Part shown: in pieces, positions 1-64,000 of the stretch
How the letters are laid out: the number at the start of each line of letters is the position of its first letter
How positions within the stretch are numbered: the first letter of the stretch is position 1
Source: Candidatus Tidjanibacter gallistercoris
GTDB taxonomy: Bacteria > Bacteroidota > Bacteroidia > Bacteroidales > Rikenellaceae
Assembly (NCBI GenBank): GCA_019114205.1
Contig: DXFY01000014.1
Span: forward strand, 1 to 64,000
Reading direction: 5' to 3'
DNA length: 64,000 nucleotides
Program-made: the position numbers and the translations under genes
Notes under the pieces: generated by a model
The model's input: only the letters and a program-made list of their open reading frames with translations
The model's database searches: none
What the model was told of the DNA's origin: nothing

Positions 1-1125
1 TCGCTGACGTTCGAAGCGGAGGGAGCTGCGGCACAGACGGTGAAGGTAACCGCCACCGGTTCGGGAATTACCTGGAGCGCTGCGGTAGAAGATGCGGCGA
101 AGGAGTGGATAACCCTCTCCGCCACCGAAGGGGCCGAGGGTGAAACAACGTTGAGTATTACAGTATCCGATAATCCGGAGACGGCGGAACGTTCGGCGAA
201 CATCGTACTGACACCGGGTGAGGAGACGGTGGGACAGAAAGCCATCCGGGTAACGCAGGAGGCGAAAGTCCTGCCCCCGTCCTTCTCCATGACCTACAAC
301 GGAGAAGAGCTGCCCGAAGAAGGGTTTGTATTCGACTACATGGGACGCGGCGACAGCTATGCGATAGACGTCACGGCCGTAAATATCGAATGGGACGTGA
401 AGACCGTCTATGACGAGGGCGCTTCCGGCTGGCTGACGGCGGACGCCTACAAAAGCGATGATGTGAACCGCATCAACATGCGTATAGACAACAGCCGGAA
501 TGAGTCGCCCGAACCGCGCACGGCCCGCGTGGTCGTAACCACCGATGCCGAGGGAATCGGGCCGTTCGAGATACCGGTCGTGCAGGAAGGCAAGCCTGAA
601 TTCCTCAGTACGCTTGAAGAAGACCTCGATTTCGGCAAACTGACCAACGGGTATGTCCTTGTTTATCCGAACAACGAGAACCGCAACGAACCGGTAACCC
701 GTTGGGACCTTCGTTTCTGGAACGACGGCATCGAATATCAAAATGCAGCACAGCCGTACAGTGGGACGGGCGACCGGTTGAATCTTTATCTGTACACCGA
801 CCCGATAACCGCCAACGACGACAACGAATATTACCTGCCGGACGGTACCTATACGGTTGTTGCGTATGCAGAGGGGGAGCCTGAGTACGAAACGAACGAC
901 ATCGAGTACGGTGTGGAATCGGGAGCGTTCCATTTCCCGTTCGGTAGCTGGTATGTGCGTTTGGAAGACAGCGCCTATACGGACAAGGCCTGCATCCGGA
1001 CGGGTACGGCCGTCGTGAGCCGTAGCGGCGAATCCTATACGATTGTATTCGATTTCGTCAGCGATGCCGGTTACAAGGTCGCCGGTTCGTACGAGGGTAT
1101 TTTCGACCTGCACGTGCAGCCCTGA
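1..1125 (+). CDS. BACON-domain protein, 3' part (5' end outside window)
   Basis: The reading frame is open from the first base, so the true start lies upstream; the GTG at 40 is internal. The first ~85 residues form a BACON-type beta-sandwich, with the typical pattern of a Trp in the WSA segment, then WITLSATEG, then a closing VTQEAK strand. About 280 more residues follow that I do not recognise; they are rich in acidic and aromatic residues and look like one or two further beta domains. BACON domains are common in surface or secreted lipoproteins of Bacteroidetes and often flank carbohydrate- or mucin-binding modules. A signal peptide or lipobox would be in the missing N-terminus. A pair of GC-rich hairpins lies just after the stop. 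The BACON call is firm; the substrate is unknown. Confidence 0.8.
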   Translation, partial: SLTFEAEGAAAQTVKVTATGSGITWSAAVEDAAKEWITLSATEGAEGETTLSITVSDNPETAERSANIVLTPGEETVGQKAIRVTQEAKVLPPSFSMTYNGEELPEEGFVFDYMGRGDSYAIDVTAVNIEWDVKTVYDEGASGWLTADAYKSDDVNRINMRIDNSRNESPEPRTARVVVTTDAEGIGPFEIPVVQEGKPEFLSTLEEDLDFGKLTNGYVLVYPNNENRNEPVTRWDLRFWNDGIEYQNAAQPYSGTGDRLNLYLYTDPITANDDNEYYLPDGTYTVVAYAEGEPEYETNDIEYGVESGAFHFPFGSWYVRLEDSAYTDKACIRTGTAVVSRSGESYTIVFDFVSDAGYKVAGSYEGIFDLHVQP

Positions 1126-1138
1126 CGGGGCGGATGTT

Positions 1139-1194
1139 CCTGCCGGCACCGGCAGGTTTGGTATCCCGGCCGTCTTTTCCGAGAGACGGCCGGG
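1139..1194 (+). terminator. Two consecutive GC-rich hairpins after the BACON gene
   Basis: An inverted repeat at 1139-1156 (CCTGCC/GGCAGG) is followed by TTTG. A perfect 10-bp stem follows at 1165-1174/1185-1194 with a 10-base loop. Neither has a long T tract, so this is a probable rather than a certain terminator for the gene ending at 1125. Confidence 0.45.
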
Positions 1195-1521
1195 TCTCGT
1201 AAAAACTGCGGTCATCGGCGCTTCGAAAACCTTTCCGATGCGTTCCGGCCCTGCGTCCGCGGCGAGGGGAGGGGCAGCATGGAAGTGCCGGTACTTTTAT
1301 TCGGTTTTCCGCATCGGGGATGCGGGGCTGCCCATCCTTTCGTCTTTTTCGCGGAGGGGGCTTTCGGTTAACGCCGCGAGTTGCTGCCGTTGCGGGAGCG
1401 GTTGTTTTTTCGGGATTTGCTTGCTTCGTTCGCCGCTCCCTGCACCGGTTTCGGAGTGCGTCCGGCCGGCGGGAGTTCGCCGGCCCGCACCAGGAAGAGG
1501 GCGGAACGTGAATGCCGCATG

Positions 1522-1554
1522 AAAAGCCCCCCGCCGTTGCCGCGGCAGGGGGCT
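1522..1554 (-). terminator. Rho-independent terminator of the NigD-like gene
   Basis: Read on the minus strand, AGCCCCC (1548-1554) pairs with GGGGGCT (1526-1532), followed by TTTTC. It lies about 25 bases after the stop of the minus-strand gene ending at 1579. Confidence 0.7.
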
Positions 1555-1578
1555 CTCGCCAAATGAACTTGCTCCTGT

Positions 1579-2418
1579 CTAATGCTTCACAAAAGTAGAG
1601 GTATTTTCCGTCGGGTACAGCTCGCCGCCGACGATATAACTTTTGGTCGTGGCGTTCGGCTCGTAGGTGCCCGTATAGTATTTCTCCGTTTCGATGTATT
1701 CTCCGACGCCGTCCTTGCGGTCCATATTGGATTTGAGCCTGATGTCGATGCTGCTCGCTCCTTCCGGAACGAGGTCGGCGATGCGGAACGATGCCAGACC
1801 CGTATCGCTCACCACGTACTGTCCGTTGCCTTCCACTTCTCCCAGGGCATTGTGGCGCAGTTCGAGATAGACGGAGTCGGTCGCCGGGCGCGTGTCGTCC
1901 CACACGAGGTTTATCATGTGTTCCTGTCCGTTCTCGTACCGGAAATATTCGAACCCGATGTTGATGTAGTTGCCGGAGAATGCGGCCGTGACGACGCGGA
2001 TGAGGTCGTGCCCCAGGCTGTCGCTGCGGTGCGGGTCGTCTTCCAGCAGAAAACTCTTGCGGACGATGGGAACCGAATGGATGTTGTTGAACATGATGAC
2101 GCGGATGTCGTAGGCGGTCTGTTGGGGGGTGGAGTAGGGGCTTATGTAATCTCCGTCGCCCGGAAGGATGTTGTATTTGAAATAGACGCGTTCCCCCGTC
2201 TTTATCTCCTTGCTGCCGTTGTATTCCAGTACGCGGAGCAGCACGCGGTCGTCCCGCATGATTTCAAAGTAGCCGTCGTAATCCGTCCGCGTTATCTCCC
2301 CGAAACCGTTGTAGACGATTTCCGCGGGCGGTTCCTGCACCTCCTTGCTGCATGAGGAAAAGAGCGCGCCGGCGAGGAGAACCGCCAGCCCGAATATGTA
2401 TCTTATCGTATTTTTCAT
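1579..2418 (-). CDS. NigD-like lipoprotein
   Basis: A 279-residue exported lipoprotein. The start at 2418 (MKNTIRYIFG) gives a clean lipoprotein signal: basic start, hydrophobic stretch LAVLLAGALFS, then the lipobox Cys in FSSCSKE. A start 10 codons upstream at 2448 is possible but adds a charged stretch before the signal. The mature part resembles the NigD-like family of Bacteroidetes, with an N-terminal OB-like half (FNGFGEITRTDYDGYFEIMRDD region, then GERVYFKYNI) and a C-terminal beta half ending near GELYPTENT. Members are usually anchored in the outer membrane or periplasm; their biochemical role is not established despite the name, which comes from a bacteriocin-linked gene. It is a single gene with its own terminator, convergent with the BACON gene. 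The family call is from overall pattern. Confidence 0.7.
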   Translation of the reverse strand: MKNTIRYIFGLAVLLAGALFSSCSKEVQEPPAEIVYNGFGEITRTDYDGYFEIMRDDRVLLRVLEYNGSKEIKTGERVYFKYNILPGDGDYISPYSTPQQTAYDIRVIMFNNIHSVPIVRKSFLLEDDPHRSDSLGHDLIRVVTAAFSGNYINIGFEYFRYENGQEHMINLVWDDTRPATDSVYLELRHNALGEVEGNGQYVVSDTGLASFRIADLVPEGASSIDIRLKSNMDRKDGVGEYIETEKYYTGTYEPNATTKSYIVGGELYPTENTSTFVKH

Positions 2419-2552
2419 CGTTTCTGCGTCGGCATGATTGCGGAACATGCCGTCCCTGTAAATACGTTGTTTATAGGTATGACGCTAATATATATTATTC
2501 TGTTGCACGGAACATGAAAAAAATCGTTTTTTTTCATCAGGCCGGGCAGCGG

Positions 2553-3902
2553 TCAGATGCCGAACCGGACGCCGACCTTCAACGAAAAACTGGTCGGATG
2601 GACGGTACGGTAGCTCGCCGGCTGGTCTTTCTGTGCGAAATAATAGCTGACGCCCGGTTCTACGTAGAGGCCGACGTGCCGGCTGAAGTCGTAGCTGATG
2701 CCCGCCGCCGCGTTTACCGAAAACTGTATGCCCCGGATATCCCGTACCGTCGATTCCCGGCCGCTGTCGCCCGTGTCGGCGAAGCGCTGCGTCTCGCGCC
2801 ATGCGACCCCCTTTTCCATCATGCCGCCTCCCTGTATGTAGAGTCCGAAGGCCCCCGTGCGGTAGAACGTGTAGGCGAGTCCGACGGGAAGCCCGACGTA
2901 GTGCAGCTCGCGGGTGACGTGCACGGTGCCCGACGAGAGCGACTGGTCCGACGAGGAGTACAGATAGGAGTAGTTGAGCCCCGTTGTCAGGGCGAGGCGG
3001 TCGTTCAGGGGTATCGAAAGCGACAGCCCGACGTTGAGGGGCATCCGGTGCTGGAGCCGTACCTCTTCCGATACGGGGCCTTTGGGGACGCGCAACGGCC
3101 GGCCGTTCTCCTCGTGCAGCCCCGACTGAAGGGTCATGCCTCCGTCGGATGTCTGCTTTACGAGCATGCCCGCCGCTGCCGCCATGTCGGGATTGTGCGT
3201 CACGGCATGGCCGTTCAGCGTGCCGAAGTTGCCCGCATACACCGTACCGGACAGTTGCCGTCCGCGGCGACCGGCCTTGAAATCGTCCGCTGCGACCATC
3301 CGTTCGCGAACCGGTGCGGACGCTCCTGCGCCGGAGGGTGTTCTCCGGTCGTATGCCGTCCGCGGCGGTCTCCTTCTGCCGCGGCCCGGTCGCCGGTCTG
3401 TTCCGGTCGCGTCGCTTTCGCCGGAGACCGCCGCCTCCGTAACGGGACGCGCTTCCGGAACGGGTACGGTCGTCGTCGGAGCGTCGTCCTTCTCCGTGGC
3501 CGGTATGCCCTGTATCGCCGGAACGTCATCGTGCGCCGGCGCATTCCCGCGTGTCGCCTCCGGCGCGGACTTCTGCTCCGGAACGGCGACCGGTGCAGCC
3601 GGTCTGTCGGAGTGTCGGATGCTGCCGTTCGGACGGAGCAGGAGCTGTTCCTGCGCCACTTCGTCGGACGGCAGGGTCGGCCGGGCGAGGCGGAGCACCG
3701 TCAGCATCGCGACGAGGAGGACGGCCGCCGCAATGCCGTACCGGTAGGCGTGCGGCAGGGACCTGCGTCGGCGCGGAAGGGTGTCCGCAGCGCCCGTTTC
3801 GGCAAGCGTGCGTTCGATACGCGTGAAAAGCGCTTCGGGGGGAGGCTCCCTGTAATCCCGCAGGGAGTTTCCTATTTTTCTGTCGAATTCCTTTTCTGTC
3901 AT
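2553..3902 (-). CDS. Sigma-linked membrane-anchored outer-membrane beta-barrel protein
   Basis: A 449-residue protein with unusual topology. The start at 3902 (MTEKEFDRKIG) follows an AAGGA-type site; the frame stays open 43 codons further upstream, but that stretch overlaps the sigma gene. Residues 1-~45 are charged and cytosolic, resembling the N-terminus of anti-sigma proteins. One hydrophobic helix (YGIAAAVLLVAMLTVLRL) follows at about 55-72. Next comes a long Pro/Ala/Arg-rich linker to about 200, then a C-terminal porin-like barrel of alternating strands (TGLNYSYLY, YVGLPVGLAYTF, LYVEPGVSYYF) ending KVGVRFGI, like the outer-membrane barrel_2 family. It follows the ECF sigma gene with a 55-base gap, so it is probably co-transcribed and may regulate it. 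No zinc HxxxCxxC motif is present. Confidence 0.75.
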   Translation of the reverse strand: MTEKEFDRKIGNSLRDYREPPPEALFTRIERTLAETGAADTLPRRRRSLPHAYRYGIAAAVLLVAMLTVLRLARPTLPSDEVAQEQLLLRPNGSIRHSDRPAAPVAVPEQKSAPEATRGNAPAHDDVPAIQGIPATEKDDAPTTTVPVPEARPVTEAAVSGESDATGTDRRPGRGRRRPPRTAYDRRTPSGAGASAPVRERMVAADDFKAGRRGRQLSGTVYAGNFGTLNGHAVTHNPDMAAAAGMLVKQTSDGGMTLQSGLHEENGRPLRVPKGPVSEEVRLQHRMPLNVGLSLSIPLNDRLALTTGLNYSYLYSSSDQSLSSGTVHVTRELHYVGLPVGLAYTFYRTGAFGLYIQGGGMMEKGVAWRETQRFADTGDSGRESTVRDIRGIQFSVNAAAGISYDFSRHVGLYVEPGVSYYFAQKDQPASYRTVHPTSFSLKVGVRFGI

Positions 3903-3957
3903 TTCCTTGTCCTTTCTCTGCGGCGGCCGGCTCCGGTACGGGGCGACCGCGTGCGGT

Positions 3958-4596
3958 TCATCGCTCCGTTCCGTGTCCGCCTCTGCCGCGGACCTTTCTG
4001 TCGGTGCGGAACCTCCGCTCCATAATCTCAATCAGTTTCATCCGTGCCCGCAGGTACTGCGAACGCGTGGTGGCCTCGCTGACACCCATCAGTTCGGCGA
4101 TTTCCGAATAGTCGTACTCTTCGACCGCATGCAGGTTGAAAACCGTGCGGTACCCTTCTGGCAGGGAATCCACGCATTCCTTTATTTCCGCCACCGAAAG
4201 CGCGTCGATGGCCGTCGGAGGTACCGAACCGTTCAGGGCGACCGTTTCCGTATCGAGCGCATTTTCCAGCGGATTGCGGCGGCGGAAGTACGACATGACG
4301 GTATTCACGAAAATGCGTCTGCACCATCCTTCGAACGGGCCGTCGCCCCGCCAGTCGCCGATGCGGGTGTACAGCGTCACGAAACCGTCGTGCAACAGGT
4401 CTTCGGCCGTGGCCGCATCGCTGACATAACGCCTGATGACGCCGTACATCGAGCTGCCGTAACGTACGTACAGTTCGCGGCGAGCGTCCGCGTTCCCCCG
4501 GCGGCAACCCTCTATAATCTCGTCCTGTGTCAAAAACGGTAAGCGATTCGTAAATAAGATGCTTCGCAGGTGCGTTTCGTTGCATCCGTGTAACAA
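3958..4596 (-). CDS. ECF-type RNA polymerase sigma factor
   Basis: Up to 212 residues. Region 2 is clear: RELYVRYGSSMYGVIRRYV, then AEDLLHDGFVTLY and WCRRIFVNTVMSYFRRR, which fits the -10 recognition helix. Region 4 follows with LPEGYRTVFNLHAVEEYDYSEIAELM and the HTH end TTRSQYLRARMKL. No in-frame ATG exists near the N-terminus. TTG at 4596 is chosen because A-rich sequence precedes it; TTG at 4533, giving MTQDEIIEGC, would match typical family N-termini equally well. The next gene on the same strand encodes the beta-barrel partner, which suggests envelope-responsive regulation. It diverges from rpiB. Confidence 0.88.
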   Translation of the reverse strand: MLHGCNETHLRSILFTNRLPFLTQDEIIEGCRRGNADARRELYVRYGSSMYGVIRRYVSDAATAEDLLHDGFVTLYTRIGDWRGDGPFEGWCRRIFVNTVMSYFRRRNPLENALDTETVALNGSVPPTAIDALSVAEIKECVDSLPEGYRTVFNLHAVEEYDYSEIAELMGVSEATTRSQYLRARMKLIEIMERRFRTDRKVRGRGGHGTER

Positions 4597-4689
4597 TTTT
4601 ACGCATTTTTTTCGGCCCGGTCAAATTGCGGATGGCGCATTGGCGAATTTTGTTTAACTTTAAGCCCACAAATACACGCTATTCATATT

Positions 4690-5139
4690 ATGGGGACAAG
4701 GAAAATAGGCATCGCATCGGACCATGCGGGATATGAAATGAAGGAATTTCTGACGGGATACCTCGAAAGCAAAGGGTACGAAGTGTATGATTTCGGAGCT
4801 CCGAGCGCCGAAAGTTTCGACTATCCCGACTCGGCCCATCCGCTCGCTTGCGCGGTCGAGAAAGGGGAGCTCCCCATGGGTATCGCGCTCTGCGGCAGCG
4901 GTAACGGCATTTCCATGACGCTCAACAAGCATCAAGGTATCCGCGCGGCACTGTGCTGGACGCCGGAGCTCGCCGAGCTGGCCCGGAAACACAACGATGC
5001 CAACATCTGTTCGCTTCCTGCGCGTTTCATCGACAATACGCAGGCGATGGCCATCGTGGACGCCTACCTCGGCGCGGAGTTCGAGGGAGGACGCCACCAG
5101 CGCCGGATAGACAAGATACCGTTCACGGGAGCATGCTGA
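4690..5139 (+). CDS. rpiB: Ribose-5-phosphate isomerase B
   Basis: A 149-residue cytosolic enzyme that interconverts ribose 5-phosphate and ribulose 5-phosphate in the non-oxidative pentose phosphate pathway. It has the RpiB hallmarks: SDHAG (residues 10-14) near the N-terminus, the phosphate/active-site loop CGSGNGIS (68-75) with the catalytic Cys 68, and HNDAN (101-105). Length is normal for the family. It starts 93 bases from the divergent sigma gene and is followed after 31 bases by the acyltransferase gene, so the three plus-strand genes may share a transcript. The related LacA/B isomerases are less likely because the gene stands alone, outside any galactose cluster. Confidence 0.95.
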   Translation: MGTRKIGIASDHAGYEMKEFLTGYLESKGYEVYDFGAPSAESFDYPDSAHPLACAVEKGELPMGIALCGSGNGISMTLNKHQGIRAALCWTPELAELARKHNDANICSLPARFIDNTQAMAIVDAYLGAEFEGGRHQRRIDKIPFTGAC

Positions 5140-5170
5140 CCCGCGCGGGGCGTACCCATGACACGACGCG

Positions 5171-5980
5171 ATGAAGGAGATAGACGTATATAAGGTTATC
5201 GAGAGCAAGAATCCGAAGCTGGCGCGGCGGGTACCGCACTTTGTCGTGAACTACCTGCGGCGCACCATCCACGAGCGCGAGGTGAACGAGATTCTAACGA
5301 AGTTCGGCGACCTGGAAGGTATCGAGTTCGTCCGGGCCGCGCTCGGTTGCATGAACGTCCGTTACCATTCGGTGGGCATGGAACGTCTCGACCCGAAGGG
5401 ACGGTACGTATTCGCCTCGAACCATCCCTTCGGGGGCCTCGACGGGCTGATGCTCGCCGACGAGGTGGTGCGTCGTTTCGGTGATGTACGGGTGGTCGTG
5501 AACGACCTGCTGATGCATCTGGAACCCATCCGGGGACTGTTCGTCCCGGTGAACAAGCACGGCAGGCAGAACGGTGCGGGCGTGGAGGCTTTCAACGATG
5601 CCTTCGCATCCGACCTGCCGATTGTGACCTTTCCCGCGGGCCTCTGTTCGCGCCGCCGGCGGGGTGTGGTGCGCGACCTGGAATGGAAACCGAATTTCGT
5701 GAAGAAGGCGGCCGCATACGACCGGGATGTCGTGCCGGTATATTTCGACGGGCAACTGTCCGATTTCTTTTACCGCCTTTCCAACATACGCACGTCGCTG
5801 GGTATCGGAGTAAACATTGAGATGCTGTATCTCGTGGACGAGATGTTCCGTCAGGCGGGCAGCGATTTCGAAATGACAATCGGTGCGCCGATACCTTCCG
5901 CATCGCTGCTGGAGGGGCGCACGCCCCGTCAGGCGGCCGATTATGTCCGGCGGGCCGTCTATGCGCTGAAAAGGGATTGA
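5171..5980 (+). CDS. glsA: Acyltransferase (PlsC-like), probable glycine-lipid O-acyltransferase
   Basis: A 269-residue member of the lysophospholipid acyltransferase superfamily. The catalytic block reads NHPFGGLD (84-91); the spacing between His and Asp is one residue longer than the classical HX4D, as in the hemolysin-like subgroup. A second block, FPAGLCSR (154-161), fits the substrate-binding FPEG motif. The next gene encodes a hemolysin-like GNAT acyltransferase. In Bacteroides such a pair (GlsA and GlsB) makes glycine lipids: GlsB N-acylates glycine with a 3-hydroxy fatty acid and GlsA adds the second acyl chain. The role is inferred from the pairing plus motifs; a general 1-acylglycerol-3-phosphate acyltransferase is the alternative. 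It probably acts at the inner face of the cytoplasmic membrane. Confidence 0.82.
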   Translation: MKEIDVYKVIESKNPKLARRVPHFVVNYLRRTIHEREVNEILTKFGDLEGIEFVRAALGCMNVRYHSVGMERLDPKGRYVFASNHPFGGLDGLMLADEVVRRFGDVRVVVNDLLMHLEPIRGLFVPVNKHGRQNGAGVEAFNDAFASDLPIVTFPAGLCSRRRRGVVRDLEWKPNFVKKAAAYDRDVVPVYFDGQLSDFFYRLSNIRTSLGIGVNIEMLYLVDEMFRQAGSDFEMTIGAPIPSASLLEGRTPRQAADYVRRAVYALKRD

Positions 5981-6071
5981 AGTTCCCTGTACCGGAGGCG
6001 GTTCGTCCGGTTGCGGGGCGATGTTCCGATGCTGCCTGCCGCATTTTTAATCTTAACGATACGAATAGGAT

Positions 6072-7019
6072 ATGGAACCGATAATAGAGGCCGTACCGAG
6101 GGAACTCATAGAGAAGGAGCTCACTGCGGAGCGCCTGCTACGCGCGACCAACAATGCGGGCAATTTCATCTATACGGTGAAGGCCGGCGACGCGCCTAAT
6201 GTCATGCGGGAAATCGGCCGCCTGCGCGAGTTGGCTTTCCGCCAGGCGGGGGGCGGTACGGGGTACGGTGCGGACATAGACGAGCAGGACCTCGCGCCGG
6301 ACGGCTATACGCAGTTGTTCGTATGGGACCCCGTGGCACGCGAAATTCTGGGAGGTTACCGGTACATCATCTCCGATTCCGAGTATCCCCGGCACCTTTC
6401 CACGGAACATTATTTCCGTTTCAGCGACCGGTTCCGCCGGGAGATACTGCCCCATACCATCGAGCTGGGGCGGTCGTTCGTGCAGCCGCGTTACCAGCGC
6501 ACGCGCGATGCGAAGAGTCTGTACGCGCTCGACAATTTGTGGGACGGGCTCGGAGCGCTCATCGTCGAGAATCCCGAAAAGCAGTATTTCTTCGGCAAGG
6601 TGACCATGTACGGACATTACGACAGGGAGGCGCGCAACATCCTCATGTATTTTCTGCACAAGTATTTCCCCGACCGCGACGGGTTGCTCGAACCGCTGTA
6701 TCCCGTGGACATGGAGATAGACGTACCGGCCATGGAGCGCATCTTCACCGGCGGCAACTATGCGGACGATTACCGGACGCTCGTCAATGAGCTGCGCAAG
6801 CGGGACGAATTCATTCCGCCCATGATAAACTCCTATATGAGCCTTTCGCCTTCGATGAAGGTATTCAGTACGGTACACAATCCCGACTTCGGGGAAGTGG
6901 AGGAGACCGGAATCCTCATTCGGATAAAGGACATCTATCCCGAAAAGGTCGAACGCCATACGCGTGGCCTGTTGCAGAAACTCAAGGACAGAATACGTTC
7001 CGTTTCGGGCGGCGAATAA
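6072..7019 (+). CDS. glsB: Hemolysin-like GNAT N-acyltransferase, probable glycine-lipid synthase subunit
   Basis: A 315-residue protein of the OlsB/hemolysin-like acyltransferase type. The fold core is visible: a first motif RELAFRQAGGGTGYGADIDEQDL (about 52-74), then FVWDPVAREILGGYRYI, and the acceptor region ELGRSFVQPRYQ (131-142), the family signature. The C-terminal half (YFPDRDGLLEPL through PPMINSYMSLSPSMKVF) matches long OlsB-like proteins. The predicted reaction transfers a 3-hydroxyacyl group from acyl-ACP to the amino group of glycine. It sits 91 bases after the partner acyltransferase on the same strand. Annotation as ornithine-lipid synthase would be the alternative; in Bacteroidales the glycine-lipid role is known for this pair. 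Confidence 0.83.
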   Translation: MEPIIEAVPRELIEKELTAERLLRATNNAGNFIYTVKAGDAPNVMREIGRLRELAFRQAGGGTGYGADIDEQDLAPDGYTQLFVWDPVAREILGGYRYIISDSEYPRHLSTEHYFRFSDRFRREILPHTIELGRSFVQPRYQRTRDAKSLYALDNLWDGLGALIVENPEKQYFFGKVTMYGHYDREARNILMYFLHKYFPDRDGLLEPLYPVDMEIDVPAMERIFTGGNYADDYRTLVNELRKRDEFIPPMINSYMSLSPSMKVFSTVHNPDFGEVEETGILIRIKDIYPEKVERHTRGLLQKLKDRIRSVSGGE

Positions 7020-7809
7020 GGGCACCGGTTTCGGTACCGGCAGAGGATGTACGATATGTTTCGGGCGGGGCGACATGCGGTCGTTCCGCCCGAAGCGTAC
7101 AGGTGAGCGTTTCCGCCCGGTCCGTACCGCCGACCGTGGGGCGGGGCGTTTTGTTCTTTCGGAACGGTAGTCGCTTTTTCGGCAGACATTAAGAGTAATG
7201 CCGGGATTCTTTTCATCACGTGGCTTCGGCATATTTTCTAGAACGGATGGTGAGGCGGAATGTTGGGTAAGGCGATTGGTTTGCGAAACGAAGCGTATCT
7301 TGAAAATGAGCAGGGTGCGTTATTTGAAGCGGGGGCTTTTTGGATGCAGATGTCAGGTCGTGTGCGGGCGGGTTGCGGGGGGATGCCGTTCATGTTTCCC
7401 GGAACTACGGTCGAACGGGTGTCGTGTGTCAGGCGACGGTCGACGGTCTGTGCGTATAACGGGCCTGTATCGGGGCATGGAGTTCCCTTGCGGCGGATGG
7501 TGTAGGGTGCGGTGCGAAGAGCATGACGGGGAGGAGGTTGTGAAGGAGGCGGAGCTGTCGGGGGGCAGGCACTCCGAGGCGACAAGGGTTTCTGCACGGA
7601 GGTGCTTTCGGCTGGTTTTCGATACATGTGATTCGCACGGCTTTTTCTAATGCAGGGTATTCGCCGTGCGATGAGGCGCGTCTGCTTGGATACGCCAAGC
7701 GGCGAATAGGGCGCAGCACCGCCTGCGGAGAACGATTATCGCTGCCATGGCGGTGCTGTGCCTTGTTGTCCGGAGCTGAAAGACAGCCGGATGGAGGTAC
7801 GTTCGCAGA
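7020..7809. other. Geneless junction between glsB and the accessory island
   Basis: About 790 bases without a credible gene. Open frames exist on both strands (for example 7198-7650 plus and 7429-7719 minus), but their products are rich in Arg, Cys and Pro with no family resemblance. No clear terminator with a T tract was found for either flanking gene. The plus strand is markedly G/T-rich from about 7250 to 7640. Confidence 0.5.
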
Positions 7810-9723
7810 TTACTCGGCCATGCCTGTTGCCATCCAGTAAAAATGACATTCTTCGAATCCGACACTGCCTGTTGATGACAATTTGTTCGTCATTACCGTC
7901 ATTTGGCTGGCGCTATAAGACCTGATGACAAGCGACCATATCGCAGGATTCGCATCGCCCGTAAAAGGTGTCAAAGAGATACTGAACGGCGTAATGACGA
8001 AAGGTTTCGGGAACGTTATGGTCACAGGAGATGTCTGGTCTCCAGTCATGTATGCAAACTTACCCCACTGAATCATCAGTCCGGAAGGAAACTTTACATA
8101 TCCGTTCGTGCTGGTATTCAGGGATTCGGAACCTGCCAGCCATTCTCGCGCCGTACCGATTGTATAGATACGGCTGTATGTTTGCGGGGAGTGTGTGCTC
8201 GAAGCGCCCCCCAGCGCTTCGAGGCGGTAATATCCGCTGCGGAGGCGGGTAATGCGCCCTGCCCATATTCTGGCGGCTGTCGAATACGTTGCGTCGGGCT
8301 GGCCGACTGCATCGTGACTTGTAAAGCGGACGAATTCACCGTCTGCGAGGTTTTTCGTCTCGGTGCATGTCGAGGGGTTGAAAGTATCGAAATCCGTTAT
8401 CGTTATGGTCGGAATGGCGTCTTCTTTCCCGGCGGCGAGGTCGTCGGCATATTTTTTCGCATCATCGAGCGTGGTGGCCGCCACCCGGTCGGCATAGTCC
8501 GTCGCGGCATCGAGGGCGGTGTCGCCCACTTCGTCCACGTAAGTGCGCAGGGCGGCATCGTCGCGGGCGGCGGCTTCGGCGGCCTCGGTCAGCAGCAGCT
8601 GTTCCCGGAGCGCCGTATAATGGTTCGCACAGGCGATAAGTGCATCCCGGTCGTCGGCTGTCGTGGCGGGGAAGCCGTCCGTGGCATAGGACAGTTCCGC
8701 ACCGGCCGACTGCCCCTCCGCCGGCACATAGGGCACGTCGTTCCCCTGACCGGAGGTGTCCCGCCACAGGGTGGACGTGAGGCCGGCGGGGGTGAGGTCG
8801 AGCACGGCGCCGACCGAGACGATGCACAGCGTGCGAATCTCCAGCCACGCATCCGCGTCGTTTCCGACCTGCGTTATGGCTGTGTACTTTCCGGCAGGAG
8901 TTACATAGCTCACCGTCACGGCATCGTCCGTATTGGCCGGGAAGTCTTCATAGGTTTCTGAACCACTACGAGCCTGTATGAGCACGTTGCTTCTGTATTC
9001 AAACTCAATCAGCTGATAGCAGGCACGTTCGTCATCGTTGCTGTTGCGGAAGCTGTTGCTCAAAGAGAGAGCTTCAGCCGTTCCCCGCTCGAATCGGGCA
9101 TACGCGTCGGAAAAGCCGTTTGCGGTGGACAGGTTTGCCGAGGTTATGATTTCGCTGTAATTCCGGCCCCACGTTCCGGAGGCTTCCAGCCAATTGCCGG
9201 TCGGCCACTTCGAGGTCGGTACGTTCCGCCATACGTCCGGTACATGCCAGAGCTCCGGGTGGCAGCCGTTGTACAACAGGGCGATTTGCTCCTCGTCCAT
9301 CGCGAAGTCGAAACGGCGGGCGGCAACGAAACGGGATGCGGCTGTATTTTCCGAACCGCCCAGAATGAAGCGCTGCGGGTTGTGAATATAAGGGAACTGT
9401 GGAGCATCATTCACGACGGGGGTACCGTTAACCGAGGTGATGATTTTGTCGTCGCCGAAATATGAGAAGACCACAAGACAGAGCGTACCGGCGGGCACCG
9501 CCGCGCTCTGAAGCGTCAGTCCGCGGAACGTCAGGATAACATGGCCGTTATACTGAAGGTACGCCCCGTACCCGTGCGTGCCTTCCGGCCTTTCGATGTA
9601 GAGGGAGAGGGCCGATTCGGGAACCTGCTCCGGCGTGACAAAAAGCAGCACCGTCGTGTGCGGCCTGTCTTTGAAATCGAGTGTCAGCGCGGAATCGGAA
9701 GTGTTGAACAGACCCTTCCCCAT
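7810..9723 (-). CDS. Phage tail-fibre-like protein (LamG-like plus gp53-like C-terminal domain)
   Basis: A 637-residue protein with start at 9723 (MGKGLFNTSDS); the upstream extension to 9816 is Arg/Pro-rich and unlikely. The N-terminal ~200 residues look like a LamG/concanavalin-A-type sandwich, with strands such as TLCLVVFSYF and RFDFAMDEEQIALLYNG. A central region around 400-450 is an Ala/Asp-rich coiled coil (RDDAALRTYVDEVGDTALDAATDYAD). The last ~90 residues (GYVKFPSGLMIQWGKF, VTITFPKPF, then FYWMATG at the end) match the C-terminal tip domain of tail-fibre proteins of the gp53-like type. It should bind a host-surface receptor. It lies downstream, on the same strand, of a lysis cassette. 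No baseplate, tail-tube or chaperone genes are visible. Confidence 0.75.
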   Translation of the reverse strand: MGKGLFNTSDSALTLDFKDRPHTTVLLFVTPEQVPESALSLYIERPEGTHGYGAYLQYNGHVILTFRGLTLQSAAVPAGTLCLVVFSYFGDDKIITSVNGTPVVNDAPQFPYIHNPQRFILGGSENTAASRFVAARRFDFAMDEEQIALLYNGCHPELWHVPDVWRNVPTSKWPTGNWLEASGTWGRNYSEIITSANLSTANGFSDAYARFERGTAEALSLSNSFRNSNDDERACYQLIEFEYRSNVLIQARSGSETYEDFPANTDDAVTVSYVTPAGKYTAITQVGNDADAWLEIRTLCIVSVGAVLDLTPAGLTSTLWRDTSGQGNDVPYVPAEGQSAGAELSYATDGFPATTADDRDALIACANHYTALREQLLLTEAAEAAARDDAALRTYVDEVGDTALDAATDYADRVAATTLDDAKKYADDLAAGKEDAIPTITITDFDTFNPSTCTETKNLADGEFVRFTSHDAVGQPDATYSTAARIWAGRITRLRSGYYRLEALGGASSTHSPQTYSRIYTIGTAREWLAGSESLNTSTNGYVKFPSGLMIQWGKFAYMTGDQTSPVTITFPKPFVITPFSISLTPFTGDANPAIWSLVIRSYSASQMTVMTNKLSSTGSVGFEECHFYWMATGMAE

Positions 9724-10256
9724 GACCGCACCGGTGGGCTTCCGGCTCCGCCGCGTGGGGAGGAAGCCGGCACTCGTTCGCAGGCGGGCCGGGGTGCGGC
9801 GGGCCGGAAGGGGCACCGCGTCCGGGAGTGGCCTGCGTTCGTCTCCTTTATATAGAGGTGACGGCCAGCATGCTGCCTTCCCTCTGAGCGGCCCTTGGCT
9901 GGTGGCCGGCCTCCCTTTGTGCCTTGCCGTGCGGCCCGCGTTCGCCTCCTTTATATAGAGGTGACGGCCAGCATGCTGCCTTCCCTCTGAGCGGCCCTTA
10001 GCTGGTGGCCGGCCTCCCTTTGTGCCTTGCCGTACTGCCTGTGTTTGGTCTCTTTATATAGAGGTGGCGGCCAGCCTGCTGCCTTCTCTATGTGCGGCCC
10101 TCGGCAGGTGGCCGGCTTTCCCCTTGTGCCTGTCTGTGCGGTCGGTATCCGATACCCGGTTTGCCCCTGTGCGGGGGGCGTTGTTGTGTGCCGGGAGCGG
10201 GTGGGGGAACAGTTTGTGTCCGGTTATCCTTGTGTTGGCCGTGCGTTTCGACCGGC
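9724..10256. other. Repeat-bearing gap between the spanin-like and tail-fibre genes
   Basis: This gap contains the 103-bp tandem repeats described separately. The remaining bases (9724-9835 and 10141-10256) show no gene. Confidence 0.6.
9836..10140. repeat. 103-bp tandem repeat, about three copies
   Basis: Copies begin near 9836, 9939 and 10042, with an exact 103-base offset at the shared TTTATATAGAGGTG core. The first two are nearly identical; the third has diverged. Each carries a perfect or near-perfect palindrome CAGCATGCTG (CAGCCTGCTG in copy three). On the minus strand each contains CTATATAAAGGAG, an AT-rich box next to a Shine-Dalgarno-like sequence. The array ends 113 bases before the tail-fibre start codon. 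Confidence 0.9.
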
Positions 10257-10769
10257 TTACCGTCGCACCAGGCGCACGAGTTTCCATCCGGCGAAGAGTG
10301 CCCCGCAGCCGATGGCCAGGCCGACCGTCCAGCAGCAGATGCGCTGCCATGCGGTCGGGCGGTTCACTTCGACGACCGCTGCGGTCCGGTTCCGGTCGTG
10401 CGTCGAGGTCACCTGCCGTTCCAGCCGGTCGCGGAGCGTCAGGTAGACGGCCATGGAATCCACGGTAGCGCTGGCGGTCAGCACGTTGTCGCTTAGGTCG
10501 AGGCAGGGCGGGGGCATGCGCGCTCCGGCTTCGTATTCGAGCAGGCGCGCCATACGGATGCGCCCTGCCGAGTCGCATTCGAGCAGCGCTTTCACTGCGG
10601 CGCTGTCGGGAGCGATGCGTACGACCGTGTCGCGCACGGTCTCGGTGCGGGTAAAGACCGTCACGCTGTCGGTGTAGTGCGTCTGTGTGGTTTCGGCTGC
10701 GCGCCGGGCGCAGCAGCATGTGAGCGAAAGGGCCGCCCAGCATGCGGCAGTCATCGCGGTTCGTTTCAT
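10257..10769 (-). CDS. Small lipoprotein with C-terminal membrane helix, spanin-like phage lysis protein
   Basis: A 170-residue protein. The start at 10769 overlaps the stop of the lysozyme gene as ATGA. The N-terminus (MKRTAMTAACWAALSLTCCCARR) is a signal with Cys residues at the lipobox position. The middle is hydrophilic (DSVTVFTRTETVRDTVV, then SAAVKALLECDSAGRIR and a helical LTLRDRLERQV segment). A hydrophobic helix WTVGLAIGCGALFAGWKLV lies close to the C-terminus. Proteins like this sit in lysis modules of Bacteroidales phages. The two membrane-linking ends suggest a fused or u-spanin-like role in outer-membrane disruption; that role is inferred from topology and position, not from a recognised family. 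Confidence 0.6.
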   Translation of the reverse strand: MKRTAMTAACWAALSLTCCCARRAAETTQTHYTDSVTVFTRTETVRDTVVRIAPDSAAVKALLECDSAGRIRMARLLEYEAGARMPPPCLDLSDNVLTASATVDSMAVYLTLRDRLERQVTSTHDRNRTAAVVEVNRPTAWQRICCWTVGLAIGCGALFAGWKLVRLVRR

Positions 10770-11176
10770 GGTCGGTGCGTTATGAAAAGGTTCCATCCGC
10801 TACGTACTTCCTCCATGTCGGCCGCCACGCCGTTCTCGACGCGGCTCATGGCTGCCACCAGGGGAATCATCGTATCGCCGTGCAGCGTGTCGAGCGGTTG
10901 GTCGGGAGCCGTACCGCTTTGCCGTGCGACGGCGGCGATGTATGCGGCGGTATCGTTCTCCGATGCGGGGGCGTACCGTGCGAGCAGCGCTTCGGGCGTG
11001 TTCAGGCCGTACCGGTGCTGGTACGTATGGAGTACCACGAACATCGCCCGGTAGCCCCACGCCATCGATGCGAAACTCTTGAAGGCCGTATCGTTGCTGG
11101 GCACCTCCCCCATGTACCGGGTCTTACTGCGGCGTATATTCCCCGGATTGCGGTTCCTCAACCCTCTGCTGCTCAT
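10766..11176 (-). CDS. P5-type phage lysozyme/lytic transglycosylase
   Basis: A 136-residue protein opening with RGLRNRNPGNIR (4-15), the signature of the structural-protein-P5-like muramidase family, followed by FKSFASMAWGYRAMFVVLHTYQHRYGLNTPEALLARYAP, in which the family's conserved aromatic and helix pattern is clear. It should cleave peptidoglycan during phage exit. There is no signal peptide, so export would depend on the adjacent holin-like protein. It overlaps the holin-like gene by 53 bases at its 5' end and the spanin-like gene by 4 bases at its 3' end, a compact lysis module. The length is normal for the family. Confidence 0.85.
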   Translation of the reverse strand: MSSRGLRNRNPGNIRRSKTRYMGEVPSNDTAFKSFASMAWGYRAMFVVLHTYQHRYGLNTPEALLARYAPASENDTAAYIAAVARQSGTAPDQPLDTLHGDTMIPLVAAMSRVENGVAADMEEVRSGWNLFITHRP

Positions 11177-11471
11177 CGGTCTCTCTTTGTGAATTATATT
11201 CGAACAGTTTATTTAAAACAGGACATTTCGCCGAGGGTGTCCGGCACCGGAAAGCCTCCTGAATGACCACGCTTTTCTGCTCCAGTTCGCGTTCTTTGGC
11301 TTCCAGCTTCGCTTCCATGTTTTCCACTTTGCGGGAAAGGCGGTTTATCTCGTCCTGCAGCATTCCCACGATTTTGGAGGTCTGGTCTATTCTGCGACCG
11401 TTGCGGCCGAGCAGCCAGGTCACCACCGCCAGCGCTACGGGTGCTATTACGTTGATTATCCAGGTTTCCAT
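11124..11471 (-). CDS. Holin-like protein with one membrane helix and a coiled coil
   Basis: A 115-residue protein. Residues 5-22 (IINVIAPVALAVVTWLLG) form a single membrane helix at the very N-terminus, followed by a charged boundary (RNGRRIDQ) and a heptad-rich coiled coil (QDEINRLSRKVENMEAKLEAKERELEQK, about 39-66). The C-terminal tail is hydrophilic and contains three Cys. The layout fits small phage holin or holin-associated proteins of Bacteroidetes. Its 3' end overlaps the lysozyme gene by 53 bases, which supports a shared lysis role. I do not recognise a named family, so holin is inferred from topology and position. Confidence 0.6.
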   Translation of the reverse strand: METWIINVIAPVALAVVTWLLGRNGRRIDQTSKIVGMLQDEINRLSRKVENMEAKLEAKERELEQKSVVIQEAFRCRTPSAKCPVLNKLFEYNSQRETDEQQRVEEPQSGEYTPQ

Positions 11472-11498
11472 GCTTTTCTTGCGTTCGTATCGTTCCGT

Positions 11499-11690
11499 CT
11501 GTCCGGGGCCCAGCCCGCTGTCCTTTGCGGGCTGGGGGGGGCTGTGTTCCGGGAGCCTTTCCCGCCGTCCCCTGCGGATGGGGGCTGTATGTCCGGGGCC
11601 CTTCCCGCCGTCCTTTGCGGATTGGAGGACTGTGTTCCGGGAGTCCTTTCCGCTGTCCTTTGCGGACAGGGGGACTGTGTCTGCCGGGGA
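11499..11690. repeat. Degenerate ~45-bp tandem repeat, four to five units
   Basis: Units share the order TCCGGG, then CCCGCCGTCC (or CCGCTGTCC), TTTGCGG and GGGG-CTGTG. The TCCGGG boxes occur near 11502, 11548, 11592 and 11636, so unit length varies between 44 and 46 bases. A worn fifth unit follows. The changing unit length means no reading frame is kept across the array. Confidence 0.75.
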
Positions 11691-12528
11691 CTCCTGTCCG
11701 TCGTGTCCGAGTCTTTTACGGCGGCCGGTGTGTGCCTGTCTTCTGAGGGCCGGTTTTCCCCTGTGGTTGTCCTTCCCTCATTGGTCTCCTCCTTCCTGAG
11801 GGGCGGAGCCTTCCGGCGTGCGGGAGCGGTGCCGTTGACTGTTCGGCGTCCGTCCGCCCGATGCGGGTTGCCGTTCGGGGATGCCGGTCGAAGGTTTGCT
11901 GTCCCGTCCTCCGATTTTTTTGCAAACATAATGGCTCCGGAAGGCCGTTGCAAATAAGTTCTCAAAGGTTGAACGGAAGCGTCGATAACTTGTACAGGGG
12001 TGTTCCTCAATGTATTATAATGGGTGTTTTTACGCCGGAAATGCTGCCGTCCGCTGCTGCCTCTGCCCGTTGCTTCATCGGTGCGGACGTACCGGCGGGA
12101 AGGAATGCGCCCCGGTCGGAGGGAAGGATTGGAAGCGGATGTCCGTCGGAGGATGCTCCATCGATAGGACGTTTCGGTATCTTGGCAAGGAGGGGAGGGT
12201 GCCGGCATTCCGACCTCGCGGGCGGTCGGAACATGATGCCGGCGGCTTGCAGGAAGGGTACGGATGCCGGATAGGGTACGGTGTTGGGGCGTATCCGGAA
12301 ATGGTCTTGTTGCAGCCGGCACCTTTCTTCTTACGGTCGTGCTTGGGTGTGTGAGGCTTGGCCGGGCGCGGGAGCAAGAGGGAGGTTGCCCGGTGCGGGC
12401 GTGCTGAATGCGGTGTGGTCGGGTTTGGTTGTGTTCTGTCTGTTGAGGCTTGGCCGGGCGCGGTACGGTTGGGTTTGGTCGGAGCCTGCCGCAATCGGAA
12501 ATGGAGACGGAAGCGGGGCTGGAAGAAT

Positions 12529-12553
12529 GAAAAAGGCGGGATGAATCCCGCCT
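12529..12553 (-). terminator. Rho-independent terminator, minus strand
   Basis: AGGCGGGA (12534-12541) pairs perfectly with TCCCGCCT (12546-12553) around a TGAA loop. On the minus strand it is followed directly by TTTTTC. It implies a minus-strand transcript arriving from the regulator-like genes at 13157-14259. Confidence 0.75.
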
Positions 12554-12689
12554 GTCTGCATTGCATGCTGTGTCTGCTCCTGTGCTTGTTTCTGTTCCGT
12601 TGGGGAGGGGAGGTTGTTTCGGTTTGCGGCCGTGTCGGATGTTCTGCATCTTTTGCGGCCCGCATCCCCGCTCCCGGCGGGCCGCACGG

Positions 12690-12980
12690 CTTGTTGAAGA
12701 CAAACCGGAACGGGTTCCGGGCAGTTTTCGTGTTTCCGTCGGGCTGTCGTCTTTTGCTTCGCATTCCCGTTCCGGCGGCCGGGTTTGGGGAGCTGTTGGA
12801 GACAAGGCGGAACCAGCTCCGGCGGTCGGGTTCGAGGGGTGGGTGAAGACAAGCCGGAACCGGCTCCGGTACGGTGTCGTGCTGCGTTTCCGTTATCCGA
12901 TTCTGGGCAGTTTTCGTGTTTCCGTCGGGTTGTCGTCTTTTGCTTCGCATTCCCGCTCCGGCGGTCGGGTTCGGGGGGGC
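12690..12980. repeat. Degenerate direct repeats, 186-base offset
   Basis: A segment of about 70 bases starting GGGCAGTTTTCGTGTTTCC at 12719 recurs at 12905 with few changes. A shorter module of the form GAAGACAA-CCGGAAC-GG-TCCGG occurs three times, near 12695, 12800 and 12845. No coding explanation was found. Confidence 0.8.
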
Positions 12981-13156
12981 GGGCTCTGCGGTGCGTATTC
13001 CGGGCCGACGGCTTTCGTTCCGTAACCGCTGGGCGGCTTCTCCGAACTCCGTATTCCGGGGTTCCGCTGCGTTCCCTGTACCGGCCCGGCGTTGCCGCGG
13101 GCCGTCCGTCCGGATGTCCGCGGACGGTGCCGGAGTGCTGCGGCGCATTCCGGAGG

Positions 13157-13387
13157 TCAGTCGTCCCGTTTGTCGGAAGGGGTGTCCTGAGGGTTATCCA
13201 TCTGTTTCAGCAGGGCCCGTGCCGGACAGGCAAGGTAGTTGTAGAACGTGGTGCGCGAAATCCGGTACCTTGGATAGATGACGTTCCGGTAGACCCATTC
13301 CTGCGTGACGCCCCTGTCCGTGTGTTCGAGGACGATGGTTTGTATGTCCGCTATCAGGGTCAGTTTATTGCGCTTGTTGTAGGCCAT
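13157..13387 (-). CDS. Small HTH-like protein of the phage-like island
   Basis: A 76-residue basic protein. It starts MAYNKRNKLTLIADIQ and then reads VTQEWVYRNVIYPRYRISRTTFYNYLACPARALLKQ. The segment RISRTTFYNYLAC has the look of a recognition helix, and the gene resembles small proteins found in Bacteroidales prophages and other mobile regions. It lies in the same orientation as the lysis and fibre genes and downstream of another regulator-like gene. The codons read like a real gene, unlike the Arg/Pro-rich frames around it. A role as a transcription regulator is an inference; I cannot name a family. Confidence 0.6.
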   Translation of the reverse strand: MAYNKRNKLTLIADIQTIVLEHTDRGVTQEWVYRNVIYPRYRISRTTFYNYLACPARALLKQMDNPQDTPSDKRDD

Positions 13388-13776
13388 ATCCGGATTGGTA
13401 AATGCTTTGGTCTGGGGAGTTCCTCCGCACGCGCCGTTCCGGGCAGCCGGTGCCGGCGGGGTTCTGCGGCTGGGGGCCCGGTTCGGCGCGTTGCTGCGGT
13501 GCGGGGGCTGTCGGGACAGGACAGGTTTGCGGCTGGGAAGTGCCGTGTGCCGTTCTGCGTGCGGCCGGGGGGCGGTCTTATGGCCCCTTGTTGTTTGGGG
13601 ACAGCGGTTGTGCCGTCTCTGTCTATTGGGTGCGCCCCCTGTTCGGTTGCGGGCATCCCCGTCTGTTTATCGACGGCACTGCCTCTTTCTATTGTTCGGC
13701 AGAGCGCCTTTCTCCCTGCTGGGGTGTGCCGCCTCTGTCTGTTGAGTGTACCTCGTTTTCGGGGTTTCCCGTTCCT
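13388..13776. other. Gap between the two small regulator-like genes
   Basis: About 390 bases with no credible gene, repeat or hairpin that I could identify. Confidence 0.5.
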
Positions 13777-14259
13777 TCACCGGCCGGGTGTCCCGTGTCC
13801 GTTGCAGTCGCTCCGCGTGCCTTCCGTGCATAGGGCGGAATCGGTGCGGCATCGAATGTCGGGCCCGTGCGCCAGGGTCTGTGCCTCGCAGAGTATCGCC
13901 GGCCAGTATTCCAGAGTCACGCCGCAGTACGTCTTTATCGGAGCACCGTCCTGTCGCAGTTGCGCGCTGTCGGTCGTACAGTCCAGCACGACGCTCACCC
14001 CGTTGCCGAAAGTTTGTACGATGCCCGTAAGCCGGCCGTCCTCGCGCAGGTACTCGGTCGCGCAGTCGGGCACGAATCCGGCCGGGACTGCCAGCCGGTA
14101 CATCTCCGTGCCGCCCGCCTCGCGTGCCGCCTCCCTGATGCGGTTGGCGAGCGGGCTGTCGGTTCGGTAACGCAGCGCCGACCATACCGTCACGGCACTG
14201 ACGCCGAACGCACCGACTAACCGACGCTTCTCCCTTGCGGGTAATTCTATGTATTTCAT
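13777..14259 (-). CDS. Regulator-like protein of the phage-like island
   Basis: A 160-residue protein. The first ~50 residues (MKYIELPAREKRRLVGAFGV, then SAVTVWSALRYRTDSPLANRIREAA) have the spacing of a helix-turn-helix, with the SAVTVWSALRYR segment as the likely recognition helix. A second part (VQTFGNGVSVVLDCTTDSAQLRQDG, then GVTLEYWPAIL) reads as a short beta domain; similar N-termini occur in Bacteroidales mobile elements. The last ~30 residues are Cys/Arg/Thr-rich and may lie beyond the conserved part. An AT-rich tract (14340-14400) upstream could hold its promoter. It is the first gene of the minus-strand island cassette. Confidence 0.6.
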   Translation of the reverse strand: MKYIELPAREKRRLVGAFGVSAVTVWSALRYRTDSPLANRIREAAREAGGTEMYRLAVPAGFVPDCATEYLREDGRLTGIVQTFGNGVSVVLDCTTDSAQLRQDGAPIKTYCGVTLEYWPAILCEAQTLAHGPDIRCRTDSALCTEGTRSDCNGHGTPGR

Positions 14260-14641
14260 GACCGTCGCTTTTGTACTTTTCGTTTGTTTTCCGTGTCTTC
14301 ACTCGCCACTTAATCGTTAAGGGCAGTACAAATATAGAGAAGACAGGCCCGTATGTCAAGTGTTTTGATTAAAATATTTAATGAAAATAAGCAATAATTT
14401 ATTCCAAAAAAAGACCATTCGGCCGTGGCAGGTTGTTGCGGGTCATTGGGTCGGCGGATTGAACCGGGCAAGGGAGCCGGTCGGCCGGTGCTGGCATTCC
14501 ATCGAAACGGATTCGGTCGAGGCTGAGCGCCGCCCGTTATTCGGCGGGAGCGTGCCAGCCACGGCAGTATGCTGCAAAACGCTGCTGTCCGGTTGGCGTT
14601 ATCCGAACCGAAGGGTTCAGCAGCCTGCGTACCGGCAGGGG

Positions 14642-15112
14642 GGCGGCGCATCCGGTTCCATGAATCCGTTGCTTCACCGCCGGGCTTTCCGTGCTGTTAA
14701 ACGAGAGAGCGGGATACCGCCCGTCCCTACTTGTGGTTCCGAGCCCCGTCGTTGCGCCGTGGGGAATATGATACGGTACTTCCGCCTTTCCCCGTGTTCG
14801 TGCATCCTTCCATCCCTGAGTACTGCTCAGTGTTTCGGCAATACCCTATATCCGACCGGGGGCGGCGCATCCGGTTCCATGAATTCGTTGCTTCACCGCC
14901 GGGCTTTCCGCACTGTTAATCGAGAGAGCGGGATACCGCCCGTCCCTACTTGTGGTTCCGAGCCCGCTTTTGTTTCCGCCCCCCCGCCATTGCGCCGCGG
15001 GAATATGACCGGTCACTTCCGTCTTTCCTGTGTTCGTGTATCCCTCCGTCCCTGAGTGCCGATGCGGTACGGTACCGCTCAGTGTCCCGGCGATGCCCTG
15101 TATCCGGCAGGA
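14642..15112. repeat. Two-copy direct repeat, 219-bp offset
   Basis: The block GGCGGCGCATCCGGTTCCAT at 14642 recurs at 14861. The first ~105 bases of the copies are almost identical, including GAGCGGGATACCGCCCGTC, which can fold into a small hairpin. The second halves are related but carry insertions. It is non-coding by composition. Confidence 0.85.
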
Positions 15113-15455
15113 AACAGGGCGCCTGCATCCGTTTTCCCGATGTACCTATATATTAATTGCCGTTCATCCGATTTCCTGTGCCTGCTGCGTATATCGATAT
15201 CCCTGCGTCCGTTCGCCTCGGTAGCGGGCAGCAGGCACGTGCGCAGGTTACCGGTACCCGCCGGATACGTCGGATATGCTGCCGTTCCGCCGTGCTCCGA
15301 AAGCCATCCCGTCGGCACCTTCCGCACATGCGCACTTGCCGAAACCGGTGTGCCGTTGTGTCCTTCGACAGGATGCCGCATTGGATGGAGTCCCACCGCC
15401 CGTGTACTGTGTCGTATGCCGCAGCGCCTCTTCCGTCTTGTGGCGATACCCCCAC

Positions 15456-15850
15456 CCGCAACCATCCCCTTTTTGGTCGCCTCCTCCTTTGTCCGGCCCA
15501 TCCGCAACCATCCCTTCCTTTGGTCTGTTGCCTCCTTTGTCCGGCCCATCCGCAACCATCCCTTCCTTTGGTCTGTTGCCTCCTTTGTCCGGCTTACCCG
15601 CAACCATCCCTTCCTTTGGTCTGTTGCCTCCTTTGTCCGGCTTACCCGCAACCATCCCTTCCTTTGGTCTGTTGCCTTCTTTGTTCGTCCACCCACGACC
15701 ATCCCTTCCTTTGGTCTGTTGCCTCCTTTGTCCGGCTTACCCGCAACCATCCCTTCCTTTGGTCGGCCTCCTTCTTTGTTCGTCCACCCGCAACCAACCT
15801 TTCCTTTGGTCGGTTGCCTCTTTTGTCTGGCCCATCCGCAACCGGTCTCC
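15456..15850. repeat. 48-bp minisatellite, eight copies plus a partial ninth
   Basis: Units start near 15456, 15502, 15550, 15598, 15646, 15693, 15741 and 15788, with a fragment at 15836. The core units are almost identical; the edges have diverged. In each unit GCAAC and GTTGC can pair. On the minus strand each core unit contains AAGGAAGGG directly followed by ATG, opening the 16-residue phrase MVAGKPDKGGNRPKEG. A second minus frame gives WLRVSRTKEATDQRKG. There are no unique spacers, so this is not a CRISPR array. Confidence 0.93.
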
Positions 15851-16842
15851 TTTCGGGGCCAGACCTTTCTGTTGCCCCGCTCCCTGCCGATGGCTTTTTC
15901 GCGTAGGGCCGGTGTTGCCCTGCAGTGTACCTACGCTTCGTCGCGGTCGGCAGGGGGCATTTCCTCCGGCGCACAGGATTTTTATGGTCGTTGGTGTGTA
16001 TTGGGTTGGTTATTAGTATGTTGTCTCGGAAATTGAAGATGCCGTCCCAGGCATTTTCCCCCTTCTGTCAGCCGTATTTCGGGGCGGAATGTCCGCAAGA
16101 CCGGCGCTTTCCGTCGGTTATGACAGGAGCAAAAACCGCATTCTGTCCGTCCATTTTCACCGTTTCGTCCGTCCATTGTGTCCGGGCAGTAGTCCGTCCA
16201 TTCCGATGTCTCTACGTACTTTGGTGACGACAACATGCTGTAAGTTAGTTGTTTGAACTCGATGCCGTTCCGGGAAAGGCTCCGACCGTATGCTGACGGA
16301 ACATGCCCGGCCTGCTGCTCCTTCTGTCCGCACGGGAAAGCCCGGTGCAAAAGCCTGCCCGTTCCGATTTTTCAGCTGGTTTTCGGCTTCGGATGCTGCG
16401 ATGTATGAAAGGGAGGAGTGTACGTTATTATGGCCTCGATGTAAGGTAGTTGCGAACGGAACCGGATGCTGCGGCAAAAAGACGGAGGGAACGTCCTTGC
16501 CTGTATTGCGACAGGCAGGATGTACATCGTTCGGCCTCGCCGCAGCGACCCATACATCCGGCCTTGCGCCGCATCGAATGCCGCCGGACATTATGCTGGC
16601 TGATACCGGAGTCATACATTTCGTTTCATGCCGTTCATGTCCGCTCGCATGCCTCGTGCACTATCATTCACATGGTTGCATCCACCGACGAATCATAATC
16701 CATCCTCTTCGTTTTCTGTATTATGAATAGCGCAGCAGGTATTCTTCGCATGGGATTTTTTCTTTGTCTGTCCGGGAATTTGTCTTTCCGTATCCCGAAG
16801 TTCGTGCCCGGTGCCGGATTATGATATGCGGCGATTTCCGAC

Positions 16843-16850
16843 TACATTTG
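16843..16850 (+). promoter_or_regulatory. -7 box (TACATTTG) of recQ
   Basis: It matches the Bacteroidetes TAnnTTTG element and ends only four bases before the recQ ATG at 16855. A good TTTG -33 box at the right distance is not seen. Confidence 0.4.
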
Positions 16851-16854
16851 CGGT

Positions 16855-18771
16855 ATGAACAGAAGCGCCATTACGGACGCGCATCTTGCGGATGCGTTGA
16901 AGCGGTACTGGGGATACGATGCGTTGCGGGGTACCCAACCCCGGACGATACGCTGCGTGCTGGACGGCCGCGACACGCTCGCCCTGATGCCGACCGGCGG
17001 TGGCAAGTCGCTGACCTACCAGTTGCCCGGCCTGCTGATGGACGGGCTGTGCGTGGTCGTGACGCCGCTCGTGGCCCTGATGAAAGACCAAGTGGATTCG
17101 CTCCGGCGGCGGGGCATATCGGCCGTTGCCATCCACTCCGGCATGAGCCCCCGCAACATCGACATCACTCTCGACAACTGCGTGTACGGCGACATCAAGT
17201 TCCTGTACGTATCGCCCGAACGGATAGCGGGCGAATTGTTCACGGTACGGCTCGCCCGGATGAACGTGAATCTGATTGCAGTGGACGAGGCGCACTGCAT
17301 CTCGCAGTGGGGATACGATTTCCGTCCCGCCTACCTGCGCATCGCCCGCATGCGCGAGCTGCTGCCGGATGCCCCGGTGCTCGCGCTGACGGCATCAGCT
17401 ACGGAACACGTGGCGCAGGACATCATGGACAAGCTGCGGTTCCGGGAACCGAATGTCGTGCGGAGCGATTATTCCCGTCCGAACCTTTCCTTTTCCGTCC
17501 GGCGTACGGACGACCGGAAGGGGCAGCTGCTGCGGATAACGGAGCGCGTACCCGGCAGCGGCATCGTCTATGTCCGGACGCGGGATGCCGCCGAGCTGCT
17601 CGCTGCCGAGTTGAAGGAGGCGGGGGTGAAGGCGGACTATTACCATGCGGGCCTGCCTTACGGCGAGCGGAATGCGCGGCAGAACGAGTGGACGGAGGGT
17701 ACCACGCGCGTGATGGTGGCGACCAATGCGTTCGGTATGGGTATCGACAAGCCCGATGTCCGTTTCGTGGTGCATTACGGGCTTTGCGCTTCGCTGGAGG
17801 AGTATTATCAGGAAGCTGGCCGGGCGGGGAGGGACGGCCGCCGGTCGTATGCCGTACTGCTGGTCGCTTCGGACGACCGGGAACGGCTCGCACGCCGTTT
17901 CGCTTCGGAATTTCCGTCCATCGCACAGATAAAGGATATCTACGTCCGGTTGATGAATTATCTGGGCATCGCCATAGGCGAAGGGAAGTTCTATTCCGTG
18001 TCGTTCAACCTGTTCGACTTCTGCGCCCGCAACAGACTTTTTATAGGAACCGTGCAGAACGCACTGAAAATCCTCCAGCAGAACGGCTACCTCGTTTTTA
18101 CGGACGACGAGGAGAATCCCGCCCGGCTGATGTTTTGCGTCAGCCGCGATGACCTTTATTCGCTGCGCGTTCAGCGCGACGACCTGGACAACATCCTGCG
18201 GACCATCCTGCGTCTGTATACGGGGGTGTTCACCGGTCTGCGTCCGGTGGACGTGCAGGAGATGGCCATCTACACCGGCTATACCGAGGAACGCGTGATG
18301 GAACTCCTCAAGACGCTCTGGCGGCTGCATGTGATACGTTTCGTGCCGAAGAACCGCAGCCCGATGGTCTTTCTTTCCGACAACCGTCTGCCGGATGCCG
18401 ACATCTATATCGCCCCGCAGACATACGATGTGCGCAAGGAGATGGCTGCCGGGAGATTGGATGCCGTATTCGATTATGCCGAAAATACGGAACGTTGCCG
18501 GAGCGTCGTGCTGCAGGAGTATTTCGGACAGCAGGATGCCGTTCCGTGCGGCGTGTGCGATGTATGCCTGGCCCGGCGCAGGCGCGGCGGCGTGTCGGAG
18601 GATGTTCGGGACGCCATTCTGCGCTTCATTCCCGACGGAGGTATCGGTCTGAAGGAGCTGGCCGGTAAGTGCGCCGCACCGCAGGAGCGGGTGGCTGCCG
18701 CGGTGGATTCCCTGATGGTGGCGGGTAAAATTTCGGTGATGCCGAACGGATTACTCGTGATTAATCGGTAA
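16855..18771 (+). CDS. recQ: ATP-dependent DNA helicase RecQ
   Basis: A 638-residue superfamily-2 helicase that unwinds DNA 3' to 5' in recombination and fork repair. Helicase motifs are in order: MPTGGGKS (Walker A, 45-52), TPLVALMKDQVDSL, DEAHCISQWG (144-153, DEAH plus the RecQ aromatic loop), LTASAT, and motif VI QEAGRAGRDG. The zinc-binding domain is complete (ERCRSVVLQEYFG with CGVCDVC, about 546-568), followed by a winged-helix region. The C-terminal part after the zinc site is short, and I see no clear HRDC domain. It is followed after 45 bases by a DEDD exonuclease gene, so the two may be co-expressed. Confidence 0.96.
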   Translation: MNRSAITDAHLADALKRYWGYDALRGTQPRTIRCVLDGRDTLALMPTGGGKSLTYQLPGLLMDGLCVVVTPLVALMKDQVDSLRRRGISAVAIHSGMSPRNIDITLDNCVYGDIKFLYVSPERIAGELFTVRLARMNVNLIAVDEAHCISQWGYDFRPAYLRIARMRELLPDAPVLALTASATEHVAQDIMDKLRFREPNVVRSDYSRPNLSFSVRRTDDRKGQLLRITERVPGSGIVYVRTRDAAELLAAELKEAGVKADYYHAGLPYGERNARQNEWTEGTTRVMVATNAFGMGIDKPDVRFVVHYGLCASLEEYYQEAGRAGRDGRRSYAVLLVASDDRERLARRFASEFPSIAQIKDIYVRLMNYLGIAIGEGKFYSVSFNLFDFCARNRLFIGTVQNALKILQQNGYLVFTDDEENPARLMFCVSRDDLYSLRVQRDDLDNILRTILRLYTGVFTGLRPVDVQEMAIYTGYTEERVMELLKTLWRLHVIRFVPKNRSPMVFLSDNRLPDADIYIAPQTYDVRKEMAAGRLDAVFDYAENTERCRSVVLQEYFGQQDAVPCGVCDVCLARRRRGGVSEDVRDAILRFIPDGGIGLKELAGKCAAPQERVAAAVDSLMVAGKISVMPNGLLVINR

Positions 18772-18816
18772 CTTTGCGGGCTGCCTGCCCGGCGGGCGTA
18801 ACCTCGCGCTGCGACG

Positions 18817-19401
18817 ATGAGCCGTTTCCAGACCAACATAACGAACGAAGAGATTGCGGCGATGCCCAAATGCTTTTTTCCCGGTACGGTCGAGATTATC
18901 GACACCGAGGAGAAGGCGGTCGCGGCATGCGCCTACCTCATGACGCAGCCGGCGCTCGGCTTCGATACCGAAACGCGCCCTTCGTTCAAGGCGGGAGTGT
19001 CGAACCGGACGGCACTGTTGCAGCTCTCTTCGGCCGACCGGTGTTTCCTGTTCCGGCTGTCGCAGATGAAGTTCGTGCGGGATGTGGCCCGCGTGCTGGA
19101 AAATGGCGATGTGTTGAAGGTTGGGGCCGCCGTGCGCGACGATATCAAGGGGCTGCAGAAGCTTCGCTGGTTCCGGCCGCAGGGGTTCGTGGATTTGCAG
19201 AACGTCGCGGGAGCGTGGGGCATCGAGGAGAAAAGCGTGCGCAAGCTCGCGGCCATCGTGCTCGGATGTTCGGTTTCCAAGGCGCAGCGGCTGAGCAACT
19301 GGGAGGCGGCCGCTTTCACGAAAGCGCAGGTGAGCTATGCCGCGACGGACGCATGGGTATGCCTCGAAATTTACGACAGACTGATGAAGGAACCCAAATG
19401 A
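18817..19401 (+). CDS. 3'-5' exonuclease of the DEDDy (RNase D-like) superfamily
   Basis: A 194-residue single-domain exonuclease. Exo I is FDTET (Asp50, Glu52), Exo II includes the Asp pair in GAAVRDDIKG (about 108-109), and Exo III is YAATDAW with Tyr174 and Asp178, giving the complete DEDDy set. There is no HRDC domain, so it is not full-length RNase D; small stand-alone proteins of this kind are usual in Bacteroidales. It could process RNA or DNA 3' ends; the substrate cannot be read from the sequence. It lies 45 bases after recQ, and its stop overlaps the next start as ATGA, so translation is probably coupled with rlmI. Confidence 0.9.
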   Translation: MSRFQTNITNEEIAAMPKCFFPGTVEIIDTEEKAVAACAYLMTQPALGFDTETRPSFKAGVSNRTALLQLSSADRCFLFRLSQMKFVRDVARVLENGDVLKVGAAVRDDIKGLQKLRWFRPQGFVDLQNVAGAWGIEEKSVRKLAAIVLGCSVSKAQRLSNWEAAAFTKAQVSYAATDAWVCLEIYDRLMKEPK

Positions 19402-20582
19402 CGAAGATATATTTGAAACGCGGCAAGGAGGAGTCGCTCGGCCGCCGGCATCCGTGGGTGTTTTCGGGTGCCATCGAACGTGTGGAAGGCGAACCGGCCG
19501 AAGGCGACGTGGTGGACGTCTTTTCGCGGCAGGGGATGTTTCTTGCGCGGGGGCACTATCAGATAGGCTCCATTGCGGTGCGCATACTCGCCTTCCGGCA
19601 GGAGGACATCGACGAGCGCTGGTGGCGGGAACGGCTGCGGGCAGCCCGTGCAGTACGGCTTGCGGCAGGGCTTCCCGATGCTCCGGCGACGGACTGTTAC
19701 CGGCTGGTGCACGGCGAAGGCGACGGGCTGCCGGGACTCGTGGTGGATATCTACGGCGATACTGCCGTCATGCAGGCCCACAGTGTCGGGATGTACGCCT
19801 CGCGCAGGGCGATATGCGAAGCGTTGGTGGCGGTATACGGCGGCGCGCTCGCGGCCGTATACGACAAGAGTGCGCAGACGCTTCCCTATAAGGCGGATGC
19901 GGGTGCCCGCGACGGTTATCTGTACGGCGGGGGCGACGCCACGGAACGGATTGTCTCCGAATACGGCAACCGGTTCCGTGTGGACTGGGGTACCGGTCAG
20001 AAGACCGGTTTTTTCCTCGACCAGCGCGAAAACAGGGAACTCGTCCGGCAGTACAGCCGCGGTCGTATCGTGCTCAATACGTTCAGCTATACGGGCGGTT
20101 TTTCGGTGTATGCCCTTGCCGGCGGCGCGAAGGAGGTCGTGTCGGTAGACAGTTCGGCTGCGGCCGTCCGGCTCGCGGAGCAGAACGTGGCGCTGAATTT
20201 CGGCGACGGAGCACCGCACGAAGGCGTTGCCTCCGACGTGTTCGATTACCTGAAAATGTCCGGCCGACATTTCGACCTCATCGTTCTCGACCCTCCGGCT
20301 TTCGCGAAACACCATAAGGTGCTCGGCAATGCCGTGAAAGGATATACGCGCCTGAATGCGAAGGCGCTCGCACAGATAGCTCCCGGCGGTATCCTCTTCA
20401 CCTTCAGTTGTTCGCAGGCTGTGAGCCGCGAACTGTTCCGCACGGCGGTGTTTACCGCTGCGGCCATCGCCGGACGCAACGTACGCATCCTCCATCAACT
20501 GACGCAGCCGGCCGACCATCCCGTGAACATCTATCATCCGGAAGGCGAGTACCTGAAAGGGCTCGTCCTGTATGTGGAATGA
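19398..20582 (+). CDS. rlmI: 23S rRNA cytosine-C5 methyltransferase RlmI-like
   Basis: A 394-residue SAM-dependent methyltransferase. The frame is open much further upstream, but the ATG at 19398 overlaps the exonuclease stop and begins the conserved domain (MTKIYLKRGKEESL, then HPWVFSGAIERVEG), an N-terminal PUA-like fold. The Rossmann core has NTFSYTGGFSVYALAGGA (about 225) for SAM binding, LDPPAFAK (about 296, motif IV) and the catalytic Cys region FSCSQAV (about 335). By similarity it methylates C1962 of 23S rRNA. The length matches RlmI. Confidence 0.92.
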   Translation: MTKIYLKRGKEESLGRRHPWVFSGAIERVEGEPAEGDVVDVFSRQGMFLARGHYQIGSIAVRILAFRQEDIDERWWRERLRAARAVRLAAGLPDAPATDCYRLVHGEGDGLPGLVVDIYGDTAVMQAHSVGMYASRRAICEALVAVYGGALAAVYDKSAQTLPYKADAGARDGYLYGGGDATERIVSEYGNRFRVDWGTGQKTGFFLDQRENRELVRQYSRGRIVLNTFSYTGGFSVYALAGGAKEVVSVDSSAAAVRLAEQNVALNFGDGAPHEGVASDVFDYLKMSGRHFDLIVLDPPAFAKHHKVLGNAVKGYTRLNAKALAQIAPGGILFTFSCSQAVSRELFRTAVFTAAAIAGRNVRILHQLTQPADHPVNIYHPEGEYLKGLVLYVE

Positions 20583-20741
20583 CCGGTGCGGCGTGCGGCA
20601 CGCAGGGTTATGGCTTGCCTGCGCTGCGACGGAATGGCACGAGCCGGACGACTCGCCGGATGTAGGGGCAATGGCCGGCGGGCGCCGTTATGTGCGGCGG
20701 ATATGAAGTATGGAGGGGGCGGAACAGCCTGCCGCGACAGG

Positions 20742-21014
20742 TTATCTGACCAGTTCGCTGAGTTCGTTGCCCGGACGGAATTTGACGATGTTTTTCGCCG
20801 CTATCCGGATGGGAGCGCCGTTGCGCGGGTCTCTGCCCGTGCGGGCGTGCTTCCTTTCTATGAGAAACGTCCCGAACCCCGAAAGGGTGATTTTGTCGCC
20901 GTTCCGCAGCGTGGCGGCGGTTATCTTCATGAAGGCTTCGAGGCCTTTTTTCGCTTCCCCTTTCGACAGTCCCGTTTCCGAAGCGATGGATTCGATGAGT
21001 TGTGTCTTGTTCAT
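20742..21014 (-). CDS. HU-family DNA-binding protein
   Basis: A 90-residue histone-like protein that bends DNA and organises the nucleoid. The start at 21014 gives MNKTQLIESIASETGLSKGEAKKGLEAF, the typical dimerisation helices; the beta-arm contains GFGTF and RKHARTGRDPRNGAPIRI with the Pro-containing tip, and the C-terminus is NIVKFRPGNEL. Length and features are canonical. The frame is open to 21398, but the region upstream of 21014 runs into a promoter and the antisense of the tRNA. It is convergent with rlmI and has its own promoter at 21080-21110. Confidence 0.95.
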   Translation of the reverse strand: MNKTQLIESIASETGLSKGEAKKGLEAFMKITAATLRNGDKITLSGFGTFLIERKHARTGRDPRNGAPIRIAAKNIVKFRPGNELSELVR

Positions 21015-21079
21015 TTTAAGTCGGTGATATGTGATTGCATTTCGTTGCGACGGTACGCTGCACAATACGTCCATCCATA

Positions 21080-21110
21080 CAAAATAACTAAAAAAAACCT
21101 TTTGCTCCAA
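21080..21110 (-). promoter_or_regulatory. Promoter of the HU gene
   Basis: On the minus strand, TTGG (21107-21110), a 19-base spacer and TTATTTTG (21080-21087) fit the Bacteroidetes promoter with one mismatch in the -7 box. The predicted leader is about 60 bases. Confidence 0.55.
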
Positions 21111-21249
21111 GCGTTTGTCTGTCGGGCCTCCGAAAGAAAGGGGGAAACGCAGCCCTGCGTGCGCCTTTCGGCTGGATGTTTCGGCTCCGGTCGTGCGGAA
21201 CGGTCGGGTGCCGTTCGGTGCTGCGGAATTTTTGCCTGCGTATGTACGG

Positions 21250-21281
21250 TTTGGATAAGTCGAAAAGTGGTTATACTTTTG
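21250..21281 (+). promoter_or_regulatory. Promoter of tRNA-Ser
   Basis: TTTG (21250-21253), a 20-base spacer and TACTTTTG (21274-21281) make an exact Bacteroidetes promoter. The expected start site, about 5 to 7 bases downstream, coincides with the first base of the tRNA at 21287. Confidence 0.85.
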
Positions 21282-21286
21282 TCTAC

Positions 21287-21371
21287 GGAAAGATGGCAGA
21301 GTGGTCGATTGCGGCGGTCTTGAAAACCGTTGAGCTGCAAGGCTCCGGGGGTTCGAATCCCTCTCTTTCCG
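21287..21371 (+). tRNA. tRNA-Ser (anticodon UGA)
   Basis: An 85-base cloverleaf. The acceptor stem GGAAAGA pairs with TCTTTCC (21364-21370) and the discriminator is G21371. The anticodon loop reads CTTGAAA, giving anticodon TGA. A long class-II variable arm (TGAGCTGCAAGGCTC region) is as expected for serine, and the T arm contains GGTTCGAATCC. CCA is not encoded. No integrated element with duplicated tRNA 3' sequence is evident. Confidence 0.96.
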
Positions 21372-21372
21372 C

Positions 21373-21485
21373 CGAAGATGATTCATGCCGGAAGGCATGG
21401 GTTCGAAACAGTACGGGCAACCGCAAGATTTCTTGCAGGTTGCCCGTACTGCTTCGAACCGTCTTGGCAGGACGCATCATCTTCG
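21373..21485. repeat. 113-base nested inverted repeat abutting tRNA-Ser
   Basis: An outer stem CGAAGATGAT (21373-21382) pairs with ATCATCTTCG (21476-21485). An inner stem of about 28 bp pairs 21400-21428 with 21431-21460 (GTTCGAA-CAGTACGGGCAACC and its complement, plus GCAAGA/TCTTGC). The outer arm begins two bases after the tRNA. There is no T tract, so it is not a standard terminator. Confidence 0.85.
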
Positions 21486-21800
21486 TGTAGCCTTCCCTCT
21501 TTCGGGAAAGACGAGCGAAGCGAAGTCAATCCCGAAGGTTGCGTGTGTAGTCGATTACCGGGGTGTGTCCGGAAATGCTGTAACCGTTGCAGGCAATCTT
21601 GCAGGTTGCCCGTACTGCTTCGAACTGTCCTGGCAGGACGCATCATCTTCGTGCAGCCTTCCCTCTTTCGGGAAAGACGAGCGAAGCGAAGTCAATCCCG
21701 AAGGTTGTGTGTGTATTCGATTACCGGGGTGTGTCCGGAAATGCTGTAACTGTTACAGGCAATCTTGCAGGTTGCCCGTACTGCATTCAACCGTCCGCGA
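21432..21800. repeat. 166-bp tandem repeat, two full copies and a partial third
   Basis: CTTGCAGGTTGCCCGTACTG occurs at 21432, 21598 and 21764 with an exact 166-base offset. The two full copies are roughly 95% identical by eye. Each contains GGGAAAGACGAGCGAAGCG followed by CAATCCC, which can form a further hairpin. The first 29 bases of the unit are the right arm of the large inverted repeat. Confidence 0.92.
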
Positions 21801-22136
21801 CGGGATATTTCATCTTTGGATTGCCGCTCCTTGCCGGGAATGGAGTCAATCTTCTTCGTCCTTTCGCAGAGGGAGCATTTCGCTTGTGTCGCATTCCGTA
21901 TTTCTGATATGTTCATCTGCCGTAAGTACGGTTTCTTGTGTATTCTTCGTGCTTGCTCTTGCGCCGACGGTTCGGGCCGTTCTCGATGACAGGAACGGCA
22001 GAACCCTCGCGTTTCCGTCACTCGTTCGGGGAAGATGTCGGGACAGTTGCAGGTATTCGTCATTTTTTGTCGTTTTTTAAATCGTTTGCAGGCTTTGTTC
22101 CGTCATATGGGCGAACGGCCGTTAAAAATGATTTTT

Positions 22137-22616
22137 ATGAATGGAAAAAGATTGGATGAACTGGAACGTGTCATTGTCCTGTATCAGGATATGCTGTTTC
22201 GATTTGCGTTCTTTCGTACGGGTTCGCGTGCGGATGCCGAGGACATCGTTCAGGAGGTATTCCTGAAGATGTTCGACAGCGGACGCGATTTGTCGCATGT
22301 CTGCAACCTGAAAAGCTATCTGTACAGATGTGTTGCCAATGCCTGTGCCGATTGGCGGAAGGGACGGTGCGACGTCGGAGGACTGCCTGCCGACCGGGCG
22401 GCGGAAGAGGAGACGGACGGAGCGTGGAAGGAGGAGTACGAACGCATCGACCGGCTCTTGGCCGGCATACCGTGCGAACAGGCCGAAGTGATTCGGATGA
22501 GGTGTATCGATGGGTTGGGTTTCGGAGAAATCGCCGACATGCTCGGAATCCCGTTGCCTACTGCCAAGTCGCGTTTCCGGTACGGTATCGAAAAATTACG
22601 AACGGTTAAAAAATGA
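22137..22616 (+). CDS. ECF-type RNA polymerase sigma factor
   Basis: A sigma factor of 159 residues from the ATG at 22137 (MNGKRLDELERV); the ATG at 22128 is an alternative and the frame is open to 22035. Region 2 reads VLYQDMLFRFAFFRTGSRADAEDIVQEVFLKMF with LKSYLYRCVANACADWRK. Region 4 is LAGIPCEQAEVIRMRCIDGLGFGEIADMLGIPLPTAKSRFRYGIEKL, with the HTH at the end. It overlaps the next gene, encoding a zinc anti-sigma-like protein, by 4 bases, the standard sigma/anti-sigma layout. The inducing signal is unknown. Confidence 0.9.
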   Translation: MNGKRLDELERVIVLYQDMLFRFAFFRTGSRADAEDIVQEVFLKMFDSGRDLSHVCNLKSYLYRCVANACADWRKGRCDVGGLPADRAAEEETDGAWKEEYERIDRLLAGIPCEQAEVIRMRCIDGLGFGEIADMLGIPLPTAKSRFRYGIEKLRTVKK

Positions 22617-23899
22617 TGAAAATGATGAATTGCGATGAATTCAGAAACAGTTGCGGCGATTTCCCGGAGGGAGGTATGCCGGACGATATGAGGGAACATG
22701 CCGCGCATTGCCGCGGTTGTGCGGAATATTACGCGACCGTTCGGTCGCTTGTTCCGCGTGAAGCGGTGTCGGCGCCGGCTTCTCTGAAGGGAAGGATACT
22801 GGCCGAAGCGGTCTCCGGCAGGAAGAAACGGTTTCGGCACAGGAAGGAAGGAGCATGGTATGCCGTGGCTGCCGCACTGCTTGCAGGTGTCGTGCTGGCG
22901 GTAACGACGGTCGCAGGACCGGGACGGGCGGTAGCCGCGGTTTCGCTGCTGGACGGCTCCGTGGCGCGCATGTCGGAGGTCCGGAATATGGTAATGCGGG
23001 TTCGGGTGCGGACGACGCCTTACGAGGGGTTCGGTTTTATCGACACGAACGCCGATTTTGTCGGACACGAACTGACCGTTTTGTTCGGAGAGCCGTTCTG
23101 CTGGCGGCTCGACAAGGGAGGACGTACGGCAGTGTCGGACGGAGCTGCCCGTTATATGTGGCTTTCTGGGACAGGATATGGCGTGAGGAGCGAGAACGGA
23201 GCGTCGTTCGAGGAGTGGTTTTCCGTGTTGCTGGACCCTCGTCTGGTACTTATGAAGGAAAAGGAGGCGGCGGAAAGGCACGAGGGAGTCCGGTATGCGG
23301 TGCGTCGCGGGGACGGAGCGATTCGAATGACCGTCCGTGCGAAAGCACGCGGCGATTTCGACAATGACTATATGCTCAACAGCTCGATTGAGGAGTCGGA
23401 TACGCGCCGCGAATACACGTTCGACGAGGCTACCGGCCTGTTGAAAACACTTAAGGTATACGTGCTGCACGGGCGGGAGAAAACGCTGGTCATGGACGTG
23501 GAGTCGGTGGAATACGATACGCGAATCGACGAGCGTGCGGTTGTAGCCCTTCCCGACGGTTGCGTTTGGCGCGATGTCGGCAGCCGTACGGTGACCGATG
23601 GCAGGATACTGTCGGGGGCACCGGAAGAGGCGGCGGCTTTTCTGTTCGGCGCATTCGGCCGTTATGATTCCGACGGTGCTTCGGAGGTGCTGGCGGAGTT
23701 GTACGACCCGGAGGATTTGTTCTCCGTTTACGGCGGGGCTGAGTTGGCAGGTACGGGCGAGACGTTCCGTTCGGGACTTTACCCCGGAGTATTCCTGCCG
23801 GTCGATGTCGTACTGCGGGACGGAACGGAACGAAGGCTGATACTGGCGCTGAGGAACGACAATCCCGCCGGTATCTGGACCGTAGACGGCGGACTGTAA
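22613..23899 (+). CDS. ZAS-type anti-sigma factor with a large periplasmic domain
   Basis: A 428-residue protein. The cytosolic N-terminus contains the zinc anti-sigma motif His29-x3-Cys33-x2-Cys36 (EHAAHCRGC), which should hold the sigma factor encoded just upstream. One membrane helix (WYAVAAALLAGVVLAVTTVAG) spans about 82-102. The remaining ~325 residues are periplasmic and beta-rich (RVRVRTTPYEGFGFID, WRLDKGGRTAV, EYTFDEATGLL), which recalls the RseB/LolA-like lipid-binding folds found in some sigma regulators. That fold assignment is an impression only. The last ~80 residues form a separate alpha/beta segment. The gene overlaps the sigma gene by 4 bases. Confidence 0.8.
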   Translation: MMKMMNCDEFRNSCGDFPEGGMPDDMREHAAHCRGCAEYYATVRSLVPREAVSAPASLKGRILAEAVSGRKKRFRHRKEGAWYAVAAALLAGVVLAVTTVAGPGRAVAAVSLLDGSVARMSEVRNMVMRVRVRTTPYEGFGFIDTNADFVGHELTVLFGEPFCWRLDKGGRTAVSDGAARYMWLSGTGYGVRSENGASFEEWFSVLLDPRLVLMKEKEAAERHEGVRYAVRRGDGAIRMTVRAKARGDFDNDYMLNSSIEESDTRREYTFDEATGLLKTLKVYVLHGREKTLVMDVESVEYDTRIDERAVVALPDGCVWRDVGSRTVTDGRILSGAPEEAAAFLFGAFGRYDSDGASEVLAELYDPEDLFSVYGGAELAGTGETFRSGLYPGVFLPVDVVLRDGTERRLILALRNDNPAGIWTVDGGL

Positions 23900-24050
23900 C
23901 CGGCCCTGCCGGGTAATCGGTCCGGTTTGTACGAGCCGCCGCGGGTGTTTCGGTGCCTGCGGCGGCTTTGGCGTGAAATGTGCGGTCGGACGGGAAGCGT
24001 CTCCCGGATGCTGTGCGACGGGATGATGCGTCACTTAAAAAATACAGGAT

Positions 24051-25100
24051 ATGAAAATCAGACTTTTGTGTGCGGCGCTCCTTGCAGGGGCGTTGGCTGC
24101 GGCCTTCTCGCCGAAGGTCGGTGCGTGTACGAGGGTGGTATATGTCGGGCCGGACGGTACGGTGCTTACCGCCCGTTCGATGGACTGGAAAGAGGACAGC
24201 CGGACGAATTTGTGGATATTTCCGCGCGGCATGGAGCGCAGCGGTGCGGCGGGCAACAACCCCCTGAGGTGGACTTCGCGTTACGGCAGCGTGGTGGCTT
24301 CGGCCTACGATATTTGCAGTACCGACGGGATGAACGAAGCAGGGCTCGTCGCCAACCTGCTGTGGCTCGCCGAGTCGGCGTACCCGGAATGGGACGGTAC
24401 TTCACCCGGTCTGTCGATAGCCGCCTGGGTGCAGTACCTGCTCGATACCTGCGGTACGGTGGACGAGGCGGTCGCCGCAATGGAGAGCGGCCGGTTCGAT
24501 GTGGTGTCCGGGCGGATGCCCGACGGTTCGCGTATGGCGACGCTGCATCTTTCCGTTTCGGATGCGTCGGGCGACAGTGCCATATTCGAGTACATCGACG
24601 GGAAGCTGACCGTGCACCACAGTCCGGAGTACCGCGTGATGACCAACTCGCCCGTATTCGACCGGCAGTTGGCGCTGGACGATTACTGGCAGAACATAGG
24701 CGGATTGACGTTCCTGCCGGGCACGAACAGGGCTGCCGACCGCTTCGTGCGGGCCTCGTTCTATGTGGGGGCCCTTCCTCAGACGCCGGACACGCGGCAG
24801 GCGGTCGCGGGGATTTTCAGCGTGATACGCAACGTTTCCGTTCCGCTCGGCATCAGCATTCCCGACCAGCCCAATATATCCTCGACGCGCTGGCGTACGG
24901 TTTCCGACCAGAAAAATCGGGTGTATTATTTCGAATCGACGCTTTATCCCAACATTTTTTGGGTGGATATGGACAAGGTGGATTTTGCGGAAGGGGCTCC
25001 GGTCAGGATGCTCGACCTGGTGAGCGGCAGAACCTATGCCGGCGATACCGCTCCGCTGTTCGTTCAGGCCGAACCTTTCGAGTTTCAGCAGGCGGACTGA
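24051..25100 (+). CDS. Exported choloylglycine-hydrolase-family (linear amide C-N) hydrolase
   Basis: A 349-residue Ntn-hydrolase of the bile salt hydrolase/penicillin V acylase family. A signal peptide (MKIRLLCAALLAGALAAAFSPKVGA) ends right before Cys26, so cleavage would expose the catalytic N-terminal Cys (CTRVVY). Other family positions are present: the Arg/Asp of ARSMDW, the TDGMNEAGL strand (about 90), the Asn of MTNSPVF (about 198), and the Arg of SSTRWRTVSDQKN. It acts in the periplasm on a linear amide; conjugated bile salts are a plausible substrate in a gut Bacteroidales, but penicillin V or N-acyl amides cannot be excluded. A strong terminator follows at 25130. Confidence 0.9.
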   Translation: MKIRLLCAALLAGALAAAFSPKVGACTRVVYVGPDGTVLTARSMDWKEDSRTNLWIFPRGMERSGAAGNNPLRWTSRYGSVVASAYDICSTDGMNEAGLVANLLWLAESAYPEWDGTSPGLSIAAWVQYLLDTCGTVDEAVAAMESGRFDVVSGRMPDGSRMATLHLSVSDASGDSAIFEYIDGKLTVHHSPEYRVMTNSPVFDRQLALDDYWQNIGGLTFLPGTNRAADRFVRASFYVGALPQTPDTRQAVAGIFSVIRNVSVPLGISIPDQPNISSTRWRTVSDQKNRVYYFESTLYPNIFWVDMDKVDFAEGAPVRMLDLVSGRTYAGDTAPLFVQAEPFEFQQAD

Positions 25101-25129
25101 AACGGACGGAACCGGATACCGGAAATGGA

Positions 25130-25156
25130 AGCACCCTGCAGCGGGGTGCTTTTTTG
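25130..25156 (+). terminator. Rho-independent terminator of the Ntn-hydrolase gene
   Basis: AGCACCC (25130-25136) pairs with GGGTGCT (25144-25150), followed by a run of T. It is 30 bases after the stop codon. Confidence 0.93.
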
Positions 25157-25361
25157 TATATCATAATAGGTGTACTCTTGTTTTTACTACGATATCCAAA
25201 TTGAGTTTATAATTATTAAAAATTTTTAATAGAGTTAAATGTGTTGTTTGTAAGTTAGTTGTGTTGCAAAATCGGTCGATTGTGCGTCTGTATTGGTATG
25301 ATATGTAAAATATAGGCATATCGCCCTGCGTTATTTATTTGACAATTAACGAGGATTTATC

Positions 25362-27941
25362 ATGAAACTCAAACAGACGAAAGCACTCGAAAACGCCCTT
25401 GCACGCGGCATGCTCGCCGCGCAGCGGGCCGGTGGCGGCAATCCTGTCGACAGAGCGTTCCTTTTCCTGCTTGAAGAAGGTAATTGTCACGCAGCCCACA
25501 TCCTGGGCAAATTCATCAAAAGTTGGGAATCGTACCAGATAAGGGTGAGGATTGAGAAGGATTTGGAAAGCGCGGCGCAGGAAAACATCGCGGCCGACAA
25601 GAAGATATACGACAACCTGATGGCGTCGCTGCGGAAGGTGTGCGCCGAATTCGGACAGGACGGCGGCGAACCCGTGGTGCATACGGGCCATTTCCTGCTG
25701 TATTTGCTTCGGAGCAGGAAGTTCGTCTCCTCGCGTGTACTGAGCATGTACGATATTCCGCGCAATCTGGTGACGGATATGTTGGAAGACCTTCCTTCCG
25801 ACGAGGATTACTACGTGGAGATGAATGCCTTGCGCAATATTCATATTTTGAAGATAGACCCGAAGAACGCGGAGCGTGCAGCAGGGACCGGGCGCGGGGA
25901 GAACGAAACGTACCGCGATGCGGAAGATACCGGCGCGGAGACGGCGCCTGCCCGGAAAGGGGCGCGGAAAGGGCTGGAAAAATATGCGGCCGACCTGACC
26001 CGTGCGGCTGCCGACGGAGGCATAGACCCGGTCATCGGACGCGACAGGGAAATCGACCGGCTCATACAGATACTCGGCCGGCGCAAGAAGAACAATCCGA
26101 TACTTATCGGCGAGGCGGGCGTGGGCAAGAGCGCCATTGTCGAAGGGCTCGCGTTGCGCATCGTGTCGCACGACGTGCCGCCGTCGCTCTACGGCAAGCG
26201 CGTCTTTTCGCTCGACGTGGCTTCGCTCGTGGCCGGTACCAAGTACCGGGGGCAGTTCGAAGAGCGTATCGGGGAGTTCCTGGACGAACTGAAAAAGCGC
26301 AAGGATGTCATCCTGTTCATCGATGAAATCCATACCATCGTGGGGGCCGGTGCCATTCAGGGCGGACTCGATACGGCCAATATCCTCAAACCGGCGCTCG
26401 CCCGCGGGGAACTCCGCTGCATCGGGGCCACCACGCTGGACGAATACCGGGAGAGCATCGAGAACGACGGGGCACTTGAGCGTAGGTTTCAGAAAATACT
26501 CGTGGAACCGACCTCGCGGGAAGATACCCTGAAGATACTCTACCGTATCCGGGAGCGTTACGAACAGCACCATCACGTGCGCTATTCGGACGAGGCGCTG
26601 GCGGCCTGTGTGGAACTGACCGACAGGTATGTTTCCGACCGTCATTTTCCCGACAAGGCCATCGACGTGCTTGACGAGGCAGGTTCCCGTGCGCGGCTTT
26701 CCGCCCCGCGCGAGCCGGAGGCCGTCGCCGAGCTCGAAGAGGCCCTGCGTGCGGCTGGCGAGGAGAAGCGTGCGGCGTCGAAAGATATGAATTACGAGGC
26801 GGCGGCCAAAGCCCGGATACGGGAGATAGCGATTGCCGACAAGATAACGGAAATCAGAGCGGACTGGCAGCGCGAAGTACGGATGAATCCCGGTCCGGTG
26901 GGGCCGGAGCACATTCGGGAAGTCGTGAGCGCCATGACGGGAATACCGGTACGGGAAATTTCCGGAGACGAAAAGGCGCGGCTCAGGGAATTGTATTCCC
27001 ATCTTTCCTCGCTGGTCATCGGACAGGATGCGGCCATAGGGAAGGTGACGAAGGCGATACAGCGTTCGAGGGCCGGATTGAAGGACCCCGGCAGGCCCAT
27101 CGGCGTGTTCCTGTTCGTGGGCCCGACGGGTGTGGGCAAGACGCTGCTGGCCAAAGAGCTTGCGCAGTGGATGTTCGGCCGGCGCGATGCGCTGGTGCGG
27201 ATTGACATGAGCGAATATTCCGAGAAGCACAACGTAAGCCGGCTCATCGGTTCGCCTCCCGGATACGTAGGGTACGGCGAGGGCGGACAACTGACCGAAG
27301 CGGTACGGCGCCAGCCTTATGCCGTGATACTCTTCGACGAGATGGAAAAGGCGCATCCGGACGTGTTCAACGTTATGCTCCAGCTCCTCGACGAAGGACA
27401 GTTGACCGACGGTCTCGGCCGCCGGGTGGATTTCCGGAATACGGTCATTATCATGACCTCCAACGCAGGGTCGCGCCGCGTCGCCTCGCGTCCGCCCGCA
27501 ATCGGGTACGGTGTGCCGGAGGCTTCCGGGGCGGAGGCGTGCGGCGTCCGGAGCGATTACCGGAGTGCGCTGGAGGAGACGTTCGCCCCGGAATTCATCA
27601 ACCGGATAGACGACATCGTGGTTTTCAATACGCTTTCTGCGGAAGACATGAAACGGATTGTGGATACGGAATTCGGCCGCATAGCGAAACGGGCTGCGGC
27701 AATGGGATATACGCTCCTTCTGTCGGACGGTGCACGTGACGAACTTGCCGCGCTCGGCGATGCGCCGCGTTACGGTGCCCGTTCACTGAAACGCATGCTG
27801 CTCGAATGGGTGGAAGAACCGCTCGCGGAAATGATTGTCGGCGAGGAGGTGACCTGCGGGGATACGGTCTCGGTGGAACTGGCCGACGGGCGCGTGTCGC
27901 TCGTGCGCAAGGCGCCGATGGAGCATCCCCACATAGCATAG
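25362..27941 (+). CDS. clpC: ATP-dependent Clp protease ATP-binding subunit (ClpC-type)
   Basis: An 859-residue HSP100 unfoldase. The order is an N-terminal substrate domain (1-~150), a variable linker, AAA-1 with GEAGVGKS (about 249) and FIDEIH (about 318), a short middle domain with the UVR-like [13 protein letters not shown] (about 470), and AAA-2 with GPTGVGKT (about 586), ILFDEMEK and [10 protein letters not shown]. The short middle domain distinguishes ClpC from ClpB. A ClpP-docking tripeptide should lie after TSNAGS; here the best match is IGY rather than IGF or VGF. The gene is preceded by a 205-base AT-rich gap that must hold its promoter. No McsA/McsB or CtsR genes are adjacent. Confidence 0.93.
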
Positions 27942-28338
27942 GGACGGCAGGAGCCGTCCGAAAGAAGGACTTCCGGCACGGGGTTTTTCCGGCTTGCGCG
28001 GTATCGCCCGAATGCATACGGGAACGGTCGGAGCCGTGTCGGAAGGGGGGAGCCTTCGGGTTTCCTCCGGTGAAAAGCGCATCCGCGACGGACCGCTTGG
28101 CTTGCTCCGGGAAACCGGAGCGGGAAACGTTTTCTCTTTTTAAATGTTAGTTTTTGTGTTTGTGGTGCGTCCCTCGGCGACGGGGGACGCATTTTTCAAA
28201 ACATGTACTATGCGTGCTTGCCTTGTTCCGCTGCGGTTGCGTGTACCGACGGCGGGGCGTCGCAGACGCGGCAATAATCGAAATATTGAAACGTTATCTA
28301 AATGAACATTGTTAATGCTTATGGAAAGGGACTGGAGA
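27942..28338. other. Gap between clpC and the TetR gene
   Basis: It holds a strong terminator at 28166-28196. The short frames on both strands from 27950 to 28150 are not gene-like. Confidence 0.6.
28166..28196 (+). terminator. Rho-independent terminator downstream of clpC
   Basis: TGCGTCCC (28166-28173) pairs with GGGACGCA (28184-28191), followed by TTTTT. Confidence 0.92.
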
Positions 28339-28926
28339 ATGAAGAACAGGCAGATTCAGGAAGAGCGAATCAAAAGCTATTTTCTGGATTCGGCCAAAAA
28401 CCTGCTCAAGGCCGAAGGGCTCAAGAGCGTGAGCGTACGCAATGTGGCGTACCATGCCGGCTATTCTTATGCTACGCTGTACAATTATTTCAAGGATATC
28501 AACGACCTGTTGTTCCGCTGCGTGGAAGATTTCTGCCGCGAGGCGGAGGAGTTCGTGTTCGAACGGACGGCTTCGGCAGCCGAAGGGAAAGAGAAGCTGC
28601 GGGCGGCAGCGAAGGCATACGTGGAATATTTCGTCGAATATCCGGGAGTGTTCGAACTCTTTTTCCTCGAACGGCTGGGCGGATTCGGAGGCGGTGTCGA
28701 AACGGCGCACCTGATAACGGGATTGCTCGGCCGCGTGTGCCGGGCGCATCTGGAAGCCTGCATCGCCGGGGGAACCTATACTCCCGCAGCGGCGGAAGCG
28801 GTCGAAGAACGGCTGCGCTATGCACTGCCGGGCATGCTGCTTCTGTATGAAAACAGACTCGCCCCCGATAACTACGGCGACTTCATGCGCAGTGTCGATG
28901 CGCAGTTGGATGCAATCATCGGCTGA
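28339..28926 (+). CDS. TetR-family transcriptional regulator
   Basis: A 195-residue protein from the ATG at 28339, which is preceded by GGAGA; ATGs at 28309 and 28321 are in frame but lack as good a site. The N-terminal HTH is typical: RIKSYFLDSAKNLLKAEGLKSVSVRNVAYHAGYSYATLYNYFKDINDLLF (about 11-60), with the recognition helix YATLYNYF. The C-terminal ligand domain is helical (YVEYFVEYPGVFELFFLERL). A MATE exporter follows on the same strand after about 310 bases with its own promoter, so this regulator may control it. The ligand is unknown. Confidence 0.9.
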   Translation: MKNRQIQEERIKSYFLDSAKNLLKAEGLKSVSVRNVAYHAGYSYATLYNYFKDINDLLFRCVEDFCREAEEFVFERTASAAEGKEKLRAAAKAYVEYFVEYPGVFELFFLERLGGFGGGVETAHLITGLLGRVCRAHLEACIAGGTYTPAAAEAVEERLRYALPGMLLLYENRLAPDNYGDFMRSVDAQLDAIIG

Positions 28927-29235
28927 CGGTTCGGAGTACAGGGACGACGGGCGCACTGCGGCATTGCAGTGCGCCCGTCGCATGTCCGGGAAAGCTGCAT
29001 CCCGTATGAGGTTGGCGCCGCCGGAAAAATTGAGTACCTTTGCCCCGCTTTTACTGCCTGTCGCCTTTCGGGATGTTTTCGGTGCTGCGTCCGGCCGGAA
29101 TGTATGCCGCTTCGACCGCCGCGAAGAGTTTTGCTGCAGTTGTTTCCTGTCGGCAATGCTCCGCGGGCTGCCCCCGGAAACGATGCGGTCGTCCGGCGGA
29201 GCGCTTCCGGCCCGTGCTCCCGGCGGGGCAGGCGC
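28927..29235. other. TetR-MATE intergenic region with promoter and long leader
   Basis: It carries the promoter at 29012-29042 and a leader of about 185 bases. I found no strong hairpin or leader peptide in it. Confidence 0.5.
29012..29042 (+). promoter_or_regulatory. Promoter of the MATE exporter gene
   Basis: TTGG (29012-29015), a 19-base spacer and TACCTTTG (29035-29042) fit the Bacteroidetes promoter, with an exact -7 box. The predicted start near 29048 gives a leader of about 185 bases. Confidence 0.6.
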
Positions 29236-30600
29236 ATGCAACTGCAATCGGAAATGGAAAAATTCAATCGTTCGGGGTATTACAGGCGGGTGTTGCAGCT
29301 CGCGTTTCCCGTTATCCTGTCGCAGGCAGGACAGATACTCGTGCAGCTGGTGGACAATGCCATGGTGGGACGGCTCGGTGCCGTACCGCTTGCGGGCGTG
29401 TCGTTCGCCAACTCGGTTTTCTTCATGCTGTTCGTGCTCGGTACGGGCATGTCGCTCGGCCTCACGCCGCTCGTCGGAGAGATGTATTCGGTGAGCAACC
29501 ACCGCAAATCGGCCGCCTTCCTTCAGAATTCGATTCTCTTCTACGGTTGCATGGGAGTCTGTATCTTCCTGCTCGCCATGGTGGTACGCTCGTTCATGGG
29601 ACGTATGGGGCAGTCGCCCGAAGTGGTGGAACAGGCCGTACCCTATTTCAGCTATGTGGCCGTTTCGGTCATCCCGTTCATGATATTCGCCGCTTTCAAG
29701 CAGTTCCTCGAAGGCATCGGAAATACCAGAGTTGCCATGGCGATTATCATTACCTCCAATGTCATCAACGTCATCTTCAACTGGCTTTTCATTTACGGCA
29801 ACTGGGGATTCCCGGAGCTGGGCGCGGCGGGAGCGGGGCTGGCTACGCTCATCTCCCGTGTTCTCACCCCCGTGCTGATTATCCTTTATTTCTACCGTCG
29901 CGACAGTTTCTTCCGGTATTTCAGACTGTTCCGCAGGGAGCATTTCTCGTGGGAGATGATACGCTCGCTCATCCGGGTGGGGGCGCCGATATCGCTCCAG
30001 ATGTTCATGGAGGGGAGCGCCTTCGCGCTGACGGGCATCATGATGGGGTGGCTCGGTACGGTGGAAATGGCGGGCAACCAGGTGGCGACGGTCATCTCCA
30101 ATTTCGCCTTCATGATTATCATCGGCATCGGCTCGGCCGTGACCATCTGCGTGAGCCACGCCTACGGCCGGCGCGACTGGTGCGAAATCCGGCGGTACGC
30201 CGGAACTGCCTACCGTCTGGGCCTCATGTGGAATGCTGTCACGGCACTGCTCTTCATCACGCTGAGGCGCTATATCCCCATGCTGTTCACTTCCGACCCC
30301 GGAGTCATCGACATGGCGGCGCACTTTCTCGTCTTCGTGGCCGTATTCCAGATTTCGGACGGACTTCAGGCCAATTCGGTCGCCATCCTGCGCGGGATAC
30401 AGGATGTGAAGAGCATCATGCGCATTTCATTCGTATCGTACATCGTTATCAGCCTTCCGGTGGGGTACCTGCTCGCTTTCAAGTCCGGCATCGGACCTTC
30501 CGGACTGTGGTTGGGGCTTATCGTCGGGCTTTCCGTCGCAGCCGTTCTTTATAACGCACGCTATCGCAGGCAGATGAAGCATCGTGTCCCGGCGGCATGA
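29236..30600 (+). CDS. MATE-family multidrug exporter
   Basis: A 454-residue membrane protein with about 12 hydrophobic helices in two related halves. The first helix reads VLQLAFPVILSQAGQILVQLVDNAMVGRLG, a strong MATE signature, and the second half begins RSLIRVGAPISLQMFMEGSAFALTGIMMGWLG. It should export cationic or aromatic compounds using a Na+ or H+ gradient. The ATG at 29236 is chosen; ATG 29254 (MEKFNRSGYY) is equally possible. The frame is open upstream to 28969, but that part crosses the predicted promoter. The preceding TetR gene is a candidate regulator. Confidence 0.93.
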   Translation: MQLQSEMEKFNRSGYYRRVLQLAFPVILSQAGQILVQLVDNAMVGRLGAVPLAGVSFANSVFFMLFVLGTGMSLGLTPLVGEMYSVSNHRKSAAFLQNSILFYGCMGVCIFLLAMVVRSFMGRMGQSPEVVEQAVPYFSYVAVSVIPFMIFAAFKQFLEGIGNTRVAMAIIITSNVINVIFNWLFIYGNWGFPELGAAGAGLATLISRVLTPVLIILYFYRRDSFFRYFRLFRREHFSWEMIRSLIRVGAPISLQMFMEGSAFALTGIMMGWLGTVEMAGNQVATVISNFAFMIIIGIGSAVTICVSHAYGRRDWCEIRRYAGTAYRLGLMWNAVTALLFITLRRYIPMLFTSDPGVIDMAAHFLVFVAVFQISDGLQANSVAILRGIQDVKSIMRISFVSYIVISLPVGYLLAFKSGIGPSGLWLGLIVGLSVAAVLYNARYRRQMKHRVPAA

Positions 30601-30678
30601 AAACGGCGATAAATCCGTATCCGGTGTGAAAATGGTCGAAAAGACGGCCTGTCCGCCCGGTTTTTACCCGTATCTTCG

Positions 30679-30686
30679 TATCTTTG
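30679..30686 (+). promoter_or_regulatory. -7 box (TATCTTTG) upstream of the RicT-like gene
   Basis: It is an exact TAnnTTTG match about 90 bases before the ATG at 30776. No convincing TTTG box is seen at the proper distance. Confidence 0.45.
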
Positions 30687-30775
30687 TAAGATATGGAAGA
30701 AGTTCCGCGAAACCATACCTCCCGTCCGCGTTGCGGCACCGGTGCGCGGTTTCTTCGCAATAAAAAGAAAATTAC

Positions 30776-32500
30776 ATGGAACTGTTTCAAGATAAGTTGG
30801 ATAAGAAAGACTGTACCCTCGACATGGGACGCGGCTGCGAATTTTGCGGCGGCGGGGACGACGACGTGTCGGCCGGCGTGTGCGGCGGGTGTTTCAAACT
30901 GCACGTCACCGACTGGCTGAAGGATTATCCCGATACCCTGCCCGGCGACATTTACGAGGTGCGCTTCAAGAATACGCGCCGCGGATATTATCAGAATGTC
31001 AATGGCCTAGCCCTGAAGGAGGGCGATATCGTGGCGGTGGAGGCCGCACCGGGGCACGACATAGGCATCGTATCCCTGTCGGGCGACATGGTGGCGCGGC
31101 AGATGCGCCGCGTCGGGTTCAATCCGCAGAACGGAGAGTTCCGGAAGATTTACCGCAAGGCCAAACCCTACGACATAGAGAAGTGGCAGGAGGCGATTGC
31201 GCTGGAGCACAGTACCATGATAAGGGCCCGTCAGATAGCCGCCGAAATGAACCTGAACATGAAGATAGGCGACGTCGAATATCAGGGCGACAAGATAAAG
31301 GCCATCTTCTACTACATCGCGGACGAACGGGTGGATTTCCGCGAACTCATCAAGGTGTTCGCGGAGGTCTTTCACATACGCGTGGAAATGAAGCAGATAG
31401 GGGCCCGTCAGGAGGCGGGGCGCATCGGGGGCATCGGTTCCTGCGGCCGCGAACTGTGCTGTGCGTCGTGGATATCGAGTTTCATGTCGGTCACTACCAA
31501 TGCGGCCCGCATGCAGGACATATCGCTCAATCCGCAGAAACTCGCAGGGCAGTGCAGCAAGCTGAAATGCTGTCTGATATACGAGTACGACGACTATATG
31601 GACGCCCGCCGCGAGTTTCCGAAGGTGTCGGAGCCGCTTCATGTGCTGGAGGGCGATTATTATTTCGTGAAGAACGATATCCTCGCCCGCACGATGAGTT
31701 TCAGCAGTGCGCCGGGCTCGATGGCCGGGCTCGTGTCGCTGCCGGTCGAGCGTGTCCGCGAAATCATGAAGCTGAATGCCAAGGGGATGAAACCGGAACG
31801 GCTCGAAGCGGAAGGGAGTTCGGTGCGTACCGAGAACGACCCAGGTTTCGTGAATGTCATCGGAGAAGACAGCATTACCCGTTTCGACAATGCCCGGAAG
31901 AAAAAGAAATCGCGCGGCGGCCGCGGTCGGGAGGAACAGCAGGGCGGTGAAGGACAGCGCCGGAAGCCGGAGGCACCGCGTGCAGCGAAGAACGGTGCGG
32001 AACCTTCGCAGGAGCGTGCTCCGCAGCAGCGTACCGCCGAAGGCACGAATGTAGAGGGTACGTCGCGCGGCGGCAACAACCGCCGTCGGGACGGTAATGG
32101 CAACGGCGGCCGCAGGCCAGGTACGGACGGCGGCCGTGACAACCGGCGGGGCGACCGTCCGGCAGCAGCGCGGCCTCAGTCGGAGCAGCAGGGCAAGAGT
32201 GCGGGCGGCGGCGAACGCCCGGCGGCAGGCGACCGTTCCCGGCAACGTCCGGAGCGCTCTCAGGGGCAGCAGCCGGAACAACAGAACAAACCTGCGGGTA
32301 ACGGCGAACGTCCGGCGGGCGGAAGTCGTTCCCAGACTCCCCGGCAGGTTCAGGAACGCAAGCAACAGGGACAGCAGGCCGCATCCCGTAAAGAGGGGCC
32401 GCGCGGGGGCAACGGACGGCAGGGCGGTTCGAACGGACAAGGACGTTCGCAGCGTCCGGTGCCGGGCGGTGGCGAAGTACCTGCTCCGAAAAAGGAGTAG
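30776..32500 (+). CDS. PSP1/RicT-like protein with a long disordered tail
   Basis: A 574-residue cytosolic protein. Residues 18-40 contain a CEFCGGG ... CGGC cysteine cluster. The PSP1 core follows (YEVRFKNTRRGYYQN, GDIVAVEAAPGHDIGIVSLSG, then DERVDFRELIKVFAEVFHIRVEMKQIGARQEA), with the conserved cysteines in GSCGRELCCASW and SKLKCCLIYE. In Bacillus the homologue YaaT/RicT belongs to a complex tied to mRNA maturation and phosphorelay. From about residue 375 to the end, the sequence is a low-complexity Arg/Gly/Gln/Pro/Asn tail of about 200 residues. The next gene is GldH-like, an arrangement common in Bacteroidales. Confidence 0.88.
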   Translation: MELFQDKLDKKDCTLDMGRGCEFCGGGDDDVSAGVCGGCFKLHVTDWLKDYPDTLPGDIYEVRFKNTRRGYYQNVNGLALKEGDIVAVEAAPGHDIGIVSLSGDMVARQMRRVGFNPQNGEFRKIYRKAKPYDIEKWQEAIALEHSTMIRARQIAAEMNLNMKIGDVEYQGDKIKAIFYYIADERVDFRELIKVFAEVFHIRVEMKQIGARQEAGRIGGIGSCGRELCCASWISSFMSVTTNAARMQDISLNPQKLAGQCSKLKCCLIYEYDDYMDARREFPKVSEPLHVLEGDYYFVKNDILARTMSFSSAPGSMAGLVSLPVERVREIMKLNAKGMKPERLEAEGSSVRTENDPGFVNVIGEDSITRFDNARKKKKSRGGRGREEQQGGEGQRRKPEAPRAAKNGAEPSQERAPQQRTAEGTNVEGTSRGGNNRRRDGNGNGGRRPGTDGGRDNRRGDRPAAARPQSEQQGKSAGGGERPAAGDRSRQRPERSQGQQPEQQNKPAGNGERPAGGSRSQTPRQVQERKQQGQQAASRKEGPRGGNGRQGGSNGQGRSQRPVPGGGEVPAPKKE

Positions 32501-33028
32501 GACTAGGGTATCGTCGGACGGCAGTTTCGGGAGGCGGATTTACGGGCCGTATCGGAAGCTGGTTCGTAGCGGTGTCCCAGCGGGCATCGGTACGCGGGGC
32601 AGGCGACGGACATACGGAGTGTGTCGGGCTTTTTTCCGCATGCAGGAACGGCGTGCGCGGCAGGGAATCCGGAGGCGGTTGTCGGTGTGTGGCATTGCAG
32701 CGCGGATGACCGGCGGAGTGGTTCGATGGGAAACCGCCGCCCGCACTGCACAACCGGGGTTTTGGGGCGTTGCATGCTGTAACGGGGACGGCAGGGGGCT
32801 GCCGAATAGCGAAGGCAAACGCGGTGCGGTTCCGACAGGCACCGTGCCGTAATCATTTTCGGTGCCTGCTGCGGGCCGGAAGAGACGGTTCTTGCCGGAA
32901 ACCGCCTGGATGAATATCCGTTCAGCACAGGGGCCTTTGTGCGGTTGCACGGGAACGAAACAAGGGGGACGGATATCGGAGAAATATCTTTTTAATTTAA
33001 TGCCCTGTGTTGGTGTTGCGTTTTAATA
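32501..33028. other. Gap between the RicT-like and GldH-like genes
   Basis: About 530 bases without a credible gene on either strand. The last 60 bases are AT-rich and probably hold the promoter of the GldH-like gene. No terminator with a T tract was identified. Confidence 0.5.
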
Positions 33029-33529
33029 ATGCGTGAATACATATTAAAATATTTTAATATATTTCAGGTTTCGGGCAGATGCCTGCCGTTCGTTGCGGCC
33101 GTATGCGGCATGCTGTCGCTGGCGGGTTGCAGCAGCGGGAGCGACAGTTTGTCTGCTGCGGTAGACCCGTGCGGCTGGAGGCAGGGCGAGGAGCGGGAAT
33201 TCGTGTTCCGGAATACGGATACCGTATCGCTGCGGGAGCTTTCGCTTTTTGTCGTATCGGGCGGCCGTCGGCCGGGAGGATGCGATTCGCTCGCGTTGGA
33301 CGTGACGGTACGGACGCCCGATTCGCTGGAGTATACCGAACGTGTAGTCGTTCCGTTTCGGCCGGATGGGGATGCGGGTGTGGCAGGCTGCCGCGTGTTC
33401 CGCTCGCATGCCGTGCTGATGCAGGAAGGGGAGTATCGTTTCGTGGTCGGACACCGGGCACAGGAACCGGTGCGCGGGCTGCGGGCCGTTGGAATAGAGC
33501 TAACGAAAACCGAAAATGGGGAAAGATAA
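33029..33529 (+). CDS. GldH-like gliding-motility-type lipoprotein
   Basis: A 166-residue lipoprotein. The N-terminal hydrophobic stretch PFVAAVCGMLSLAGC ends in a lipobox with the Cys of LAGCSSG. The mature part is a short beta-sandwich: WRQGEEREFVFRNTDTVSLRELSLFVV, then AQEPVRGLRAVGIELTK at the end, the pattern of GldH proteins. In gliding Flavobacteriia GldH is part of the type IX secretion/gliding machinery; in gut Bacteroidales its role is unclear. The position after a RicT-like gene supports the call. It overlaps trmB by 14 bases. Its unusually long N-region before the signal (about 17 residues) leaves the start codon uncertain. Confidence 0.75.
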   Translation: MREYILKYFNIFQVSGRCLPFVAAVCGMLSLAGCSSGSDSLSAAVDPCGWRQGEEREFVFRNTDTVSLRELSLFVVSGGRRPGGCDSLALDVTVRTPDSLEYTERVVVPFRPDGDAGVAGCRVFRSHAVLMQEGEYRFVVGHRAQEPVRGLRAVGIELTKTENGER

Positions 33530-34253
33530 ATACCGCAGGTTCCAGGAGAACCTGACATTCACCAATATGGTGCAGCCCGGTTTCGACGAGGTGTTCGGTC
33601 GGGAGTATTGGCTGCGGGGGCGTTGGAACGAGGATTTTTTCCGGAATCCGAACCCGATAGTGCTGGAGCTGGGGTGCGGACGGGGCGAATATACCGTTGC
33701 GCTGGCCGAGCGTGACCCGCACCGGAATTTCATCGGAATCGACATCAAGGGAGCCCGCATGTGGCGGGGCGCCAAAACGGCGACCGAAAGGAACATCCCG
33801 AACGCAGGTTTTCTGCGGACGCGCATCGAGTTCATCGGTTCCTGTTTCGCGCCGGGGGAGGTGGATGAACTGTGGATAACGTTTCCGGACCCGCAGCCGG
33901 GCAAGCAGCGGGTGAAGAAGCGTCTTACCTCGCCGCAGTTTCTCGGCCGTTATGCGGGGTTCCTGAAACCGGACGGCATCGTGCATCTGAAGACCGACTC
34001 GCGGCATTTGCACGAATATACGAAAGCGGTCATCGAACGTAATGCGCTGCCTTTGCTGGCATGCGGCGACGATATCTACGGTACGGGCATGGCCGATGCC
34101 GCTCTGTCTATCAAGACTGCCTATGAGTGCAGGTTTCTGAAACAGGGGCTGCCGATTACCTATTTGGGTTTCACCCTCGGCGGGCGGACTCTGTTCGATG
34201 CGCCCGATTTCGACGAGGAGGACAACCTCGATGTCTCGCGTCTGGGCGAGTGA
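33516..34253 (+). CDS. trmB: tRNA (guanine-N7)-methyltransferase
   Basis: A 245-residue SAM-dependent enzyme that methylates G46 of tRNA. Visible motifs are the SAM loop LELGCGRGEYTVALA (about 51-65), FIGIDIKGARMW, the substrate motif WITFPDPQPGKQRVKKRL (about 119-136), and LKTDSRHLHEYT. The N-terminal FTNMVQPGFDEVFGREYWLRGRW segment is typical of Bacteroidetes TrmB. The gene overlaps the GldH-like gene by 14 bases. No terminator is obvious in the geneless stretch that follows. Confidence 0.95.
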   Translation: MGKDKYRRFQENLTFTNMVQPGFDEVFGREYWLRGRWNEDFFRNPNPIVLELGCGRGEYTVALAERDPHRNFIGIDIKGARMWRGAKTATERNIPNAGFLRTRIEFIGSCFAPGEVDELWITFPDPQPGKQRVKKRLTSPQFLGRYAGFLKPDGIVHLKTDSRHLHEYTKAVIERNALPLLACGDDIYGTGMADAALSIKTAYECRFLKQGLPITYLGFTLGGRTLFDAPDFDEEDNLDVSRLGE

Positions 34254-35404
34254 GCGTGCGGACGTTTCCGGTTTCGCGTCGTACGGGTTGCGGGTCGCGG
34301 CGGCGTCGGAGTTCGGCATAGCCGGAAAGCACGTCGTCCGCGTATCGTGCCGGTCGGGGCCGGTTTGCATATCGGTCGAAGACGGCCCCGGAGTATCGCG
34401 GTGCGCACGGAGGAGCAGGGATGTGCGGCGGCAGAATGTCGGCAGCGGGTGCAAGGGTGACAGACCGGAACGGCGGAGTTATCGCAGGGGTGAAGGGTAT
34501 CTTTCGCCCCTGCCGCCGTTTCGGGCCCGGAGGTGCATGTGTGCTGCCGGGCCGCGCTCCGGGGAAACGGCTTTCAGCCCGTTTGTCCGGTCTTGTTCGG
34601 GGCTGGCCTTCGGGCATGGATGAACAGGTGCAGCCGCAGGTATACTGCCTGCTGCCGTTGCCTTGCTTTTGCGGTTCGGACCGCACGGGCAGCCGTTGGT
34701 CGGATTGTGCGCTGTCGGGGTACAGAAGGTAGCCCCTTTCTGTGTGTTCGGGTACGCAAATAACCGAGTGTCCGGATATTCGTGCATCGGTTTTCCGGTC
34801 GCGGGCGGCCGGCAGGTATCCGTCTGTCGGAAATTCATAGGGAGCGGTTCCGCTCGGCGTTTGTTCGGTTCTGTCTTCCGGTCGGGGCGAAGTTCGGGCC
34901 GCCGTTGCCGGAATACAGGCGCGGTATCGGAACGGTCGGTGCATTTTGTGCGGGGGAGGCGGTATGCGGTGCATGTTCGTGGCGGCAGGTGTATGCGGTC
35001 GCGGAAACGGGCATCGGCTTCCGGCAAATGCTCTTATCCGGTCTGGCGGCACCTTGCGGCGGTCGGTCTTTGCCGGGGCGCGGAGGGGAAAGCGGGCGTT
35101 GTTAAGCAGTGAACGCTCTTGTTCGGGCCCGGAGTTGCGGCGGAGACGCGGTGTCGGGGGGGGCCGTGTAAATCGGTGCGGCAGCCTTTTCGCATTCCGG
35201 CGGAGAGGCCGGCTTGTCCTTCGGTCTGCCGGCGGCGGTTTTTGCGTGTTTGCGTACCGCGCTGTGTGGAGCCCTTCGGTAACCGCTTCCGGTCGGCTCC
35301 GTTTTCTGCGGGCGGCGGCCCGGATACGGGAAAGGTGTCGGTTCGTTATGCGGCGTTCTGTCCGACAGCCGGAGAACGGAACGGACGGGAGGCCCGCCGG
35401 TCGG
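34254..35404. other. 1.15-kb geneless stretch between convergent trmB and radA
   Basis: Every long open frame here, in all six frames, is Arg/Gly/Cys/Pro-rich and resembles no family. No tandem repeat or tRNA was seen. The plus strand is G/T-rich. It may be decayed coding sequence or an unrecognised RNA; nothing specific supports either. Confidence 0.5.
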
Positions 35405-36772
35405 TCACTCCTTTCCGGTGAAAATCGCCTTAGGTAACTGGTCGATGCGGCTGACGCGGACGATGTCGATGTTGCCGGGCACTTCGGATTTGTCGCGGTA
35501 ATAGGCCGAGACCACGATGCGGTCGAAGCCGAGGCGGGCGGCTTCGAGAATGCGCTGGTAGGTGCGGGGGGCCGGACGCACCTCTCCCGAAAGTCCGATT
35601 TCTCCGGCGCAGCAGACGCCCTGAGCGAGCGGACGGTCGAAATAGGAGGAAACGACCGCAGATACGACGGCCAGGTCGAGCCCCGTATCGGATACCTTGA
35701 AGCCCCCCGCGAAATTCAGGAAGACGTCTTTCTGGTACATCTTCAGTCCCACCCGTTTTTCCAGTACGGCCAGCAGCATGTTGAGGCGTTTGATATCGAA
35801 TCCGGTGGACGAGCGCTGCGGGGTACCGTAGGCGGCATTGCCTACGAGCGACTGCACTTCGATGAGGTACGGACGGATGCCGTCGGCCGCAGCTCCCACG
35901 GCGATACCGCTCAGGGGTTCGTCGTAGTGGGTAAGCAGGATTTCCGAAGGGTTGGCTACCTCTGAAAGTCCTTCGCCGCGCATCTCGAACACCCCTATTT
36001 CGTACGTGGCGCCGAAGCGGTTTTTGATGCCGCGCAGAATCCGGTACACGTTGTTGCCGTCGCCTTCGAACTGGAGCACGACGTCCACGATATGTTCCAG
36101 AACCTTCGGCCCGGCTATCGTGCCGTCTTTGGTGATGTGGCCGATGAGGAGGATGGAAGTACCCGTAGTCTTGGCGTATTTGAGCAGCATGGCCGCACAC
36201 TCTCGGATTTGCGACACGCTTCCCGGCGAGGATTCGAGTACCTGGCTGTAAATCGTCTGGATGGAGTCGATGACCAGCAGGTCCGGCCGTACCGCTTCAG
36301 CCTGCCGGACGATGTCTTCGAGCAGCGTCTCGGCATAGACGAGGCATTCGCCGTCGCCCGCCGCAAGCCGGTTCGCCCGCATCTTTATCTGTTGGGGCGA
36401 TTCTTCGCCGGATACGTAGAGCGTCCGCAGTCCCCGGCTGCCCAGTGCGAGCTGGAGCGCCAGGGTCGACTTGCCGATGCCCGGTTCTCCTCCGAGCAGT
36501 ACGAGCGACCCCTGTACCATGCCTCCGCCCAGCACGCGGTTCACCTCCGCGCTGCCCGTATCGAGTCGGCGGTGCGTCACCTCTTCGATTTCCCCGACCG
36601 GTACGGGCCGCGACCGGGGTCGCTCGAACGGGACGGACTGTTGTTCCTCGCCGCGGCTGACCACCTCTTCCGCGAACGTGTTCCACTCGCCGCATGCGGG
36701 ACATTTGCCGAGCCATTTGGGTGCCTCGTAGCCGCATGCCGTACAGAAATATGCCTTTTTTACCTTTGCCAT
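35405..36772 (-). CDS. radA: DNA repair protein RadA
   Basis: A 455-residue RecA-like ATPase that helps branch migration and processing of recombination intermediates. The N-terminal zinc finger is complete (CTACGYEAPKWLGKCPACGEWNTF, residues 10-33). The Walker A motif GGEPGIGKSTLALQLALG lies at about 93-110, Walker B is LLVIDSIQTIY, the RadA-specific motif KNRFGATYEIGVFEM follows, and the C-terminal Lon-like domain contains GGFKVSDTGLDLAVVSAVVSS. Length and order are normal. It is a single minus-strand gene convergent with trmB, although separated from it by over 1 kb. Confidence 0.97.
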   Translation of the reverse strand: MAKVKKAYFCTACGYEAPKWLGKCPACGEWNTFAEEVVSRGEEQQSVPFERPRSRPVPVGEIEEVTHRRLDTGSAEVNRVLGGGMVQGSLVLLGGEPGIGKSTLALQLALGSRGLRTLYVSGEESPQQIKMRANRLAAGDGECLVYAETLLEDIVRQAEAVRPDLLVIDSIQTIYSQVLESSPGSVSQIRECAAMLLKYAKTTGTSILLIGHITKDGTIAGPKVLEHIVDVVLQFEGDGNNVYRILRGIKNRFGATYEIGVFEMRGEGLSEVANPSEILLTHYDEPLSGIAVGAAADGIRPYLIEVQSLVGNAAYGTPQRSSTGFDIKRLNMLLAVLEKRVGLKMYQKDVFLNFAGGFKVSDTGLDLAVVSAVVSSYFDRPLAQGVCCAGEIGLSGEVRPAPRTYQRILEAARLGFDRIVVSAYYRDKSEVPGNIDIVRVSRIDQLPKAIFTGKE

Positions 36773-36977
36773 CGGACAAGTATTTTCGGGTGTGTTCGAT
36801 AAACGGCCGCATGAATGAACCGCCGTTGCACGACCGGACGATTGTCGCCGGTTTTCCGTTCGGAGAAGCTGGTTCCGAAACCGGTCGCACCGCTTCGTTA
36901 CCGGGCGGTATCGTATCGGGTCGCTGCCGACCGTCGTGTGTTCCCTGCCTTTCGGCGGAGCGGGAATCCGCGCGGCG

Positions 36978-37532
36978 TTACCGGAGGCGGCGTTTGACGA
37001 CCGCCGGGTTGCCTGCGGCCAGCGAATCGGCCGGGATGTCCCGCGTGACGACGCTGCCTGCCCCGATGATGCAGCGGTCGCCGATGCGCACGCCCGGACA
37101 GACCACGACGCCTCCGCCCAGCCAGCAGTCTTCGCCGATTTCGATGGTTGCGCCGCGCTCTATGGGTTTGCGCCGCTCGATGGGGTCCATCGGATGAATC
37201 GGAGTGTAGAATTTGCAGTCGGGCCCGATGAGCGTATGGGCGCCGACGGTGATGCCGCCGCCGTCGAGGAAGGTGCAGTTCGCGTTGATGTAGGCGTGCT
37301 CGCCGAGCCGGATGCGGAATCCGAAGTCGCAGAAGAACGGGGTGATGAGTACCGACGAGGGAGCCCGGTCGGGAATGAGTTCCGTAAGGGCCTTTTCGTA
37401 ACGTTCCGTATTGAGGCGGGAGCAGGCGTTCAGCAGTTCGAGTTTTCGCCGTGCTTCGCGGCTCAGCCGACGCACTTCGGGGTCGGTGATGTCGTACATC
37501 GCGCCTGCGAGCATTTTTTCCAGTTCGGTCAT
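36978..37532 (-). CDS. Maltose/galactoside O-acetyltransferase-type hexapeptide enzyme
   Basis: A 184-residue left-handed beta-helix acetyltransferase. The N-terminal domain (EKMLAGAMYDITDPEVRRLSREARRKLELLNAC) is the Maa/LacA type. Hexapeptide repeats follow (NANCTFLDGGGITVGAHTLIGPDCKFYTPIHP), and the C-terminus reads GGVVVCPGVRIGDRCIIGAGSVVTRDIP, then AAGNPAVVKR. The catalytic His is probably in TPIHPMD. It should transfer acetyl from acetyl-CoA to a sugar hydroxyl. It lies 12 bases after rseP on the same strand, so it is likely the last gene of that transcript; a functional link is not evident. Confidence 0.9.
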   Translation of the reverse strand: MTELEKMLAGAMYDITDPEVRRLSREARRKLELLNACSRLNTERYEKALTELIPDRAPSSVLITPFFCDFGFRIRLGEHAYINANCTFLDGGGITVGAHTLIGPDCKFYTPIHPMDPIERRKPIERGATIEIGEDCWLGGGVVVCPGVRIGDRCIIGAGSVVTRDIPADSLAAGNPAVVKRRLR

Positions 37533-37544
37533 GGGGGTGCGTAT

Positions 37545-38867
37545 CTATTTGATGAACAGCCGGTAGATATCGTTGCCCGTTGCATAGATGACGAGCGTGA
37601 AGAGAAGAAGCATGCCGACGACCTGAGCGTACATCAAGAATTTGTCGCCCGGCTTGCGACCCGTGACGACCTCAGCCAGCAGGAACAGTACGTGGCCGCC
37701 GTCGAGGGCCGGTATGGGCAGGATGTTCATGACGGCGAGGATGATGGAGAGCAGTGCCGTGATTTCCCAGAATGCCTGCCAGTTCCAGCGGTCGGGGAAG
37801 ATGCTGCCGATGGATAGCGGGCCGCCGAGCGATTTGTAGGCTTCGGTCTTGGGCTGGAAGACGAGTTTCAACTGTTTCCAGTAATTGTTCATTTCCTCCC
37901 CGATGCGTTTCGAACCGGCGGGTATCGCCTGCCAGAAGGTATAGTCCCGTGTGTGGACGGGAGTTACGGCCAGCATGTCTACCGCGGCACCCATCCTGCC
38001 GTCGTCGGCGATGCGGACCGGAAAGCGGTGTTCGACCGTCATTCCGGCGCTGTCGCGTTCCACGTCGATTGCGACCGTGCTCCCCTTGTGCCGGGGAAGG
38101 AGTTCGGTGTATTGGTCGAAGTATTCGAGCCGCCTGCCGTCGAGTGCGACGAGCCGGTCGCCCGGCCGGATGCCCGCTTCGGCCGCACCGCTGCCCTCGA
38201 CCACCTGTCCTACGAGGAAGGGATAGCGCGGCGTGATGAAATCGACGTCTTCGGCCAGCTCGGTGACCGAAACGTCCGGCGTGCGGAACGTTACCGTGTC
38301 GCCGCCGCGGAGCACCTCGACCGTATAGTTCTGTTCGAGCAGCAGGGCGATGCGCAGCTGGCGGAAGTCTTCGTAGTCGTTTCCGTTGACCGACAGGATG
38401 CGGTCGCCGTCGCGGAAGCCCATCTCTTGTGCCTGGTCGCTGAACACATACCCGTAGCGCATGTCGCGGGTGGAGAGGTAGCTTTCGCCCCACTTCCAGC
38501 TGATGCCCACGTAGATGACGAAGGCGAGGAGGACGTTCATCAGCACGCCGCCCACCATGATGAGCAGGCGCTGCCAGGCGGGTTTGCTCCGGAACTCGTC
38601 CGGTTTCGGCTCGCTTTTCAGCTGTGCGGTATCCATGCTCTCGTCCACCATGCCGGCGAGTTTGACGTATCCGCCGAACGGTATCCACCCGATTCCGTAG
38701 CGCGTACCCTTGCGGGTGAACGATGCGACGGGGTGGCCGAAGAAGAGCTGGAACTGTTCGACGCGCACTCCGAAGATGCGTGCGAAGAGGAAGTGCCCCA
38801 GTTCGTGTATGATGACCAGCAGCGAGAAGCTGAGGATGAATTGCAGTACCTTGATGAGTATGTCCAT
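37545..38867 (-). CDS. rseP: Site-2 protease RseP (RIP metalloprotease)
   Basis: A 440-residue inner-membrane zinc protease that cleaves membrane-embedded substrates such as anti-sigma factors. The first helix carries the zinc motif HELGH (21-25). A central PDZ-type region (VVEGSGAAEAGIRPGDRLVALDGRRL) and a preceding PDZ-like half (YVFSDQAQEMGFRDGDRILSVNG) lie in the periplasm. The last helices contain NILPIPALDGGH (from 381), which supplies the third ligand, Asp389. The two ECF/anti-sigma pairs in the window are possible targets by analogy. It lies between dxr and an O-acetyltransferase; the dxr-rseP order is common in bacteria. Confidence 0.96.
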   Translation of the reverse strand: MDILIKVLQFILSFSLLVIIHELGHFLFARIFGVRVEQFQLFFGHPVASFTRKGTRYGIGWIPFGGYVKLAGMVDESMDTAQLKSEPKPDEFRSKPAWQRLLIMVGGVLMNVLLAFVIYVGISWKWGESYLSTRDMRYGYVFSDQAQEMGFRDGDRILSVNGNDYEDFRQLRIALLLEQNYTVEVLRGGDTVTFRTPDVSVTELAEDVDFITPRYPFLVGQVVEGSGAAEAGIRPGDRLVALDGRRLEYFDQYTELLPRHKGSTVAIDVERDSAGMTVEHRFPVRIADDGRMGAAVDMLAVTPVHTRDYTFWQAIPAGSKRIGEEMNNYWKQLKLVFQPKTEAYKSLGGPLSIGSIFPDRWNWQAFWEITALLSIILAVMNILPIPALDGGHVLFLLAEVVTGRKPGDKFLMYAQVVGMLLLFTLVIYATGNDIYRLFIK

Positions 38868-39039
38868 AAAAACGGTTCTGGTATCGGGGCCCGGTTTCGG
38901 GCGTACCCTTCGCCCTGCGGCGGTCGGTACGGGTTCCGTGCCGGGCCGGCTGTGCTGTGTAAACGCCGGTTGGGCTGTAATAGTATGCGGGGAGGTTCCC
39001 TGCGTGTCGTTTCCGGCAATAGCTTCCGCCGCCGGGCGG

Positions 39040-40185
39040 TCATATCATCGTTTCTACCATGCGGCGCACCTCCCGGTCGCACGCGATGTAGTCCGCGATG
39101 TCGGGCGAGGGGACGTAGTCCGCCCGTTCGAGGGCCTGTTCGATAAGCCGGACGATGCGCTGGTAGCCGATGCGACCGCCGAGGAATGCCGCCACGGCCG
39201 CCTCGTTCGCCGCATTCATGGTGCAGGGCGCCGTTCCGCCGCGCTTCAGGCAGTCGTATGCGATGCCGAGCGCCGGAAACTTGTCGCCGTCCACCTCCTC
39301 GAAGGTGAATGCCGGCGTTTTCGCGAAGTCGAGGCGCCGGCCTCCGTAGTCCGGTCTTTCCGGAAAGGTGAGCGCGTACTGTATCGGCAGGCGCATGTCG
39401 GGCGTGCCGAGCTGCGCTTTGACGGCGCCGTCCTCGAATTCCACCATGGAGTGTACCACCGACTGGGGGTGTACGAGCACGTCGATGCGTTCGGCCGGGA
39501 AGCCGAACAGCCAGTGCGCTTCGATGACTTCGAATCCCTTGTTCACCATCGTGGACGAATCGACCGTTATCTTCGCGCCCATGCTCCAGTTGGGGTGCCG
39601 GAGCGCCTCTTCGACGGTCACTTCGCACAGCCGCTCCTTCGGCGTGCGCAGGAAAGGCCCCCCCGATGCGGTCAGGATGAGCCGCCGTGCCGGAGATACT
39701 TCGCCTACGAGGGACTGGAAAATGGCCGAGTGTTCCGAATCGACCGGCAGAATGCTCGCTCCGCTGCGCCCGGCCGCTTCGATGATTTGGCGGCCGGCAA
39801 TCACGAGGCTTTCCTTGTTGGCTAAGGCCAGCTTCTTGCCCGTTTCAGCCGCCGCGAGCGACGGCATCATGCCTGCATAGCCTACCAGGGCATTCACCAC
39901 CACGTCGGCGCTGCCGCCCCGGACGACCTGTTCGATGGCTTCGGCACCGGCGTAAACCTTTATCGGCAGGCGGGCGAGCGCAGCCCGCAGGTCGCCGTAG
40001 TACCGTTCGTCCGCGATGACGACGGCATCCGGTGCGAACTCCGCGGCCTGTTCGGCGAGCTGCCGCCAGTTCGTGCCTGCGGTGAGTACGGCCACCTCGA
40101 ACCGGTCGCTCCGTGCACGGACGATGTTGAGCGTCTGTCTGCCGATGGAGCCGGTAGCGCCCAGCAGTGCTATCCTTTGTTTCAT
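39040..40185 (-). CDS. dxr: 1-deoxy-D-xylulose-5-phosphate reductoisomerase
   Basis: A 381-residue enzyme that converts DXP to MEP with NADPH, the committed step of the MEP isoprenoid pathway. The start at 40185 gives MKQRIALLGATGSIG with the NADPH loop GATGSIG (9-15); the frame is open far upstream but enters the neighbouring gene. The catalytic region has LANKESLVIAG, PVDSEHSAIFQSL (metal ligands Asp and Glu), SGGPFLRTP, and HPNWSMGAKITVDSSTMVNKGFEVIEAH. The C-terminal NAANEAAVAAFL is conserved. It lies 8 bases after the LytM-like gene and 172 bases before rseP. Confidence 0.97.
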   Translation of the reverse strand: MKQRIALLGATGSIGRQTLNIVRARSDRFEVAVLTAGTNWRQLAEQAAEFAPDAVVIADERYYGDLRAALARLPIKVYAGAEAIEQVVRGGSADVVVNALVGYAGMMPSLAAAETGKKLALANKESLVIAGRQIIEAAGRSGASILPVDSEHSAIFQSLVGEVSPARRLILTASGGPFLRTPKERLCEVTVEEALRHPNWSMGAKITVDSSTMVNKGFEVIEAHWLFGFPAERIDVLVHPQSVVHSMVEFEDGAVKAQLGTPDMRLPIQYALTFPERPDYGGRRLDFAKTPAFTFEEVDGDKFPALGIAYDCLKRGGTAPCTMNAANEAAVAAFLGGRIGYQRIVRLIEQALERADYVPSPDIADYIACDREVRRMVETMI

Positions 40186-40193
40186 TTCCCTTT

Positions 40194-41096
40194 TTATTGG
40201 AATATCACGTATTTTTCCGGGTCTACCGGACGACCGTCTGCCCACAGTTCGAAGATGAACTCGCCGGACGGACGTGTGGCGTTGTCCACGACGCCGGGTT
40301 CCAGATAGCCGATGACCTCTCCCGCCTCCACGCGGTCGCCGACCCTTTTCAGCAACTGGGAATTGTGCTTGTAGAACGAAATATAGTTGTCGCCGTGTTG
40401 TATCTGGATGGTGTTGCCGTCCTCCGGCGTCCATTGGCTCATCACCACCGTGCCGGCTTGGGCGGCGACCACCTGCTGTGCCCCGGAGGGTACCACGCCC
40501 GTGCCGAACATGTTCTTTCCGGGGTCGAATGTCGCGATGACCCGTCCCTTGACCGGTGCGATGAATTCCATGCGCCGAACCACCGTCCCCGAAGGAGTGA
40601 CCATCCCCTCGACCAGTGCGAAACGTCCGTCGCCTTCGAGCTGCGCGCGGAGCAGCGAATCGGCTTCGGAAGGGGGGACGAGCGTTTTCGCTTCGGCGAG
40701 GGTGTCGGCCGCGGCGGGTTGTTCGGCTGCGGTTGGCGTCCGGCCTTCCATGATGAGCGCGACATTGTCGCCGTATGCCTGCATGATGCGGATTTCGTTT
40801 TCGAGGGAATCGAGCCTTTGGATGTTCCGTATAAGAAGTTCCCGCGCCTTTTTGCCGGGGTATCCCGGCAGGGAATCGAGTACGGGAGTATAGACGACCG
40901 CGGTGACCACTACCGCGAACATGACGAGCAGTACGCCGAGGATGGCCAGCGTCATGCGCATGGGACTGATGTACATGTACCACACTTCGCGGTCGAGCCC
41001 CCGGTCGCGTACGCTTACCCGGTGTTTCTTGGTGAAGTTCCGCATCAGGTATCCGAAACCGGTGCGTATCTTGTTGTTCTCTTTCTTCCTGCCCAT
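40194..41096 (-). CDS. Membrane-anchored M23/LytM-like protein lacking zinc ligands
   Basis: A 300-residue protein. Residues 47-69 form one membrane helix, and a short coiled coil (RNIQRLDSLENEIRIMQAYGD) follows. The C-terminal domain (about 178-290) has the M23 fold outline (APVKGRVIATFDPGKNMFGTG, then GTVVMSQWTPEDGNTIQIQHGDNYISFYKHNSQLLKRVGDRVEAGEVIGYLE). The metal positions are missing: the expected GxHxxxD block reads FGTGVVPSG and the final HxH block reads FIFELW. It is therefore probably a regulatory pseudo-hydrolase, as known for EnvC- and NlpD-type LytM proteins. It starts the probable operon with dxr. Confidence 0.85.
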   Translation of the reverse strand: MGRKKENNKIRTGFGYLMRNFTKKHRVSVRDRGLDREVWYMYISPMRMTLAILGVLLVMFAVVVTAVVYTPVLDSLPGYPGKKARELLIRNIQRLDSLENEIRIMQAYGDNVALIMEGRTPTAAEQPAAADTLAEAKTLVPPSEADSLLRAQLEGDGRFALVEGMVTPSGTVVRRMEFIAPVKGRVIATFDPGKNMFGTGVVPSGAQQVVAAQAGTVVMSQWTPEDGNTIQIQHGDNYISFYKHNSQLLKRVGDRVEAGEVIGYLEPGVVDNATRPSGEFIFELWADGRPVDPEKYVIFQ

Positions 41097-41448
41097 GTGT
41101 CGGCGATTGCTTTACAAAAGTAGTAAATTAATGCGAGTTTGTCCGTTCCGTCCGGACGATTTGCGGGCTGCGGTCCGCAGTGCGGGATGTCGTTGCGCGT
41201 CGGTTCCTGCCGCGGTCGGTTCCCTGCCGGGCGTGCGGGGGCTTCCGCCGTCCGGCATATTCCGGTTTGCGTCCCTCCAACAGCTTTATTACGTACATCC
41301 TTCGTGCCGGAGCGTGCAGGCTGCATCGGCCGGTGGGGAAGCAGCGGGTTCTTCTCCGGCTGCAGGATGCGGTGCCGGTTGGGGGAAGTATGCGACAGGG
41401 CGCCTTTCTAAGGCGCCCTGTCGCATACATGGCTCCACAGCCGGGAAC
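41097..41448. other. Gap upstream of the LytM-like gene
   Basis: It holds a -7 box for the LytM-like gene (CAAAAGTA at 41115-41122 is TACTTTTG on the minus strand, 19 bases before the ATG) and the inverted repeat at 41388-41428. There is no credible gene. Confidence 0.6.
41388..41428 (-). terminator. Perfect 17-bp inverted repeat after the zinc-ribbon gene
   Basis: Bases 41388-41404 and 41412-41428 are exact complements around a 7-base loop. The position, 21 bases after the stop of the minus-strand zinc-ribbon gene, suggests a terminator, although the T tract is missing. Confidence 0.65.
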
Positions 41449-42219
41449 CTATGCTTCCGTTTCGGTGTCGAGTTCGTCGGAAACGAGGATGCGGCCGCAG
41501 TATTCGCAGACGATGATTTTCTTGTTCTGCCTGATTTCGAACTGTCGCTGCGGCGGTATGCGGTTGAAGCATCCTCCGCACGCATCCCGCTTCACGGTGA
41601 CTACGGCCAGTCCGTTGCGCACGTTGGAACGGATGCGCGAATAGGCCGTGAGCAGCCTTTCGTCGATTTTGCCGCGCGCACGGGCTTCCTCCTCTCTCAG
41701 ACGGGCCATCTCGTCGGCTGTCTCCTGGTCGATGCTGTCGAGTTCGGCGCGTTTCGCTTCGAGGTCTATCTTCCGTTCTTCGAGTACGGTCACGGCGTCT
41801 TCCGCCTGTTTCTTCTTCACCTTGATTTCGGCGGTATACTCTTTGATGTGCTTGTCGTTGAGCTGTATCTGGAGTTCCTGGTATTCTATTTCCTTGCTTA
41901 TGGCGTCGAATTCACGGTTGTTGCGGACGTTCTTCTGCTGCTCGTTGTATTTGGATATCTGTATCTTGGCCTGTTCGGTATCCTCCTTTGCCTGTTTGAC
42001 CTGCATGTTGAGTTCGTCGATGCCGCCCTTGATGTTGTCGATGCGCGTCTGGAGACCGGCCACTTCGTCCTCCAAATCCTGCACCTCGGTCGGCAGTACT
42101 CCTTTTATCTTATTGATAGCATCGATTTTGGAGTCGATTTTCTGGAGGTCGTAAAGCGCCATAATCTTCTCCTGCATCGAATAATCGACGGTGTCCGCCG
42201 TCTTTCTGCTTGTTGCCAT
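41449..42219 (-). CDS. Coiled-coil protein with C-terminal zinc ribbon
   Basis: A 256-residue cytosolic protein. About residues 20-185 form a long coiled-coil hairpin (LQKIDSKIDAINKIKGVLPTEVQDLEDEV through VLEERKIDLEAKRAELDSID). The C-terminus carries a four-Cys zinc ribbon (CGGCFNRIPPQ with CEYCGRIL). This is the zf-RING_7/C4-type zinc-ribbon family, which is conserved in many bacteria and sometimes linked to ribosome or nucleic-acid functions; its biochemical role is not settled. It lies 19 bases after the Nif3-like gene on the same strand, a pairing that is common across bacteria and supports both calls. Confidence 0.9.
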   Translation of the reverse strand: MATSRKTADTVDYSMQEKIMALYDLQKIDSKIDAINKIKGVLPTEVQDLEDEVAGLQTRIDNIKGGIDELNMQVKQAKEDTEQAKIQISKYNEQQKNVRNNREFDAISKEIEYQELQIQLNDKHIKEYTAEIKVKKKQAEDAVTVLEERKIDLEAKRAELDSIDQETADEMARLREEEARARGKIDERLLTAYSRIRSNVRNGLAVVTVKRDACGGCFNRIPPQRQFEIRQNKKIIVCEYCGRILVSDELDTETEA

Positions 42220-42238
42220 ATATTTTTTCGTTAAATGC

Positions 42239-43027
42239 TTATACCAAATAGTTTACCGGATTGACCGACTGCACGCTCCTATGGAGTGCAAAATTAGGCA
42301 TTTTTTTCCGAATAATTTCATGGATAAGGTCGATGGCGCAATATTCGCTCTCGAAATGGCCGATGTCGGCTATTACAAGGTCGCGGTCGGCGTCGAGGAA
42401 GTCGTTGTACTTGAAGTCTGCCGAAAGGTAGATGTCGGCTCCGGCCCGTTTTGCCTCGTGCATCAAGGATGCTCCGGCTCCGGTGCAGACTGCCGCCCGC
42501 CGGACCGTCGGTTGCGTGAGAGCGCTGTACCGGATGCAGCCGACCGAAAGTCTGTCGCGCACCATGCGCAGGAATTCCGTCGTCGGTATCCCGCATTCCG
42601 TTTCGCCGACCACCCCGAATCCGGAACCGGGAACCCCCGTGTCGGTCGGCTCCAGCAGCATAACGTTCCGCAGCCCCAGCAGATTGCCCAGCTTGCGGCT
42701 CATTCCTTCCGGAGCGCTGTCGAGGTTGGTGTGGCAGGCATAGAGCGCGATTCCCTGCCGCAGGGCCAGGGCGACGGTGCGTTCGATGTAGGTGCTCCCT
42801 GTGAGGCGTTTCAGCGGATGGAAGATGACCGGATGGTGGGCGATGACGAGTCCGGCTCCGAGGGCGGCGGCTTCGGTCACGACGGCCTCGGTGATGTCCA
42901 CGCACAGCAGGGCGCTATCGGTTTCCGCATCGCCGTTGCCGACGAGGAGTCCGCTGTTGTCGTAATGCTCCTGGAGCGACAGGGGAGCCGCCTCTTCCAG
43001 GACGGCCGTAATTTCCTTTATCTTCAT
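42239..43027 (-). CDS. Nif3-like dinuclear metal-centre protein
   Basis: A 262-residue protein of the YbgI/Nif3 family (GTP cyclohydrolase I type 2-like), which forms hexameric toroids with a di-metal site. The start at 43027 gives MKIKEITAVLEEAAPLSLQEHYDNSGLLVG. Metal ligands are visible in IAHHPVIFHPLKRL (His pair), HTNLDSAPEG and DIGHFESE (His and Glu). It lacks the ~100-residue central insertion of the long form. The substrate is unknown. The zinc-ribbon gene follows 19 bases later, and a MerR-type gene is 72 bases upstream. Confidence 0.93.
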   Translation of the reverse strand: MKIKEITAVLEEAAPLSLQEHYDNSGLLVGNGDAETDSALLCVDITEAVVTEAAALGAGLVIAHHPVIFHPLKRLTGSTYIERTVALALRQGIALYACHTNLDSAPEGMSRKLGNLLGLRNVMLLEPTDTGVPGSGFGVVGETECGIPTTEFLRMVRDRLSVGCIRYSALTQPTVRRAAVCTGAGASLMHEAKRAGADIYLSADFKYNDFLDADRDLVIADIGHFESEYCAIDLIHEIIRKKMPNFALHRSVQSVNPVNYLV

Positions 43028-43099
43028 ATCGATTCGGTTTGTCGGTTCGGTGTCCGGCGGCGCCATGCCCTTTCGGGGGGCGGGACGGCTTGGAACATA

Positions 43100-43819
43100 T
43101 CAGAAAAGCGTCTGTTCGATGGCCTGCACTTTCGGTTTCGGCTCCTCTTCCGGCGCCTCTTCGCCTGCGGCAGCTTCGCCGGCGAAGGCCGCCTTCGCCG
43201 ATTCGAAGCCGTCATCCGCCGCGGCCGCTCCCGCCTGCAGCAGTTCCAGCGGCACGGCTACTTCGAATAGTACCTGTTCCTCGAAAGGCGGCCGGGAGGA
43301 GGCCGGAGCTGCGGCACCGTCTGCCGGTTGTTCGGTACGCCCGGCTGTTTCCCGTGCGCTGTTTGTCAGCGCACCGCCCTCCTCCTCTCCCGTGGAGTAT
43401 GATTTTACGGCATCGCCTGCGGCCTGCGGCATCGCTTCGTCCGCAAGGTCGTCGGTGTCGTCGTCCACCGTCTGCCCTTCGTAGGCGAGGTCTTGTTTGA
43501 TTTCGAGCAGAATGGCGCGTATGTTCATCAGCCGTTCGGTAATCTCCGCGTCGCGGTCCACCTCCTTACGGTAGTCGCGGATGTGTTTGCGGGCGACCTC
43601 GATTTTCATGTTCCGCTCTTTGAGCAGGTGGTAGATGATGCGGATGTTGTCCACGTCCTTCGGGGTGAAGAGGCGGTTGCCCTTCTTGTTCCGGTGCGGT
43701 TTGAGGATATCGAACTCCTGCTCCCAGTAGCGCAGCAGCGAGGGATTCACGTCGAACATCTCCGCCACTTCGCCCATGGAGTAGTAGATTTTGCCTTTCT
43801 TATGGTTTATCTCCTGCAT
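43100..43819 (-). CDS. MerR-family transcriptional regulator with an acidic C-terminal region
   Basis: A 239-residue protein from the ATG at 43819 (MQEINHKKGKIYYSMG). The winged HTH is clear: YSMGEVAEMFDVNPSLLRYWEQEFDILKPHRNKKGNRLFTPKDVDNIRIIYHLL (about 12-65), followed by the linker helix (KERNMKIEVARKHIRDYRKE). From about 110 the protein becomes Ala/Glu/Asp-rich and low in complexity, with no metal-binding Cys. Similar MerR proteins with variable tails are conserved in Bacteroidetes. Its targets are not known. It lies between the aspartyl protease and Nif3 genes on the same strand. Confidence 0.88.
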   Translation of the reverse strand: MQEINHKKGKIYYSMGEVAEMFDVNPSLLRYWEQEFDILKPHRNKKGNRLFTPKDVDNIRIIYHLLKERNMKIEVARKHIRDYRKEVDRDAEITERLMNIRAILLEIKQDLAYEGQTVDDDTDDLADEAMPQAAGDAVKSYSTGEEEGGALTNSARETAGRTEQPADGAAAPASSRPPFEEQVLFEVAVPLELLQAGAAAADDGFESAKAAFAGEAAAGEEAPEEEPKPKVQAIEQTLF

Positions 43820-43933
43820 AGTCGGTCGGGTTGGGGGTGACTGAAAACGCCGCAATTTACGAAAAAAACGCCGAACCGCCCCATGCCGGAAGCCGAAGGT
43901 GCATTCCCGCTTTGCAGCAGGCTCCCTTGTCCC

Positions 43934-45271
43934 TCACCGGTTCGCAGCGGAACGGTGTTCGCCGCGAACGCGGCAGGCGTCGTAATCCACGGTAAGTACA
44001 TCGAAGGCCGTAACGAAATCCGTGCCCAGCGAACCGTATTCCGTACCGGCCGCGGCTCCCGCGCCGCCGTCCGGGAGGACATCGGTATCGTGCAGCGTGA
44101 AGGGAATGCTGTCCAGCATCAGTTCCAGCGAAGGCATCCGATAGCAGACGGTTTCCACGATACCTGCGAAACCGCCTATCCGTACCGTATCCCGTATGCC
44201 GCGGGCGTCGACCTCGTTCCGGAACTTTTCGTAGAAAGACGGGTAGCATGTCGTCGAGACGTTTCCCGTATCGAAATGGAAGAGCAGCGGGATGTCTCCG
44301 GCGAAGATGCGGATGTAGGGCTGGAAGCTGTTCAGCATCATGTTCGCCGTCTCTTCAGTCCCGTCCGTGTGCAGCGTGGGCTTGGCGGGGAAGACGATGC
44401 GCCGCGTGCGGTTGTCGATGGCGAAACTGCCCGCCTTGCGCATGAAAGCATTGCCGAGCACCGCACTGATGACTTCGATGGTGTCCGTCGCCGGGTCGGG
44501 TGGCGACACCAGGAAGACGGGGTTCCGCATCACGATGCCGCCCACCTCGATGCTGTCGGTCACGCCGAGGCCGACCGTTCCCCATTCGATGCCCGCCACG
44601 GGTATCGAGTCGGCGATTATCCGGATGCCGTTCGCGCGGGCAAAAGCCTCGGAAACGAAGTTGAACTGTGCCGCGCCCGTGTCGAAGACGAAATCGCGGA
44701 TGTTGCCGCCGATGCGTACCGGGACGGTCATGATACGGCCCCGCCCGATGCTGTCGAGCCGGTAAGGTACCGATGCCGCACGGTCGGGCATGACGAGCTG
44801 CGGGGCGGGATGTCTGGCTAAGGCGTGACCCGTTCGCCGGAGAAATTCGAGACTGAAGCGCAGGCCGTCGGGCAGACTGCCGCCCGCACCGGCAATGAAA
44901 CCGTCCGCAAGTTCCGCAGCTTCGGCGTACCGGTCGAGCATGAAGAGGTCGAGCAGGGACATGAATACCATACTCGTGGTATTGTCGGGGCCGAGTTCGC
45001 CGCCGTATGTCTCCAGCAGTTCCGTTGCGGCGGCGAGCGCCTCTTCCGGACGGTTGAACCAGGTGCCGGTCAGGGTCGCCGCGATGCCCCGCAGTACGGG
45101 CGAGGCGATGCTGTCTCCCATTTTGGAGAACGCTTCGTGCAGCGCGAAACAGTCGCCGGCATCCAGCAGGCGGGCGATGTGCCGGTCGGTTTCCTGGGCT
45201 TCCGCCGATGCGGGCCCTATCGCCGCGGCGAGCAGCAGCAAAAGATGCAATACGTATTTCATGACGTTCAT
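43934..45271 (-). CDS. Exported retropepsin-like aspartyl protease with two DTG motifs
   Basis: A 445-residue protein with a signal peptide (MKYVLHLLLLLAAAIGPASAEA). Residues ~25-150 are helical and TPR-like. Two aspartic-protease repeats follow: FVFDTGAAQFNFVSEAFA and, about 140 residues later, LFHFDTGNVSTTCYPSFY, each with the strand pattern ending GGxxx-NP or SLGTDF. A single chain with two DTG lobes resembles a pepsin-like arrangement built from retropepsin domains. It should act in the periplasm or at the surface; no substrate is evident. The start at 45271 (MNVMKYVL) is chosen; 45262 is possible. Confidence 0.85.
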   Translation of the reverse strand: MNVMKYVLHLLLLLAAAIGPASAEAQETDRHIARLLDAGDCFALHEAFSKMGDSIASPVLRGIAATLTGTWFNRPEEALAAATELLETYGGELGPDNTTSMVFMSLLDLFMLDRYAEAAELADGFIAGAGGSLPDGLRFSLEFLRRTGHALARHPAPQLVMPDRAASVPYRLDSIGRGRIMTVPVRIGGNIRDFVFDTGAAQFNFVSEAFARANGIRIIADSIPVAGIEWGTVGLGVTDSIEVGGIVMRNPVFLVSPPDPATDTIEVISAVLGNAFMRKAGSFAIDNRTRRIVFPAKPTLHTDGTEETANMMLNSFQPYIRIFAGDIPLLFHFDTGNVSTTCYPSFYEKFRNEVDARGIRDTVRIGGFAGIVETVCYRMPSLELMLDSIPFTLHDTDVLPDGGAGAAAGTEYGSLGTDFVTAFDVLTVDYDACRVRGEHRSAANR

Positions 45272-45403
45272 CGTTTGTCGGAGCAGTCGGCAGCCGGAAC
45301 TTCGTGCCCGGCCGTCGATGCCGCAGCTGTAAAGATAAACATGATGGTGCTGCCGTGCAAGAACTAAAACGAAACAGGGCGCATGGGGCACGGCATATTT
45401 TCC

Positions 45404-45411
45404 TACCTTTG
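45404..45411 (+). promoter_or_regulatory. -7 box (TACCTTTG) of the flavokinase gene
   Basis: It is an exact TAnnTTTG match 20 bases before the ATG at 45432. No convincing -33 box is seen. Confidence 0.45.
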
Positions 45412-45431
45412 TTCCGTAAAAGGATTCGAAT

Positions 45432-45812
45432 ATGGTGCACAAGATAAGAGGGGCGGTGGTGCGCGGCAACAGCATCGGCCGCAGGCTCGGTTTTCCCACC
45501 GCAAATATTCCCGTTGCGGCGGAGGTGCCCGTGCAGGACGGGGTGTATGCGGCCGAGGCGCGCGTGGACGGAACGCTTTACCGCGCCATGGTGAACATAG
45601 GGACGAGGCCCACCGTGGGCGACGGTGCGGGCCGGTTCGCGGAAGCGAACCTGTTCGGTTTCGACGGCGACCTGTACGGCAGGCCGGTCGTCCTCTTCCT
45701 GTTGGCGTACATCCGGCCCGAACGCAGGTTCGATAGCCTCGATGCTCTGAAGGAACAGCTTGCTGCCGACCGGAAGACGGTTTCGGAATATTTTGAAAAT
45801 GCGGCAGGTTGA
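45432..45812 (+). CDS. Stand-alone riboflavin kinase domain
   Basis: A 126-residue protein that covers only the C-terminal flavokinase half of RibF. The motifs are intact: GNSIGRRLGFPTANI (12-26) for ATP binding, GVYAAEARVDGTLYRAMVNIGTRPTV, and FDGDLYGRPVVLFLLAYIRPERRFDSLDALKEQL at the end. It should phosphorylate riboflavin to FMN. The FAD synthetase half is absent and no in-frame remnant lies upstream, where a promoter-like box is found instead. Either a full RibF exists elsewhere or FAD synthesis is separate. It diverges from the aspartyl protease gene. Confidence 0.88.
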   Translation: MVHKIRGAVVRGNSIGRRLGFPTANIPVAAEVPVQDGVYAAEARVDGTLYRAMVNIGTRPTVGDGAGRFAEANLFGFDGDLYGRPVVLFLLAYIRPERRFDSLDALKEQLAADRKTVSEYFENAAG

Positions 45813-45923
45813 TGTTGCGATTTTTATGGTTTCGACGCGGCATTTGCTTTTTATATAAAAATATATGGCTGCCTTAGTGTAGTTTTTGATTAATTAATCT
45901 GTAATTGATAAAAAATATTAAAA

Positions 45924-47342
<1,419 letters not shown>

Positions 47343-47821
47343 CGCGACACGAAGCGAAAGATGCTAAAACTCCCGGTGCCCGCAGGTACCGGGAGTTCAT
47401 TTCGATGAAGGTTCCGGCCGGCCGTGCTTCGTTCGCCGCATCGACGGATTTGCAGGCATCCGTTATCGCACATGCCGACAGACGGCATCCCTCCCGCTGC
47501 TTCGGAACGTGCAGTGTCCGGCATTCCTGTGCGGAAGCTGTGAAGCGGTGAAGGGGACGTCGCCCCTTTGCAGTCTCGGTGCGCATCCTGCCGTTTCGGA
47601 AAATGGTGCGCGGAATATCGGAGGGGGCGGTTCGGAGCATTGGTCGGCTGCTTCCGGCAGCGGAAACGGAACAGGAAACGGGGCGTTCCGTGTCGCGGTG
47701 GTGTGCGGAGGCTTCCCTATTCCTCTCCGAGGGACGGTCTTTTGCCTTCTTTGCGGCTTGCCGGCGGCAGCGGGAGCGAAGCTTCTGGCGGTGTACATTG
47801 CCAGAGGCTTGCAGTTTCGTC
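47343..47821. other. Gap between convergent ahcY and thrE-type genes
   Basis: About 480 bases with the hairpin at 47368-47397 and no credible gene. Frames on both strands are Arg/Ala/Cys-rich. Confidence 0.55.
47368..47397 (+). terminator. Hairpin terminator of ahcY
   Basis: AACTCCCGGT (47368-47377) pairs perfectly with ACCGGGAGTT (47388-47397), followed by CATTTC. It is 26 bases after the stop. Confidence 0.65.
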
Positions 47822-48346
47822 CTATTTCGCCAGGGGCTGTTCCCTTCGCGGCGCGGTCCATGTTTTCCGCCGCGTCATGGAGTAGGCTTTTTTGGGAAAA
47901 AGGAAGATAACCAGCGTGGCGCCACCTGCGAGCAGGAAGACGACGCTGACGGTCACCGTCGCATTGACGAAGAATTGGTTGATGTAGAGTTCCGCCGCGG
48001 TGTAGTCGCCCAGATGCTGCATCAGTTTGACGAGGGCATAAACGCTTTTGTAGGCATACATGCCCGGAATCATCGGCAGCAGTGCGGGAATGTAAAGCAC
48101 CGTGAGCGGACAGTGCGACAGGCGTCCGAACCAAAGCGCGAGCAGCCCGATGGTCATCGAGGCGCAGAACGATGCTGTGGCGATATCCATTCCTCCGTAG
48201 TGCATCAGCGTGTAGCGCAGCGCGTGCCCCGCTGCGGCGAGGACGGCGATGTATGTGAATGCCCGCCGCGGCGGATGGGAGATGGCACCGAAACCGATTG
48301 CGGCGACGGCAGCGAGCAATCCGTCCGTAATGATGTCCGTTATCAT
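47822..48346 (-). CDS. Threonine/serine exporter, small ThrE subunit
   Basis: A 174-residue membrane protein with about five helices: MITDIITDGLLAAVAAIGFGAIS, FTYIAVLAAAGHALRYTL, ATASFCASMTIGLLALWFG, and a conserved core LYIPALLPMIPGMYAYKSVYAL. It matches the ThrE_2 half of amino-acid exporters; in Corynebacterium both halves are one protein. The start codon overlaps the stop of the larger subunit gene by 4 bases, so the two are translated together and probably assemble into one exporter. The last ~20 residues are basic and cytosolic. Confidence 0.88.
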   Translation of the reverse strand: MITDIITDGLLAAVAAIGFGAISHPPRRAFTYIAVLAAAGHALRYTLMHYGGMDIATASFCASMTIGLLALWFGRLSHCPLTVLYIPALLPMIPGMYAYKSVYALVKLMQHLGDYTAAELYINQFFVNATVTVSVVFLLAGGATLVIFLFPKKAYSMTRRKTWTAPRREQPLAK

Positions 48347-49113
48347 AGCAGGTTTTTCATGAACAGAAGCAGGGGTACGGCCAAGCCCGTAGCGATGCAG
48401 ATGACCAGCAGCGTGGCCTGAATAAGGCGCGAGGTGCCCGTGACCGTATGTCCTTCGAGGATGTCGATGATGCCGTTGATGAGCGGTACGCCCGGAATGA
48501 GGAAGAGTACGCTCGTACCGATGGCGATGTTCGGCGTCCAGCCGGGAATGAGTGTCAGGGAAGCGAACATGGAGGCGGCGAAGGCCGACACCATGAAAAC
48601 GATGAAGTGGTTGTAATGGCGTTTCTGCATCTGCTGGCGGATGAACATGCCCAGCAGCGTGGCCAGAACTACTGCCGCCACGGCGCCCCACGACCCGCCG
48701 AACAGCCTGCAAAAGGCGCCGTTTGCCAGCCCCACGAGGACGAGTATCCGGTAGGGCGACATTTTCGGACGGGCAATGATTTCCCGATACCGTGCTTTCA
48801 GCTCGGCCAGCGGCATGTGGGTGTCGTAGGCCTCCCAGCTCAGCGCGCTGAGTTCGGAGTTGTATTCGAAGGAGATGGGAAGCGCCGGTATGGAGAGTAC
48901 CTCGGTATTGACACTGCCCGTGTCCGCGTCGTCGAATACGGTGAGCACGATGGTTTTGGACAGCGTCGTCATGTGTATCCGCAGGCCGAAGGCCTCGCCG
49001 ATGCGCGACGAGTTCCGCAGCACACGCGAGGTATGCACGCCCGAACCGAGCAGGCACGTCGCGTATTCGGCTATGAACCCCGTTATCTCTTTCAGTTCCT
49101 CGTTCGTTTTCAT
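48343..49113 (-). CDS. Threonine/serine exporter, large ThrE subunit (DUF1212)
   Basis: A 256-residue protein. The soluble N-terminus (LLGSGVHTSRVLRNSSRIGEAFGLRIHMTTLSKTIVLTVFDD) is the DUF1212 signature of ThrE-type exporters. Five helices follow (YRILVLVGLANGAFCRLFGG, GAVAAVVLATLLGMFI, FIVFMVSAFAASMFASL, SVLFLIPGVPLINGIIDILEG, LLVICIATGLAVPLLLF). Substrate specificity (threonine, serine or dipeptides) is inferred from the family. The start is at 49113; the frame is open upstream to 49257 but crosses a promoter box. It overlaps the small-subunit gene. Confidence 0.9.
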   Translation of the reverse strand: MKTNEELKEITGFIAEYATCLLGSGVHTSRVLRNSSRIGEAFGLRIHMTTLSKTIVLTVFDDADTGSVNTEVLSIPALPISFEYNSELSALSWEAYDTHMPLAELKARYREIIARPKMSPYRILVLVGLANGAFCRLFGGSWGAVAAVVLATLLGMFIRQQMQKRHYNHFIVFMVSAFAASMFASLTLIPGWTPNIAIGTSVLFLIPGVPLINGIIDILEGHTVTGTSRLIQATLLVICIATGLAVPLLLFMKNLL

Positions 49114-49146
49114 ATCCCCTGCGCGGCTGGTTTTGCCGCGGCGCTG

Positions 49147-49154
49147 CAAAGGTA
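49147..49154 (-). promoter_or_regulatory. -7 box (TACCTTTG) of the ThrE-type pair
   Basis: It is an exact TAnnTTTG match on the minus strand, 33 bases before the ATG at 49113. The -33 region is not convincing. Confidence 0.4.
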
Positions 49155-49221
49155 GTGCACGGAAGGAAAATTTCCGCGGCGCAGCGACCGTCTCCGCCGA
49201 TTTTTTCCGCCGCCGGGAACG

Positions 49222-49253
49222 GAAAAAGGCACGGCCGTCAGAGGCCGTGCCTT
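49222..49253 (-). terminator. Rho-independent terminator of the efflux operon
   Basis: AAGGCACGGCC (minus strand) pairs with GGCCGTGCCTT around a 6-base loop, followed by TTT. It lies 24 bases after the TolC-family stop. Confidence 0.9.
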
Positions 49254-49276
49254 GCACCGGGTGCCGGAAGCGCCCG

Positions 49277-50467
49277 TTACAGGTAGATGACGTGGAGCCG
49301 TGCCAGCCCCAGCCGGTACTCCAGTTCGGTGCGTATGCGTACTTCGAGCGCCGAATAAAATGTGTCGAGTTCGGAGTAGTAGTCCACGATGTTGATTTGT
49401 CCCGCTTCGAGCGTCCGGCCGAGCATGTCGGTGTATTCCGCCGCGTCGGGCATGGTACTGAAAGACTCCAGCATCCGGCCCGTATAGTCCACCTTCAGGT
49501 AGAGTTCCCGGACCGCACTGCGCTTTTCGGTCAGCGCCGATTCCGCTCCGGCCTTCGCCGCCTGTTCCATGGCGCGCGCCCGCTTAACGTTGAAGCGGTT
49601 GGAAAAAAGCGGGATGCTCAACCCGGCCGAAAAACCGTTGAAACGTTCTCCCGTACCGTATTCGTACTTGTAGCCGAGTTCGATTTTCGGAAGCGCCTGC
49701 TGGCGGCTCAGGCGCACGTCGTAGCGGGCGCTTTCCTCCTGCAGACGGAGCGCCGTGAGGTCGGGCGCACAGGTCTCCCAGTCTGCCAGCAGCGCCTCCA
49801 GCGGCATCATCGCTTCGGCCGGAGGCATCCGGTAACCGCATTCGGGCAGTTCGCCGCCGTTGAGCGCTGCGAGTCGCTGCGAGAGTTCGATGATGCGTTT
49901 GTCTACCTCCGAGAGCTCCTCGCGCAGCAGCAGGTATTCGAATTCCGTCCGGTTTCTGTCGATGGCCGTCGCGTCGCCCGTTTCGTAGCGCGAAGCGAAC
50001 AGGGCGGCCATGTGTTCGGCAGCGGTCAGGCGCGGAGCGTTGATTTCGGCAATGCCGTGCAGCGCGCACAGTTCGAGATAAACCTCCTGGGCCTCCAGCA
50101 ATATCTGTTGCCGCAGGGCGAGGTATTCGGCTTCGTATTGCCGTGCACGCGTTGCCGCTATCCGGCTCCGGGTGGCGTAGAGCATCGGCAGGTCGAAGGA
50201 CTGCGACACCTCCAGCTCGCCTTCCTTGCCGAGTGCCGCGGGAGCATCGCCCATCGAGCTGTACGATATCGAGAGCGGTTCGAGCGAGTTGCCCGTGCGG
50301 GCTTCGTAGGTGCGTCCCGCGGTCGCGTATGCTTCGGCACGCAGCGACAGGTTGTTCCGTTCCACGCTTTCGAGCACGCGCCGCAGTTCGTCCTCCTGTC
50401 CCTTTACGGTCGCGGGCGCCGCCGCCAGCAGCGCCGCGGCGAGAACCGTTATGATTTTGCTATTCAT
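49277..50467 (-). CDS. TolC-family outer-membrane efflux protein
   Basis: A 396-residue protein with a type-I signal peptide (MNSKIITVLAAALLAAAPATVKGQ). The mature part shows the two-fold TolC pattern: long helices (SLRAEAYATAGRTYEARTGN, then ALRQQILLEAQEVYLELCALHGIAE) and short outer-membrane strands (LPKIELGYKYEYGTGERFNGFSAGLSIPLF). It forms the trimeric exit duct for the RND pump encoded directly upstream. There is no lipobox Cys, unlike CusC. Its start overlaps the RND gene by 8 bases, and a strong terminator follows, so it is the last gene of the operon. Confidence 0.92.
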   Translation of the reverse strand: MNSKIITVLAAALLAAAPATVKGQEDELRRVLESVERNNLSLRAEAYATAGRTYEARTGNSLEPLSISYSSMGDAPAALGKEGELEVSQSFDLPMLYATRSRIAATRARQYEAEYLALRQQILLEAQEVYLELCALHGIAEINAPRLTAAEHMAALFASRYETGDATAIDRNRTEFEYLLLREELSEVDKRIIELSQRLAALNGGELPECGYRMPPAEAMMPLEALLADWETCAPDLTALRLQEESARYDVRLSRQQALPKIELGYKYEYGTGERFNGFSAGLSIPLFSNRFNVKRARAMEQAAKAGAESALTEKRSAVRELYLKVDYTGRMLESFSTMPDAAEYTDMLGRTLEAGQINIVDYYSELDTFYSALEVRIRTELEYRLGLARLHVIYL

Positions 50468-53400
50468 CCTGATTGCATTTGTCGGTTGATAATTCGCCCC
50501 CCGCGCGGCGGAGCCGCCGTTTCTCGGCCCGGCTGCTGAAGAGCATGTACATGATGGGCATGACGAAGCCGTTGAGCAGCGTGGAGCTGACCAGACCGCC
50601 CAGAATAACCTGCGCCATCGGACTCTGTATCTCGTTGCCCGACACGTCGCCGTTCACCGCCAGCGGGATGAGGGCGAGGGCCGTGGTGAGCGAGGTCATC
50701 AGAATGGGCGTGAGGCGGTCGAGCGAACCGTGCACCACGGCGTCGTACATCGTGCAGCCTTCGGCGCGCAGCTGGTTGTAGCGCGACACCAGCAGGATAC
50801 CGTTGCGCACCGAGATGCCGAAGAGCGAGATGAATCCGATGATGGAGGGAATGCTGACCACGCCCGATGTTATCCAGATGCTCGCCACGCCTCCGACCAG
50901 TGCGAAGGGGAGGTTCACCATAATCATCGTCGAGAGGGGGACGCTTTTGAACTCCTGGAACAGGAGCATGAAGACCACGAGGATGGCCAGCAGCGATGCG
51001 AAGACGAGCGTGCGCGAGGCCGACTGCTGGCTTTCGAACTGCCCGCCGTACTCCACGTAGTACCCTTCCGGAAGGACGATGTCCCGATCTACGGCCCGGC
51101 GGATGGCTTCCACCGCCCCGCCCAGGTCGCCTCCGACGACGTTCGCCGAGACGACGATTTTTCGTTTCACGTTCTCGCGGCTGACCGTGTTGGGGCCGGT
51201 CGAGGATTCGATGTCGGCCAGGTAGCTGAGCGGTACCTTGACGCCGTTGCCGTCCACGAGCAGGTTGCCGATTTTTTCTATCGTGTTGCGCCGGTCGTCG
51301 GCCACCTTGACCGTAAGGTCGAACGTATTGTTGCCTTCGTACACCTGCGATACGGCCTGTCCGGCGAGCGCCGTGGCGATGTACTCGTTGAACTGCGGCA
51401 TGGTGACGCCGTACAGGGCGAGCATCTCCCGCCGTGGCGTAATCTTCAGCTGCGACCGTTCCACCTGCTGTTCCACGCTGATGTCGGCGATTCCCTCAAT
51501 ATCCGATATGGACTGCCCTATCCGGGTGGCGAGCGCGTACATCCGGTTCAGGTCTTCGCCGAAAAGTTTGATGGCGATGTTGGCCTTGGTGCCGGAGAGC
51601 ATGGCGTCGATGCGGTGCGAAATGGGTTGGCCGACCTCTACGGTGAGACCGCGCAGGTCGCCCAGCCGGTGGCGCACGTCGGCGAGGAATTCGTCGCGCG
51701 AACGCCTGTCGAGCACGAAAGGCGCTTCGAGTTCCGAGGCATTCACTCCGAGGGCGTGTTCGTCCAGCTCGGCGCGTCCGGTCTTGCGGGCCACGGTCTG
51801 TATCTCCGGTATTTCGAGGAGTATTTCCTCTACCATGCGTCCCATGCGGTCGGACTCTTCGAGCGATACGCCGGGCATTGTGGCGACGCTGATGGTTAGC
51901 GAACCCTCGTTGAACGGCGGCAGGAAGCTGCTGCCGAAGGTGCTGAATACCACGGCGGCACCGACGAACAGGGTGACGACCGCGGCCAGTACTGTCCGGC
52001 GGTGGCCCAGTACCCATGCGAGCGCTTTTCCGTAGATGCGTTTGCAGAACCGCGTAACGGGGGGCTCCTTCTGGCTGCGGCGGAGCGCCCGGTCGGAGGT
52101 GAGCATGTAGCTCGACATGACGGGCGTCAGCGTCACGGCCACCAGCAGCGAGGCGAGCAACGAGATGATGAAGGCCATGCCGAGCGGTTTGAGCATGCGC
52201 CCTTCCATGCCGCCGAGGAAGAAGAGCGGTACGAAGGCGACGATGGTGATGAAGGTGGCATTCACGATGGAGACGCGGATTTCGCGCGAGGCTTCATACA
52301 CGACCTTCAGGCAGTTTTCCCGTTGCCCCTTGGGGCGTGCGTAGTTCTCCCGCAGCCTTTTGTATACGTTCTCCACGTCGATGATGGCGTCGTCCACGAG
52401 CGAACCGATGGCGATGGCCATACCGCCGAGGCTCATGGTGTTGATGGTATGTCCCGTCAGGCGCATCACGATGACGGCGATGAGCAGCGACAGGGGCATG
52501 GCCGTCAGCGATATGAGCGTCACGCGACCGTTCATGAGGAACACCAGCAGGACGAGCACTACGAAGAAGGCGCCCTCAATCAGCGAGTTTTTGATGTTGT
52601 TTATCGAACTGTCGATGAAGCGCGACTGGCGGAAAATGTCGGTCGCCACCTGCACGTCGTCCGGGAAGCCCGTGCCGAGCTCCGCGATGGTCGCGTCGAG
52701 CGCTTCGGTCAAGGCGATGGTGCTCGTGTAGGGCTGCTTGGTAACGGTAATCAGTACGCCCGGCCTGCCCTCCACGGAAGCCACGCCGAGCTGCGGCGAC
52801 TTGGCGCCCGTCCGGACTTCGGCGATGTCGCCGAACGTTACGGGCGCTCCTTCGGCCGACATGCGGACGAGCCCTGCGGCTATCTGCTCCGTATCGGTCG
52901 TGGAGGCCATGCCCCGGACGATGTATTCGTTGCCGTATTCGTAGAGCACGCCGCCCGACGAGTTCCGGTTCATCTCCTCCGCCGCCGCGAGCACCTCGTC
53001 GAGCGTGATGCCGTAGGCGTCCATCTTTTCGGGCGAAAGCAGGATTTGGTACTCCCGGATGTCGCCGCCGAGGACGGCTACCTGCGATACGCCCGCAACG
53101 GAGAGCAGGCGCGGTCGGATGGTCCAGTCGGCCAGCGTGCGCAGCTCTTCGAGCGTGGTATCCCCGTCGGAGGTGAGGCCGATAATCATCATTTCGCCGA
53201 GAATGGAGGACTGCGGACCGAGGGTGGGTTGCCCTGCCGTGGGGGGCAGCTGTTCGGCTACCGATGCGAGCCTTTCGGAGACGATTTGCCGGGCGATGTA
53301 GATGTCGGTGTCCCAGTCGAATTCCACCCATACGACCGAGAAACCCGTCGTGGACTGCGAACGGACGCGGCGCACGTCGGTCGCGCCGTTGAGCGACGTT

Positions 53401-53609
53401 TCGATGGGGAAGGTCACGAGCCGTTCGACCTCCTCGGCGGCCATGCCCTGGGCTTCGGTCATGACCACCACCGTGGGTGCGTTCAGGTCGGGAAAGACGT
53501 CCACTTCCATGCGCGTGGCGGCCCATACGCCCGCAATGGCGATGAGCACCGCTGCGATAACCACTACCAGCCGGTTATCGAGCGAGAATCGGATGATTCT
53601 GTTCAACAT
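50460..53609 (-). CDS. Heavy-metal-type RND efflux permease (CusA/CzcA family)
   Basis: A 1049-residue inner-membrane pump. It opens with MLNRIIRFSLDNRLVVVIAAVLIAIAG and MEVDVFPDLNAPTVVVMTEA, typical of the HME branch of RND pumps, and has 12 helices with two large periplasmic loops. In TM4 the motif reads AIGSLVDDAIIDVENVY: one position that is Asp in CzcA (zinc/cobalt) is Ala here, as in CusA (copper/silver), while the later Asp and Glu are kept. The metal is therefore uncertain, with a copper-like TM4 favoured. It lies 12 bases after the adaptor gene and overlaps the TolC gene by 8 bases. Confidence 0.93.
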   Translation of the reverse strand: MLNRIIRFSLDNRLVVVIAAVLIAIAGVWAATRMEVDVFPDLNAPTVVVMTEAQGMAAEEVERLVTFPIETSLNGATDVRRVRSQSTTGFSVVWVEFDWDTDIYIARQIVSERLASVAEQLPPTAGQPTLGPQSSILGEMMIIGLTSDGDTTLEELRTLADWTIRPRLLSVAGVSQVAVLGGDIREYQILLSPEKMDAYGITLDEVLAAAEEMNRNSSGGVLYEYGNEYIVRGMASTTDTEQIAAGLVRMSAEGAPVTFGDIAEVRTGAKSPQLGVASVEGRPGVLITVTKQPYTSTIALTEALDATIAELGTGFPDDVQVATDIFRQSRFIDSSINNIKNSLIEGAFFVVLVLLVFLMNGRVTLISLTAMPLSLLIAVIVMRLTGHTINTMSLGGMAIAIGSLVDDAIIDVENVYKRLRENYARPKGQRENCLKVVYEASREIRVSIVNATFITIVAFVPLFFLGGMEGRMLKPLGMAFIISLLASLLVAVTLTPVMSSYMLTSDRALRRSQKEPPVTRFCKRIYGKALAWVLGHRRTVLAAVVTLFVGAAVVFSTFGSSFLPPFNEGSLTISVATMPGVSLEESDRMGRMVEEILLEIPEIQTVARKTGRAELDEHALGVNASELEAPFVLDRRSRDEFLADVRHRLGDLRGLTVEVGQPISHRIDAMLSGTKANIAIKLFGEDLNRMYALATRIGQSISDIEGIADISVEQQVERSQLKITPRREMLALYGVTMPQFNEYIATALAGQAVSQVYEGNNTFDLTVKVADDRRNTIEKIGNLLVDGNGVKVPLSYLADIESSTGPNTVSRENVKRKIVVSANVVGGDLGGAVEAIRRAVDRDIVLPEGYYVEYGGQFESQQSASRTLVFASLLAILVVFMLLFQEFKSVPLSTMIMVNLPFALVGGVASIWITSGVVSIPSIIGFISLFGISVRNGILLVSRYNQLRAEGCTMYDAVVHGSLDRLTPILMTSLTTALALIPLAVNGDVSGNEIQSPMAQVILGGLVSSTLLNGFVMPIMYMLFSSRAEKRRLRRAGGELSTDKCNQDE

Positions 53610-53621
53610 GGCCGTGCGGGA

Positions 53622-54875
53622 TTAGTGGGTGTGTCCGTGCGGTATGGCGTCCGATGCCGCGGCCATTTTCACATTGACGGCTCCGCGGACGACGATGCGC
53701 TCGCCGCCTTGCAGCCCGCGCAGGATTTCGACATCCGTGCCGTCGTCCGCACCCGGCCATACCTGTTGGCGGCGGTAGCAGTCCGCATCGAGCTGTATGT
53801 AGACGTAGTAGAGCCCCTGCTGTTCGGTCAGTGCCGAGAGGGGAACCGACACGACGTCGTCGCGTTCCCGGCCGAGCAGTACGACGTCGGCATACGTCCC
53901 GTCGGGGAAGCGTCCCGCGGCGTCGAATTCAAATACCACCGGTACGAGTGCCGAGCCTTCCGGAACGATGCGTCCGGTCGTGCAGCGCATGCCGTTCAGT
54001 TTGCTCACGCGGTAATATGCCTCCGAGGCGGGGGTGCGGAACGCGGCGTCGGTCATGCCGGAGAGCCGGTCGAAATAGCGCTGCGATACCAGCGCGCGCA
54101 GCTGCATGCGCCCCGTCCGGGCGATGGTGGCCAGCGGCTGTCCCATCTCCACGTAATCGCCCGGCGCCACCGACAGCTGTCGGACGTAGCCTGCGGCGGG
54201 AGCCTGGATGAGCGTCCCCTGCCGGTCGGATACCTTCACCGGGTCGTATTCCGCCTTGGCGCGCAGGTATTCGGCCTCGGCGGCGAGGTAGTCGCGCTGG
54301 GTCACCAGCTTGTCGGCATAGAGTGCTTCGATGCGCCGGAAATCGGCTTCGGCCTGATGGAAGGCGATGCGGGCCTTCTGCACCGCGTCGCCCGAAGCGA
54401 GTCCTCCGGAGGAGAGCCGGAACAGCCCCTGGCCGGCCTGCACGGCCGCATCGGGCAGGACGCGGCCGTCCACGAAGGTGACCACGCCCGCTATCGGTGC
54501 CGATACGACCGACAGTTCGCTTTGGGAGGCGTATATTTCGCCGCCGCAGTGCAGCGTTTCGCGGAACGGTCCGCGTTTCGCTTCCCGTACTTCGAAGTCG
54601 GTACGGGCGGCCTGCTCGGCCGGGAAAACGATTTCGTCCGGGTCTTCCGCAGCCGTTTCGTCTTCGGCGTGGAGGTGGCCGTCGTGGGTTTCGTCCGTGC
54701 CGTGGGTCGTGTCGGAGGGACAGGGCGTACCCTCCGGATGGTCGTGTACATGGCCGTCGCCGGCAGCCTGGCCGGTGGCCGTCGGCCCGTTTTCGTTTTT
54801 CGGGGCCGTGCGGCCTGCACACCCCTGCATGACGGCGAGCGCCAAGGCTGCCGTTATCAATAATATGTTTTTCAT
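53622..54875 (-). CDS. His-rich RND periplasmic adaptor lipoprotein (CusB/CzcB-like)
   Basis: A 417-residue membrane-fusion protein. The lipobox is LAVMQGCAG. The N-terminal ~75 residues after it are rich in His, Asp and Glu (GHVHDHPEG, THDGHLHAED), and the C-terminus ends HGHTH; both could bind metal ions. The adaptor core is visible: barrel-sandwich strands SELSVVSAPIAGVVTFVDGRVLPDAAVQAGQGLFRL, a helical hairpin FHQAEADFRRIEALYADKLVTQRDYLAAEAEYLRAK, and LIQAPAAGYVRQLSVAPGDYVEMGQPLATIA. It links the pump to the TolC duct. The gene is second in the operon. Confidence 0.92.
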   Translation of the reverse strand: MKNILLITAALALAVMQGCAGRTAPKNENGPTATGQAAGDGHVHDHPEGTPCPSDTTHGTDETHDGHLHAEDETAAEDPDEIVFPAEQAARTDFEVREAKRGPFRETLHCGGEIYASQSELSVVSAPIAGVVTFVDGRVLPDAAVQAGQGLFRLSSGGLASGDAVQKARIAFHQAEADFRRIEALYADKLVTQRDYLAAEAEYLRAKAEYDPVKVSDRQGTLIQAPAAGYVRQLSVAPGDYVEMGQPLATIARTGRMQLRALVSQRYFDRLSGMTDAAFRTPASEAYYRVSKLNGMRCTTGRIVPEGSALVPVVFEFDAAGRFPDGTYADVVLLGRERDDVVSVPLSALTEQQGLYYVYIQLDADCYRRQQVWPGADDGTDVEILRGLQGGERIVVRGAVNVKMAAASDAIPHGHTH

Positions 54876-54968
54876 CGGGATTAAGACTTTATGCGGGGCC
54901 CGTGCGGGGGCCCGTGAATGAATGATGCGCGTGTGCCGTCCGCCCGTTCGGGTCTGCGGCAGGATGTA

Positions 54969-55415
54969 TCAGCACATAAAGTCGGGAGCGCGGCAGGGGA
55001 GCGCGTCCGTAAGATATATCCGGATGTAGGGTTCCGCGTCGGAATGCCGGCCGTAACCGTGGAATGCGGTTTTCGTCCGGTTGTGCGTTACGAAAGTCTC
55101 GAAATCCGCGGTACAGGCAGCGCAGCCGCAATCGGGCGCATGGTCGGCGGCAGGCTCTTCGATACCGTCTTCTTCCTGTTGGGGCTGTGCTACGGTGATG
55201 CCGTGCGAAAGACACGAGGCATAGGGCTGCGTATGGTGCGCATTGCTGCCCGTGCAGATGCTGCCGCACGGGTTGGTCTTATAAAGGTGCGCATAATTCA
55301 GACATACGGCGGTCGCCGCGGCGTGGTGATGGTGCGGGATAAGCGCCACTGCCTGCATCAGCACGCAGAGCAAAAGCACCGTTTTTGCAAAGCAACTGTT
55401 TCCCAAACGCCTCAT
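54969..55415 (-). CDS. Small His/Cys-rich exported protein heading the efflux operon (DUF6769-like)
   Basis: A 148-residue protein with a signal or anchor helix (FAKTVLLLCVLMQAVALIP) followed at once by HHHH. The mature part has many Cys and His (CLNYAHLY, CGSICTGSNAHH, CGCAAC) and ends with Cys. Proteins of this type, annotated DUF6769 in Bacteroidales, often precede heavy-metal RND genes; a metal-chaperone or sensor role is plausible but not shown. The start at 55415 (MRRLGN) is chosen over a TTG at 55424. A -7 box (TATTTTTG at 55422-55429, minus) ends just 6 bases before the ATG. The adaptor gene is 93 bases downstream. Confidence 0.75.
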   Translation of the reverse strand: MRRLGNSCFAKTVLLLCVLMQAVALIPHHHHAAATAVCLNYAHLYKTNPCGSICTGSNAHHTQPYASCLSHGITVAQPQQEEDGIEEPAADHAPDCGCAACTADFETFVTHNRTKTAFHGYGRHSDAEPYIRIYLTDALPCRAPDFMC

Positions 55416-56085
55416 ACTCCGCAAAAATAATTCTTTTTTCTAAATTCCGGAACGGCGGAAGCATTTTGTACGCAAAAGAGGCACGGGCGGCCTTGCGGCG
55501 TACCGTTCATGTCGGGCGGGGCGGCGGTCGGCACAGTGGGAACAGGGCGGGGAAGAGGAGAACGGAGGAAATGTATCGGAGGACAGGCCGTGCGGCATGG
55601 GGAGGTTTGCTGTCGGACGGCTTGTATGCTGCCGGCGGGCGCGTCGTGTATCGGGTACGTCGGGCGCGTTGTGCGTCGGGTGTCGGGGCGGAACCGTTTA
55701 CGTATCCTCGCGTATCTTGCGGTCAGTGTACCCGGTGCGGGAATGCGCATCGGGGAGCGGACGGTGTCGCGGTCGATACGTTTTCGTCGGTCTCCGGTTC
55801 GGAACGGTGCGTGGGCGATACGATTCGGTTCGGCGACGAGGGCAGGCAAAAAGTTCTGTCGGCCGGTCGTCATCGGTTGCTTCCCGCCGGAGTGCGTGCG
55901 GTGGCTGCCCGAATCGGGGAATACCTGCCGGGCAACAGGACGGTATCCGTCATACCGTTTCTGTCCTGTCCGCGGCGGTCGGCGGGAGAGGGATGTAAAA
56001 AACCCGCTCCGAACATCGGAGCGGGTTTTCTTGGTACCGGATGTACGTCCGCCGTGCGGCAGACGGTAATGCGTATTGCGGCGTG
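55416..56085. other. Gap between gap and the metal-efflux operon
   Basis: It holds the efflux-operon -7 box at 55422-55429 and the gap terminator at 55996-56030. Between about 55460 and 55990 I see no gene. Confidence 0.55.
55996..56030 (-). terminator. Terminator of gap (works on both strands)
   Basis: AAACCCGCTCCGA (56000-56012) pairs with TCGGAGCGGGTTT (56016-56028) around a 3-base loop, flanked by A and T runs on either side. It is 56 bases after the gap stop. Confidence 0.93.
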
Positions 56086-57618
<1,533 letters not shown>

Positions 57619-59664
57619 ATGAGTCGTTTTTTCATTTCGAAGATGTGCTGCATCGTCGCGGCGCTGTGGCTGTCGGCATGCACCGAAAGTACCCCGCAGG
57701 ATGTACCGCAGCCCACTCCGCCCTCTGCCCAGACCCTCGACATCGATGCGGGCGCCGATGCGGATTATACGGGGGCCGCTTCGGCATCCGAATTGGAACT
57801 GTTCATCGTTTCGGAATCCGACTGGCAGCTGACCGTATCCGATACGAGGGCTGCAGTCGATTGGATTACCCCCTCGGCTACCAGCGGTAAGGCCGGAAAA
57901 AGTTCGGTTACGCTCGCCGTCTCGGAAAACATGTCGCAGGATGACCGGGTGGCCAGCATACAGTTGGCCAACAGCGTTTCGGACATGACGTTCACCTATA
58001 CCCAACGACATTACGACCCGGCGAATCTGACGCTTTCCATAGACGAGCTGGAGGTCGGCAGCGAGGCGGTCAGTCAGACATTCACGCTCGAATCGGCGCT
58101 GGACTGGACGCTGGCCAGCAGCGATGAAAGTTTCTGTACGGTATCACCCATTCGCGGTGAGGCGGGAGAACATACGGTCACCGTTTCCATTACGGGCAAT
58201 ACTTCGACCGACCGGGAACGGACGGCGACTCTGACTGCGCGGTCGGGTTACGAGACGGCGACCGTAACGGTTACGCAGGAGCGCAGAAAACCGGAACTGA
58301 ATATCGACCGGGGGATTGAGACGCTCGACGACCTGTGCCGTTTCCGCGATGCCGTGAATGCCGGCGAAAGCCTTGCCGAGTGGAAATACAACGGCGAAAT
58401 CAATCTGCTGGCGGATATCGACCTGTCGTATATAGACGAATGGCAGGGTATCGGCACCCCCGACAATCCCTTTACGGATACGTTCAACGGCAACGGTTTT
58501 TCGGTCAAGAACATGAAGATAACTACCGGTGACGATACCGGATTCTTCGGGACGTGCGAAGGCGGAACCATCAAAAATTTGGTGCTCGAAGATGCTTACA
58601 GCAATCTATGCGGCATCTGCGGCACGTGCGCTCCTACTCAGTATCCTGTGAAAATCATCAACTGCACCGTATCCGGATACGTGAAAGAAGCGCCTTTCGG
58701 GTGGTGTGGCTCGGAAAACGGCAGCGGGCAAACCGTTCAGATAACGGACTGTACCAACAGGGCGCTGACGACGTATCCGATTTGCGGTGGAAGCGCAGCG
58801 GTATCCTCGTGCGCCAACGAAGGAGTATATTGTTATCCATATAATCTCGATTACGAGTTCACGGACGATGGCTATAAAATCGATGAGGAGTTGTTCGATA
58901 CGATAACGGAACTCGGAATATTTTCCGTGGAGGATTTCGTCGATTACGTGCATACTTCGCTGGAAGATTTGTACATTTCTGTGACAGGAGATTATTCAAA
59001 CAAAAGTTTTAATTGGAACGTCAATGATAATTTTGTAAAACTCGCCGCCGAGTCGCAGTCGCTCGAAGAATTACGGGTATCTTTTAATGAACGCTCGGTC
59101 TATACAACAGCGGCAGCACAACTGGAGCGTTTGTCCGAACTTATCGACCTGTGCGAGCATATCAAGTTGTTGGAATGCGATTTAGGTAATGAGTTTTACA
59201 GTGGGGGGGCTCCACGCCTTTATCTCCGTAATGCAAAACCGGAACTGGAAACACTGATTGTTCGGAGCAGTCGCTATGGGTCTTATTTCAGCATCGCGCT
59301 TTCTGCCGATGAAATGTTTCCTGCATTGAAAAGAATCGAATACGACGGTTACTACTATAGCACTCTTATCCCTTCCGTATGCAAGGAACTGGTGCTTTCC
59401 TGCCGCGATTCATACTTGATTATCGAACATGCACAGTTGGAATATATCGAAGTCAGCAACACCGATTTGATGCGCCTCGATGTCAGCAAAACGAACCTGG
59501 GCGAGAGTACGTACCGGTATCCGTTGAAGTGTGCTGGCTGCGGTTCGTACAACAAGGAACCGCTGACTTTAGTATTGAAAAAGGGCTGGAATATAAACGG
59601 TATCAACCAGAACGTCAATTATGGTTGTATCGATTCCGACACGGTCATCGAATACGCGGATTGA
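57619..59664 (+). CDS. Surface lipoprotein with two BACON domains, a GLUG-type segment and an LRR-like C-terminus
   Basis: A 681-residue protein from the ATG at 57619 (MSRFFISKMCC). The signal ends at a lipobox (LWLSAC, Cys22). Two BACON repeats follow (about 35-130 and 135-220; each with a Trp, SWP/SES motifs and a closing TYTQRH or VTVTQE strand). Next is a GLUG/pectin-lyase-like segment (LLADIDLSYIDEWQGIGTPDNPFTDTFNGNGFSVKNM, about 265-300) that is Cys-rich. The last ~250 residues have leucine/isoleucine ladders (LRLYLRNAKPELETLIV, LEYIEVSNTDLMRLDVS) resembling leucine-rich repeats. It is probably exposed on the cell surface and binds glycan or host protein; the ligand is unknown. The C-terminal half is lower in GC. 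Confidence 0.8.
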   Translation: MSRFFISKMCCIVAALWLSACTESTPQDVPQPTPPSAQTLDIDAGADADYTGAASASELELFIVSESDWQLTVSDTRAAVDWITPSATSGKAGKSSVTLAVSENMSQDDRVASIQLANSVSDMTFTYTQRHYDPANLTLSIDELEVGSEAVSQTFTLESALDWTLASSDESFCTVSPIRGEAGEHTVTVSITGNTSTDRERTATLTARSGYETATVTVTQERRKPELNIDRGIETLDDLCRFRDAVNAGESLAEWKYNGEINLLADIDLSYIDEWQGIGTPDNPFTDTFNGNGFSVKNMKITTGDDTGFFGTCEGGTIKNLVLEDAYSNLCGICGTCAPTQYPVKIINCTVSGYVKEAPFGWCGSENGSGQTVQITDCTNRALTTYPICGGSAAVSSCANEGVYCYPYNLDYEFTDDGYKIDEELFDTITELGIFSVEDFVDYVHTSLEDLYISVTGDYSNKSFNWNVNDNFVKLAAESQSLEELRVSFNERSVYTTAAAQLERLSELIDLCEHIKLLECDLGNEFYSGGAPRLYLRNAKPELETLIVRSSRYGSYFSIALSADEMFPALKRIEYDGYYYSTLIPSVCKELVLSCRDSYLIIEHAQLEYIEVSNTDLMRLDVSKTNLGESTYRYPLKCAGCGSYNKEPLTLVLKKGWNINGINQNVNYGCIDSDTVIEYAD

Positions 59665-59710
59665 TGTCCGGCGTCTGCTGCCTGCACGGGGAACCCGACG
59701 ATAACGGAAA

Positions 59711-60469
59711 CTAAGCGTCCATCATCCCTCTGGCCCGTTTGGCCATTGCCGAGGTGAAGACGAAATCGTTGAGTTCCCTGTTGTCGGCATGCAGCATGTC
59801 GTCTCTGGTTCCTTCCCACCACTTGCGTCCTTCGTTGATGAATACGATTTTTTCGCCGATTTCCATGACCGAATTCATATCGTGGGTATTGACGATGGTG
59901 GTGATGCCGTACTCCTTGGTGATGTCGTATATCAGCCGGTCGATGACGTTGGAAGTGACCGGGTCGAGTCCCGAATTGGGTTCGTCGCAGAACAGGTACC
60001 GCGGATTCATCACGATGGCGCGTGCGATGGCCACCCGCTTAATCATGCCGCCGCTCAGCTCGGCGGGGTAGAGCTTTTCGGCCCCTTCGAGGTTCACCCG
60101 CCGCAGGCAGAACGCCGCGCGCTCCCGTTTCTCGGCCGCACTCTGTCCGGTGAACATGTCCAGCGGGAAGCGCACGTTCTCCTCCACGGTGGAGGAGTCG
60201 AGCAGGGCGCCGCCCTGGAATATCATCCCCACGTCGCGGCGGATGGCTTTCCGCTGCCGGAAATCGAGCGAGGTGAAGAGCGTGTCGCCGTAGTATATCT
60301 CCCCTTCGTCTACCGCATACAGTCCCGCGATGCTTTTGAGCAGCACCGTCTTGCCGGAACCGCTGCGGCCGATAATCATGTTGATTTCGCCGGGCAGGAA
60401 GGTCGCCGAGATATCTTCGAGCACCTGTTTCCCGTCGAAGGATTTGCATATGTGTTCGCAGCGTATCAC
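59711..60469 (-). CDS. mlaF: Mla-type lipid ABC transporter, ATP-binding protein
   Basis: A 252-residue ABC ATPase. The GTG at 60469 is chosen because it overlaps the stop of the permease gene (GTGA) and starts the domain (VIRCEHICKSFDGKQVL). Walker A is GRSGSGKT (about 35), the signature is LSGGMIKRVAIARAI, and Walker B is YLFCDEPNSGLDP, followed by the H-loop NTHDM. The EPNSGLDP form and a permease of the MlaE type mark it as MlaF, which energises phospholipid traffic between the membranes. An MlaD-type substrate protein is not present in the window. Confidence 0.92.
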   Translation of the reverse strand: MIRCEHICKSFDGKQVLEDISATFLPGEINMIIGRSGSGKTVLLKSIAGLYAVDEGEIYYGDTLFTSLDFRQRKAIRRDVGMIFQGGALLDSSTVEENVRFPLDMFTGQSAAEKRERAAFCLRRVNLEGAEKLYPAELSGGMIKRVAIARAIVMNPRYLFCDEPNSGLDPVTSNVIDRLIYDITKEYGITTIVNTHDMNSVMEIGEKIVFINEGRKWWEGTRDDMLHADNRELNDFVFTSAMAKRARGMMDA

Positions 60470-61206
60470 AGATAGGAGATTTGGGTGATTACGAGGTCCA
60501 TCATCAGGATGACCGCCGAACTGACCACCACCGCCTTGGTGCTCGCACGGCCCACTTCGAGCGAATTGCCCTTGGCGTAATAGCCGTAGAATCCGGAGAT
60601 GGAAGTGATGACGAAAGCGTATACAATCATCTTTATGAGGGCGTACACGATGGAGAAGAGTTTGAAATCCATCTGGATGCCCGTGATGTAGGTGTCGGGA
60701 ATGACGATACCCGTGGCGATGGTGATGACGTATCCTCCGATGAGTCCCACGACGATGCTCAGGATGGCGAGCAGCGGGAAGAAGATGACCGTGGCGATGA
60801 TTTTCGGGAGTATCAGGTAGCTTGCCGAATTGACGCCCATGATTTCGAGCGCGTCGATTTGTTCGGTGATGCGCATGGTGCCGATTTCGGACGCGATGCT
60901 CGACCCCACGCGGCCGGCGAGGATGAGCGCCACAACCGTGGAGCTGAATTCGAGAATCATCACCTCGCGGGTGGCATAGCCCATGAGTTCGCGGGGGATG
61001 AACGGCGATTCGAAGTTGATGCACATCTGGAGCATGAGTACCGCTCCCATGAAGACCGAGACGAGCGATACGATGCCGATGGAGTTGAGGCCGAGCGTCT
61101 CCATTTCGGCAATCACCCTGCGGCGATAGACCGTCCGTCGTTCGGGCCGGGAGAACACCTTGCCCATGAGTATGACGTAACGTCCTATGAGGCTGAAAAT
61201 ATTCAT
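60466..61206 (-). CDS. mlaE: Mla-type lipid ABC transporter, permease
   Basis: A 246-residue membrane protein of the MlaE family. The core reads IGIVSLVSVFMGAVLMLQMCINFESPFIPREL, then REVMILEFSSTVVALILAGRVGSSIASEIGTMRITEQIDALEIMGVNSASYLILPKII, which is the family signature, and a C-terminal GYYAKGNSLEVGRASTKAVVVSSAVILMMDLV. With MlaF it moves phospholipids across or out of the inner membrane to keep the outer membrane asymmetric. It overlaps mlaF by 4 bases, and the DUF4834 gene lies 15 bases upstream. Confidence 0.94.
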   Translation of the reverse strand: MNIFSLIGRYVILMGKVFSRPERRTVYRRRVIAEMETLGLNSIGIVSLVSVFMGAVLMLQMCINFESPFIPRELMGYATREVMILEFSSTVVALILAGRVGSSIASEIGTMRITEQIDALEIMGVNSASYLILPKIIATVIFFPLLAILSIVVGLIGGYVITIATGIVIPDTYITGIQMDFKLFSIVYALIKMIVYAFVITSISGFYGYYAKGNSLEVGRASTKAVVVSSAVILMMDLVITQISYL

Positions 61207-61221
61207 ACCGGCGTGCTGTGG

Positions 61222-61593
61222 TTATTCCGTGCGGCTTTCCGACCGTTCTTCGCGGATTTCCTCGTATTCGACGTAGTCGCCCACTTCGCTGCTGACGACC
61301 TTGTGCGAGGAAGTCTCGGTGTGCTGCACGGTGACTTCGCCGTCCTTTTTTCGCTGTGTGCGGGTGCGGGGACTGCCCCAGGTGTACGTGCGGAAAGTCT
61401 CCCCTCCCGCCTCCATTTCCCTGCGCAGGCGGTTCATCCGGTAACGGAATACCAAGATGCCTATCAATATCAGTGCGAGGAATCCCATGATGATGTAGAA
61501 GGCCACGCTGAGTACATCGCCGATTGAGACGAGTCCGAAAAGTATCAGTACGACCAGTATGATAAGTATGTATGTTCCTATTCCGGCTCTCAT
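61222..61593 (-). CDS. DUF4834-family membrane protein
   Basis: A 123-residue protein from the ATG at 61593 (MRAGIGTYILIIL); the frame is open 14 codons further. Two adjacent membrane helices (YILIILVVLILFGLVS and VAFYIIMGFLALILIGILVFRY) are followed by a charged cytosolic tail with RRE, a WGSPRTRTQRKK basic patch and an acidic end. This matches the DUF4834 family, restricted to Bacteroidetes, whose function is unknown. It lies 15 bases before mlaE on the same strand, which suggests co-expression. A -7 box (TATCTTTG at 61653-61660, minus) lies about 60 bases upstream. Confidence 0.82.
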   Translation of the reverse strand: MRAGIGTYILIILVVLILFGLVSIGDVLSVAFYIIMGFLALILIGILVFRYRMNRLRREMEAGGETFRTYTWGSPRTRTQRKKDGEVTVQHTETSSHKVVSSEVGDYVEYEEIREERSESRTE

Positions 61594-61811
61594 ATAAGAC
61601 AGTGCATTTCGTTGTCGGACATGTGCCGGCGGCATCCCGCCGACCGATTATACAAAGATAACTCTTTTTTGCCGAAAATATTATTGTCCTTTTTCTATTT
61701 AAAATCCGTTGCGCATATTTTGTGCCCGACTGTTTCCGTTTGGTAACAATTTTGTATCTTCGGGCGGTGAAACATCGTTTCGAATCGTTGAATCAGTAAA
61801 AGACCAGGATT

Positions 61812-61976
61812 ATGAAAAAGTACATTTGTAACGTATGCGGATACATATACGACCCGGCGGTCGGCGACCCCGACGGCGGCGTGGCACCCGGAACGGCTTT
61901 CGAGGATATTCCCGATGACTGGGTATGTCCGCTCTGCGGCGTGGGCAAGGACGATTTCTCTCCGGTGGAGGATTAG
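61812..61976 (+). CDS. Rubredoxin
   Basis: A 54-residue electron carrier. It reads [23 protein letters not shown] with [11 protein letters not shown] near the end; the four iron ligands are Cys6, Cys9, Cys39 and Cys42. Conserved aromatic core residues (Tyr4, Tyr11, Tyr13, Trp37) and the length match classical rubredoxins. In anaerobic Bacteroidales it serves oxygen or peroxide detoxification pathways together with rubrerythrin or flavodiiron proteins; no such partner gene is adjacent. It is a single gene followed by an 18-bp stem terminator. Confidence 0.96.
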
Positions 61977-61994
61977 CCGCATATATACGGACAC

Positions 61995-62036
61995 AACGAA
62001 ATAGGGAGCGACCGAAGTCGCTCCCTATTTCGTTTT
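61995..62036. terminator. Strong bidirectional terminator
   Basis: A perfect 18-bp stem (61995-62012 with 62017-62034) and a CGAA tetraloop, followed by TT-C on the plus strand. It closes the rubredoxin gene and could also stop the minus-strand transcript ending at 62166. Confidence 0.95.
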
Positions 62037-62165
62037 CGCATTCGTCCCTGTCGCGGGGAGGCGGAGTCTGCGGGGCCGGGACGGTCGCTCCCTTTACGGA
62101 GCGGCGCTTCAGCTGCGGGGCTCCTCGTAAGGATATGCAGGGAGGCGTTCTTCCGGCAGGCGGCC

Positions 62166-62633
62166 CTATCGGATTCTGTCGAGCGACTTCAGCAGCAGGA
62201 TATCTTTGCGGATGCCGCGCAGGGCAAGGTAGTCGAATACTATCGAAACGGGAGGAAAGAAGGCCGCGGCCGACAGCTTCCATGCCGAGACGGGAAAGTC
62301 CGCAAGGCTTCTCGCACCGCCCCAGACATAGTATACTTCGAAGAGCAGCACGCCGGCGAGCAGCACCATTTCCACCACGCACAGCCGGAACTGGAGCAGG
62401 CGTTTTTTGTAGAGGAAGATGGCGACGAGCGGCAGCAGCGCGGCAGCGATGACCGTGGCGGTGAGTCCGTAGGCGTGCAGCACGGGAGTACCGTCGGCTG
62501 TGTCGATGAAACCGAATGCCGTGAGGCGCATCTCTTCCGTGCCGCCGAGGAACGTGCCTGCCGGCAGGAGCAGCATGAGGCCCGTCAGAATGGTGACGAG
62601 CAGCAGGTAAAGCGTTTGTATCCGTTGTATCAT
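62166..62633 (-). CDS. DUF4293-family membrane protein
   Basis: A 155-residue protein with four helices: MIQRIQTLYLLLVTILTGLMLLLPAG, LTATVIAAALLPLVAIFLY, RLCVVEMVLLAGVLLFEVYYVW, and AAAFFPPVSIVFDYLALRGI. The opening MIQRIQTLYLLL and the ending RGIRKDILLLKSLDRIR are the hallmarks of the DUF4293 family of Bacteroidetes. Its function is unknown. It lies 87 bases after the glycosyltransferase gene on the same strand and is the last gene before the bidirectional terminator. Confidence 0.9.
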   Translation of the reverse strand: MIQRIQTLYLLLVTILTGLMLLLPAGTFLGGTEEMRLTAFGFIDTADGTPVLHAYGLTATVIAAALLPLVAIFLYKKRLLQFRLCVVEMVLLAGVLLFEVYYVWGGARSLADFPVSAWKLSAAAFFPPVSIVFDYLALRGIRKDILLLKSLDRIR

Positions 62634-62720
62634 GTCCGTTTGTTTTTGTTTCGTTCTTTTGCAGGCCTTCCTTTCGGGGCCGTTCGCCGTTCTCCGCTTC
62701 TGCCGGATGCTGCGGCAGGC

Positions 62721-63683
62721 TCACAGTTCTTCGTCTATCAGGTAGCGGTTGCGGTCGGAGGAGGTGCGGTTGATGAGTTCGCCGAGGAACCCGGCCAGAA
62801 AGAGCATTACGCCGAGCGCAACGGCCAGCAGGCACAGATGGAACAGCGGTTGGTCGGTGACGGCGCGGAATACCATGTCGTGCGACTGGCGGTAGAGCTT
62901 CTGGGCGATGATGACGACGACGGCCACTCCGCCGAACAGGAACATCAGCGTGCCGAGCCCGCCGAAGAAATACATCGGGCTGCGGCCGAACCGCGAAAGG
63001 AACATGACCGTAATGAGGTCCAGGTAGCCTTTCACGGCGCGTTCCCAGCCGAATTTGCTGTGACCGTACTTGCGGGCACGGTGGTGCACCTCCTTCTCTC
63101 CGATGCGGGAGAAGCCCGCGTTCTTGGCGAGGATGGGAATGTAGCGGTGCATTTCGCCGTACACCTCGATGCTTTTGACCACCTTTTTCCTGTATGCTTT
63201 GAGGCCGCAGTTGAAGTCGTGGAGCCGGATGCCGGAAGTCGCTCGCGCCGTAGCGTTGAAGAGCTTGCTCGGCCACCGTTTTCCTATCGGGTCGTGGCGC
63301 TGTTTTTTCCAGCCCGACACGAGGTCGTACCCCCCCTCGGTTACCATGCGGTAGAGCTCCGGTATTTCGTCGGGCGAGTCCTGTAGGTCGGCGTCCATCG
63401 TAATGACCACCTCGCCGCGCGCCGCCTCGAATCCGCAGTACAGCGCGGCGCTCTTGCCGTAGTTGCGGCGGAAACGGATGCCGCGTACCGCGGGGTTCTC
63501 CCCGGCCAGACGGGCTATTTCGTCCCACGAACCGTCGCTGCTGCCGTCGTCCACGAAGATGACCTCGTAGCGGAAACCGTGCGCATCCATGACGCGGACT
63601 ATCCATGCGGCCAGTTCGGGCAGCGATTCGCGTTCGTTCAACAGCGGTACGACCACCGATATGTCCGGCATTGCGTCATTCAT
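62721..63683 (-). CDS. Membrane-bound glycosyltransferase family 2 (GtrB/DPM-like)
   Basis: A 320-residue enzyme. The GT-A fold core has ISVVVPLLNERESLPEL, VIFVDDGSSDGSWDEI, the DxD in VITMDADLQDSPDEIPEL, and the catalytic-side motif HDFNCGLKAYRKKVV. Two C-terminal membrane helices (MYFFGGLGTLMFLFGGVAVVVII and LCLLAVALGVMLFLAGFLGELI) are typical of polyprenyl-phosphate glycosyltransferases such as GtrB or dolichol-phosphate mannosyltransferase. It should load a sugar on a polyprenyl carrier at the inner membrane; the sugar is unknown. Its start overlaps the DUF4199 gene by 8 bases, a pairing usual in Bacteroidales. Confidence 0.94.
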   Translation of the reverse strand: MNDAMPDISVVVPLLNERESLPELAAWIVRVMDAHGFRYEVIFVDDGSSDGSWDEIARLAGENPAVRGIRFRRNYGKSAALYCGFEAARGEVVITMDADLQDSPDEIPELYRMVTEGGYDLVSGWKKQRHDPIGKRWPSKLFNATARATSGIRLHDFNCGLKAYRKKVVKSIEVYGEMHRYIPILAKNAGFSRIGEKEVHHRARKYGHSKFGWERAVKGYLDLITVMFLSRFGRSPMYFFGGLGTLMFLFGGVAVVVIIAQKLYRQSHDMVFRAVTDQPLFHLCLLAVALGVMLFLAGFLGELINRTSSDRNRYLIDEEL

Positions 63684-64000
63684 GGGGCGTATTGTCGTTT
63701 GCGTCGCTGCCGGAGAACGGGGCGGGCTGCCGCTGTGCCAGGGCGCTGGTGAACAGGCCGATGACGCCGCCCTGCACGAGGTAGCCTATCACGTAGCAGA
63801 CGACCAGCACGAGCGGGTTGAACATGGCCGAGTAGGTGGCGTCGTACACCGCGTCGAACTGGGCTTCGGGCAGGAGGTTTTGCATGGAGGCCATCTGACT
63901 GTCGATTGCCTCCGCTATGGCGTCCGGAATGAGGAAGTTGTTGATGAGTGCGGCGGCGAAACCGAAGATGACTCCCGTAAAGAGCATCATCGCCAGGACG
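63676..64000 (-). CDS. DUF4199-family membrane protein, 3' part (5' end outside window)
   Basis: The C-terminal ~107 residues of a membrane protein whose start lies beyond the right edge; the frame stays open to the last base (the ATG at 63990 is internal). Visible are the helix LFTGVIFGFAAALINNFLI, a soluble stretch (EAIDSQMASMQNLLPEAQFDAVYDATYSAMF), and the helix VLVVCYVIGYLVQGGVIGLFTSAL. This is the typical C-terminal half of DUF4199 proteins, which are found beside a GT2 gene in many Bacteroidetes. Its function is unknown. It overlaps the glycosyltransferase start by 8 bases. Confidence 0.85.
   Translation of the reverse strand, partial: VLAMMLFTGVIFGFAAALINNFLIPDAIAEAIDSQMASMQNLLPEAQFDAVYDATYSAMFNPLVLVVCYVIGYLVQGGVIGLFTSALAQRQPAPFSGSDANDNTPHE

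Follow-up and report, generated by a model that had tools for sequence, protein, structure and literature searches.

The glsB–recQ island of Candidatus Tidjanibacter gallistercoris as a probable internally deleted remnant of a Mu-like prophage with a complete lysis trio

Introduction

The 9,835 bp that separate glsB (ending at 7019) from recQ (starting at 16855) in Candidatus Tidjanibacter gallistercoris carry phage lysis genes and a tail fibre, and no gene for building or moving a virion. What is such an island, and how did it come to keep this particular set of genes? The question is addressed here within a window of 64,000 nucleotides, the whole stretch of DNA that was analysed. A first-pass annotation of this DNA left three readings open, namely a decayed prophage, a domesticated cassette, and a satellite that borrows particles. 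The first has stood, in the form of a Mu-like prophage with internal deletions; nothing positive has emerged for the other two beyond intact ORFs and promoter-like sites. With a probability of roughly 0.8, the island is an internally deleted, immobile remnant of a Mu-like prophage, which has lost blocks of genes and whose joints are filled with repeats. It is new as a locus and known as a kind.

Delimitation of the insertion

The coordinates given at first pass, 7020–16854, and the count of six credible ORFs, all on the minus strand, hold. Together, the ORFs cover about 3.9 of the 9.8 kb (~40%). When codon usage is scored with 17 long ORFs of the window as the training set, they come out highest among 80 island ORFs, frames that overlap them excepted. 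Positive scores are otherwise confined to frames antisense to or inside the six, and ORFs elsewhere in the island score below −0.09.

Comparison of the same locus in relatives, proposed at first pass, found an empty site in all five same-genus genomes. There, glsB and recQ are adjacent with gaps of 102, 200, 240, 733, and 884 bp, the 200-bp gap being that of the closest relative (90% GlsB and 85% RecQ identity). Since same-genus gaps measure only 102–884 bp (n = 5), the 9.8-kb stretch is an insertion relative to these relatives. The inserted part spans about 7.1–16.8 kb, because the glsB terminator hairpin and the recQ upstream sequence from about 16808 onwards are retained:

7056..7099, plus strand: glsB terminator hairpin (fold z-score −7.4), host sequence, left limit of the insertion
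7100..7809, no strand: non-coding DNA from the host flank to the fibre fragment, without coding signal and with tblastx phage homology at or below noise
16808..16854, plus strand: recQ upstream sequence common to genome G002, right limit of the insertion

Mu-type ends, target-site duplications, and terminal inverted repeats sought around the island gave nothing above chance. For TG...CA ends with a 5-bp target duplication, the island holds one candidate pair, which is about the chance level.

Relationship to Mu-like phages

By sequence homology, the source of the island is a Mu-like transposable phage. The six genes are as follows:

13777..14259, minus strand: Ner-position HTH protein, 160 aa; 42–45% identity to the G198 and G137 genes between CI and MuA
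13157..13387, minus strand: Mor-position HTH protein, 76 aa; up to 60% identity to counterparts that come last in the early region of L085–L090, G237, and G087
11124..11471, minus strand: holin-like protein, 115 aa; N-terminal membrane segment, coiled coil, and CPVL motif; 64% identity to MT836414.1
10766..11176, minus strand: endolysin (P5-like lysozyme), 136 aa; phrog_873 endolysin (2e-41)
10257..10769, minus strand: spanin-like protein, 170 aa; lipoprotein-like at the N-terminus, with a membrane segment at the C-terminus (topology read from sequence)
7810..9732, minus strand: tail-fibre fragment, 640 aa; C-terminus Gp53-like, Pfam PF21882 (7e-13)

Intact Mu-like transposable phages from Rikenellaceae and from gut viromes show these gene families in collinear arrangement, and the order agrees throughout. 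The island runs from the Ner-position gene over a gap where MuA and MuB are missing to the Mor-position gene, then over missing terminase, portal, and capsid genes to the holin-like/lysozyme/spanin trio, and finally over a missing sheath-to-baseplate block to the tail fibre. The repressor of the Mu-like order is missing as well. Homology and collinearity of the remaining genes with intact Mu-like phages are among the marks of a defective Mu-like prophage.

The position of each part is borne out by several relatives. Two prophages of the same family (G198:C14, G137:C24) have the Ner-position gene flanked by a CI-type repressor and MuA, and a weaker relative occupies the same place in viral contig L092. 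In L085, L087, L092, and G087, the Mor-position gene closes the early region and the virion genes follow directly. The order holin-like/lysozyme/spanin between capsid and tail recurs in MT836414.1, Rikenella prophage G246:C57, L256, L258, and L262, the spanin being assigned by position in some of these phages. In related viral contigs, the transposase belongs with phrog_310 and the portal with Portal_Mu by sequence match; for the MuB protein there are matches to AAA domains and weak ones to MuB-C. Bacteroidales Mu-like phages, including hankyphage (PMC12135933), those of Porphyromonas gingivalis (PMC10367356), MT836414.1, and the IMG/VR contigs L085, L087, L092, and L256, have the six gene families in the order of the island. 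A CI-like repressor, MuA, MuB, and the Mu portal are present in the intact relatives examined, whereas the island is without repressor, MuA, MuB, packaging, head, and tail genes except the fibre fragment, and its ends are not resolvable. Larger intact prophages, named at first pass as the finding that would count against its reading, were found among viromes and related species, though not among strains of the host species itself.

The names 'Ner' and 'Mor' are positional labels only, because a fold search of both regulators against the PDB gave no useful match to back them. The Ner-position protein matches phrog_16858 (4e-16), and the Mor-position protein is predicted as a four-helix model with a pLDDT of 85. 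The phages collection holds no relatives of the Ner-position protein. Viral contigs searched singly with the Ner-position, holin-like, and fibre proteins gave no relatives at that sensitivity.

Pattern and hairpin scans further point to candidate promoter and terminator sites, which are sequence matches:

14331..14359, minus strand: strong promoter-like site TTGACA-17-TATATT / TATATTTG (Bacteroidetes element), preceding the Ner-position gene
12534..12553, minus strand: clean intrinsic terminator (z −5.0) 3' of the Mor-position gene
11923..11954, minus strand: promoter-like site of Bacteroidetes type, TTTG-20-TATGTTTGC, 450 bp ahead of the lysis trio; the pattern has 3 matches in the 64-kb window, both strands counted

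Gene loss and repeat-filled joints

The absence of structural, packaging, and integration genes, reported at first pass, was borne out by tblastx and protein searches, which detected no packaging, head, or tail-tube genes in the island. Neither an integrase nor a transposase nor a primase was found by Pfam/PHROGs, tblastx, and codon-usage ORF ranking, and MuA-type DDE transposase and MuB ATPase are absent by Pfam/PHROGs and tblastx. A functional Mu-like transposable phage would have MuA and MuB, terminase, capsid, and tail; the island has none of these except the fibre fragment, and would no longer be able to move or make particles. A whole-genome search for a MuA or terminase relative also came back empty, which is weak evidence; the same MuA query matches other members of the Rikenellaceae. 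A Mu portal family search of the genome gave no match, but its control failed as well. Gap DNA compared with phages and plasmids matched only in the holin–lysozyme part, and an Rfam search of the island found no RNA family.

The earlier description of more than half of the island as repeat-rich non-coding DNA is accurate: about 60% is non-coding, and tandem arrays, which sit in the gaps between genes, account for 10.0% of the island vs 0.9% of the rest of the window and 0–1.4% of related phage loci. The main repeats are listed below.

9830..10131, no strand: 103-bp tandem repeat in 2.9 copies, separating truncated fibre from spanin
11497..11680, no strand: 45-bp tandem repeat, 4 copies, in the leader of the lysis genes
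14639..15111, no strand: direct repeats spaced 219–252 bp, where the phage repressor gene would be
15443..15843, no strand: 48-bp tandem repeat, 8.3 copies

RNA folding found no excess structure in the 103-, 45-, and 108-bp units and a slight excess in the 48-bp unit.

Homology at the joints (fibre 5' end, Ner-position 3' end, and holin-like start) shows that the deletions reached into two genes and left the lysis trio whole. The fibre, previously taken for an intact receptor-binding gene, is 5'-truncated instead. It shares 48.6% identity over 354 residues with the fibre in MT835674.1, starting at the shared motif TGAVMGKG; MT835674.1 has about 97 further residues upstream, whereas the island DNA there is unrelated and repeat-rich, so that about 97 N-terminal residues are missing. 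The Ner-position protein follows its relatives to about residue 129, where a 31-residue foreign tail replaces their last few residues. The relatives end at about 135 aa; island residues ~130–160 are non-homologous, and this tail is predicted to be disordered, with a pLDDT below 50 in its last 23 residues. Two of the six genes are thus visibly damaged. On the spared side, nucleotide homology to MT836414.1 begins exactly at the holin-like start codon, and the capsid gene of that phage ends 3 bp upstream of its holin-like gene.

The following course of events would account for the island. A Mu-like transposable prophage probably inserted between glsB and recQ in this lineage. Internal deletions, in an order that we infer, would then have removed the repressor, MuA/MuB, the terminase/portal/capsid block, and the sheath-to-baseplate block, and expanding tandem repeats would have filled the deletion joints. 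Of the prophage there remain the Ner-position regulator, preceded by a candidate promoter of early type, the Mor-position regulator with a terminator at its end, the lysis trio, still complete and with a promoter-like site of its own, and the fibre fragment, short of its N-terminal part.

The lysis trio

The trio is complete with both overlaps present, the spanin-like start overlapping the lysozyme stop as ATGA. The first-pass annotation took the intact overlaps as an argument against decay. They are not evidence of this kind, because they come from the phage, as the like overlap of holin-like and lysozyme genes in MT836414 shows. The holin-like protein has 60–69% identity to relatives in Rikenella and a weak Pfam/PHROGs match, and the lysozyme has 62% identity to its MT836414.1 counterpart. 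The spanin-like protein is 37% identical to the equivalent in Rikenella prophage G246:C57 and 42% over 52 aa to L092. The dN/dS of the holin-like gene family is 0.03–0.17, a value that reflects phage and Rikenella history rather than time since integration here, the relatives being too distant for dN/dS on the window branch.

The holin-like protein is, as far as its sequence tells, a lysis-associated membrane protein of uncertain type, because it has a membrane segment like that of Mu releasin gp25 but no DUF2730 match at E up to 10. As in gp25, a DUF2730 protein (PMC9239132), one N-terminal membrane segment is joined to a long cytoplasmic part, and both proteins are encoded with an endolysin and a spanin. 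The island lysozyme also differs from the Mu lysis genes (PMC9239132) in being without an N-terminal signal anchor. In normal growth, the trio is probably silent or expressed weakly or conditionally, because an expressed trio would be expected to be lethal without the phage repressor.

Could the trio be a regulated module that the host keeps in order to turn over its envelope, release vesicles, or undergo programmed lysis, with the rest of the prophage as scaffolding being lost? The trio is complete with its overlaps, the lysozyme, compared across 98 sequences, departs from the consensus at none of 39 near-invariant columns and has a branch of ordinary length, and there is a promoter-like site of its own with a terminator upstream. 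There is also a precedent: the DLP12 cryptic prophage of E. coli K-12 (PMC7918800) likewise keeps a full lysis gene set in a defective prophage, although its genes are lambdoid, unlike those of the island, and have been shown to affect vesicle production. Moreover, incomplete prophages preferentially lose lysis genes and are enriched in tail fibres (PMC7744054); the island fibre fits this trend and the retained trio does not. Against these points, a domesticated module would be vertically conserved at its locus, but the element is absent from it in five of five relatives, so there is no sign of vertical maintenance. An intact trio is also expected of a young insertion, and the presumably useless fibre fragment is open as well. 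Upkeep by the host is thus unlikely, and a deletion remnant is preferred. Should the trio turn out to be expressed, and to be conserved from strain to strain, the DLP12 lysis module would have a counterpart in the Bacteroidota.

Age and selection

The open frames bear on the same issue. The copies of three gap-array duplications differ by 4.5% pairwise, or about 2.3% per lineage, vs a neutral-model expectation that six ORFs stay open only to about 0.6–1.3% divergence. If the duplications arose after gene loss, the neutral probability that all six are open is ~0.06 to <0.001 over a range of assumptions; for the lysis trio alone it is 0.03–0.40 and hence not very unlikely. The six open ORFs hint at selection, youth, or faster-evolving repeats. 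The hint of selection is weakened because the fibre fragment, hardly selectable as a fibre, has also stayed open. It is simpler to assume a young remnant whose repeats evolve fast.

Three observations sit less easily with a deletion remnant: six ORFs are open, lysis genes are kept against the published trend (PMC7744054), and Mu-type ends and a target-site duplication were not located.

Related remnants

Three further elements have a Mu-like gene subset with large blocks missing, as in the island. G196:C1 (44.7–48.5 kb), between chromosomal genes, has only a repressor (CI), small ORFs, the Ner-position gene, and a Dam methylase. G249 (C48) has kept the holin-like gene and tail genes. The nearest parallel is L259 (IMGVR_UViG_3300006213_001079), a 10.5-kb viral contig with repressor, Ner-position gene, interrupted MuA, MuB, Mor-position gene, and full lysis trio, followed by a murA-like host-type gene; head and tail genes are absent except for one small virion-morphogenesis-type gene after the Mor-position gene. 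The subsets kept differ from that of the island, and L259 alone among the three has the whole trio. As a metagenome contig, it may owe its joints to assembly artefacts.

L259 matters for the idea of a helper-dependent Mu-like derivative, a natural mini-Mu or satellite with its own lysis functions and a borrowed transposase and particles. It would be a second element in which a Mu-like early region and the same trio occur with no head or tail genes before the murA-like gene, but its transposase frame is broken by tandem repeats. A satellite would also have its own integration or replication gene, or ends for a helper; neither was found in the island, which is single-copy in its 2.03-Mb, 77-contig genome and has no helper MuA or terminase match there. 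This origin is very improbable. It is doubtful, too, that virion-less Mu-like elements with regulators and a whole lysis trio, such as the island and L259, form a recurrent class in which the lysis functions are maintained to serve either the host, through controlled lysis or the release of vesicles, or a helper-dependent cycle. A receptor-binding or adhesion cassette selected for its fibre protein is scarcely credible: the 640-codon ORF is uninterrupted and outscores all others of the island in codon usage, and tail fibres are the genes enriched in incomplete prophages (PMC7744054), but the N-terminal part of the closest relative is gone, with no recognisable signal peptide in its place (read from sequence).

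As a deletion remnant, the island exemplifies Mu-like prophage shrinkage in Rikenellaceae, with block deletions and tandem repeats growing at the joints, and G196:C1, G249:C48, and L259 suggest that block deletion of such prophages is common in the family. It also offers a case, open to testing, in which a lysis trio has outlived the virion genes although the usual trend is the reverse. Such relics are common; an apparently undamaged lysis set in so small a remnant is mildly unusual.

Base composition of the island

The non-coding gaps of the island (window 7100-16800) are strongly T-poor on the minus strand, most of them containing 7-14% T compared with 18% for the window overall. This T-poverty looks like a heightened version of a strand bias that the genome around the island also shows. 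Elsewhere in the window, the following feature is found:

21287-21796, a stretch made up of tRNA-Ser(TGA) and, after it, 2.2 copies of a 166-bp tandem repeat

Stand-alone genes in Rikenella

A holin-like gene copy with no detected adjoining lysozyme occurs in all eight Rikenella genomes (G242-G249; loci L122-L133), one of which has a prophage with a complete cassette as well. The lone copy lies between chromosomal genes in several of these genomes, and such sites are non-syntenic. Two lone copies are placed as follows:

G243, lone holin-like gene, next to mutS
G244, lone holin-like gene, next to mutL

Pairwise dN/dS of the holin-like genes is 0.03-0.17, reflecting phage and Rikenella history rather than the time since integration in the window. 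Genes of the Mor-position family (HTH genes at the end of the early region) also stand alone at L123, L124, and L132, sharing 92-95% identity. The lone genes of the two kinds are 2.6-8 kb apart in G243, G244, and G248, being separated by chromosomal genes in at least two of these genomes.

Small Mu-like elements

In L259, a 10.5-kb metagenome contig (IMGVR_UViG_3300006213_001079) whose joints could be assembly artefacts, the early genes lead directly to the lysis genes and then to a murA-like gene. In this compact element a 52-bp tandem duplication (L259:2787-2940) breaks up the frame that encodes MuA. An Alistipes genome harbours a small Mu-like remnant:

G196:C1:44730-48451 (compared locus L165:1660-2100 and surroundings), containing only a repressor, two small ORFs, a Ner-position gene (its relatives lie between the CI repressor and MuA in more complete prophages), and a Dam methylase

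Follow-up and report, generated by a model that had tools for sequence, protein, structure and literature searches.

The 48-bp minisatellite in the genome of the gut bacterium Candidatus Tidjanibacter gallistercoris raises the question of whether a tandem repeat whose units carry a purine-rich stretch and an ATG is a gene for a repeated peptide, an array of protein-binding sites, or neutral DNA. The three readings were offered in an earlier note on the window, which is the whole stretch of 64,000 nucleotides analysed here (contig DXFY01000014.1, positions 1 to 64,000). The last of them was best supported, whereas the repeat-peptide gene gained nothing from the frame, codon, start, or promoter evidence. 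The array is very probably neutral and non-coding, a minisatellite that lies in a spacer poor in genes within what is probably a decayed prophage between a GNAT-domain gene and recQ, and it is best read as ordinary, lineage-specific repetitive DNA.

The array was detected by Tandem Repeats Finder (TRF) at 15451–15843, with a period of 48 bp, 8.3 copies, and a score of 541, which is far beyond chance and bears out the tandem array that the earlier note had described. The same interval was also detected at period 95 with a score of 544, and it was composed of eight overlapping 96-nt copies at a spacing of 47 or 48. When the minus strand was cut at CCAAAGG, seven full units of 47, 48, 47, 48, 48, 48, and 46 bases were obtained, with partial units at both ends. 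Three of the four 48-base units were identical and the fourth differed at three positions, while both 47-base units shared the variant block GTGGACGAACAAAGAAGG. The period of 95 probably arises because the two kinds of unit alternate in the first units. The left part of the unit was nearly invariant across the seven full units and the right part was variable; the invariant part could mean constraint or merely recent copying. The units, of a size within the minisatellite range (about 10–100 bp), were arranged head-to-tail in several copies and adjoined each other, without the unique spacers that separate the repeats of a CRISPR array. Bacterial minisatellites, or the VNTR loci of MLVA typing, share this design: units some tens of bases long follow each other head-to-tail within a spacer, and they occur in variant types and with small indels. 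However, VNTR loci vary in copy number among isolates, as would be expected of a neutral minisatellite, whereas the present array is known from one genome; should isolates prove to differ in its length, it is a possible typing marker at most.

The surrounding locus was compared by blastn with those of five relatives (L032–L036) out of the 22 congeners. In all five, the matches ended at 6947–7015, close to the end of the GNAT-domain gene (6072–7019), and restarted at 16808–16940, in or close to recQ (16855–18771). Only 154 bases separated the flanking matches in the nearest relative, L032, compared with 9.8 kb in the window, and about 0.9 kb separated them in each of L033 and L035. None of these loci was reported to carry the 48-bp array; the TRF output was a single short row for each of L033 and L035, and it was empty for the remaining three. 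The features of the stretch are as follows.

7016–16807, no strand: stretch without blastn match in the five relatives, read as an insertion
7810–9816, minus strand: tail-fibre-like gene (C-terminal domain Gp53-like)
10257–10796, minus strand: 179-aa phage-associated gene, whose partial relatives adjoin endolysin genes in viral contigs
10766–11176, minus strand: endolysin-like gene (phrog_873, E 1.9e-41)
11124–11471, minus strand: holin-like gene (weak phrog_1296 and phrog_3671 match, and order beside the endolysin in relatives)
13157–13387, minus strand: 76-aa ORF with a gene-like codon score, function not recognised
13777–14259, minus strand: 160-aa gene (phrog_16858, unknown function)
14260–16854, no strand: 2,595-bp spacer without recognised gene, containing the array and a 108-bp direct repeat
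15451–15843, no strand: 48-bp-period minisatellite (unit cutting, TRF, overlapping copies)

The phage-type genes, together with the absence of the stretch from all five relatives compared, suggest that the 9.8-kb stretch is probably the remnant of a prophage, with spacers rich in repeats. The holin, endolysin, and 179-aa genes followed the identical order in two IMG/VR loci (L086 and L087) with Bacteroidales-type phage lysis modules. Unlike these modules, the stretch had long repeat-rich spacers and no recognised head, terminase, or integrase gene among the 20 of its ORFs scanned against PHROGs, which included only some of the short ones; TRF in turn found no array in L086 and L087. PHROGs classes both the endolysin match (phrog_873) and the tail-fibre match (phrog_2557) under head and packaging. 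For the 160-aa gene, 60 pattern-matching stretches in the viral_contigs collection gave no confirmed phage relative, and none was found in the phages collection. As candidate attachment-site or target-site repeats, the end regions of the stretch shared direct matches of 13 bp and 11 bp only, and its ends are placed approximately.

The spacers of the phage-like stretch were 790, 440, 1685, 389, and 2595 bases long, and the last, which holds the array, also contained the 108-bp direct repeat (14639–14746 and 14858–14965). Direct or tandem repeats unrelated to the array occupied 9830–10131, 11502–11680, 12771–12869, and 14639–14965, with units of 103, 45, 47, and 108 bp, respectively. Several unrelated arrays in the spacers of one phage remnant raise a question of their own. 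At 10001–16000, over most of the phage-like stretch, the plus strand was strongly biased to T over A, with an AT skew of about −0.3, a stronger bias than most of the window shows.

The array DNA was found in one of 23 genus genomes and one of 268 family genomes, in both cases the source genome itself. No exact 22-base core occurred in genome_contigs or in viral_contigs, collections from which records near the source genome may be missing, and the array sequence had no match in the phages or plasmids collections. Each flank of the array matched once in its own genome and had no copy in the 22 other genus genomes. Within 377,718 bases of the source genome (the window and 20 further stretches), 22 arrays were detected, nine of them scoring at least 100, and four of these nine lay inside the 9.8-kb stretch. 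The genome G002 gave five arrays, one scoring at least 100, in 319,001 bases (16 stretches), a contrast in density that is merely suggestive because the choice of window was not random.

These observations are consistent with a prophage that would have entered the lineage between the GNAT-domain gene and recQ and then decayed. Growth of the array was most likely due to slippage during replication or to unequal recombination of neighbouring units, a mechanism that fits the identical 48-base units and the common 47-base variant. The recurrence of the ATG and the purine stretch would then reflect nothing more than their chance presence in one ancestral unit. ORFs, starts, and Shine-Dalgarno-like purine runs in a tandem repeat should be regarded with caution, as copies of one chance event.

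An improbable alternative is that the array forms a regulatory or protein-binding element of the phage, with putative DNA sites or RNA hairpins that would affect replication or a promoter nearby. The one positive sign for the protein-binding option of the earlier note was that the left part of the unit hardly varied. A short inverted repeat, GCAAC/GTTGC, was present in most units, and the RNA of the whole array folded better than shuffled sequences, with z-scores of −3.75 for the minus strand and −3.34 for the plus strand, although shuffling destroys the repetition and repeats multiply any weak hairpin. When a unit was shuffled and doubled, 102, 136, and 71 of 1000 sequences folded equally well (minus A, plus A, and minus B, respectively), and this single-unit control takes away most of the whole-array signal. 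The inverted repeat was broken in the unit at 15714. A hairpin function was therefore rejected, as the single-unit control was ordinary despite the strong whole-array z-scores, and good evidence that selection maintains a structure in the array is lacking. No replication or regulator gene was recognised adjoining the array, and its sequence was unconserved in the genus, family, genome_contigs, viral_contigs, phages, and plasmids searched.

Somewhat less probable still is a putative cis element of the phage remnant, such as a group of binding sites or of hairpins in RNA, which would set transcription at the junction of the phage element and recQ; the arrays of the spacers would then reflect a shared function, not decay.

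There is also a slight chance that the length of the array is partly an assembly artefact. The source genome (2.03 Mb) is a draft in 77 contigs, and short reads are commonly less than 393 bp long, so the copy number is uncertain. However, the units differed from each other and each flank had a single match in its own genome; it is therefore very likely that a tandem array, whatever its length, really exists.

The neutral, non-coding reading was also compared with the coding potential of the array. The earlier note had taken the unit to be an exact multiple of three, with a 16-residue basic phrase repeating throughout. This is true of the 48-base units and fails for those of 47, 47, and 46 bases, which break the frame within the array, so that no frame carries the phrase from end to end. 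The phrase MVAGKPDKGGNRPKEG stayed in register over four consecutive full units at most, from 15667 to 15478, and in the last two of these DG replaced GK. The minus-strand ORF 15079–15750 started within the array and read the phrase once before the frame slipped, and the ORF 15248–15655 read it twice exactly and afterwards in altered forms. Frame-breaking unit lengths, which the earlier note had named as a refutation if seen in related strains, were already present in this copy, and the unit lengths did not keep the single frame of a repeat-peptide gene.

The plus strand of the array contained no stop triplet in any frame, and three plus-strand frames of 750 to 981 nt therefore span the array; a strand without stop triplets gives long open frames. 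On the minus strand, one frame of 852 nt spanned the array. It had no start codon upstream of the array, the first start being inside. Only three stops were present on the minus strand within the array, and most units would therefore be unable to terminate and re-initiate.

Codon usage was scored in bits per codon with a model trained on eight window genes. Three accepted genes, which were among those used for training, scored +0.40, +0.36, and +0.23, and six genes of the phage element, none of them used for training, scored +0.07, +0.10, +0.05, +0.15, −0.01, and +0.12. The six ORFs over the array scored −0.46 (−0.52 in the stop-to-stop version), −0.32, −0.84, −0.40, −0.61, and −0.78, all below every accepted or phage gene. 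Two antisense control ORFs reached +0.21 and +0.16, which shows that a gene is not proved by a positive score alone. The negative scores speak against coding, as the codon usage does not resemble that of the genes of the genome. In each frame, two codons distinguish the two 48-nt unit types, and no more than one of these changes is synonymous; such numbers are too small to carry much weight. The array ORFs tested had no Pfam or PHROG match, and no relatives were found elsewhere, the 268 family genomes included.

Seven minus-strand ATGs, at 15750, 15702, 15655, 15607, 15559, 15511, and 15465, were preceded by a purine-rich stretch, and they fell in two frames by position arithmetic (15750, 15702, and 15465 versus the other four). 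The earlier note had assigned a Shine-Dalgarno-like sequence and an ATG to every core unit, but the full unit at 15809 had TTG in place of the ATG of the others. The purine run AAGGAAGGG, replaced by AAAAAGGGG in the last case, touched the ATG with zero spacing; GGAAGGG abutted the ATG with no spacer bases, which is an abnormal Shine-Dalgarno distance. A loose Shine-Dalgarno-like motif was present at 2 of 12 window gene starts inspected. Shine-Dalgarno sequences are described as generally unused in Bacteroidia (PMC9976891).

Four sigma-70-like sites were found in 14300–16900, compared with 1.1 expected from shuffles, and none was within the array. The nearest one upstream of the array on the minus strand (16456–16427) was about 600 bases away. 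The Bacteroidetes-type promoter motif consists of a −33 TTTG with a −7 TAnnTTTG. This pair was absent from both strands of 14260–16860, where a lone −7 box occurred once per strand.

A minus-strand gene with its own start in each unit, yielding a 16-residue basic peptide by re-initiation, is thus scarcely credible and was rejected on the frame breaks, codon usage, and start context, even though seven ATGs follow purines and one frame holds through four consecutive full units, with too few stops for re-initiation, no promoter-like site just upstream, and no relatives also against it. The array probably yields no protein.

Elsewhere in the window, an Rfam scan gave one match, a tRNA. Just downstream of the tRNA-Ser gene (21287–21373), a 166-bp unit was repeated 2.2 times with 95% matches at 21431–21796. 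A gene of the choloylglycine hydrolase family (24051–25100; PF02275, E 2.2e-46) possibly encodes a bile salt hydrolase.
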